This document shows positions 1-32,038 of a stretch of DNA of 32,038 nt, one piece after another; position 1 is the first letter of the stretch, and the number at the start of each line of letters is the position of its first letter. The DNA is taken from positions 1-32,038 of IMG/VR virus record IMGVR_UViG_3300046464_000007. One strand, written 5' to 3'. The DNA is from a virus. The notes beneath the pieces were generated by a model. That model searched no databases. It saw nothing but the letters and a program-made list of their open reading frames with translations, and was not told where the DNA came from. A program made the translations under genes and the position numbers.

Positions 1-1031
1 AAAAACAATTTCCGCTGACCATTAATACTTAGTAAACGGCTATTCACTGCGTTTATTCTATCTCTAACCAGAGCATGGGACTTCTTGGCTTTTACCGCGA
101 ACCCTGCGTTCTGTAAGATCGACAAATCTGTACGACCACCTGCGCTTGTTTTGCGCTGTCTTGATGCTGGGTCTGGATAAACTATTATATGACGATTCGG
201 GTAACGGTCTTTTATCTCCGTAACCATCTCGTCAGTGTTCGACCCATAGATGACAATCTCGTCAACTGCATACAGCATCTCGCCTTTACGAATGCAGATT
301 ACGGCTGACATAGGGTCTAAGTTAAAATCCATACCAATATGTAGAGTACCATCATCCTTGCAATCAACGACAGATAGTTCTCTACTAAATGCATAATATA
401 TCAAACCGCTGTATGTCACAAACTCTGCACAGTATTCTTGATTAAATGTACGCTCATCAAGATCTATTTTAGCCGCTTCAACCTCTGATTCAGGAACATT
501 ACCACCCTGTAAAGTTGTATATTGAAAGCTTGACCAATTTGGTAGGTTATTAACACCAGATGCCCACAAATCATAAAAGTGGTTTCTGCCTTTCGGTGTG
601 CCAATAAAAAGTGCTGAACCTTCTCTATCTGATAATGACGGTCTAATTACTTCGTACCACGCCTCTGGTCGCATATCTGCAAATTCATCTAAAACCACAA
701 AGTCTAAAGCCCTGCCTCTTAAATTATTAGGTTTTTCGGCTCCTTTAAGACTGATAACTGATCCATTAATTAATTTGAGAGTTAAAGTACTTTCGTTAGA
801 CTTATTAATATATTCTTCAGGTATCGTATGAATTAACATATCCCATGCAATTTCTTTTGCAGATCCATAGGTTGGCGCTACATACCAGCAGTTTCTATTC
901 TTACCACTGACAGCCGCTTTAAGAAGTTCGCCTGTTGAGAGAAAGGTCTTGCCAAATCTTCTGCCAGCAACGCAGACACGAAAACGAGATTTAGAACAAA
1001 ATATCTCACTCTGCGGCTTGGTTAATTGCAT
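1..1031 (-). CDS. terL: Terminase large subunit, N-terminal 343 residues (runs off left edge)
   Basis: ATPase and nuclease that translocates concatemeric DNA into proheads. Seen: the gene starts at an ATG (1031-1029) inside the end of terS, overlapping it by 26 nt, and begins MQLTKPQSEIF. The Walker A motif AGRRFGKT lies at about residues 22-29, Walker B VVLDE at 112-116 and the coupling motif GTPKG at 144-148. The RNase H-like nuclease part begins with HIGMDFNLD (Asp235) and includes YPDP near 285. No stop occurs before the window edge. Base 1 corresponds to base 31941, and reading on from 31940 gives an exactly in-frame product of 402 residues, normal for this family. Identification is firm. 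Confidence 0.96.
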   Translation of the reverse strand, partial: MQLTKPQSEIFCSKSRFRVCVAGRRFGKTFLSTGELLKAAVSGKNRNCWYVAPTYGSAKEIAWDMLIHTIPEEYINKSNESTLTLKLINGSVISLKGAEKPNNLRGRALDFVVLDEFADMRPEAWYEVIRPSLSDREGSALFIGTPKGRNHFYDLWASGVNNLPNWSSFQYTTLQGGNVPESEVEAAKIDLDERTFNQEYCAEFVTYSGLIYYAFSRELSVVDCKDDGTLHIGMDFNLDPMSAVICIRKGEMLYAVDEIVIYGSNTDEMVTEIKDRYPNRHIIVYPDPASRQRKTSAGGRTDLSILQNAGFAVKAKKSHALVRDRINAVNSRLLSINGQRKLF

Positions 1032-1386
1032 TACTATCTACGATAATATTAATAGGCGGTATTTCTTGTGCTTCGGTTTCTGTTTCTTTCCAACCAGCTT
1101 GTGTTTTTAGATAGAAAATAGCCGCTGTTGTATTACCCGTTTTAGCTTGAGTTATAAGATTTGCTCCTACTGTTGCAATAGCTTTTGCTTTTCCTTTTTT
1201 ATATTGTGCAGAAACGTGTTCATCGCGCTTTAATATCTCAATAAACGTTCGTCTAGACACTCCTAAATAATCGGCTATTTGTTCTTGATTTAATACAGAA
1301 GCCAATGCACCAACCTCATGCGATTGTTCAGATGTAAGCTCTATTAAAGGTCTACCACCTCCATCGCCTTGATTACCTATTTTCAC
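1006..1386 (-). CDS. terS: Terminase small subunit-like DNA-binding protein
   Basis: Likely recognises phage DNA and hands it to TerL for packaging. The 126-residue protein has a helix-turn-helix at about residues 33-55 (LNQEQIADYLGVSRRTF) followed by a lysine-rich helix and an AIFYLKTQAGWKE segment typical of phage TerS proteins. Its start overlaps the preceding glycosyltransferase stop as ATGA, and its end overlaps the terL start by 26 nt, so the three genes look translationally coupled. The call rests on the HTH, the GRP-containing N-terminus and its place directly before terL. Confidence 0.85.
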   Translation of the reverse strand: MKIGNQGDGGGRPLIELTSEQSHEVGALASVLNQEQIADYLGVSRRTFIEILKRDEHVSAQYKKGKAKAIATVGANLITQAKTGNTTAAIFYLKTQAGWKETETEAQEIPPINIIVDSNAINQAAE

Positions 1387-2252
1387 TTTTTAAATTCCTC
1401 AGACAAAATCATAGGGCAAACATTTTTCCATTTTACCCTGTGATGTAATCTTCTATTGGTAACGCCCATTTCATTAATTGTTACACATGAAGGCGCATAC
1501 ATAACACTGTAAAAACTTTTTACGTAAGTCCCTAAGTCCAAATATATATCAGTCAGTCCACCAGACCCTGCCTGCGTCTGTTTTTGCTCAAGACGTATTC
1601 TAGGTACTGTTATAAACAAACTGCCTTTTAAGCCGTTTTCAGTGTATAAATTAACATCTTCATTAATCCTACCCATAAACTTAAAAGGTCTATCAGTAGA
1701 ACAAAAAAAACTATTCATAACCTTTCTAGAAAACTTGCCTTCACGGTGCAATTTTGCAACCTTAGAGCCTTCACCGCCAATAAAATCACCGCCTTGCGAC
1801 ATAGTAATTGTTTTTGCCCCTGAAGATATATAAAACTCAAGCATTGCTTTAATAATTATATCTAAACTTTTTATGTTAATTTGCCGCGTTATATAATTTT
1901 TATCATTGTCAAAAGTATACCTAAAGCCAGTATAGTCATCGTCAAGTTGCAAAAAGTATTTAATCCCTAACTTTTCTGCAACCACAAAATTATAGTTTCT
2001 AGCATATACAACAGAATTTCTTTGAGTAAAATTATCACCACTATCGGTTATTGCAATAGCGGCTTTTTTAGAAAACACAAAAACTTGACTTCCAAAGTTT
2101 TCTTTATAAGTATCTACTTGCTTGTCCTCGTCATCCACCATAAGAACGATTTTGCCGGTATAACCTTGCTTTTTTAATGTTCTAACTGTATCAACATTAT
2201 TTGCCCTGCCATGAGTTAAGATAAAAACTGCAAAATCAGTTCTATCCTTCAT
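1383..2252 (-). CDS. TET-associated-type glycosyltransferase (TAGT-like)
   Basis: Predicted GT-A fold glycosyltransferase of 289 residues. Seen: an N-terminal strand and loop FILTHGRANN at about residues 10-19, an acidic motif MVDDED at 38-43, RNSVVYARN at 78-86 and the DXD-like metal/nucleotide-sugar motif QLDDDYTGF at 102-110. A conserved NEDVNLY segment lies further on. These match the family described from phages beside TET/JBP dioxygenases and proposed to glycosylate hydroxylated DNA bases. No TET/JBP, thymidylate-synthase-like or other base-modifying gene is visible in this near-complete genome, so the acceptor is uncertain: a DNA base or a protein. It overlaps parB-like by 11 nt and terS by 4 nt. 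Confidence 0.83.
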   Translation of the reverse strand: MKDRTDFAVFILTHGRANNVDTVRTLKKQGYTGKIVLMVDDEDKQVDTYKENFGSQVFVFSKKAAIAITDSGDNFTQRNSVVYARNYNFVVAEKLGIKYFLQLDDDYTGFRYTFDNDKNYITRQINIKSLDIIIKAMLEFYISSGAKTITMSQGGDFIGGEGSKVAKLHREGKFSRKVMNSFFCSTDRPFKFMGRINEDVNLYTENGLKGSLFITVPRIRLEQKQTQAGSGGLTDIYLDLGTYVKSFYSVMYAPSCVTINEMGVTNRRLHHRVKWKNVCPMILSEEFKK

Positions 2253-3018
2253 TTGGATAATCCTTCACATATTGTTTTGATATAGTTTCGGATAATTTAA
2301 CATAGCCTAGCTCTATAGCTTTGTTAAAATCTATAATAACTAACGCGCTATTTTCCATTAATTCTTGGCATTCTTTACTTGCGTGGGCATAATAATTAGC
2401 TATAGACTCAAAATGAAGTACAGTATGTCTACCTGCCGCCAACATTAGAAAATCTTTTTCTGCTTGAGGTAGATTTGCATTTTTTATTTCTTCTACCAAT
2501 TCAAAAGTTCTTAAATCGTCATACAGCTCGGTTATATCTGGTTTCTCGCCTTTTGGTTCATAAGTAGGTATTTCTACCTTTTTGGTATATGCATCGTCAC
2601 CAAAGCTATCCAGTGTCGTCTCACCTAATATTTCCATTATTTTATCTTTGTCAAAACCTAATAATGCAATATCAAATTCAGCATCCAAAAGCATATCAAT
2701 TTCAAGTTTTAATAACTCTTCATTCCAACCTGCATTTAATGCCAGTTGATTATCAGCTATAACGTATGCTTTACGCTGTGCTTGTGTAAGCCCTTTTAGC
2801 GTAATAGTAGGGACTTCATCAAGACCTAGCAACTGCGCGGCCTGTAGACGACCATGCCCTGCAATAATACCGCCATCATGATCTATTAAGATAGGATTAG
2901 TAAATCCAAATTCCTTTATGCTTGCCGCTACTTGTTGTACTTGCTGTTCACTGTGAGTTCTTGAGTTGTTTACGTAGGGGACAAGTTCCCCAGTTGACTT
3001 GTACTCTATAGATAGCAT
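2242..3018 (-). CDS. ParB/sulfiredoxin-like N-domain protein
   Basis: A ParB-type nuclease or nucleotide-binding domain fills about residues 5-125: VNNSRTHSEQQV (16-27), the signature IIAGHGRLQAAQLLG (51-65) and ADNQLALNAGW (88-98). In phages this domain is often fused or linked to DNA methyltransferases or modification genes. Here the remaining C-terminal half (about 140-258) is a helical domain without a recognised catalytic motif, and the neighbour is a glycosyltransferase. The start is TAATG-coupled to the upstream 78-residue gene. It may cut, bind or use CTP or ATP on DNA. A role in marking or licensing DNA for modification or packaging is inference from position. Confidence 0.85.
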   Translation of the reverse strand: MLSIEYKSTGELVPYVNNSRTHSEQQVQQVAASIKEFGFTNPILIDHDGGIIAGHGRLQAAQLLGLDEVPTITLKGLTQAQRKAYVIADNQLALNAGWNEELLKLEIDMLLDAEFDIALLGFDKDKIMEILGETTLDSFGDDAYTKKVEIPTYEPKGEKPDITELYDDLRTFELVEEIKNANLPQAEKDFLMLAAGRHTVLHFESIANYYAHASKECQELMENSALVIIDFNKAIELGYVKLSETISKQYVKDYPNEG

Positions 3019-3254
3019 TAGACCTCAGTACCAAATAATTCTTCGGATAATGGTTGTGGGATTATAGGAATAGAAGGTGGCTGATTAAGCTTTACGTTTA
3101 CTTCTTCACACCAGTTTAAAATCTCTTCTCTAACTTGCTGTCGATTATACTCTGGATAAGTTAAAGTCTGGGTAATCGCATCGATCTTTTCGACTAATTC
3201 TACCCAACCTCTGTCATTTGCTTCGTTAATTTTAGATACTAATTGCAACTCCAT
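3018..3254 (-). CDS. Small hypothetical protein, first gene of the ParB-glycosyltransferase-terminase operon
   Basis: I do not recognise this 78-residue protein. It is mainly helical with Trp residues at WVELVEKID and ILNWCEEV and a proline-rich patch (QPPSIPIIPQP) near the C-terminus. No membrane segment or signal peptide is visible. A well-formed promoter lies about 30-60 bp upstream (3284-3312), and its TAA stop overlaps the next ATG, so it leads the operon that continues into parB-like, the glycosyltransferase, terS and terL. The C-terminal proline segment could be a flexible interaction tail. Confidence 0.7.
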   Translation of the reverse strand: MELQLVSKINEANDRGWVELVEKIDAITQTLTYPEYNRQQVREEILNWCEEVNVKLNQPPSIPIIPQPLSEELFGTEV

Positions 3255-3283
3255 ACTATCACCTGTATGTAATTAGTTGCTAC

Positions 3284-3312
3284 ATTGTACTACATATAAC
3301 TAAAAGTGTTAA
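3284..3312 (-). promoter_or_regulatory. Sigma-70-type promoter for the ParB-glycosyltransferase-terminase operon
   Basis: On the minus strand the -35 box TTAACA (3312-3307) and the -10 box TACAAT (3289-3284) each match consensus at five of six positions and are separated by exactly 17 bp. They precede the ATG at 3254 by a suitable distance. The -10 region also carries the pentamer ATGTA twice, a possible operator. The promoter overlaps the end of the 21-residue gene at 3309-3374. Confidence 0.65.
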
Positions 3313-3374
3313 TTAAATTCATCTTTTGCTATAGCGCATAAGGCAAGCAAGCAAAAAGCCATAAAAAACATCAT
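3309..3374 (-). CDS. Hydrophobic 21-residue micropeptide
   Basis: A short gene preceded by a strong ribosome site (AGGAGG seven bases from the first of two consecutive ATGs). The product begins MMFFMAFCLLALCAIA and ends KDEFN: a single hydrophobic segment with a short acidic tail, possibly a membrane peptide or a cleaved signal-like sequence. Nothing similar is known to me by function. The consensus-strength ribosome site is the main reason to accept so short a gene. A possible promoter lies just upstream (3398-3427). Confidence 0.5.
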   Translation of the reverse strand: MMFFMAFCLLALCAIAKDEFN

Positions 3375-3397
3375 AACTACCTCCTGTTTAGAGGCGC

Positions 3398-3427
3398 ATT
3401 TTATCTATATAAAACAACAAGTTGTAA
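3398..3427 (-). promoter_or_regulatory. Possible promoter before the 21-residue micropeptide
   Basis: On the minus strand, TTACAA (3427-3422) and TAAAAT (3403-3398) are separated by 18 bp in an A/T-rich stretch. The match is moderate and this genome is A/T rich, so chance resemblance is possible. Confidence 0.32.
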
Positions 3428-3498
3428 TGTTATTTTTGCATTAATCATATGCGTATAGTTAATAGTCCGTTGCGACCACCAGTGGACTAATCTGGCTC

Positions 3499-3518
3499 AA
3501 AAGGCGAGGGGTAGCCTT
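3499..3518 (-). terminator. Possible weak terminator after the 37-residue membrane protein
   Basis: On the minus strand AAGGC (3518-3514) pairs with GCCTT (3505-3501) across an eight-base loop and runs into TTTTG just after the stop codon of the small gene at 3522. The five-pair stem and short T run make it weak. A second dyad, TAGTCC/GGACTA (3463-3489), follows at once. Confidence 0.3.
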
Positions 3519-3521
3519 GGT

Positions 3522-3635
3522 CTATTTGTTTTTTTCTTCGTATCTTTTTTGTGCGTCTTGTAATAACAGCCATGCCCCTGATAATAATACTCCAAATACT
3601 GCTAATCCTATTACACCGATTACTATATCTAACAT
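3522..3635 (-). CDS. Small single-span membrane protein (37 residues)
   Basis: The product starts MLDIVIGVIGLAVFGVLL, a single hydrophobic span, followed by a charged cytoplasmic-type tail ending QKRYEEKNK. The ATG follows the upstream stop by one base (TAAT-ATG) and has a GAGGGCA ribosome site inside the end of the previous gene. Function unknown. Small membrane proteins of this shape are common in phage early regions. Confidence 0.6.
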   Translation of the reverse strand: MLDIVIGVIGLAVFGVLLSGAWLLLQDAQKRYEEKNK

Positions 3636-3636
3636 A

Positions 3637-3990
3637 TTATTGCCCTCTGTTGTAACCTGCAAACTGCTCTACAGGCGTATTGTTTACTTCATCATATACT
3701 TCTTGTACTAATTCACGCAATGTTGGCTCTAAGGTCAGGTATATGTCATCTCGTAAAACACCTGCTACTATTTCGTTATCAGAATCGTTGTACAGAAAAT
3801 TTAAGAACTGCCGTCTGTCAAGTATAGGATGAGGTAGTATATCGTCCCACCAACTTTCCATTGCATTTAAAAACGCATAACAAAAATGATCTTTCCAATC
3901 ACAATCTAAATCTAGAATGTCTCCATCCCACTTAACGTCCATAGATTGAATGCTGTTAGCGATATTGTCTCTAGCTATTAAAATAGACAT
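3637..3990 (-). CDS. Hypothetical acidic protein
   Basis: An acidic 117-residue protein that I do not recognise. It is rich in Asp and Trp (DILDLDCDWKD, ESWWDDILP) and has a helical C-terminal half. The ATG at 3990 is preferred over an in-frame GTG at 3996 because it overlaps the upstream TAA (TAATG) and has GGGGG at ribosome-site distance. It sits among other small early genes under the 4.4-kb promoter. Acidic, DNA-mimic-like composition is compatible with a host-takeover or anti-defence role, but nothing shows this directly. Confidence 0.65.
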   Translation of the reverse strand: MSILIARDNIANSIQSMDVKWDGDILDLDCDWKDHFCYAFLNAMESWWDDILPHPILDRRQFLNFLYNDSDNEIVAGVLRDDIYLTLEPTLRELVQEVYDEVNNTPVEQFAGYNRGQ

Positions 3991-4157
3991 TAGCACACCC
4001 CCAAATTAATACAGTCGTTGTAACCCATATTAGATACAACGCAGTACAAGAAAAATACGATCCCAGCAAGGGCTAGGTCTTTTAAATCATTCTTTCTGCG
4101 AATACGCTTAACGTCTTTAGCGCGTAGGTGTGATAAATAACATTCGTTGACTTTCAT
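3990..4157 (-). CDS. Small membrane protein with a basic N-terminus (55 residues)
   Basis: The N-terminal half is strongly basic (HLRAKDVKRIRRKNDLK), followed by one hydrophobic segment, ALAGIVFFLYCVVSN, and a short Cys-containing tail. Start and stop are both TAATG-coupled to the neighbours. The ribosome site AAGGAGGTGGCG lies within the last codons of the preceding gene. Its first codons (MKVNE) and the 30 bp around its start resemble those of the 51-residue gene at 10246-10401 (MNINE), which is also preceded by a 79-residue gene. Function unknown. Confidence 0.6.
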   Translation of the reverse strand: MKVNECYLSHLRAKDVKRIRRKNDLKDLALAGIVFFLYCVVSNMGYNDCINLGVC

Positions 4158-4396
4158 TACGCCACCTCCTTGTAGAAATCAGCAATTTCATCCCAGTTAA
4201 TTTCGCTAATATCCATAAAATCCATAATGACATCATCGAGATGTTTGGTCTCTAAAGCCCAATGATCTAAGAATATTTCTTGAATAAGATCAGCAGTAAC
4301 TTCGTAGCCATCTTCTAAATAACCTTGAAGCAAACCACCAAAATGTAAATTAATAAGCCAAGTATTGCGATTAGTCCAACCGTTGTAATCTGCCAT
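4157..4396 (-). CDS. Small NGWTNRNTW-type phage protein (DUF7249-like)
   Basis: A 79-residue acidic protein beginning MADYNGWTNRNTWLINLHF. The N-terminal WTNRNTW signature is common in small phage and plasmid proteins near antirestriction-like genes, but no activity is established. The C-terminal part is helical and acidic (HLDDVIMDFMDISEINWDE). It lies directly behind the duplicated promoter/operator at 4413-4471, so it is probably an early, highly expressed protein. Its final codons double as the ribosome site of the next gene. Confidence 0.75.
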   Translation of the reverse strand: MADYNGWTNRNTWLINLHFGGLLQGYLEDGYEVTADLIQEIFLDHWALETKHLDDVIMDFMDISEINWDEIADFYKEVA

Positions 4397-4412
4397 GTTT
4401 TATACCTCTTTA

Positions 4413-4471
4413 ATTGATTGAGGTAACATTATTATACAATTTAACAGTAATGTAAACTATTTTGTTAATTA
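4413..4471 (-). promoter_or_regulatory. Early promoter with operator, copy B
   Basis: On the minus strand the -35 box TTTACA (4456-4451) is followed by AATAAT at 17 bp (4433-4428) or TATAAT at 14 bp (4436-4431). The flanks carry imperfect inverted arms AGTTTACATT and AATGTTACCT. The segment aligns without gaps to copy A at 10659-10717: both borders are nearly identical and only the centre differs. This points to a shared regulator for two early transcription units. Confidence 0.7.
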
Positions 4472-4854
4472 AATGATACAGGGCTGTAGTGTTCGTCTAA
4501 TTCCATCTTGCGATGCTCTAGCCTGTAGTGTTTGGCAATTTCTGATCTAAGTTGTTTGTTGGTTTTCATTAGCTGGTTTTTCTTTTCTAATAGCATATCC
4601 ATATGACCTATGCCTAAGTATTCTAATAACCATGCAGTAAACTCTGTGGGGTTCTCTGTGTAGTAGCGATGACATCCGTGACACATACAAACAAGATTGT
4701 CTAAACTGTATCTGACGCTTTTTGCTCGTCTACCATGTATATGACAGCACTCCATTCTGGCATCTTGTACTCCGCAATGCTCACAGGTGTAGTTAGATTT
4801 TAGTCTAACGACTTTGCTCGTCCAAGTATCTGCGGCATCAATCTTTATTGGCAT
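4465..4854 (-). CDS. HNH-type nuclease (NinG-like zinc-binding fold)
   Basis: A 129-residue protein with paired cysteine knuckles CEHC (24-27) and CMCHGCHRYY (56-65) around a central CCHIHGRR (36-43). This is the arrangement of phage HNH/NinG-type recombination nucleases, which bind zinc and cut branched or double-stranded DNA. The C-terminal third (from about residue 78) is a basic helical arm. It overlaps the upstream DUF3310 gene by 17 nt and ends just before promoter copy B, closing the early replication and recombination operon. Confidence 0.78.
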   Translation of the reverse strand: MPIKIDAADTWTSKVVRLKSNYTCEHCGVQDARMECCHIHGRRAKSVRYSLDNLVCMCHGCHRYYTENPTEFTAWLLEYLGIGHMDMLLEKKNQLMKTNKQLRSEIAKHYRLEHRKMELDEHYSPVSFN

Positions 4855-5047
4855 ACTCTAGCTCCAGTAGTAATTCGCAGTAGTGTATGGCTTTGCGTAT
4901 GTCCTCTGCACCATTCTTTTTTCTAGTCACGTACTTAATGACATTTCCCCTTAAATAATCAAGTTGGTTTTTATATATAAACTCAACTGGCTGGATTGGT
5001 AGTTTGTAATGATTGCCACCTATTTGACTATCTAATGCTTTACCCAT
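4838..5047 (-). CDS. DUF3310 family protein
   Basis: A 69-residue protein with the DUF3310 pattern: SQIGGNHYKLPIQPVEFI at residues 7-24, then YLRGNVIKYVTRKKN and a DIRKAIHYCELLLE helix. DUF3310 proteins occur very widely in phages and resemble a fragment of MazG-like nucleotide-processing helices, but no activity is proven. It overlaps both neighbours by 16-17 nt, so translation is coupled. Confidence 0.88.
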   Translation of the reverse strand: MGKALDSQIGGNHYKLPIQPVEFIYKNQLDYLRGNVIKYVTRKKNGAEDIRKAIHYCELLLELEYANKD

Positions 5048-5217
5048 TCGTCTTTTTCCTTGACAGTAATTTCTTGAGGCATATCAAGATCACAGCGAGG
5101 GCAGATACCGTAAGCGCAATTGTCATCCCCAAGCCAGTACTCCAAAGTATGTCCGCAATCACAGTATAGCTTTTTAAGATTGTGACAGCCTGAGTGTAAC
5201 TTTGTAACATTACTCAT
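5032..5217 (-). CDS. Small zinc-ribbon protein
   Basis: A 61-residue protein with two metal-binding knuckles: CDCGHTLEYW near residues 19-28 and CPRCDLDMP near 39-47. It is probably a zinc ribbon acting in nucleic-acid or protein binding. The start overlaps the metallophosphoesterase end by 8 nt and the stop overlaps DUF3310. It resembles many uncharacterised early phage zinc ribbons, and nothing points to a specific partner. Confidence 0.72.
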   Translation of the reverse strand: MSNVTKLHSGCHNLKKLYCDCGHTLEYWLGDDNCAYGICPRCDLDMPQEITVKEKDEWVKH

Positions 5218-6382
5218 TACCGACCTTTATCTTAACCCTAGAATCTTCACCGTGGTCTTTGTGATAAACAACAGAAGTCATTGACCGTTCTGATCCGTAT
5301 CCAGAATCCGAATGCCACTGATCTGTAGAAGTTAAAGATCCCCAATGCTCGAAATGCATTGAGCCAACTTCTCTTGCTGTGTGATGATGTATATGTCCAA
5401 GATGACAATACCTGTTTTTACTTTGCGACCATTCATTATCTAGATTTTTTATTACAGTCTGTAAAATCTGCTCGTGCTTTATCCTGTCACCGTGATGAAA
5501 AACAAAAAGGTTATTCTCCCACTGGTAATGTATAAACTTTGAATAATTTGGCAACACGTTAACGCGTGGCTCTTTGTCATACAGAATCTCAAGACAACTG
5601 GATAAGTGACAGGCCATGTCAGAATCGTGATTTCCTCTGACGTTAATCACAACAACTTGCTTATGCGTCCTTAACATTTTGTCAATTAGTATCTGAAAAA
5701 GTCTGCCGCCTAGTTTAAATGTTTTTCCTATTCTAGTGTCAACATCTACCCTCGTACCTGCGGTTGTTTCATTCTTGCTCGAGTCAGCGTGAAAAAAATC
5801 ACCTACATTAAGCAGAACACCAATCTCTGCATCACCAACTCTGTTTGCTAATCTCTCAGTTGAATCTAATAATATTTGGCTTGCTATCTTTACGTCCCAA
5901 TCATCATCGTCTAGCTTAGTTTCACTATCAGCCAACATACCAAAATGATGATCGCCTATAATATACATTGCTAAGTAATCGGAGTTTACTTTAGATGGTT
6001 CTTTGACTGCTTTTTTAAACCCTGTTAAATCGTCTTTTAAGCCCTCTAGCATATAATCAAGACGTTGCTTTAAGCTTTGTTTGTCTGGCTCTTGTATAAC
6101 CCACTGTAAGGCGACAGAGCCATCTTCCTTGTATGCAGTTGATATTCTTTTAGCGTTAAAGCCTTCTGCTGTTTGATGTATCAAATCTCTGTGAGGTGCT
6201 ACGCCTTGGGATGCGGCTCTTCTTGACAGGCGTTCTATTAGTTTATCAACGCTTCGCCTATTACATTTTAAAAATTCAGAGGCTTTGGTGTTAGAACCAT
6301 ATTTAATAACTGCGCTGAGAACTTCTTGCTGTCTGTCCGTGTCTGCAAACTCTAGTAAAACGTTTGGGTCTACCCTAGCCAT
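5210..6382 (-). CDS. HTH plus calcineurin-like metallophosphoesterase
   Basis: A 390-residue protein with an N-terminal helix-turn-helix (about residues 18-50, YGSNTKASEFLKCNRRSVDK) and a C-terminal calcineurin-like phosphoesterase. All metal-ligand motifs are present: GDHHFG (143-148), NVGDFFH (192-198), RGNHD (249-253), HHGD (296-299) and GHIHHH (329-334). The architecture is frequent in phage replication modules and is close to Mre11/SbcD-type nucleases by fold; a nuclease or phosphatase acting on DNA ends is likely. An AGGAGGT ribosome site lies in the end of the NinB-like gene, and the start is TGA-ATG coupled. Confidence 0.88.
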   Translation of the reverse strand: MARVDPNVLLEFADTDRQQEVLSAVIKYGSNTKASEFLKCNRRSVDKLIERLSRRAASQGVAPHRDLIHQTAEGFNAKRISTAYKEDGSVALQWVIQEPDKQSLKQRLDYMLEGLKDDLTGFKKAVKEPSKVNSDYLAMYIIGDHHFGMLADSETKLDDDDWDVKIASQILLDSTERLANRVGDAEIGVLLNVGDFFHADSSKNETTAGTRVDVDTRIGKTFKLGGRLFQILIDKMLRTHKQVVVINVRGNHDSDMACHLSSCLEILYDKEPRVNVLPNYSKFIHYQWENNLFVFHHGDRIKHEQILQTVIKNLDNEWSQSKNRYCHLGHIHHHTAREVGSMHFEHWGSLTSTDQWHSDSGYGSERSMTSVVYHKDHGEDSRVKIKVGNE

Positions 6383-6850
6383 TCAAACCTCCTGTTGGTT
6401 TTTTAGCTTTTGATATTCCGAATGTTCTGGAACATCTAATAACACCCCATTATCTCTAGCCCAATGATACACGTTATCCATAAAATACACCATTTCGCCT
6501 TTATCTAAGTGGCTGGTGTGCTTTACCTGACCTTCGATTACCGTTTTACCAACCTTGATATCTTCTAATCCAAGAAACCTTTGTTTCATCATAAGCTTCA
6601 TATTTTCTTTCGTTGCGTTGGGAACTTTTGCAATAAAGTGTTTAGACATCTGTTCACACCATTTATGGAACAAAGAATTCTGATTTAAAGTGCGAGGATT
6701 AGTATATGGTAATAGTTTTATAGCTATGGGTTTAGAATAGTCCCAATCTAAAATCTGTTTGATTAAGTGTGGCATTTTTTTTTCGGCTTCGTGTTTATCG
6801 TTAAACTTCACAAAAACCCCCTGTGTTAGATCAATTTTTTCTTCAGCCAT
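6383..6850 (-). CDS. NinB/Orf-like recombination protein
   Basis: A 155-residue protein carrying the NinB hallmark NPRTLNQNSLFHKWC at residues 51-65 and a downstream helical part (QRFLGLEDIK). NinB (lambda Orf) proteins are recombination mediators that bind single-stranded DNA or SSB and replace host RecFOR. That fits the annealing protein, exonuclease and SSB-like genes upstream. It overlaps the upstream HTH gene by 25 nt and abuts the metallophosphoesterase. Confidence 0.85.
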   Translation of the reverse strand: MAEEKIDLTQGVFVKFNDKHEAEKKMPHLIKQILDWDYSKPIAIKLLPYTNPRTLNQNSLFHKWCEQMSKHFIAKVPNATKENMKLMMKQRFLGLEDIKVGKTVIEGQVKHTSHLDKGEMVYFMDNVYHWARDNGVLLDVPEHSEYQKLKNQQEV

Positions 6851-7092
6851 TTTTGAGATAAAGTCATCGTGGTTTTGTGTCTGTTTCTGTTTCTATAAGT
6901 ACCTGCGTTAAAGTTTTCTAAAATCAACTCTTCATCAGTGCAGATTGATGAACCATTTAGTCGGTATCTAATAGTACTAGAAGATTGTCCAGAAATTTCT
7001 GCTAACTCTTTCACAGTGTAATAACGACCGTTGACTAGATCTTTTGACTTACCCTCATATAATATTTTCTTGGCTTTAAATAACTGTGCCAT
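6826..7092 (-). CDS. Small helix-turn-helix protein
   Basis: An 88-residue basic protein. Residues from about 22 onward (YYTVKELAEISGQSSSTIRY) form a helix-turn-helix, followed by an Arg/Lys-rich tail (YRNRNRHK). I chose ATG 7092 because GGAGAG precedes it by four bases; an in-frame ATG at 7104 lacks such a site. It is probably a DNA-binding regulator or accessory factor of the replication genes on either side. Confidence 0.7.
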   Translation of the reverse strand: MAQLFKAKKILYEGKSKDLVNGRYYTVKELAEISGQSSSTIRYRLNGSSICTDEELILENFNAGTYRNRNRHKTTMTLSQKWLKKKLI

Positions 7093-7447
7093 GTATCTCT
7101 CCATCGTAGTAATATCCTAATTTATTAAGATAATACTCTTTCATCATTTCTCGATCTTCAGGATCAACCCAGCTTATGTCTGCCAACTGCATCTCAGGGG
7201 TTTTATCTCTTAGCCTGTTTTTCTTTTTAGCTAGTGGTGAGCTACCTCCTCGATCTTGCGACCTTGATAACCAACGAACAACGAAGCTCTTTATACCCCT
7301 AGCCGTCTTTCTTTTTGTAGGATTAGCGTCTAACCAAGACTCCATCGCCATTAATTCTTGATGTACATCTACCGCTGGATATGCTCTTTGCCAAGCAATA
7401 ATGTCCGTTTCTTTTGGTTGCCATACCTCTTTAGTGTTTAATAACAT
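7076..7447 (-). CDS. Replication initiation / helicase-loader-like protein (short form)
   Basis: A 123-residue protein with the segment VDVHQELMAMESWLDANP followed by KRKTARGIKSFVVRWLSRSQD. This is the characteristic C-terminal module of phage O-like or DnaT-like replication proteins and helicase loaders. The usual N-terminal winged-helix or DNA-binding domain is missing here and could be supplied by the 88-residue HTH protein that follows. A GGGG ribosome site precedes the ATG. With no helicase or polymerase in the genome, it probably recruits host replication proteins. Confidence 0.72.
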   Translation of the reverse strand: MLLNTKEVWQPKETDIIAWQRAYPAVDVHQELMAMESWLDANPTKRKTARGIKSFVVRWLSRSQDRGGSSPLAKKKNRLRDKTPEMQLADISWVDPEDREMMKEYYLNKLGYYYDGEIHGTVI

Positions 7448-7456
7448 AATTACCCC

Positions 7457-7963
7457 CTATTGGAATTTGTGTTGCATTAACCTTGCCCATAAAGTTTCTA
7501 TTTTAAATAATTCATCATGCTTTAAATATAGCCGGTCGCCATAACCAAAATTGTGACGATGACAATCAGTCTGAAAACTACCTCTATCCATCCAACCATT
7601 AACACGCATTTTGTTTGCATCATCAGTGCGTCCAACAAGTATGGCTATTTGTGATTTAAATTTTTCCATAGAATCGAAAATCAAATTTCCGTACTCATCA
7701 TTAGTAAATTTAACATCTATAGTAAAATCACCGAACCATAAATCTACACCTCCGTCTGTTGCAACATTTACGGTCGGCAAATCTAAGTTAAACAACCTAG
7801 CAATCGCAAACTCTGCTTTGAATCCGTAAACATTAGCCTCAGTTCTTGATTGTTTTTTATTATCAAGCCTTGGCGCAAATCCTTGCATCTCACAAAGTTT
7901 AACAGTGTCAGCACCCATTAATTGGCAAGTGTGAGCATCTTGTTTGCTTAACCTTAATATCAT
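7457..7963 (-). CDS. PD-(D/E)XK nuclease-like protein
   Basis: A 168-residue protein with the PD-(D/E)XK arrangement: Glu51 in GFKAEFAIARLF, Asp74 in TDGGVDLWF and the IDVKFT motif (Asp83, Lys85). Family members are structure-specific or replication-linked endonucleases in phages. The ATG has a consensus AGGAGGT site five bases upstream, and the gene is the first one after the 345-bp non-coding control region. It could act as a resolvase; the exact substrate is unknown. Confidence 0.72.
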   Translation of the reverse strand: MILRLSKQDAHTCQLMGADTVKLCEMQGFAPRLDNKKQSRTEANVYGFKAEFAIARLFNLDLPTVNVATDGGVDLWFGDFTIDVKFTNDEYGNLIFDSMEKFKSQIAILVGRTDDANKMRVNGWMDRGSFQTDCHRHNFGYGDRLYLKHDELFKIETLWARLMQHKFQ

Positions 7964-8308
7964 ATAAACCTCCTACAGTTTTAAATTTACTATGGCTCGG
8001 TCAAGCCTCGCCTGTTGTTAAAATAAATTTCTTGATATTTCTTGATTTTATTAAAAGCACTTTAAACCCTTTTACTTGTCAGAGTAAAATTTACGATCTG
8101 AGGGCTTTGCGACTCAGCGGTTAGTTCGTATTCGTATCGGATATCCAACCTATCCACAATCTAAAACCGATTAAATTGTAGGGCCATGTCTGGAGGGTCA
8201 ACGGCGATCATTCTCGCTCATCACGCTCTGACGTTTAATTTCAGGAGTCCGTCAGCCTCAAGCCCGAATACTTTGTTAATTAAAAAACATCTCAACAAAA
8301 ATGTACAC
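7964..8308. other. 345-bp gene-free segment; candidate replication origin or structured RNA/control region
   Basis: No credible reading frame occurs here. It contains two tandem copies of ATTTCTTGAT (8027-8036, 8037-8046) in a very A/T-rich part. It also has a seven-bp perfect dyad TTTTACT/AGTAAAA (8070-8089), a CTGAG/CTCAG hairpin (8098-8117), a DnaA-box-like CTATCCACA (8150-8158, one mismatch to TTATCCACA) and a CTGACG/CGTCAG hairpin (8228-8255). The middle (about 8090-8260) is richer in G+C than its surroundings. It sits between a Cro-like regulator and replication genes, a usual place for a phage origin. A non-coding RNA is the main alternative. Confidence 0.5.
8027..8046. repeat. Two tandem ATTTCTTGAT repeats
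   Basis: Two perfect, directly adjacent 10-bp copies lie within an A/T-rich stretch of the non-coding segment. They could be duplex-unwinding repeats of an origin or binding sites for the neighbouring regulator. Confidence 0.6.
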
Positions 8309-8521
8309 TTACACTATATAATTAAAAGTTATAAAAGCATCTACGCTTATATCTAAAGCATCACATACACGCTGTATCGTGTGCAGTTTCATGTTAGATT
8401 GAGTGCGCCAGCGCAAAACTTGTTGAGGAGATGTTTTAGCTATTTTAGCAAACTCTACACTGCTAATACCTTTCTGTTCTTGAGCGGCTATAACGCATTT
8501 GCCTACGTGAATTAATTTCAT
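8309..8521 (-). CDS. Cro/CI-like helix-turn-helix regulator
   Basis: A 70-residue protein with a complete HTH (about residues 18-40: GISSVEFAKIAKTSPQQVLRW) and the typical C-terminal helix IQRVCDALDISVDAF of the XRE/Cro family. No oligomerisation or cleavage domain is present, so it resembles Cro rather than a full CI repressor. Upstream lies a GTCACT/AGTGAC dyad (8551-8569), a plausible self-operator, and downstream lies the gene-free segment. In a genome without an integrase, it probably times early transcription rather than maintaining lysogeny. Confidence 0.82.
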   Translation of the reverse strand: MKLIHVGKCVIAAQEQKGISSVEFAKIAKTSPQQVLRWRTQSNMKLHTIQRVCDALDISVDAFITFNYIV

Positions 8522-8550
8522 TAGTTTGAATCCTATGTTATATTTATTGC

Positions 8551-8569
8551 GTCACTTCCCCCGAGTGAC
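8551..8569. promoter_or_regulatory. Inverted repeat upstream of the Cro-like gene, possible operator
   Basis: Perfect six-bp arms GTCACT and AGTGAC are separated by seven bases, 30-48 bp before the regulator start codon. Position and symmetry suit a dimeric HTH protein. It could also form an RNA hairpin in the leader. Confidence 0.45.
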
Positions 8570-8585
8570 TTACCTCCTATGGTTT

Positions 8586-8608
8586 GCCCCCCGAAAGGGG
8601 GGCTTTTT
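8586..8608 (+). terminator. Strong intrinsic terminator in plus orientation
   Basis: GCCCCCC and GGGGGGC form a seven-bp G/C stem with a GAAA tetraloop, followed by TTTTT on the plus strand. Read on the minus strand there is no T run after the stem. It would therefore stop plus-strand transcripts, although all recognised genes lie on the minus strand. Confidence 0.75.
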
Positions 8609-8610
8609 GA

Positions 8611-8901
8611 CTAAAAGGGGATGTCATCAAAGGTATCTTCTGCTACCTGTTGCGGCACACTGGCAGTTTCACCATCAGACCAGAACACTTTTACGTTACC
8701 TAATATTTTAGGACGATCACCACCTGCATCACGCTCTTCTTTGGTTTGTGAATGTGATATAAAACCATTGTTCTCATACTCATCCTGATTATCTAGATCT
8801 ACGAATGTCGTCATATCTAAATAAACCCCTTTTGCTCCTTTGTATAACTTAGACTTATCAATCTTGCTTACATCTATCCTTACGCTTAATCCTACTTTCA
8901 T
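8611..8901 (-). CDS. Putative single-stranded DNA-binding protein
   Basis: A 96-residue protein that is beta-rich in its first part (MKVGLSVRIDVSK, GVYLDMTTFVDLD) and ends DTFDDIPF. The acidic C-terminal DDIPF tail is the hallmark by which bacterial SSBs recruit partner proteins. Size and start differ from standard OB-fold SSBs, so this is a small phage-type SSB-like protein by inference. It is ATGA-coupled to the exonuclease gene, completing an annealing protein, exonuclease and SSB set. Confidence 0.72.
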   Translation of the reverse strand: MKVGLSVRIDVSKIDKSKLYKGAKGVYLDMTTFVDLDNQDEYENNGFISHSQTKEERDAGGDRPKILGNVKVFWSDGETASVPQQVAEDTFDDIPF

Positions 8902-9497
8902 TTTAACTTCTCCACTTGGTTTAAAATTTGACTTACAGCCGCATTAACTTCAGCGGCTAACTTTGCGATGTATTCGTCATCGCGTTTAACGCGCACAAGA
9001 ACGTGCCGCATTTTTGGATGATAGGCAAAAAAGTCCCACCAATCACGTTGAGTAATCCACATACAACCTTGAATTTGTTGCCAGTATTTCCTAACACCGA
9101 CTTGATCATCTGCCAGATAACTAACCATCGTTTTAGGCGCAGGACATTTAATCTCTAAACCGCCATCACCATTAATTAGGCCATCAGGTGAACAGCCAAA
9201 CTCAAAGCTAGGGTCTACAATAAAGCCAGTTTCTATAACCTCATTATCGGTTATAAACTCATACGCCTCTCTAGCCTCTGGTTCTAACTTAGTCCCACGC
9301 TCCATCCATTCAGTAACATGAAAAGGGGTGGATTCACCTGTAAGACGTTCTGCAATTAGTTCGTGAATATATCCACTAGCAGAACTTGACGGCTTACCAG
9401 TTGCAGTAATCAGCTTAGAAAAGCCACTGGCAGATGGCCTACCCAATCGAGCGGCAAGCCATTTCTCAGTCCCTTGTTCATGCTCAAAAATTATAAT
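8898..9497 (-). CDS. YqaJ/lambda-type recombination exonuclease
   Basis: Processive 5'-3' exonuclease that makes single strands for the annealing protein. Seen: the family N-terminus EQGTEKWLAARLGRPSAS, then ERGTKLEPEAREAYE, SPDG and the catalytic LEIKCP motif. The first ordinary start in frame is TTG at 9446, but that would cut off EQGTEKWLAAR, which the family needs. The open frame extends back to a TAA at 9510-9512 without ATG, GTG or TTG. An AAGGAAAG ribosome site points to ATT at 9497. The N-terminus is therefore uncertain; the function is not. Confidence 0.83.
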   Translation of the reverse strand: MIIFEHEQGTEKWLAARLGRPSASGFSKLITATGKPSSSASGYIHELIAERLTGESTPFHVTEWMERGTKLEPEAREAYEFITDNEVIETGFIVDPSFEFGCSPDGLINGDGGLEIKCPAPKTMVSYLADDQVGVRKYWQQIQGCMWITQRDWWDFFAYHPKMRHVLVRVKRDDEYIAKLAAEVNAAVSQILNQVEKLK

Positions 9498-9705
9498 GAG
9501 TTCTTTCCTTTACAATTTGTGCGTGTATTTCCCTGTTACATTGATTCGCGTATTTTTTTGTAGGGATAAAAGCGATAACATAAGTATGGCAATTAACGCA
9601 CCCACCCTCCAAAACACACTCATAATCTGGGCTGTCAGATAAACCTTGATTTGCACCTAAGCTATCACCGCAGTCTGGACATATGATCTCTATATGCTTT
9701 CTCAC
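9484..9705 (-). CDS. Small zinc-finger protein
   Basis: A 73-residue protein with CPDC (residues 9-12) and a second knuckle, CVNCHTY, near residues 36-42, suggesting a zinc ribbon. It starts with GTG overlapping the annealing-protein stop (GTGA), and its C-terminal codons overlap the start of the exonuclease reading frame. Being inside the recombination set suggests a helper role, but no specific function is recognised. Confidence 0.68.
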   Translation of the reverse strand: MRKHIEIICPDCGDSLGANQGLSDSPDYECVLEGGCVNCHTYVIAFIPTKKYANQCNREIHAQIVKERTHYNF

Positions 9706-10259
9706 TTCTTAGCCTCTAACGCGGCAATCACTCTGTCGTAATTACTGGCTAAAACTTGATCAATATTTTCTACCTTAAGCCACTCTAAAAACCTAGCCTT
9801 ATCTGATTTTGTTTCATTAAGTAATTTTTTAATAGCAATTATTTGATCTTCACTAACCGTTGCTTTAACTACTGCCTCTGGTAAATCTTCACCTGCGTAG
9901 ATGTAGTGGCCTAATCCAAACATTGCAAAGCACTTTGTTAAACAGCGCATCTTGGATGAGTTAATTGCAAACTTATCAGGGTTGGATATTGCTTTGTTAC
10001 GGTGATCCATGACTGGCAACCACATATTCCTAACCATGGACTGATCTTTTTCAGTTAATAAAACACTGCACCTAATTTCTACCGTCCCAGTTTCATTACA
10101 TTTATCCTCCTCAAAGGTGTAATGTATGTCAGGATAATGCTCCATCATAATGCCGTAAGCCCAAGCCCATGACAGATAAGACAGCTTGCCTTTTTTCTCA
10201 ATATGATCTGACACATCAACAGCAGATAAAGTCTGCCAAACTTCTTTAGATAAATTCAT
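9702..10259 (-). CDS. Single-strand annealing protein, DUF1071/Sak type
   Basis: A 185-residue protein with the DUF1071 (SSAP_Sak) pattern: KLSYLSWAWAYGIMMEHYPD (25-44), MWLPVMDHRNKAI (79-91), MRCLTKCFAMFGLG (104-117) and YAGEDLPE (121-128). The family anneals complementary single strands in phage recombination and, with an exonuclease and SSB, forms a Red-like system, which is what the neighbours encode. A consensus AGGAGGT ribosome site lies six bases upstream of the ATG. The C-terminal part from about residue 130 is a helical tail typical for partner binding. Confidence 0.88.
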   Translation of the reverse strand: MNLSKEVWQTLSAVDVSDHIEKKGKLSYLSWAWAYGIMMEHYPDIHYTFEEDKCNETGTVEIRCSVLLTEKDQSMVRNMWLPVMDHRNKAISNPDKFAINSSKMRCLTKCFAMFGLGHYIYAGEDLPEAVVKATVSEDQIIAIKKLLNETKSDKARFLEWLKVENIDQVLASNYDRVIAALEAKK

Positions 10260-10401
10260 GTTGACCTCCTACAGTCTCTTGTTTTGCGTACTGCTCACCA
10301 TAACCTAGTTCGTAAGCCTCTGATTGACCCTCTAAGGCAGGGTAGCCAAGAACGCAGTCATACTCACCGCGCTCATAGTCGTTTAACTCGTTGATATTCA
10401 T
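10246..10401 (-). CDS. Small phage protein (51 residues)
   Basis: The product begins MNINELNDYERGEYDCVLG and contains ALEGQSEAYELGYGEQYAK, a compact aromatic and acidic pattern repeated in many small phage proteins of unknown function. Its ATG overlaps the upstream TAA (TAATG) with AGGAGGTAGCG as ribosome site. It ends 14 nt into the annealing-protein gene, so it probably couples translation of the recombination genes to the early promoter. Confidence 0.68.
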   Translation of the reverse strand: MNINELNDYERGEYDCVLGYPALEGQSEAYELGYGEQYAKQETVGGQHEFI

Positions 10402-10640
10402 TACGCTACCTCCTGATCGTACCAAGCTAAAGTCCCGTAAGATGGCTTGCGCCCTTTAAACTCTTCCAGCCAACGATCCAGAGTAAAATCGTTAAGTTTG
10501 TAAACGGCTACAGTAGCAAGATCCAGATAGCTCATGTCAGTAGGGTGTACCCAGTAAAAGTATCCGTTACCTTTTTCTAATTCCCAACCAGCCTCTATCT
10601 CTTGAACTGCTTTGTTAATTTTTTTAGTAGTTAATTTCAT
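10401..10640 (-). CDS. Small early hypothetical protein
   Basis: A 79-residue protein starting MKLTTKKINKAVQEIEAGWELEKGNGYF, with many aromatic residues (YFYWVHP, WLEEF, LAWYD). No known domain is recognised. It is the first gene after promoter copy A and thus probably one of the first phage proteins made. Its last codons contain the AGGAGG ribosome site for the next gene. It has the same length and the same 3' border as the 79-residue gene at 4157-4396, but the two proteins do not look alike. Confidence 0.68.
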   Translation of the reverse strand: MKLTTKKINKAVQEIEAGWELEKGNGYFYWVHPTDMSYLDLATVAVYKLNDFTLDRWLEEFKGRKPSYGTLAWYDQEVA

Positions 10641-10658
10641 TTTTATTGCCCTTGTTTT

Positions 10659-10717
10659 ATTGATTGAGTTTACATTATGGACTATGCAATCTTAAATGTA
10701 AACTGTTTTGTTAATTA
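10659..10717 (-). promoter_or_regulatory. Early promoter with palindromic operator, copy A
   Basis: On the minus strand TTTACA (10702-10697) and CATAAT (10679-10674) are spaced 17 bp apart. Perfect nine-bp inverted arms AGTTTACAT (10704-10696) and ATGTAAACT (10675-10667) overlap both boxes, so a dimeric regulator bound here would block polymerase. The same borders at the same spacing occur at 4413-4471. Confidence 0.75.
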
Positions 10718-10725
10718 TTTATACG

Positions 10726-10751
10726 AAAAAATGCCCCGACTAGCGAGGCAT
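10726..10751 (-). terminator. Intrinsic terminator after the lysis genes
   Basis: On the minus strand ATGCCTCG pairs with CGGGGCAT (one G-T pair) around a CTAGT loop and is followed by TTTTT. It lies seven bases after the endolysin stop codon and directly before promoter copy A, separating late from early transcription. Confidence 0.85.
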
Positions 10752-10757
10752 ATGGAT

Positions 10758-11141
10758 TTAGTAAGACCAAATAGAGGAGGGGAAACCATCCTCTTGTGTG
10801 CAAACATCTAAGTGGATAAATCTGCCAGTGCCTTTTTGCTGTACACCGATTCTTTTAACACCATGCTTCTGTGCCACTCTAATGATCTCTAAGGCGTTTT
10901 CCCCAGAACATAATATATCTACTGCCTTTCCGTATGTATGCGATCCTAGACGCTCTTTACGCGCTTCTATGGGGTGTTCTGGTGAACGATAAGCACTAGA
11001 CAGGGGAAAGCTAAATCCACACTCGTGTCTTATCTCGTTTAACATTTTTAGGAAGTCAGGGTCAAACCCTTCTTCTCCTGTTGCTTTGCATTTTAATTCT
11101 TTAGGTTTAAAGTAATTCAGTGTTTCTTTTTTCTTAGTCAT
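10758..11141 (-). CDS. Endolysin, peptidase M15 family (VanY-like)
   Basis: Zinc peptidase that cuts peptide cross-links of peptidoglycan at lysis. The 127-residue protein shows the M15 motifs SSAYRSPEHP (48-57), GSHTYGKAVD (66-75, with ligands His68 and Asp75) and FIHLDV (108-113, with ligand His110). No signal peptide is present, so release through the holin is expected. It is ATGA-coupled to the holin gene and followed by a terminator. The length is usual for phage M15 lysins. Confidence 0.92.
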   Translation of the reverse strand: MTKKKETLNYFKPKELKCKATGEEGFDPDFLKMLNEIRHECGFSFPLSSAYRSPEHPIEARKERLGSHTYGKAVDILCSGENALEIIRVAQKHGVKRIGVQQKGTGRFIHLDVCTQEDGFPSSIWSY

Positions 11142-11515
11142 TTTCCGACTCCTTTTATGCGCTCTGCGCTACGTAATCCACCAAGACCTAACATACCCAT
11201 CAAGACAGGTAGCATAACAGATGTATCAGCTTGTGGGATATCTACACCAAAACCAGCGGCTAAAGGTGAGACTAGGAAGTTGACTGCGAATCCGAGGACA
11301 CAGACCCACCCTGTTGCTGGTCGCCAGCTAGATTGAAACCAGTTGCCTTTAGCTTCTGCTTTGTTGAGCTCAATCTGAGCGACTGCGAGTTCCTGCGCGT
11401 GGCGTTCAGAAAGCGTTGAGAGTTCAAAAGCAATCTTCTGTTTTTCGGAGGCATCAGGTATCCATTTGTCAAGCAAACCAGTAACTGGCTGAATAAGGGA
11501 GGTTAAAAGATCCAT
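11138..11515 (-). CDS. Holin, three-transmembrane GTA type
   Basis: A 125-residue protein. The N-terminal helix region (MDLLTSLIQPVTGLLDKW) and a coiled amphipathic part are followed by SSWRPATGWVCVLGFAVNFLV and a second hydrophobic segment, MLPVLMGMLGLGGL. The WRP motif before the first span is typical of the GTA_holin_3TM family. I chose ATG 11515 because it forms TAATG with the upstream stop; the longer frame from 11569 would begin inside that gene. It permits endolysin access to the cell wall. Confidence 0.85.
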   Translation of the reverse strand: MDLLTSLIQPVTGLLDKWIPDASEKQKIAFELSTLSERHAQELAVAQIELNKAEAKGNWFQSSWRPATGWVCVLGFAVNFLVSPLAAGFGVDIPQADTSVMLPVLMGMLGLGGLRSAERIKGVGK

Positions 11516-11718
11516 TACATTATCTTCTCTAATACGAATAGACCAATGATGAGGGGGTACATACCCCACAGCATCATCTCAGTCTTTTTAAACCTAATAG
11601 AACCCTCATCAAGGCGCTTCTCAATAGATTGGAACTTCATCTCTATAGCTTCCATTCTTACCGCACATTCACGCTCATGCGCCTCAAGTTTTAAAAGTGC
11701 CTCTTTGACAGTTGCCAT
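11515..11718 (-). CDS. XhlA-like coiled-coil and tail-anchored membrane protein
   Basis: A 67-residue protein with a charged coiled coil (about residues 5-46, MEAIEMKFQSIEKRLDEG) and a C-terminal membrane span, MLWGMYPLIIGLFVLE. This is the layout of haemolysin XhlA-type phage lysis accessories, which sit in the membrane and can assist the holin. Both ends are TAATG-coupled to neighbours. Family membership is by topology rather than by a diagnostic motif. Confidence 0.7.
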   Translation of the reverse strand: MATVKEALLKLEAHERECAVRMEAIEMKFQSIEKRLDEGSIRFKKTEMMLWGMYPLIIGLFVLEKIM

Positions 11719-11942
11719 TAGTTTTCCTCGTCTACCGCTTCATCAGTTTCTAACTGTTGTGTTAGCATATTCATAAATGCATCACGGCCAACACTTAACT
11801 GATCTAAGTTAAAACGAGTGCTTGCTATCTTTCTGTCTAAGTCAGCAACATGATTAACCATTGCTTGTTGTTCTTCAGACATATCTTCTAGGGTGTAATC
11901 TACATCATTGATCGTAATGGGAGTTGTTTTTTTCTCGCCCAT
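11718..11942 (-). CDS. DUF6447-like coiled-coil protein
   Basis: A 74-residue protein. The start MGEKKTTPITINDVDYTLED resembles the DUF6447 pattern (short beta hairpin with INGxxY-like turn), followed by the coiled-coil helix MSEEQQAMVNHVADLDRKIA. It is common near lysis genes of aquatic phages, with no known activity. A consensus AAGGAG ribosome site precedes the ATG. Confidence 0.7.
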   Translation of the reverse strand: MGEKKTTPITINDVDYTLEDMSEEQQAMVNHVADLDRKIASTRFNLDQLSVGRDAFMNMLTQQLETDEAVDEEN

Positions 11943-11974
11943 GTTAATCTCCTTTAGGTTAGTGAACTTCTATT

Positions 11975-12073
11975 TTAAAAAAATACTGCATATAGTGCAA
12001 ACCCAAAAATTACAAGGGCTAATACAAGACCCAACCATGTTGCGCTGTCCGACCAATCTTGACCTGAAATCAT
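11975..12073 (-). CDS. Micro membrane protein (32 residues)
   Basis: The product starts MISGQDWSDSATWLGLVL and continues as one hydrophobic span ending in YAVFF. Its ATG overlaps the upstream stop (ATGA). Position in the lysis cluster suggests a holin or antiholin helper, but this is inference from topology alone. Confidence 0.6.
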   Translation of the reverse strand: MISGQDWSDSATWLGLVLALVIFGFALYAVFF

Positions 12074-12312
12074 TCAAATATCTCCGTTGTTTGAGGGTCT
12101 ACATATTTAGGTTTACAATAAGCTCTTACAGGTACAGGAAATGCTTTTTTAAACGTAATTCCTGCTGTACCCTCAATGCCTTGTAGGCTAATACTTCGGG
12201 CAAAGTATGTGCATTTATTTACATCAGCCCACACACCATATTCTTCTGTCTCTATAACAAGACTGTCAGCAGTCAGCGTTTCAAGCATTAATGCAAACAC
12301 CAACTGTTTCAC
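12070..12312 (-). CDS. Small cysteine-containing exported-type protein
   Basis: An 80-residue protein starting (GTG) MKQLVFALMLETLTADSL, a short hydrophobic N-terminus like a weak signal sequence. WADVNKCTYFARSI and VRAYCKPKYVDP follow, with two cysteines that could pair outside the cytoplasm. It is GTGA-coupled to the preceding 63-residue gene, which shares the MKxxVFAL start and a similar two-cysteine layout, so the pair may be diverged duplicates. Function unknown; the lysis region suggests a periplasmic role. Confidence 0.62.
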   Translation of the reverse strand: MKQLVFALMLETLTADSLVIETEEYGVWADVNKCTYFARSISLQGIEGTAGITFKKAFPVPVRAYCKPKYVDPQTTEIFE

Positions 12313-12500
12313 CTAATAACCTTGTCCTTTACATCAACCCATTGAACCTGACAACGACAGTCTACAGGCTCGTACTTATTACTGGGTCTTGATAGTTCTT
12401 GACACATATAAATACAGTGTGACTTCTTTAAATAATAAAGTGTCTGCTCATCAACTACTTCGCCATTGACAAAGAATAGAAGGGCAAACACCATTTTCAT
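12309..12500 (-). CDS. Small cysteine-rich exported-type protein
   Basis: A 63-residue protein. MKMVFALLFFVNGEVV resembles a short signal or anchor, followed by KKSHCIYMCQELSRP and VDCRCQVQWVDV, four cysteines in all. This suggests disulphides in the periplasm. It sits ATGA-coupled to the upstream membrane protein and GTGA-coupled to the related 80-residue protein. It could be a spanin-like or envelope-acting accessory; no lipobox is visible. Confidence 0.62.
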   Translation of the reverse strand: MKMVFALLFFVNGEVVDEQTLYYLKKSHCIYMCQELSRPSNKYEPVDCRCQVQWVDVKDKVIR

Positions 12501-12799
12501 TGTTTAGCCAGTAGTGCCTGTACTAACGCAGAGATTTGATCGTTAGTCTTTTCCTGTATCTTCTCTTGTCTAGCCAATGACTCTACAATTGCATCAACCT
12601 TAGTCTCTGTTACAGCTTGTGCTTGTCCGTTTTCAGCGGCCTTCTTAGCAGTCTCTTTAACTATGACTTCGATTCTTTTAACTTCCTTAGTCGTAGTCTC
12701 TGCATTAGCCTGTGCCGCACCGTAAGAGATAGCACCGACAAACAAACTAACTACTAATGGAATAGCCCAAGTTGGAATGACAATACCTTTATCACTCAT
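12497..12799 (-). CDS. Membrane-anchored coiled-coil protein
   Basis: A 100-residue protein with one N-terminal span (IPTWAIPLVVSLFVGAISYG, residues 8-27) followed by a long charged helix (TTKEVKRIEVIVKETAKKAA) to the end, predicting a type II coiled coil. This shape fits an i-spanin-like or holin accessory protein in the lysis cluster. ATG 12799 overlaps the upstream stop (ATGA) and is preferred over an in-frame TTG at 12805. Confidence 0.66.
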   Translation of the reverse strand: MSDKGIVIPTWAIPLVVSLFVGAISYGAAQANAETTTKEVKRIEVIVKETAKKAAENGQAQAVTETKVDAIVESLARQEKIQEKTNDQISALVQALLAKQ

Positions 12800-13131
12800 G
12801 ACCAAGGCACTCCGTGACCATCAACAGGGTTTTTCTGTAGTTCGATGTTTGCCGCTACTGAATTAAGAAGTGATTGAACTTGTTCCTCACCCATCTCAGC
12901 GTGAAGCCATGAGATACAGTTAGCCTCAGTTACATCTGCATAAGGCGTGTAATTATCTGGATCAGGATCACCAAGATTCTGTGTACCATAAGAAGATGCG
13001 TGATAAGTTACTTCATTGTCTGTCTCCTCTGCGTTCAAACGCCAGTGAAGTAGATTGATTACATTTGTTAATCCGTCCTCTGACAGTACATATTCGCACT
13101 GTGCTATAGACCATGTGTTAGTTACTGCCAT
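12796..13131 (-). CDS. MAVTNTW-type conserved phage protein (DUF7936-like)
   Basis: A 111-residue protein beginning MAVTNTWSIAQCEYVLSED, with VTYHASSYGTQNLGDPD in the middle and a helical C-terminal end. Proteins with this beginning recur downstream of tail fibres in aquatic phages and are probably virion or fibre accessories; no activity is known. It follows the fibre gene after a four-base gap with an AGGAA ribosome site. Confidence 0.7.
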   Translation of the reverse strand: MAVTNTWSIAQCEYVLSEDGLTNVINLLHWRLNAEETDNEVTYHASSYGTQNLGDPDPDNYTPYADVTEANCISWLHAEMGEEQVQSLLNSVAANIELQKNPVDGHGVPWS

Positions 13132-13135
13132 TTTG

Positions 13136-16100
13136 CTATTCCTCTAGTTGAGCGACACGTTGCCGCAGTGATTGAATTTCTTTGATTAACATTGGTACTA
13201 ATTTACTGTAGTCAACACCCATCATGTCATCTGGAGTGTCACCTTGAGTTACTGCATCTGGTGCTACTTCAAGTAACTCTTGAGCCACCATGCCGTAGTC
13301 TTGATGCTCACCGTCTGCTTTCCAATCAAACTGCCTGACTTGGATAGCATCGACTTTAGAACCTGAGTCATCAGAGTCTTTGATGTTTTCTTTGAGTCTT
13401 TCATCAGATGAGGTGTTGTATGCTGTAGCACTTGTAGTACTAGTGATGCTACCGACATAGGGGCTTCCGCTTATGTTTGTAAAGCGAATCATAGTTGCAG
13501 TGCCAGAGAAGTCTCTAACTATCTCTAAGGAAGGGATAACATTACTACTTGGCGATCCATCTAAAGTAATTCCAGCGTCTCCAGCGGAAGAAGCTCCTAT
13601 GAGGAATTCACCGCCTGATGTGAGCCTTGCGGCTTCCTGTCCACCAGTAAAAAATTTAGTTGTATTTGCTACATCACCAAAGTTTATATATGTGTCTGGG
13701 TCAGAGACACCACCAACATTTTTAACGTAGGCAGAATTACTTAGGTAGAGGTCTTTGAAGCGTTGGCTTGATAAACCTAAATCAGTTGTTCCGTTTTCTA
13801 CGGCAGTGCTATTGCCTGTTGGTGCTATGTATCCATTCCCAAAACGTAACCCTTTATGTCCTGAAGCACCAGCATAAATATTAAAGTCGCCATCAACAGT
13901 ACCAATACTACCTACGGTTGTGCCAGACTTGAAAAGTCTAATCAGATCACCGTCTGATCCTGTACGATTTATGTTAACCGTAGCATTAGCGTTTGCTGTG
14001 GCACTGTAGAAAGAAAAACCTGCTCTACCTTCAGAACGCAAGTTATGCCCATTGTCTGCCGCACTGTTTGCGCTGTTGGTCCAAACGAATTCGTCAGTAG
14101 TACCCACCAAAAGATTTCCATCAGCCGTCAGCGTCATGTCATGGTTAGTACCGTCAGGAGTCCAACGACAAGAGCCGTCTGCGTTGAGTCTCATGCGTTC
14201 TGTAGCGTTTGTCCCAAAACGTATGTACGTATTTTCCCTATTCCATATTAAACCATTACCAACACTTTCAACACCAACAATAAAGCCATTGCCTGAGCCT
14301 TCTCCAGTGTTTGCGTTTCCATACTGAGTAGCCGCTTGGCTTATAGAATCTTTATACACTCCAAGAACTTCACTAGACGAGCTAGTACCAATACCCACGC
14401 GACCGTCATGCGTAATACGCTGTACCAAAGATGTAGTGCCGCTAGTATTCGTGGTATAAAAATCTAAATTAGCGGCAGGCGAGGCACTGCTGTTTTTAAC
14501 CTTAATCTCACCGTTAGGGGCGGTGAAACCAATGTTAATGGAATCTGTGTTAACAGTTGTTGCGCCTGTAGCACTCACGCTACCTGAGAATGTGGCATTA
14601 GCAGATGCATCAAATGCTAATGAAGTGACCTGATTGCCACCATCATTTTCTAATTGATAAAAACTTAAAAGCCCTCTTGTTGTAGCGTCTGCTCCTCTTG
14701 ACCAAATTCTAGAATTGCCTAAGTAATAATCAATTAAAACTCCTGTTTGACCAGAGCTTGGAGATACTATGTTTCCTGTGATTTGTAACCCACCGCCATG
14801 CACTTGCATCTTTTGTTGTGGCGCAGTGGTGCTTCCCACCATAAGTGAGGAGCCAATGCTGACTTTGCCGTCTCCTCTCCAAGCCATAATATCGTTTTGC
14901 CAATACGAGTCCAACGAAAGGTTATTGCCTGTTGAGCCTGTACCTGCAAAGTTCCCATTAAAACTAAAACTCTGATTAGTGCCATCTTCAGAAAACGTAA
15001 GCAAATCTATATCGTCTGAAGCAGAACCTTTAATAGTTAAGTTTCCTTGGGGAGTTGCACCACCTACACTCACGCTACCTGAGAAAGTGGCGGCTCCTGC
15101 GTTGCCCCCTGCACTATTATTTATAGTCAAATAAGGAGTTGTTCCTTCGCGTATTTGAAAACCATAACTTGCGGCACTATTACCACCTACTAACTCCCAT
15201 CTATAATTTGACCCTATCGTTCCAGAATTAGGATTAAGTCTTATAATTGCATCAGTATTAGAAGTCTGTTCAACTTTTACGTTACCACGAATTTCGAGCT
15301 TATCTGTAGGCGCAGTGGTGCTTCCGACCATTAATCCCCCATTGGGGATGTTGACGTTAGCTAATGAGGATATTTTCAGGGCTTGTGTAAGGCTTATCGT
15401 TGCCCCTGCTGTACCTGAGGGAGCTACGCTAAATGTGTGTGCGCCATTATATTGCGAGTAAGTTGATGCAAAGTCACTTTCTATGTAAACAATATTTCCA
15501 GAAGTGTTCCGAAAAGCATTGTTATAAAATACTGAAACATTAGCTCCGCTTACGGTGTAATCTTCGAGTGCCAATGACCCAATCTGCAAGGCTGTAGAAG
15601 TATCTCCCCAAGCACTAGGCGTGACCCCAATACCTACGTTGCCATCTGCGTTGATGGTTAGCCTAATATCTCTACTAGAACCAGTCCTGAAATCCATAGA
15701 TCCAGAACTTATTACATTCATTAAATCATTATTATGGTTGTAAGCTATCTGACCTCTATAGGCAGAATCACCTGACGTACCATCTGCAAATAATATATAG
15801 TTTGTATGACTTGTTGCTGTAGAAGCTATTGTTAAACCACCTTCTGAAGCCGCACTTACAACTAAGTTTTTTGCGTAGTAAGAACTAGGATTCGTAGTAC
15901 CAAGTCCCAAGCTAGATGCTGAACTATCCCAGAACAAGCCTTGTGCCGCAGAGTCATTATAGAAACTGATGTCACCCGTATCTCTGTCAATAGATAATCT
16001 TTTAGTTTCAGGGTCTTGACCAACGCCAATTTCAAAACGGTTGTTTGCGCCTAAATATTTAAGACTTGCACCATATTCAGACGTAGCTGTCGCAGTTTCA

Positions 16101-16558
16101 TGCAAAAGGATTTTAGCGTCTGTTGCACCACCAGCAGTGTTGATGTTTAGCGTAGCGCCACTTTGGTTGCTAACAGTAAGCCCATCGGCTGTCACTGAGC
16201 CTGTTACGTCTAGATCGCCATTAGGAATTGAGACATTAGCACTTGCATCAATAGATAAAGCATTGGTTGTAGCACCTACAACAATGTCTAACGGAGTGGC
16301 GCTAGTTGAGCTAGTGAAAGAAAACAGTTTATTAGTAGTGCCTGATCTTGATAACTGTATACGTGTACCGCTTGATTTACCTTCGCCTACGTAAACTCTA
16401 GGAGCAACCAAGCCGTCAGCATTTGTAATTTCTACTGCGCCGCTAAAAGTTGATCCAGATAGTTCGGCTTTATCTGTATTAAGATTGCTGAAGTTACTAT
16501 CAAGCTCTGTATTAGTAAGGGGCGATCCCTTGCCAGCTCTAGTTACAATTGTAGACAT
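13136..16558 (-). CDS. Large tail fibre with C-terminal S74 self-cleaving chaperone
   Basis: Receptor-binding fibre of 1140 residues. The N-terminus STIVTRAGKGSPLTNTELD is a common phage fibre anchor. The shaft has many Gly/Ser/Thr-rich repeats (LMVGSTTAP twice, ATFSGSVS several times) typical of beta-structured trimers. Residues 1050-1140 form a peptidase S74 intramolecular chaperone, starting SSDERLKENI with catalytic Ser/Asp and ending in a trimerising helix IQSLRQRVAQLEE. Cleavage before the first serines would release the chaperone after folding. Repeated DNA within the gene marks recombination-prone modules. Confidence 0.9.
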   Translation of the reverse strand: MSTIVTRAGKGSPLTNTELDSNFSNLNTDKAELSGSTFSGAVEITNADGLVAPRVYVGEGKSSGTRIQLSRSGTTNKLFSFTSSTSATPLDIVVGATTNALSIDASANVSIPNGDLDVTGSVTADGLTVSNQSGATLNINTAGGATDAKILLHETATATSEYGASLKYLGANNRFEIGVGQDPETKRLSIDRDTGDISFYNDSAAQGLFWDSSASSLGLGTTNPSSYYAKNLVVSAASEGGLTIASTATSHTNYILFADGTSGDSAYRGQIAYNHNNDLMNVISSGSMDFRTGSSRDIRLTINADGNVGIGVTPSAWGDTSTALQIGSLALEDYTVSGANVSVFYNNAFRNTSGNIVYIESDFASTYSQYNGAHTFSVAPSGTAGATISLTQALKISSLANVNIPNGGLMVGSTTAPTDKLEIRGNVKVEQTSNTDAIIRLNPNSGTIGSNYRWELVGGNSAASYGFQIREGTTPYLTINNSAGGNAGAATFSGSVSVGGATPQGNLTIKGSASDDIDLLTFSEDGTNQSFSFNGNFAGTGSTGNNLSLDSYWQNDIMAWRGDGKVSIGSSLMVGSTTAPQQKMQVHGGGLQITGNIVSPSSGQTGVLIDYYLGNSRIWSRGADATTRGLLSFYQLENDGGNQVTSLAFDASANATFSGSVSATGATTVNTDSINIGFTAPNGEIKVKNSSASPAANLDFYTTNTSGTTSLVQRITHDGRVGIGTSSSSEVLGVYKDSISQAATQYGNANTGEGSGNGFIVGVESVGNGLIWNRENTYIRFGTNATERMRLNADGSCRWTPDGTNHDMTLTADGNLLVGTTDEFVWTNSANSAADNGHNLRSEGRAGFSFYSATANANATVNINRTGSDGDLIRLFKSGTTVGSIGTVDGDFNIYAGASGHKGLRFGNGYIAPTGNSTAVENGTTDLGLSSQRFKDLYLSNSAYVKNVGGVSDPDTYINFGDVANTTKFFTGGQEAARLTSGGEFLIGASSAGDAGITLDGSPSSNVIPSLEIVRDFSGTATMIRFTNISGSPYVGSITSTTSATAYNTSSDERLKENIKDSDDSGSKVDAIQVRQFDWKADGEHQDYGMVAQELLEVAPDAVTQGDTPDDMMGVDYSKLVPMLIKEIQSLRQRVAQLEE
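14573..15325. repeat. Dispersed direct repeats within the fibre gene
   Basis: An 18-bp word at 14573-14590 recurs exactly at 15068-15085, and a 17-bp word at 14820-14836 recurs at 15309-15325. They encode the repeated SGSVS and GSTTAP shaft units and could recombine to change shaft length. Confidence 0.65.
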
Positions 16559-16574
16559 AAGAAGCCCCTTCTAA

Positions 16575-17024
16575 TTAAGATGCAGTTAAAGTAATAGTCC
16601 AAGTGATACTCATGGTGTCATCAGAGTCTTTGTTGACAACAGCAAAAACAGTACGACATAACATAGTCCCACCTGATGAAGCGTTAAATACACCTGCCTC
16701 TGTAACCGCTCCAGTTCCCTCACCTGCCTCAAACGAGGATACATAGGTAATCGTATTGCTAGAAGCCGTAGTGCTGTCTAACGCCTCTCTAGAGCCTAGA
16801 GCAGATACTAAACTAGTTTGTCCTGCTGATGCGGCTGTAGTTCCTGATCCAACCGCCATATGTGTCATTACATTAGCAGAAGTACCAGCCATGCGAGAGC
16901 AAATGTACTCAAGACCTGCACTGACTACTAAGTTATGAATTTCACGGCTGTCTTTTACTTTGCCGTCCTTATCTTTTACTACTATTGCTACATCGCCTCG
17001 TAGCTTTAAATTATCGTTAATCAT
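16575..17024 (-). CDS. Tail-associated structural protein of the MINDNLKLRGD type
   Basis: A 149-residue protein beginning MINDNLKLRGDVAIVVKDKDG, with SRMAGTSANVMTHMAVGSGT centrally and a beta-rich C-terminal half (TEAGVFNASSGGTMLCRTVF). Similar proteins lie beside tail fibres in many aquatic phages and are probably small virion tip or fibre-base components. AAGGTGAT precedes the ATG. The role is inferred from composition and location. Confidence 0.75.
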   Translation of the reverse strand: MINDNLKLRGDVAIVVKDKDGKVKDSREIHNLVVSAGLEYICSRMAGTSANVMTHMAVGSGTTAASAGQTSLVSALGSREALDSTTASSNTITYVSSFEAGEGTGAVTEAGVFNASSGGTMLCRTVFAVVNKDSDDTMSITWTITLTAS

Positions 17025-17032
17025 AAATCACC

Positions 17033-17740
17033 TTAAAAAGTTCGGCTTGCGCCTACAAAGTCCTCTGCCATATAGTCAAAAGATACATACCCTTGACTGC
17101 GTAATGAGCCAGAATCACTAACAGCAGAAGAATCTGCAAGAAGCCTGACTTGGTTTAACAAAATACTAATTACATCTGTCACACTAGTAAGATCTGTTCG
17201 CACCTTAACGAATGTCATTTCCTGATCGTCTTGTGCTGTTGCCTCTCCATCTAAGTCATCAGTCGCAATAAATGCTTCATTAATAAACTTATGGAATGCA
17301 GTTGATCTATTTTCTGACGTTACTGGGGTTTCACTTAACCCTTTTCCAATTGCAAATGTATCTATGGAATCAGTTAAACTACCAGAGTCAGATAAAACCT
17401 TACCTGTTTCTGTAGATACAACATCAGTTGCCGCAAATGTATCTGTTTGTATCTTTTGTAAATCATTAGAAACATTATCAGAAATATCTTGGCTATCACT
17501 TAGCGCCTTACTGGTCGCCTTTGATACTGTCTCTGTTGTACCTATGTTATCAGTAATGAACTTAAAAATTAAGAACACACCAAATTCAATGTTTGCAATT
17601 GCCTTCTTAAACGTAACACTGGCAACTGATTTCTTAAATGTTATTGCCGCTACTGCTTTCTGAAACGTAACTGCCGCTACAGCCTTTTTAAACGCTATCG
17701 CAGATACTGCTTTCTTGAACGCAACAGACAGCTTAATCAT
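17033..17740 (-). CDS. Tail-region protein with five nine-residue N-terminal repeats
   Basis: A 235-residue protein of unknown function. Residues 7-51 consist of five units of nine residues on the pattern [AT]F[KQ]K[AS][VI]xx[IV]. These alternate hydrophobic and polar positions and so look like stacked beta strands. After a hydrophobic EFGVFLIFKF stretch, the rest has repeated SLTDS/LSDSGS segments with aromatic C-terminal residues (YVSFDYMAEDF). It is TAATG-coupled to the BppU-like gene and precedes two other tail-tip proteins, so it is probably a tail fibre or baseplate part. Confidence 0.7.
   Translation of the reverse strand: MIKLSVAFKKAVSAIAFKKAVAAVTFQKAVAAITFKKSVASVTFKKAIANIEFGVFLIFKFITDNIGTTETVSKATSKALSDSQDISDNVSNDLQKIQTDTFAATDVVSTETGKVLSDSGSLTDSIDTFAIGKGLSETPVTSENRSTAFHKFINEAFIATDDLDGEATAQDDQEMTFVKVRTDLTSVTDVISILLNQVRLLADSSAVSDSGSLRSQGYVSFDYMAEDFVGASRTF
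17588..17722 (-). repeat. Five tandem 27-bp repeats (diverged) coding nine-residue units
   Basis: The units translate as AFKKAVSAI, AFKKAVAAV, TFQKAVAAI, TFKKSVASV and TFKKAIANI. The protein pattern is kept more strictly than the DNA, so selection for the repeated structure is likely. Confidence 0.8.
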
Positions 17741-18066
17741 TAGAAGTCTGCGCGAATGTAAAAGTCCAGTACTTGAAAGATTGTCTCTACGTTTCCGTCT
17801 GAATAAGTAATCTCTATCTCACCCTCATAATACCCTTCAGGCTGATCTAAATTGGTACCAGAAAAACCAAAGATAGCTATACCATTAGCAAGGTCTGTAC
17901 CTGCATCAGCCGCAGTTAAAGTAAACAGAATACTTGAGCCACCTTTGGCTCTAAAATACATACGGACTGTACCGCCAGAGCAATCTATTGCCGCACCAGT
18001 ATCGTCTCTTGTTAAAGTAGCTTTAACCTGCGGGGCTGTATCGTCTTTAACTAATTGGTATGTCAT
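17740..18066 (-). CDS. BppU N-domain-like tail/baseplate protein
   Basis: A 108-residue beta-rich protein: LVKDDTAPQVKATLTRDDTG, then GGTVRMYFRAKGG and EGYYEGEIEITYSDGN. This pattern resembles the N-terminal domain of phage upper baseplate protein BppU and related immunoglobulin-like tail modules that attach fibres. Being between the tip protein and the fibre fits an adaptor. The family match is from pattern, without full-length similarity. Confidence 0.68.
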   Translation of the reverse strand: MTYQLVKDDTAPQVKATLTRDDTGAAIDCSGGTVRMYFRAKGGSSILFTLTAADAGTDLANGIAIFGFSGTNLDQPEGYYEGEIEITYSDGNVETIFQVLDFYIRADF

Positions 18067-18106
18067 CTTAAACCTCTGCTTGTATTAGCATATTATACTA
18101 CTTGTT

Positions 18107-18310
18107 TTACGTTAATTCTTGATCAATATAAGCGTATCTGAACCACCGTGTTTCATTGGTTTGCTTTTCTAAAAAAAAATATTCTATGTCTTGATCTTCA
18201 GATTTATCAAACTTTAATTGAGCAACACATTCGTTTGCTTTTGTGTGGCCTAAACCACTCTCATGCAATACCTCAGTTCCATCGAATTTTCTGTAACCAA
18301 CACGATTCAC
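18107..18310 (-). CDS. Small hypothetical protein after the tail tip gene
   Basis: A 67-residue protein starting MNRVGYRKFDGTEVLHESGLG, with ECVAQLKFDKSED and FFLEKQTNETRWFRYAYID. It is probably a small alpha/beta fold. The ATG overlaps the tip-protein stop (ATGA). No homologue or function is recognised. Confidence 0.6.
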   Translation of the reverse strand: MNRVGYRKFDGTEVLHESGLGHTKANECVAQLKFDKSEDQDIEYFFLEKQTNETRWFRYAYIDQELT

Positions 18311-21300
18311 GATATATTCTCCAACGTACCTGTCATTTTCAAAAGCGCATACGTCACGCCACTTTGAGGATTGCTAATAGATGCTCGCAATCTATACTCA
18401 GATCCGGTTGTTGATCTCCCATAGCTAACCTTCCACGGAATAACAAAAGTTGATCGTCCTTTTTGGTGATAGTTGCTGATTGTTGCTTGAGTTACATAAC
18501 TTGCATTTGCATCAATCGGTGTATTAACCCAATAATCATCAAAGGTATCTGGGCTAAACCAAGTACCAGTTGAGGTAAATGAATCACTGCTAAAATACAA
18601 ATCGTCATTTGTTGAAAAAATATCGCTAGATGTTGAAATCATAAGATAGGTTTTGTTTGCTGAAAGATCATAATAAATAGATCTAATATCACCAACTGTA
18701 GAGGGGCTTGAGCTATTGCTTACACCTCCTGAAACATCAAGCGTTTCCAGTGCATTAAAGGGCAGACTTATAATTTGATTGTAGGGTATTGATTCACTTT
18801 CAACCGTAACCTTATTGCCTGTACTTGTTATTTGTACAGGCGTTGATCCCTTTGATTTTTTTTGTACTGTTAATGTAATTTGACTGTAATCAACAGGCGA
18901 TTGCCCTGTATTTTCAATCAAGAAAAATAGGTTTAAATCTATCTTTTGCCGTTTTGCAATATTTAATGCCGGAGCAGGTATTGAAAAATTAGAAAAAATA
19001 GTTGCGACATTTGTTAGTAGTTGCTCTCCCCCAGTATTTGTATAAAACCTTTGCGCTATTGGATAAACTTCTGTTACATCACCTGTAAGTTTATTGACTG
19101 TGATTGTGTCAGTAGTAATTAAACCACCGTCAATTGTTGTTACGTCGCCGCCTGTGTTAGCTAAAGCTGTATTTAAACTTGTAAAGGTGACTAATCCGTC
19201 AAAACTAAATGATGAAAATGCCGCGTTAAAAGTTATTGTTTGAGTTCCAGCATAAGTTGCTTCGCTAACATAATAGGTAGATGCCCAATATTTAGCATCA
19301 CTACCAGTATTTACAGGTGGTGTGCGCGACCAATTATTGGTTAATCCAGTAAATACGCCTGTTGTATAATTATAGGCTGTAGCAGATGGAGTGCTAGGCG
19401 ATGTTGCGCTGGATAAAGAATAATAAACATAACCAGATGCATTTCTAACACCTGCCGCTCCGTCATCGCCATTAGTTCCATTAGTTCCGTTAGAAGAAAA
19501 TAAACGTGCTGGAGACCAATCACTTACAATAACTTCATCTGTAGTTTGTCGGCTTTTTGCAACCGCACTGCAAACATATAAGTCATCTGTTCCTGTAGGT
19601 ATTAAACCTGTAAAGCTGTTGCCTAAATCATTGTTGTTCCATGTTCCGCTTGAAAAAGTCCAAGTTCTCGCTGTGCTAGGCTGATCAGTAACCGCAGTTG
19701 ATGATCTTTTATAAGCATATACATTAGCTGTATTAAAACCATCTTCGCCATCTATAGAAGCCGCATCTGTCGTGGCATTTACAGGTGTTTGACCATTAAA
19801 GTCAGAGTCAGATGTTTTATTGTCTGACCGATCAACAGATTTAAATTTGTAATAAAACGCAGTTGCATCTGCTAATCCACCATCTAGATGCTCAGATTTT
19901 GCACCAAATCCACCCTTGGCAATAGATACTTGAACATAAGTACCATTAGAAGTTGTTGCACGATGAATCTCTACATGATCAAAGTCTTTTTCACTAGGGT
20001 TTGTCCAAACTAAACTAATTGACTTGTAACCTGCTGTTGCTGTGATAGATGTTGGCAACGATGGTGCTGTTGTGTCAGTAGCCGCAGTTTGTGTTGCAGA
20101 AACATAGGCACTAGAAACGCCAATACCGTTAACTGCTTTAAGTCGGACGTTGTATTGCTGTCCGTTCTGCAATCCGATTATTGTAAAAGGACTGCTTTTT
20201 GTTTGTTGGGAGAAGTAATCAGATGCAGTGGTTAGCTTATGCTCTACAACATAGTGATCTGTAAACGCATCAACAGCATCAGGCCAACTAACATTAAATG
20301 AAGTGCTAAATGTACCATCTGCCGCTAAAAATGAATCACCAGCAACACTAACACTTGCAGGTGCTATTGCTACAGTTCCATCGTAAAGGTCAACTTCACC
20401 TGCGCCTAAAAATACCTCTTCGTCAGATGTTGCCCAATCCCATATGCTTGCCGCTGTTTCTATTGCTTCGACATTAACAACCATTTGATCCGAACTAAAG
20501 CCCATCGAATAGCCAACAACTTCAAACACTTTACCTGAGTAACCTAGTCGGGTATTAGTAACGCTTATATTGTCGCCTATTTTAAATTTAAGCGCATTTA
20601 AGTTGCAGGGTATGGTTATGGCTTCTTGTTGCCTAGAACGCTGTAGAGCCAGCTTTGCAAGCCTCTGAGCGCGTATATTATTAACCGTGTAAGGCAAGGG
20701 CATATCTAGGTAAATAGGATCACCATCTTGCGCGGCATAAGTACTAGATATTTGTGCTGGATAGTCTGCTAGTATGTAGTTATCAGTCTCGCTAAGAAAT
20801 ACGCCTTTAACACCATTGTATGCGTTGCGCCTTGACTGCTTAGTTTGAACGCTTATCTCGCCAATAATCATTGACTCATCTATCGTAACCGTAGGAGCTA
20901 CGTATTTACCTGCGTGTAGTTCAAACTTGCCGCCTGAGTAGACTAATCGTCCAATCATAGCGCCTGTCATGTTCTCTATATTGGCTTTAATAGAATTACC
21001 AGTGTCAATAACCCCGTCCATCGTGTAACGAACTTGTGATGTTGTATCAGAGAGTGTAATTGTTTCATTACAAACATCTGTTGCAGTATCTATTGATGAT
21101 CTTAAAATATTGTCAACAGACTCTCCTAATCCGTATCTAACGTCAACAAGGTAATCTCTAATGCATAGAGCAGGGTTCTGACTCCATTGCCATGTAGCAG
21201 AATTATTTTCTCTTTGTGTACTTACACCTAGACTAGATTCGTAATATGGACTAGTGCTATCTTTTTGTGCATCGTAAACTTTTTTGCCGCGAATAACAGT

Positions 21301-21906
21301 CGATATGTTTGGCAAGCCTTGAGCAAACTTGTCTTGGTCGTATGTCAGTTTCACGACCATATACGCTGTGCCTAGTAGTTTATGGTTATCAGTCCACTTG
21401 GTTGAGTTTTCAACTAAACTTGCACTACCTCTTTGCGCGTTGTTATCAGCAGTTGTCTGATCTCCTTTATAAAAACCAATGTCAATATAAGGTGAAGTTG
21501 CAGAATTGCCCTGAGTCGCCCAAGCAGAGGTAAAATTACCGTTTTCCCAGACCTTTTGATCGTTAAACCATACTTGCTCATACGCATCTATCTCATGCCC
21601 TGCAATTGCAGTCACTAGCCAAAGGTATTTGTTATCTGTGCCAGTAGACTCTAAGTAAACGACATTGCCACCAATACGCGCACGACCATAAACAATCTTA
21701 CGCGAATGTGCCGCGTCTCTAGTCATAACAGATTGACCTGCCATTTGTGCGCCTAAATCTGGACTAGGAGCAAGAGCGCGAGAAACTAAAGATAAACCTG
21801 CGCCTATAGCAAAAGCACCAAATGCCGCGCCTATAGAGATAAGACCACCTGCCGCAATCATTGCTGATCCGACAGATGCTAATCCTGCTACAAAGGTAAT
21901 CGCCAT
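18307..21906 (-). CDS. Tail tip / host specificity protein (J-like) with FN3 domains
   Basis: Central tip protein of 1199 residues. A hydrophobic Gly/Ala-rich N-terminus (residues 1-45) is followed by a J-like hub (RKIVYGRARIGGNVVY, FNDQKVWENG, DYLVDVRYGLG) to about 500. Two fibronectin type III domains lie at about 515-605 and 614-705 (GLQNGQQYNVRLKAVNG; SISLVWTNPSEKDFDHVEIH). A collagen-like NGTNGTNGDDGAAG segment and repeated Trp/Tyr-rich modules follow. It probably contacts the receptor and opens the path for DNA. The C-terminal 250 residues are beta-rich and unassigned. Confidence 0.88.
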   Translation of the reverse strand: MAITFVAGLASVGSAMIAAGGLISIGAAFGAFAIGAGLSLVSRALAPSPDLGAQMAGQSVMTRDAAHSRKIVYGRARIGGNVVYLESTGTDNKYLWLVTAIAGHEIDAYEQVWFNDQKVWENGNFTSAWATQGNSATSPYIDIGFYKGDQTTADNNAQRGSASLVENSTKWTDNHKLLGTAYMVVKLTYDQDKFAQGLPNISTVIRGKKVYDAQKDSTSPYYESSLGVSTQRENNSATWQWSQNPALCIRDYLVDVRYGLGESVDNILRSSIDTATDVCNETITLSDTTSQVRYTMDGVIDTGNSIKANIENMTGAMIGRLVYSGGKFELHAGKYVAPTVTIDESMIIGEISVQTKQSRRNAYNGVKGVFLSETDNYILADYPAQISSTYAAQDGDPIYLDMPLPYTVNNIRAQRLAKLALQRSRQQEAITIPCNLNALKFKIGDNISVTNTRLGYSGKVFEVVGYSMGFSSDQMVVNVEAIETAASIWDWATSDEEVFLGAGEVDLYDGTVAIAPASVSVAGDSFLAADGTFSTSFNVSWPDAVDAFTDHYVVEHKLTTASDYFSQQTKSSPFTIIGLQNGQQYNVRLKAVNGIGVSSAYVSATQTAATDTTAPSLPTSITATAGYKSISLVWTNPSEKDFDHVEIHRATTSNGTYVQVSIAKGGFGAKSEHLDGGLADATAFYYKFKSVDRSDNKTSDSDFNGQTPVNATTDAASIDGEDGFNTANVYAYKRSSTAVTDQPSTARTWTFSSGTWNNNDLGNSFTGLIPTGTDDLYVCSAVAKSRQTTDEVIVSDWSPARLFSSNGTNGTNGDDGAAGVRNASGYVYYSLSSATSPSTPSATAYNYTTGVFTGLTNNWSRTPPVNTGSDAKYWASTYYVSEATYAGTQTITFNAAFSSFSFDGLVTFTSLNTALANTGGDVTTIDGGLITTDTITVNKLTGDVTEVYPIAQRFYTNTGGEQLLTNVATIFSNFSIPAPALNIAKRQKIDLNLFFLIENTGQSPVDYSQITLTVQKKSKGSTPVQITSTGNKVTVESESIPYNQIISLPFNALETLDVSGGVSNSSSPSTVGDIRSIYYDLSANKTYLMISTSSDIFSTNDDLYFSSDSFTSTGTWFSPDTFDDYWVNTPIDANASYVTQATISNYHQKGRSTFVIPWKVSYGRSTTGSEYRLRASISNPQSGVTYALLKMTGTLENIS

Positions 21907-21909
21907 TAA

Positions 21910-22362
21910 TTAATCCTTAAAGCATTTAGAATAAATGCGCTCAATAAGATCAAACTCCATTCCGACCATAAGATCATCAAAAGGTATGTGAACTTTAGTA
22001 TTAATGTTTAATAAAGATATGCCATTTTCTCGGCAGTGATCTTCTGCATACTTGACTAACTTGTAACCAGTAGCACCTGATCTGTGATCTGGCAAAACAA
22101 AAACAACATCGTTATTAGCAAATATATGATCTTTATAATGCAGACTTTTGTTAACTATAAGAACACAATACCCTACCAACTCGCCATCTTGTCTTGCCGT
22201 AAATATTCTAAGTATACCAGCGGCATCTAATCGAGCATATTCTTCCCAATCAGGATTTAGCTTTATTGTTCCTTGATTTAACGCCACCATTTCCCAATGC
22301 TTTTCAAGCAAAGGTTTCATGTCTTCTTTGACGTTAGCTAGACACTCGTGCGCTATAATCAT
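21910..22362 (-). CDS. GNAT-fold acetyltransferase-like protein in the tail module
   Basis: A 150-residue protein with the GNAT pattern: a central strand ARQDGELVGYCVLIVNKS, then VVFVLPDHRSGATGYKLVKY matching motif A with a modified acetyl-CoA loop (RSGATG), and a C-terminal FDLIERIYSK strand. It occupies the slot between the distal tail proteins and the tip where related phages often have an NlpC/P60 peptidase. It may modify a tail or host protein, or be a structural GNAT derivative. ATG 22362 overlaps the upstream stop (ATGA) and is preferred over TTG 22374. Confidence 0.72.
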   Translation of the reverse strand: MIIAHECLANVKEDMKPLLEKHWEMVALNQGTIKLNPDWEEYARLDAAGILRIFTARQDGELVGYCVLIVNKSLHYKDHIFANNDVVFVLPDHRSGATGYKLVKYAEDHCRENGISLLNINTKVHIPFDDLMVGMEFDLIERIYSKCFKD

Positions 22363-23012
22363 GCCGCAGTCCAATCACCGTTATTTCCTACTCCACCTCG
22401 ATTTCCTGATGATCCTGTTGAGCCGTTTTGTGATGATCCAGTTGGACGACCCCACATAATTTGTTTCTCTACAATCGCAGTAACAAACTCAAAGCCTTTA
22501 TCAGTAGGATAGTCAATCTTTTGATCTTCTGCTGTATAGCGCCTAACCTTCGTTTTTTCAAATGCTACCAGTTTGTTTTCAGCCGCAATCGTAATTGTAG
22601 AATACTCGCCATTTTCTGCAATTGTCATAGTGTCCATAAAACCACTAAAAACAATAATAGGATCGCTAACTAACGAACCAGATGCATTAAAAGCACCAAG
22701 GCGTACACTAATTGGTCGACCTTGGTATTCATGATCTTTTGCAATAACAAGAAAAGAAGATTTAACACCTGTAATGCTAACATTCATTCCAGAAGCAGAT
22801 ATGTCAGACGTTTCTTGTATCTGACTAATTCCGAGCAAGTCACCTACGCCAAGATAAGTTTCACCGCCATAGGTTAAATCACCGACACCAGACCAAACAT
22901 TTAATTCAGCAGGGTTTTCGCTTGAATCAAATTCCATGTTGACAAGGTAGATAGGTCTAACAGTATCAGCAACAAGTGCGTTGCTCATTGCAGTAGTTAA
23001 TGTTCTGCTCAT
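22359..23012 (-). CDS. Distal tail / baseplate hub protein (DUF2163-like)
   Basis: A 217-residue protein with LTTAMSNALVADTVRPIYLV, then WSGVGDLTYGGETYLGVGDL and LGAFNASGSLVSDPIIVFSG. These beta-rich segments match hub proteins that follow the distal tail protein in GTA/HK97-like tails. The C-terminal end is Gly/Asn/Ser-rich and flexible (TGSSGNRGG). It is ATGA-coupled to the neighbours on both sides. Confidence 0.76.
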   Translation of the reverse strand: MSRTLTTAMSNALVADTVRPIYLVNMEFDSSENPAELNVWSGVGDLTYGGETYLGVGDLLGISQIQETSDISASGMNVSITGVKSSFLVIAKDHEYQGRPISVRLGAFNASGSLVSDPIIVFSGFMDTMTIAENGEYSTITIAAENKLVAFEKTKVRRYTAEDQKIDYPTDKGFEFVTAIVEKQIMWGRPTGSSQNGSTGSSGNRGGVGNNGDWTAA

Positions 23013-23590
23013 AGTGCTTCAACACAAGCAAAGGTAAAACCGTAAATGCTTGCCTCGTTTATAGACCAGCCTATATCGTTTGATGACATACGCCATAGAC
23101 TTTTAGGCAGGTTATAGGTAATCGCTTGAGATGAAGTCACTGCTATACGAAGAGGTGGTTGGAAATTAAGCGTAGCCTCGTTAGCCGCTTTATCTTCTGT
23201 AACTAAATAAAGGTAATCGTTTAGTTGAAAATAAGTACCTGCTGGTACTGCAACTGTGCCTGAACCTAGCTCTAAAGTTTCTGCCCTTATAGCGGCACTA
23301 CTAACAGTGTTAGCCGAAAGAGTGCTTGTGTGTAAAGGATTACCAAAAGTAAAAGTACCTTCTCTTCCTTTAAGGCCGACAATAAATGCTTCAACACTTC
23401 TAGCCTCCGCATGACTTAATGGCGGCAACGATATTTCAGCTTCCCATCGCGCACCCTGATGAGTATATACCTGTGTATCCAAAGTAAACGGTGACTCAGA
23501 AACAGCAACCACTCTGCGTAATCTCATTGACATATTTTGAATGCCAACAAGCGCTCCTGTAACTGGATTTGTTGGCCATGATAAAGGCAT
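23009..23590 (-). CDS. Distal tail protein-like
   Basis: A 193-residue protein: RRVVAVSESPFTLDTQVYTH, then PLSHAEARSVEAFIVGLKGR and GTFTFGNPLHT. This pattern occurs in distal tail proteins that cap the tube next to the tape measure gene. Its position, directly after the tape measure and before the hub, supports this. The remaining part is a beta-sandwich-like region. Confidence 0.75.
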   Translation of the reverse strand: MPLSWPTNPVTGALVGIQNMSMRLRRVVAVSESPFTLDTQVYTHQGARWEAEISLPPLSHAEARSVEAFIVGLKGREGTFTFGNPLHTSTLSANTVSSAAIRAETLELGSGTVAVPAGTYFQLNDYLYLVTEDKAANEATLNFQPPLRIAVTSSQAITYNLPKSLWRMSSNDIGWSINEASIYGFTFACVEAL

Positions 23591-23593
23591 TTG

Positions 23594-25450
23594 TTATGCT
23601 CCTGCCATTGCTTTAGAGAAGTTACCACCGCGCAATCTAGCATCTGCTACAGCGCCTTTAGCGGCTTGAGCTATCTGAGGCATTAACTGAACGATCTCAG
23701 CACGTACGGTTTGCTGTACGCCTGTCGTTACGTTAATTGTTTGTTGAACAACAACACCATTTCCGCCACCAAGATTCTTATTAGATACAATTGATCCTGA
23801 TTGATTTGGCACAAAAAGCTCAGTTCCGCGCTCACCAACCATGTAGGGCTGACCAGCCTGTACAGAACCACCTATAGCTTTAGGCGGTAATGGCACTCCT
23901 TCTCTAATTGGAGCAGTGGTCTGATTTTGAGTAGGAAATGGCGTACCTGTAATTAATCCAAACAAAGACTGAGTAATATAATACTGAACCAACATCTCAA
24001 TTAAGCTATCAACTACACTTTTTGCCATTGCTTTCATAGCGTCAGAAAACTTTTGCGCGCCAGTTATCGCGTCTGTAAATCCTTTTGTAATTGCTCCAGA
24101 CATTGACTTTGCAACTTTTTGCATACCCTCATCAAGAGAAGGAAAAGTTTCTTCTATGTTTTTAAAAGAAGCTTGCAACCTGTCAAATACTGTAACTAAT
24201 TGTTTTGCTTCTGCAATTTCTTCAGGATTGATAACATCTAACTTAGGAGCAGAGCTTAACTTATCAATATTACCAAGAAGCATATTTATAACGTTTTCAA
24301 ATCCTTCTACATCAATTACGTTTGATAAATCAATAGGAGTTAAGCCGCTTTGCATTTTTGCTTCAACTTCATTAATCTGCGCTTGAACTTCCATAAAGCG
24401 ACGTGTAATTTCGAGAACACTAGGATTTGCTTTATCTAAACCTGCTTTTAATCTTTCTCCAAGTGTCAAAGGTCTTTTTTCGTGAAATACAATGTCAAGT
24501 GCTTCTTGTAATCTTACGGCTTGTTGCTCAAAGCTTTTTAAATTAATTTCTTGTGCAACTTTTTGAAATTTTGAGACGTTAGATTTAAATGCGTTAAAAG
24601 TTTTCCCAACATTTGTTAAAATCGTATCCAAAGATTGGACAACTGCAAGAGTAGCGTTTAAAAATGCTTTTGCCATGTCTCTTGCAAACTGCTCAACACC
24701 GCCTTTTTTCTCTGCAATTTTTTTGAAAAAATCTGTAAATTTTGTTGTTAATGACTCGATAGCAGGGGCAAGGGCCGCAACAAATTGATCTCTTAGCCCT
24801 TTAGTAATTGCTTTAAGTTTTGTAAGAGAGTCTGTTGCATTTTCAACACCCTTCGCCGCATCAGAGGACATTACTACCCCTAAAGCTTTAGCTTCCCCAA
24901 GCAATTCAGAAAGACCTTCCCTGCCCAAGCTAAGTGTGTTAACTAATGCCGCGCCTTCACTATCAAATAGCTTAAACGCTAATCTAAGGCGGTCAGATTC
25001 GCTTTCTACGTTACTGAAGGCATCTGCAAGCACAAGCATTCTTTTATCTAACGGCAGTCTATTTAGTTCTTGAGCGTTAATTCCTAGCTCTCTAATAGCA
25101 CCTTTAGCCTCACCTGTACCTTTTGCGGCCTCTGCGGTTCTACGCGTAAACCTTTGCAGAGCCATGTCCATTGTGGTCGTGGCAACACCAGTTATTTCTG
25201 CGGCAAAACGCAAACCGCTCAAAGCCTCGGTGGTTGTGCCTATCTTAGATGCAGTCTTAGCTAATGAGTCTGTAGCACTAAGAGATGATTTGACTAATAA
25301 GCCAAAGCCAGCTACGCCAGCTACGCCTACCAGAGCAGTACGCATTGAAAACACTGCGCCTGTAACTTTTTTTAAACCTGCTGTGACGCTACCAAAGCCT
25401 TTCTTGGTTTTGTCAAACGCCTTAATCGTAATGTTTACATTTTCAGCCAT
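23594..25450 (-). CDS. Tape measure protein
   Basis: A 618-residue protein that sets tail length and is ejected during infection. It starts MAENVNITIKAFDKTKKGF, followed by a hydrophobic TALVGVAGVAGFGLLV segment, long helical stretches and a further hydrophobic part (about 470-510, DSLIEMLVQYYITQSLFGLI). The usual rule of about 0.15 nm per residue predicts a tail of roughly 90 nm. I chose ATG 25450, which overlaps the frameshifted chaperone stop by eight bases, over the GTG at 25459. Confidence 0.92.
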   Translation of the reverse strand: MAENVNITIKAFDKTKKGFGSVTAGLKKVTGAVFSMRTALVGVAGVAGFGLLVKSSLSATDSLAKTASKIGTTTEALSGLRFAAEITGVATTTMDMALQRFTRRTAEAAKGTGEAKGAIRELGINAQELNRLPLDKRMLVLADAFSNVESESDRLRLAFKLFDSEGAALVNTLSLGREGLSELLGEAKALGVVMSSDAAKGVENATDSLTKLKAITKGLRDQFVAALAPAIESLTTKFTDFFKKIAEKKGGVEQFARDMAKAFLNATLAVVQSLDTILTNVGKTFNAFKSNVSKFQKVAQEINLKSFEQQAVRLQEALDIVFHEKRPLTLGERLKAGLDKANPSVLEITRRFMEVQAQINEVEAKMQSGLTPIDLSNVIDVEGFENVINMLLGNIDKLSSAPKLDVINPEEIAEAKQLVTVFDRLQASFKNIEETFPSLDEGMQKVAKSMSGAITKGFTDAITGAQKFSDAMKAMAKSVVDSLIEMLVQYYITQSLFGLITGTPFPTQNQTTAPIREGVPLPPKAIGGSVQAGQPYMVGERGTELFVPNQSGSIVSNKNLGGGNGVVVQQTINVTTGVQQTVRAEIVQLMPQIAQAAKGAVADARLRGGNFSKAMAGA

Positions 25451-25930
25451 TGTTTTCACTCATTATCTTAAAGTAGGCCAACCATTCATTAAAATGATTT
25501 ACAGGCATTTGTTCAGCATCTTCTAACGTAATGTGAAGGCGATCAGCCAAAGATAAAAGATTCATCCTTGAGTGATCGCTTCTCAGTTTTTTTCGAACAC
25601 CTCTGGCGATTCTATCTCTGCAAACATCTGATTGGCTATATCTGATATAACGCTTGTTTCTTCGCCCATCAAATCTATCCTATCTTCAGCAGATGCGAAC
25701 AATTTTGAGCCGCCTTTATCTTCTGCTTTCATACAGATCAAGTCTACCATAGCACCAATAGTCGTATTGTTAAGAAAGTCAGGGTGCTTCTTCTGCAACT
25801 GGTCTAAGTCATAGCAAGTAATAGTTCTACAATATAACTTAAATGCTCCAGATTCGTCACTCCATGCAGGAACTACAACTTCTCGCGCCTGTATCTTTCT
25901 TCTGCTTCGTAACTCTTTAGCTAATCCCAT
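25443..25930 (-). CDS. Tail assembly chaperone, frameshifted long form (G-T like)
   Basis: Reading slips back one base at A AAA AAC (25592-25586) near the end of the short form, adding 47 residues for a product of 162. The added part begins LRSDHSRMNLLSLADRL and contains LEDAEQMPVNHFNEWLAYFK, a typical C-terminal chaperone domain that binds the tail tube protein. In lambda-like phages the long form bridges tape measure and tube. The frame stays open exactly to the tape measure start. This is strong evidence from sequence, though not tested. Confidence 0.88.
25583..25930 (-). CDS. Tail assembly chaperone, short form (G like)
   Basis: A 115-residue protein produced without frameshifting. It starts MGLAKELRSRRKIQAREVVV, with CYDLDQLQKKHPDFLN and an acidic C-terminal end (MFAEIESPEVFEKN). 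It coats the tape measure during tail assembly in related phages and is not in the finished virion. It lies between the tail tube and tape measure genes, the invariant place of this gene. Its last sense codons form the slippery site. Confidence 0.88.
   Translation of the reverse strand: MGLAKELRSRRKIQAREVVVPAWSDESGAFKLYCRTITCYDLDQLQKKHPDFLNNTTIGAMVDLICMKAEDKGGSKLFASAEDRIDLMGEETSVISDIANQMFAEIESPEVFEKN
25586..25592 (-). promoter_or_regulatory. Programmed -1 frameshift slippery site A AAA AAC
   Basis: On the minus strand the last codons GAA AAA AAC TGA contain the canonical heptamer in the right phase, directly before the stop codon. The -1 frame continues for 47 codons with a recognisable chaperone sequence. 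Confidence 0.9.
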
Positions 25931-25946
25931 GGTTTATCCCCCTTAG

Positions 25947-26351
25947 TTATGGATTTGATCCTGTAGTAACTGCTCCAGTACATTGTATTGTAAAGCTCGC
26001 CTCTACCATGCCATCAAAAGCGCCAGTAATAGACTTGCTCGTTACGATGCCTGATCCTGAGTAAAATTCTTCACCAGAGCCAGTGCCAGTTGGATGTACT
26101 TGCCAATCAATAGATGCTCTTTCGTCAAGACCAGTCTGAGATACGTCAGCTTCATCCCAGTAGCATTCTAAAGTTAATGTGTTAGTAGAAAGTCCTTGTT
26201 TGTACGATCGTACAGAATCGCCCATTACTGAATCTTCAATAGTGTCCGCTGAACCGTCAAACGTGAAAGAACGAACTTCTCCCACAGCGGCCATAGAGCC
26301 GCCTGAAGGCTGAATTTTTACTATGCCAGATGCGCCTGTTTTAGTCGCCAT
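25947..26351 (-). CDS. Major tail tube protein
   Basis: A 134-residue beta-rich protein: VGEVRSFTFDGSADTIEDSV, TNTLTLECYWDEADVSQTGL and a C-terminal part FDGMVEASFTIQCTGAV. This matches the small tail tube proteins of siphoviruses, with a loop of Gly/Ser-rich residues. It lies between the tail terminator and the tail chaperone, the standard order. It would polymerise around the tape measure. Confidence 0.88.
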   Translation of the reverse strand: MATKTGASGIVKIQPSGGSMAAVGEVRSFTFDGSADTIEDSVMGDSVRSYKQGLSTNTLTLECYWDEADVSQTGLDERASIDWQVHPTGTGSGEEFYSGSGIVTSKSITGAFDGMVEASFTIQCTGAVTTGSNP

Positions 26352-26374
26352 GATTATTTACCTTTTAAGTTAAG

Positions 26375-26809
26375 TTAAGTTGTGCCGCGAGTATACTGAT
26401 ATACAATGCGAACTGTAATAATGACCCCACCAACGGGATCAATAGAACCTTCATCTATCTCAACATTAACCACTTGCGTATCTATGGCTTTATTGCCTCT
26501 AGTACGGTCAACGTCAAGACCTTCTTCAATCGCCTCGATTATGTTGTTTCTTGCGCTGTCAATTGCAGAGCTTTTAACAAAACAAACCAAGTCATAATTT
26601 ATTGTACCCATTCTCTGAGTAGTCAATCCACCTATCGATGCATCCTCTCTGCTTTCATCAGCACTACGTACTAAGACGGCAGGGTATTGAGCATTTGATA
26701 ACTTCTCAAAGTCAAACGGCTCACGTGTAACATATTTTACAGCAACAGGACTGTTGATCCCTTTAAGCGTGGTAACGATATTTTCTGCTATCTCTTCTCT
26801 TACGCTCAT
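26375..26809 (-). CDS. Tail terminator / minor tail protein (gpU-like)
   Basis: A 144-residue protein with an N-terminal helix SVREEIAENIVTTLKGIN, central beta strands (YPAVLVRSADESRED, GTINYDLVCFVKS) and a C-terminal VVNVEIDEGSIDPVGGVIIT. This fits the tail terminators that cap the tube at the head end. It is ATGA-coupled to the preceding neck gene. Confidence 0.8.
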   Translation of the reverse strand: MSVREEIAENIVTTLKGINSPVAVKYVTREPFDFEKLSNAQYPAVLVRSADESREDASIGGLTTQRMGTINYDLVCFVKSSAIDSARNNIIEAIEEGLDVDRTRGNKAIDTQVVNVEIDEGSIDPVGGVIITVRIVYQYTRGTT

Positions 26810-27228
26810 TTTAAGTTCCTAAAAAAGACCTGACCTAGTTGCTTTTCTTCTTTGCGATTAAAACCAAAGAATGGTCTGGACTTGTTATTCATTGCCGCCT
26901 TTTTAGCTTCTGCGGCACGTGTAAAAAATATAACAGCCTGTTTACTATTTGCCTTAGTTGTCATACTGCCAAGCATCTTACCTGTAAACTGCAAATCAGG
27001 TGTTGATCCTCTCCCTCTTTTACTTCTAAATGCCGCATAGGTAGGGTTGTACTTTTTAAAAAAACCGCCTTTAAATCCTTTTCCTTTAGCAGTCCTGTCC
27101 TCAATAATACCTACGCCAGCTTGTGCAGTAATTGATAAAGCCCTACGCACACTTGCTGATAATTCTTTTCCCTTCTTTCCTATTCGCCTTGATACTTCTT
27201 TAGCGTTTGTTTTAACGCTGACTTGCAT
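26806..27228 (-). CDS. HK97 gp10-like neck / virion morphogenesis protein
   Basis: A 140-residue basic protein: KEVSRRIGKKGKELSASVRR and a C-terminal part with TPDLQFTGKMLGSMTTKANS and RPFFGFNRKEEKQL. The GKMLGS and RPFFGF patterns occur in gp10/gpG-type proteins at the head-tail join. It abuts both the connector gene and the tail terminator gene, the usual order. Confidence 0.83.
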   Translation of the reverse strand: MQVSVKTNAKEVSRRIGKKGKELSASVRRALSITAQAGVGIIEDRTAKGKGFKGGFFKKYNPTYAAFRSKRGRGSTPDLQFTGKMLGSMTTKANSKQAVIFFTRAAEAKKAAMNNKSRPFFGFNRKEEKQLGQVFFRNLK

Positions 27229-27638
27229 TATCTATCTAACCGCTGTCCGACAGGCTGTTTCTCATCTTCTTTAACAACGCCATCGCCATCTTCGTCATAG
27301 TCTACGCCATCAGCCAATACAGCTTCTAACTCTTCGCCATATCGTGCCTTATAAAAATCTATCATGCTTTGAAATCTGTCACCTTCTACCCAGTTAGTCA
27401 ACTGAGGTAACGCATAACGCCACAACACAAGATAAGCACTTGCCATTGTAAACTGCGTTGCTGTGAGCTTGGTATTGTCCATCTCACCAGCTATGTTCTT
27501 GCGAGGCCACCATCTAATGCGTAACTCACGCTGTATGTCAGCCTGTGCTTTAGGGTGTTCAAGAACAAAAGACTCGATACCTAGATCGAGAATGTCTGGA
27601 ATTAATTTTAATAAGTCTGCATCGCTTGAATAAGCCAT
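27228..27638 (-). CDS. Head-tail connector / adaptor protein
   Basis: A 136-residue helical protein: MAYSSDADLLKLIPDILDLG, followed by REL-RIRWWPRKNIAG and MASAYLVLWRYALPQL. It resembles gp6-like adaptors that attach under the portal. The acidic tail (DYDEDGDGVVKEDE) looks flexible. ATG 27638 forms TAATG with the upstream stop and has AAGGTG at the right spacing; an ATG six bases earlier is too close to that site. Confidence 0.78.
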   Translation of the reverse strand: MAYSSDADLLKLIPDILDLGIESFVLEHPKAQADIQRELRIRWWPRKNIAGEMDNTKLTATQFTMASAYLVLWRYALPQLTNWVEGDRFQSMIDFYKARYGEELEAVLADGVDYDEDGDGVVKEDEKQPVGQRLDR

Positions 27639-27925
27639 TACCATTTCACCTTGTCAGCCCAATAAGCCGCTGATGCTGTTTTGTCTTTACGTCCTTTTGC
27701 TATCTGCTTTGCAAATCTTGCCTTGAACGATCTTCTCTTTGCTTTGTCTGCTTCTGATTCATTCTTTCTAGGCGGTTTGTTATCTGCACCTTTCTGTCCA
27801 AACCTAATTAGCTTTATTTTATCGCCTTCTTTTGCCAGTACAGCGTGACTCTTGCTGTCATGGTTAGGTGTTCTTTTAGGCTTGTTGTAACCCTCAAACC
27901 TCTCACCGCGATAATTGATTGCCAT
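27638..27925 (-). CDS. Small basic head-region protein
   Basis: A 95-residue very basic protein: KAKEG-like core KEGDKIKLIRFGQKGADNK, then AKRRSFKARFAKQIAKGRKD and SAAYWADKVKW at the end. The IRFGQKG and AYWADKVKW patterns recur in conserved small phage proteins encoded near capsid genes. The strong positive charge suggests DNA or scaffold contact. The first gene after the capsid-gene terminator, with an ACGAGG ribosome site. Confidence 0.73.
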   Translation of the reverse strand: MAINYRGERFEGYNKPKRTPNHDSKSHAVLAKEGDKIKLIRFGQKGADNKPPRKNESEADKAKRRSFKARFAKQIAKGRKDKTASAAYWADKVKW

Positions 27926-27936
27926 ATAAACCTCGT

Positions 27937-27959
27937 AAGAATGCCCCCTTTCGGGGGCA
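27937..27959 (-). terminator. Intrinsic (attenuating) terminator after the capsid gene
   Basis: On the minus strand TGCCCCC pairs with GGGGGCA around a GAAA tetraloop, followed by TTCTT. The stem is strong but the T run is short, so partial read-through is expected. This would make more capsid than tail mRNA. Confidence 0.72.
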
Positions 27960-27966
27960 ATCAGTA

Positions 27967-28800
27967 TTACAATGCCGCGTCAGATAGAATCTCAACACCG
28001 AACGAGTCATCAAGCTCTGCAACACCATATACAGCAGTGGCGTTTAGCTCGAATGCTCTGAGAGACTCATCACGCTGAGGCGCAATGTTAAAGTCGCGCT
28101 TCATAGCAATCATCAATGCTTCTGGAGCAAATACAGCACCCTTCGCATCGTCATTGCCGTCTACAGATACGTTAGCAGACTCATATACATTAATACCTGC
28201 GATAGTACCAACATAACCAGAACGCATTGCTTCGTTTTGCAAGTCGCCACCATTTGGATTAGCAAAGGTGTTAGTTAGGTTAGCTTTCAACTGGTAAGCT
28301 TGGAACGGATGTACAACAGCGTTAATCGCTCCAGTGACCTTGTTAGAACGCAAAGTAGCCGCGGCTTTAAATAAGTCAGCAACAGTAATCTCTGCGCCAG
28401 CCGATCCAATAGAGCTAGAGAAACCGTCAAACAAAGCAATAAGGTCAGTATCAATCTTAGTAGCAATAGAGTTACCAAGAACAGTACCAAGCTCAACAGC
28501 AGGGTTTCCGTCACCGTAAGTTGCCATATCAGTCAATAGAACTTGTGCGCCTACCTCACCAACAGTTACAGAAACTGAAGAAGTAGAAACAGTAGTGCTA
28601 GTCATGTCAGTGCCTTCAGTCAATGCCGCGGCAGTAATCGCAGGGTACTTAGGAACCTGAATTGTCTTGCCAGCTTGTGCTTGAATGTTGTACTGAGTTA
28701 CTAGACCCATCATTAGGGATTGCTCTTCTGCGGTGAAACGCGCCTGAGCTACGATATTGACGAACAGGTCGTCAAGAGTTGTGGAAGTTGTTGCGGCCAT
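27967..28800 (-). CDS. Major capsid protein
   Basis: A 277-residue HK97-fold type protein: LFVNIVAQARFTAEEQSLMM, then IQVPKYPAITAAALTEGTD, VGAQVLLTDMATYGDGN and a C-terminal part FAPEALMIAMKRDFNIAPQ followed by TAVYGVAELDDSFGVEIL. These correspond to the N-arm, spine helix region and P/A domains of marine phage coat proteins. It directly follows the scaffold and precedes a terminator, as expected for the most abundant virion protein. A GAGGAT ribosome site precedes the ATG. Confidence 0.9.
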   Translation of the reverse strand: MAATTSTTLDDLFVNIVAQARFTAEEQSLMMGLVTQYNIQAQAGKTIQVPKYPAITAAALTEGTDMTSTTVSTSSVSVTVGEVGAQVLLTDMATYGDGNPAVELGTVLGNSIATKIDTDLIALFDGFSSSIGSAGAEITVADLFKAAATLRSNKVTGAINAVVHPFQAYQLKANLTNTFANPNGGDLQNEAMRSGYVGTIAGINVYESANVSVDGNDDAKGAVFAPEALMIAMKRDFNIAPQRDESLRAFELNATAVYGVAELDDSFGVEILSDAAL

Positions 28801-28836
28801 GATTATATCCTCAAAAATTAAATTAGTGGTTTGTGG

Positions 28837-29496
28837 TTACTTTTTCTTCATCGCGGCAAATTGCTCTTTGCCACCATTACTCCAGTTTGCAACCATATCT
28901 GCCACAGATTGAGGCTTCTGTGTAGAGCCACCAGCGTTACCCATCGATCCTGTGCCACCTTGTGACGCTTTGACCATGTGTGGGTTTACTGTCAAAAATT
29001 CTGCTACCATTTCATTAACAGATAGCAGATCACCGCTGTCATTGTATCGCGGTACTCCGTTACCGTCTAGCACCTCTACCATTCCATCATCTGACAGTCT
29101 GGTTTGGTCTTTTAGCAACTGAGATACTTGATTTGGATTGACAGCGTTATTATTAGAAGCCGCACCAAGAATCGCTCCATCTACTAGCGTCTGTTGCAAC
29201 TTACTTTTGTAACTCTGTATTTCCGCATCTTTCTTTTCAACTGTTTTCTTCAGGATAGAATCAAACTCGCCTCTCTCTTTTTGTCGCTCGAGTTCTGCGG
29301 CCTCTCTCTTTGCCATCAGTTCTTTTGCGTCATCAAGATCAATGCCTTGTATCTTCTTATCGAACTTGCGTTGCTCTCTTGCTACGCGATCCGCAACAAT
29401 GCGGTCTAGTTCATCCTGTGTAAACGTCTTTGTTTCCTGAGTTTCTACTGCCGCTGTTTCAGTCTCAGCTTGTGTTTCCATGATATCATCGCTCAT
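28837..29496 (-). CDS. Capsid scaffolding protein
   Basis: A 219-residue acidic, helical, low-complexity protein: QAETETAAVETQETKTFTQD, then DELDRIVADRVAREQRKFDK and a long charged coil to about residue 110. A Gly/Ser-rich stretch and basic C-terminal helix (GKEQFAAMKKK) follow and probably bind the coat. Composition, the DRIVADRVARE motif and its place before the major capsid gene support scaffold. It helps coat subunits form proheads and then leaves. Confidence 0.87.
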   Translation of the reverse strand: MSDDIMETQAETETAAVETQETKTFTQDELDRIVADRVAREQRKFDKKIQGIDLDDAKELMAKREAAELERQKERGEFDSILKKTVEKKDAEIQSYKSKLQQTLVDGAILGAASNNNAVNPNQVSQLLKDQTRLSDDGMVEVLDGNGVPRYNDSGDLLSVNEMVAEFLTVNPHMVKASQGGTGSMGNAGGSTQKPQSVADMVANWSNGGKEQFAAMKKK

Positions 29497-29531
29497 GTTA
29501 CGAACCTCTTATAGAGTATTGGTGAATTAAC

Positions 29532-29540
29532 AGTATAGCA
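29532..29540 (-). promoter_or_regulatory. Possible extended -10 promoter for scaffold and capsid genes
   Basis: On the minus strand TGCTATACT matches an extended -10 element (TGnTATAAT, one mismatch) 36 bp before the scaffold ATG. No good -35 box is present, so this is tentative. Confidence 0.35.
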
Positions 29541-29546
29541 TATTAC

Positions 29547-29621
29547 TTATTTCTTCTTTTTTTTATTTTTTTTCTTTGGTCGTCCTACTTTGGTTCCGTA
29601 TGTACCTTTACCTTGTGGCAT
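29547..29621 (-). CDS. Basic 24-residue protein (MPQGKGTYG type)
   Basis: The product starts MPQGKGTYGTKVGRPKKK and ends in a lysine run coded largely by an A-rich tract. It has a good AAGGAG ribosome site six bases upstream. Very similar tiny proteins occur among structural genes of many marine phages, so it is likely a real gene, perhaps binding DNA or the acidic scaffold. Function unknown. Confidence 0.75.
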   Translation of the reverse strand: MPQGKGTYGTKVGRPKKKNKKKKK

Positions 29622-29631
29622 TATTGTCTCC

Positions 29632-30375
29632 TTAAAAAACAGCCCTAAATCTATGACGGCAGTTATAGCCGCCACGCACAATAAACGGATTACCGTCTAT
29701 TTTTCCAGCCCAATCACCAGACCAGATTTCTTCAATTTCTTCTTTGGTGTATGTCTTGCCTACGTGCTTTGAACAGAACTTGCGCGTAACCTCATCATCT
29801 GGCCCTTGATACTTAAACTCTTTAGCACCTGACTCTAACGCTATTCTCGTATTTACAGCCGCATCAAACTGCATTAGCGAATCATGTAGCTGTTGACTGG
29901 CATACCGACCTAAATCACTGCCTACAGTCGCTCTAATTGTTGCTACGCTTGCGGCAAACGGTGTACCTGTTAATGTGCTTTCATAAACTTCTTTGGCTAT
30001 TACATCTAAATACTGCTGACCTAAGTCCTCGAACCCTTTAAAGGTCAAGCTCTGTAGTTGATTGATGATGCTCTGGTCTAACTGCGCTATGTCACCATAT
30101 TGACTTAACATAGCAATTGCTTTAGCCGCCACGCTGTTATACTCTCTAACCAAACGATCAACAACAAGCAAATATTCTTGCTCTATAGCTTCACGTAAAA
30201 CAACTCTAGCTTGTATTGCCCACTCTAAATCAAACAACTCACCATCACGCAAAGGCGCAGTAGCCATAATATCTGCTATGCGATTTTCTAAAGTAACTAA
30301 TGCGCTTGCTAATTTAGCCTGATGAGTATCTGCAAGCTTAATAAGATCACGCAACTGATCTATATCAGCGGCCAT
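29632..30375 (-). CDS. Mu F-like minor head protein
   Basis: A 247-residue protein. The N-terminal two thirds are helical. The C-terminal domain has the Mu gpF signature: EVTRKFCSKHVGKTYTKEEI, then IEEIWSGDWAGK and GGYNCRHRFRAVF with paired Cys and His. Such proteins bind the portal and are present in a few copies per head, sometimes ejected with DNA. It overlaps the portal stop by one base, in the usual position. Confidence 0.88.
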   Translation of the reverse strand: MAADIDQLRDLIKLADTHQAKLASALVTLENRIADIMATAPLRDGELFDLEWAIQARVVLREAIEQEYLLVVDRLVREYNSVAAKAIAMLSQYGDIAQLDQSIINQLQSLTFKGFEDLGQQYLDVIAKEVYESTLTGTPFAASVATIRATVGSDLGRYASQQLHDSLMQFDAAVNTRIALESGAKEFKYQGPDDEVTRKFCSKHVGKTYTKEEIEEIWSGDWAGKIDGNPFIVRGGYNCRHRFRAVF

Positions 30376-31763
30376 TAGCTTTCGATCTCAAGTGCCTGTT
30401 CGTTAAACTGTCCTAGTACCTGTGTACCAGATTCTATCTCTGCGTGCGATTTTGCAAGTTGTTCATCATCAAGCAACAAATCAGCAATCTTTTTATCTAT
30501 TTCCTGCGACAGGGTAACTGACTTAACGCCAGTAGAACGCATTTGCTGAAGGAACATAAGCTCCTTGTCGTAATCTCTAAGATCAAATGCATCAGGGTAG
30601 AATATTTCAACATCAGGGGTAACATCTTGCCAATCACAGAACAACAACCATAACTGCTCTTCGGCTAACTCTAACAAATCAGCCTTCTCTGCTAATTTAG
30701 CGTTAAGCATTTGAAATTCTGTTGCCATAGCCACACCGCTCATCGTTATGGCTTCTGTGCCACGTACAGCACCCATATGACTCATGCGATTAATAGACTG
30801 AATCTTATCTTGTATTGACGCTCTAACAGCGTCTAAGTTCTGTCCGCTTGGCTGTAGTTGGTAAGGCTTTAGGCTTGCGTCCATATCATCAGGTAAATTA
30901 ATGACTGCACCTGCCCCTGCACTGGCATCTGTCTGATATGACTTTACTAGTGTCGGGTGGTTGCTGATCCGAATCAATTGCTCTATTTCTGATAGCTCTT
31001 GATAGATAGCGCGTTGCATATAACTAGCATCGGCTATATCGCTTAATCCTATGCCTCTTGTAACGCTACGGTTAGCAGGTAAGAATACGGCAGGTATACG
31101 ACCTAACACATTGTCATCAACTTCTATCTGCTTATCTAAGTCATTTACCGAATGCCATAGCTCTACGCGGTCTTTGTACCAGACTCTGTAGTATGTTTCG
31201 GTGGTAGTCTCATCAACACGTATAACAGACTCTCTAACCTTTAGGTAGTCAAGCTCAAACCTACCGCTAGGGGTTCTAACATAGTTCCAATCTAAGACGT
31301 TTTCAGGGGTAAACATAGTCACATAAGGGCGAATGTCTTGGGCTAACTCTTCTGCCTTTGTACCTGCGTTAGACTTTGGCTTATCCATCATAATCCAGAC
31401 ATGACCATATACACTTGACCAAATCTGGCACTCACGCATAAACGAATTAAAGCTACGACCTTCTAAGTCACAGTCGTCTATAAAAGGTTCTAATGCTACG
31501 TTATTAGCCGCGCTGTTGTAGGCTCTAGTGGGTGGCACTCGCCACAAAAAGCTAGAGTAAATGTGAACTATAGACTTTGCATGATTATCTAGTGGGGTTA
31601 AGTCTAATCTACGGTCATAGTCATCACTAGTTTCTGATATGTAGCGCGTCAAATATGCGCCATTAAAGTAATCCTCTCCACCCAGATAAGAGCGAACATA
31701 AAACTCCCATCGGCTTTCGTATTTATCATAATCGGGGTGCGTTGTATCTGCGCTCAATCTCAT
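30375..31763 (-). CDS. Portal protein
   Basis: A 462-residue protein forming the dodecameric ring through which DNA enters and leaves the head. It shows YLTRYISETSDDYDRRLDLT, VWIMMDKPKSNAG and a central wing and stem (DIADASYMQRAIYQELSEIE), as in DUF4055-like portals. I chose ATG 31763, which forms TGATG with the terL stop and has AGGTGG six bases upstream, over the GTG at 31772. Confidence 0.9.
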   Translation of the reverse strand: MRLSADTTHPDYDKYESRWEFYVRSYLGGEDYFNGAYLTRYISETSDDYDRRLDLTPLDNHAKSIVHIYSSFLWRVPPTRAYNSAANNVALEPFIDDCDLEGRSFNSFMRECQIWSSVYGHVWIMMDKPKSNAGTKAEELAQDIRPYVTMFTPENVLDWNYVRTPSGRFELDYLKVRESVIRVDETTTETYYRVWYKDRVELWHSVNDLDKQIEVDDNVLGRIPAVFLPANRSVTRGIGLSDIADASYMQRAIYQELSEIEQLIRISNHPTLVKSYQTDASAGAGAVINLPDDMDASLKPYQLQPSGQNLDAVRASIQDKIQSINRMSHMGAVRGTEAITMSGVAMATEFQMLNAKLAEKADLLELAEEQLWLLFCDWQDVTPDVEIFYPDAFDLRDYDKELMFLQQMRSTGVKSVTLSQEIDKKIADLLLDDEQLAKSHAEIESGTQVLGQFNEQALEIES

Positions 31764-32038
31764 CAAGTCCACCTAGTCGGTTGTGGTGTATCGTATTCTG
31801 TGCGAACAGGGAACAAATATTCTACCAAGTAACCGAGGGCATCGTTCATATGATCAAAGCCATCTTTATTTGGTATGCTTGTTCCTTCCTTGTATGTTTG
31901 TCGTTCTAAGCTCTTAATCGTTTGCTTACACTTAGGACTAAAAAACAATTTCCGCTGACCATTACTGCTTAGTAAACGGCTATTCACTGCGTTTATTCTA
32001 TCTCTAACCAGAGCATGGGACTTTTTGGCTTTAACCGC
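31763..32038 (-). CDS. terL: Terminase large subunit, C-terminal part (enters from right edge)
   Basis: This is the other end of the gene at 1-1031. Residues from the right edge read AVKAKKSHALVRDRINAV and continue to the nuclease C-terminal motif DGFDHMNDALGYLVEYLF, whose Asp in NDAL is a probable third metal ligand. The overlap with bases 1-98 encodes the same protein except one Ile to Ser change (ATT to AGT). The TGA stop overlaps the portal start. Confidence 0.93.
   Translation of the reverse strand, partial: AVKAKKSHALVRDRINAVNSRLLSSNGQRKLFFSPKCKQTIKSLERQTYKEGTSIPNKDGFDHMNDALGYLVEYLFPVRTEYDTPQPTRWT
31941..32038. repeat. 98-bp terminal overlap with bases 1-98
   Basis: Bases 31941-32038 match bases 1-98 at 94 positions; the differences are at window positions 25, 27, 84 and 93. 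The segment lies inside terL. It implies a circular or circularly permuted map, with strain variation at the join. Confidence 0.9.

Follow-up and report, generated by a model that had tools for sequence, protein, structure and literature searches.

A covarying structured RNA encoded in a gene-free segment of streamlined uncultured phage genomes

Results and discussion

A structured RNA in the gap at 7964-8308

The gap at positions 7964-8308 of the window (the whole stretch of DNA analyzed, a 32,038-bp IMG/VR virus record) is almost certainly the gene for a structured RNA of about 200 nucleotides, read from the minus strand. Judged by comparison of sequences, this RNA is conserved across many uncultured phages through compensating mutations, and it appears, from the promoter-like words that precede it, to initiate its own transcript and to head a replication/accessory operon. 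Our best explanation as a whole (a structured RNA, carried on its own transcript at the operon head and acting in cis on transcription) is one that we hold to be about evenly balanced between right and wrong. The segment was originally predicted to be gene-free and to be either a DnaA-type origin or a folded RNA. No credible open reading frame lies in it (the longest spans 56 codons on the wrong strand, and 31 on the coding strand), and the folded-RNA half of that reading is strongly supported by a covariance test across relatives. A conserved short protein, named in the original prediction as a finding that would speak against it, was considered and rejected, as every frame of the RNA strand is interrupted by stops in the window copy.

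The elements of the RNA, all on the minus strand, are as follows.

8064..8271 (-): structured RNA domain, from the 5' end of P1 to the 3' AAAGGGUUU; supported by covariation
8265..8271 (-): P1 5' strand, GTATTCG; two-sided changes at 6/7 pairs, 99.1% of cells paired
8128..8134 (-): P1 3' strand, CGAATAC; covaries with the P1 5' strand
8261..8264 (-): P2 5' strand (3' strand at 8182-8185); 2/4 pairs covary, the last pair being UA, GC or UG
8228..8255 (-): P3 hairpin, CUGACG...CGUCAG; two-sided changes at 6/6 pairs
8190..8225 (-): P3b hairpin with conserved loop UUGACCCU; 3/3 pairs covary (UGG/CCA, CGG/CCG, GGG/CCC, AGA/UCU)
8154..8182 (-): P4 hairpin with UCGG loop; helices 7 and 8, 9/9 pairs covary
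8139..8150 (-): short hairpin with loop UUNGANAU; closing pair GC, AU or UA, 46 two-sided changes
8098..8117 (-): P5 hairpin, CUGAG...CUCAG; 5/7 pairs covary
8070..8089 (-): P6 hairpin, UUUUAC...GUAAAA; covariation at 1/3 modelled pairs, pairing in 90.2% of cells, alignment less certain
8064..8072 (-): 3' AAAGGGUUU, which may pair with the P3b loop as a pseudoknot; 94.8% of cells paired, no two-sided change

The evidence for the RNA is comparative, since the folding energy of the single sequence is unremarkable (z = -0.93). RNAalifold, applied to 37 sequences aligned by MAFFT, returned 38 pairs, with two-sided changes in 28 of them; because the larger alignment (A3) was fitted to the covariance model, this calculation on a plain MAFFT alignment serves as the independent check. 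Across the 96 distinct sequences of A3, 97.0% of pair cells are paired (35-47% in slid controls) and two-sided changes occur at 34 of the 47 pairs; 805 cells carry such changes versus 206.5 in shuffles (0/500), so that compensatory base-pair changes exceed the control. Cells holding G-U number 154 and those holding A-C only 10, an asymmetry that identifies the minus strand as the one encoding the RNA.

The P3b helix is also seen in an AAG/CUU form. Its loop is invariant in alignment A1 and altered in a divergent type (L158), where it has changed without a matching change at the 3' end; the loop and the 3' AAAGGGU could form a pseudoknot, but the two never covary. The loop UUNGANAU looks T-loop-like. 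At 8203-8221, beside P3b, there is a 19-nt insertion with a small hairpin of its own, found among the aligned copies in the window phage only; two further loci (L002 and L032) are identical to the window phage across the gap. The short dyads of the original prediction correspond mostly to stems of the structured RNA.

Distribution among uncultured phages

With a covariance model the RNA is recognized in far more than 100 phage contigs of IMG/VR. Searching with the product of the nuclease-like gene beside the gap gave 33 loci; many of them align with the gap DNA over long stretches, at approximately 68-100% identity. The pattern GTTGACCCTCCN{2,6}CATRGCC was found in at least 119 viral stretches, a pattern for the downstream hairpin in at least 120 and a pattern for the divergent form in 47; the stretches overlap between these searches, and the counts are thus not additive. 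Three forms of the RNA were seen, namely a dominant one, a long one with an extra UUCG hairpin, and a divergent one.

The covariance model built from 37 sequences (R1) scores the window RNA (L001:1600-1812, window about 8063-8275) at 180 bits (E = 8.7e-47), a score obtained by construction because L001, like all 37, was used to build the model. R1 also matched 100 of 100 loci in a set that was chosen for holding the RNA and that supplied the 37 sequences, whose scores are again obtained by construction. More independent are the loci found only through the second hairpin described below, most of which match R1 (E from about 1e-57 to 1e-9); divergent members score 72-95 bits. Each of the 14 records searched holds one copy of the RNA.

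The family is missing from Rfam 15: neither the window nor 12 relatives gave a match at the gathering score (sub-threshold matches only, E = 0.8-5.5), and a group I intron and a HEARO RNA were accordingly dropped as candidates. A blastn search of INPHARED and PLSDB returned no copy in a cultured phage or plasmid, and the covariance model found no RNA in any of six phages that are cultured or named, HTVC111P and EXVC031P among them. Among cultured phages the nearest terminases belong to pelagiphages (53%), three of which were examined and lack the RNA; from these nearest cultured phages we infer an aquatic origin. For host assignment, a search of genome contigs with the RNA pattern gave no match; relatives of the downstream replication-type protein (C0, below) in genome contigs come mainly from Lachnospiraceae and from other bacterial genomes, without the RNA.

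Genomic context in two lineages

The genes around the RNA in the window are the following.

8309..8521 (-): gene for a Cro/C1-type helix-turn-helix (HTH) protein, upstream of the RNA; Pfam HTH_26, E = 4.9e-7; cluster C2
7969..7975 (-): Shine-Dalgarno sequence TAGGAGG of the gene at 7457-7963, identified from sequence
7457..7963 (-): nuclease-like gene in the exchangeable slot of the window phage; PHROG 18407, of unknown function, E = 1.7e-6
7076..7447 (-): C0, replication-type protein, constant in the downstream operon; domain shared with a 245-aa protein of locus L337

The neighborhood originally proposed for the gap therefore holds, with a Cro/C1-type HTH gene at 8309-8521 and a replication-type gene downstream. 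The product of 7457-7963 looks PD-(D/E)XK-like by eye (GGVDLWF...IDVK). C0 itself has no Pfam or NCBIfam match; at L337:4563-5300 (Polynucleobacter) its domain makes up the C-terminal part of a protein of 245 aa that may be replisome-organizer-like and is followed by a gene with an AAA+-like P-loop.

In the first lineage, to which the window phage belongs, the gene order is SSAP, YqaJ exonuclease, SSB-like, HTH, RNA, slot, C0, wHTH and NinB. The slot between RNA and C0 holds zero to three exchangeable genes, in which HNH, C5 methylase, nuclease-like genes and small open reading frames alternate (HNH_3 and C5 methylase by Pfam), and the occurrence of the RNA is indifferent to the identity of the next gene. 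Among the best 80 of 512 matches to C0, the RNA lies upstream of C0 at every locus with enough upstream DNA, an association that applies to this group only because the best 80 are the closest relatives. The orientation of the RNA tracks the downstream operon even beside divergent upstream genes (L023, L077-L079 and L083).

In the second lineage terS and terL flank the RNA, which is on the opposite strand, and a variable slot on the same strand follows about 800 nt past the RNA, containing ArdC in some members. This lineage and the window phage share homologues of Sak, YqaJ, the SSB-like protein and NinG, and the two lineages differ in their terminases and in the position of the RNA. In carrier phages nearly all other bases are coding, and the retention of the RNA in two lineages that differ in terminase and in where they carry it suggests that its function is kept under strong small-genome pressure.

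Promoter and transcript start

Two promoter-like words precede the RNA in the window.

8302..8307 (-): -35-like hexamer TGTACA, a word at fixed distance upstream of P1
8279..8284 (-): -10-like hexamer TTTAAT, 17 nt from the -35 and 7 nt before P1

Of 78 distinct upstream regions, 39 have TTTAC or TGTAC with its first base 35-37 nt before P1, and the regions with either word show a -10-like logo at -13 to -8; because these regions were picked for the -35 word, only the -10 part of the logo is independent. In 33% of upstream regions the highest promoter score sits 4-9 nt ahead of P1, compared with 6.8% of shuffles, while the mean promoter score barely exceeds the control. A sigma70-like promoter at this fixed distance from P1 implies that transcription should start at the first base of the RNA. 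In the terS/terL lineage TATAAT stands 6 nt before P1.

The sigma70-like (class A) promoter is missing from about half of the upstream regions, and repeats and a pyrimidine tract are found there instead. Loci such as L036, L151 and L165 have direct repeats of short words (for example GATAACGTC and GTCTTATA) together with a CCTTTCTT tract in the interval from the HTH gene to the RNA; these are candidate operators for the HTH protein.

The linker and a second conserved hairpin

Between the RNA and the downstream gene are two further elements.

8013..8063 (-): AU-rich linker holding the tandem 10-mers; neither its length nor its sequence is constant
7994..8012 (-): second conserved hairpin, GGCGAGGCUUGACCGAGCC, with tandem GA/GA; two-sided changes at 5/6 pairs, counted on 11 distinct forms chosen for variety

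The linker measures 50-90 nt among relatives, in which the second hairpin stands immediately 5' of the Shine-Dalgarno sequence of the downstream gene. A fixed regular expression finds this hairpin behind 72 of 98 RNAs, and more divergent forms were recognized by eye. The hairpin at 7994-8012 would serve the ribosome-binding site of the mRNA.

The position of the RNA as a leader, its T-loop-like motif and the mutually exclusive partners that alignments suggest for the conserved AAAGGG would suit a ligand-sensing, riboswitch-like leader, in which AGGG alternates between the P3b loop and the CCCU of P5. We consider this improbable, given that the downstream genes vary widely with no common pathway, that the linker to the Shine-Dalgarno hairpin is of variable length, and that a terminator is absent.

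The replication-origin reading

The other half of the original prediction, a DnaA-type origin, did not survive, as the skew, DnaA-box and conservation tests all failed. Cumulative GC skew, proposed as a check, shows a single sign all around the window and, among nine relatives, in almost every one (the exception being small mixed values near the RNA in a genome of the second lineage, G006), although skew is a weak test of an origin here because nearly all genes lie on one strand and skew follows the coding direction. The DnaA-box consensus TTWTNCACA has no exact occurrence in the window, and occurrences elsewhere are scattered. The DnaA-like word and the tandem 10-mers that had been reported do exist: the first (CTATCCACA, at about 8151-8159) belongs to P4/J4 of the RNA and lacks conservation, and the second (ATTTCTTGAT twice, at 8027-8046) were set aside as iterons, being located in the variable linker and common only to very close relatives (L064 and L085).

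That the RNA nonetheless marks an origin, or is an origin transcript acting as a primer in the manner of ColE1, we regard as highly improbable. It does adjoin the replication operon, and at one locus (L035) two DnaA-box words stand behind it; beyond the neighborhood of replication genes we found nothing here that points to a role at an origin. The skew is unchanged at the RNA in the window and its close relatives, the second lineage has the RNA away from replication genes, and selection acts on RNA pairing, on one strand.

Proposed action in cis, and a trans-acting alternative

We propose that the molecule would function as an RNA where the operon begins, affecting the transcription machinery in cis by processive antitermination or an anti-Rho activity as the put RNA of phage HK022 does, with the effect that any gene in the slot behind it would be expressed. 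Taken alone, this mechanism is tentative, and we put it somewhat below an even chance. The put RNA is approximately 70 nt, forms two stem-loops and is present at both early promoters of HK022 (PMC9378689). The likeness to putL/putR lies in the phage origin of the RNA, in its position close to where an early transcript begins (in class A loci, as far as promoter prediction goes), in its indifference to the next gene and in a mode of action that, here too, would need no phage protein. The RNA described here differs in being about 200 nt and single-copy, and its antitermination is proposed by analogy. Counting against a put-like device, which is expected to overcome terminators, is the missing excess of intrinsic terminators in the downstream operon (6 found versus 4.1 expected, both strands).

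The main rival, nearly as likely as action in cis, is that the RNA works in trans on a host or phage partner, having been cut from its transcript in the AU-rich linker (first lineage) or ended near an oligo-T tract (second lineage). Its indifference to the downstream gene would be expected of such a molecule, as would an AU-rich linker ahead of a second stable hairpin; in the second lineage the RNA is solitary between terS and terL, with TATAAT before P1 and T-rich tracts approximately 150 nt after it, and its first same-strand gene is about 800 nt off, beyond an antisense terS, an arrangement that also fits a free-standing RNA. Against it, the orientation in the first lineage follows the downstream operon, and the scan detected no intrinsic terminator past the RNA (same strand for L060 and L035, either strand for L104), so that the oligo-T tract is terminator-like by eye only. 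A more far-reaching version, in which a new phage RNA class with a T-loop and a possible pseudoknot, present in two lineages, would by itself reprogram the host's transcription or one of its defence pathways, we consider rather unlikely.

Other known RNAs offer partial parallels. HEARO, the omega RNA of IscB, adjoins HNH nuclease genes, and the present RNA likewise lies beside such genes; unlike HEARO, its neighbors are varied short HNH/nuclease-like proteins, methylases and unrelated open reading frames. GOLLD RNA occurs in phages and is much larger than the RNA here, which has no Rfam match to it. GOLLD constitutes a large structured class of unknown function that forms RNA-only oligomers (PMC12286853). 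The manA and wcaG motifs (RF01745 and RF01761) come mainly from marine metagenomes and cyanophages and lie in likely 5' untranslated regions (PMC2864571), resembling the present RNA as structured RNAs of metagenomes and phages; they precede metabolic genes, unlike the RNA here, which again lacks an Rfam match. Whatever its mode of action, a heavily covarying RNA family is added to streamlined uncultured phages, together with predictions, namely that a transcript should start at P1 and that specified mutations should compensate one another.

Other features of the window

The gap at 7964-8308 had been described as the only one longer than 300 bp; a second, at 3255-3636, measures 382 bp, and within it 3522-3635 (-) may encode a 37-aa membrane-type protein. 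The termini of the window (1-98 and about 31944-32038) are near-identical, with a few mismatches, and the terminase reads across the junction, so that the map is probably circular; in a relative (G001) the ends repeat exactly over 99 bp. Finally, a strong intrinsic-terminator-like hairpin (GCCCCCCGAAAGGGGGGC TTTTT) occurs at 8586-8603 (+), where the genes are on the minus strand, a sign that the HTH gene may be crossed by an antisense transcript.
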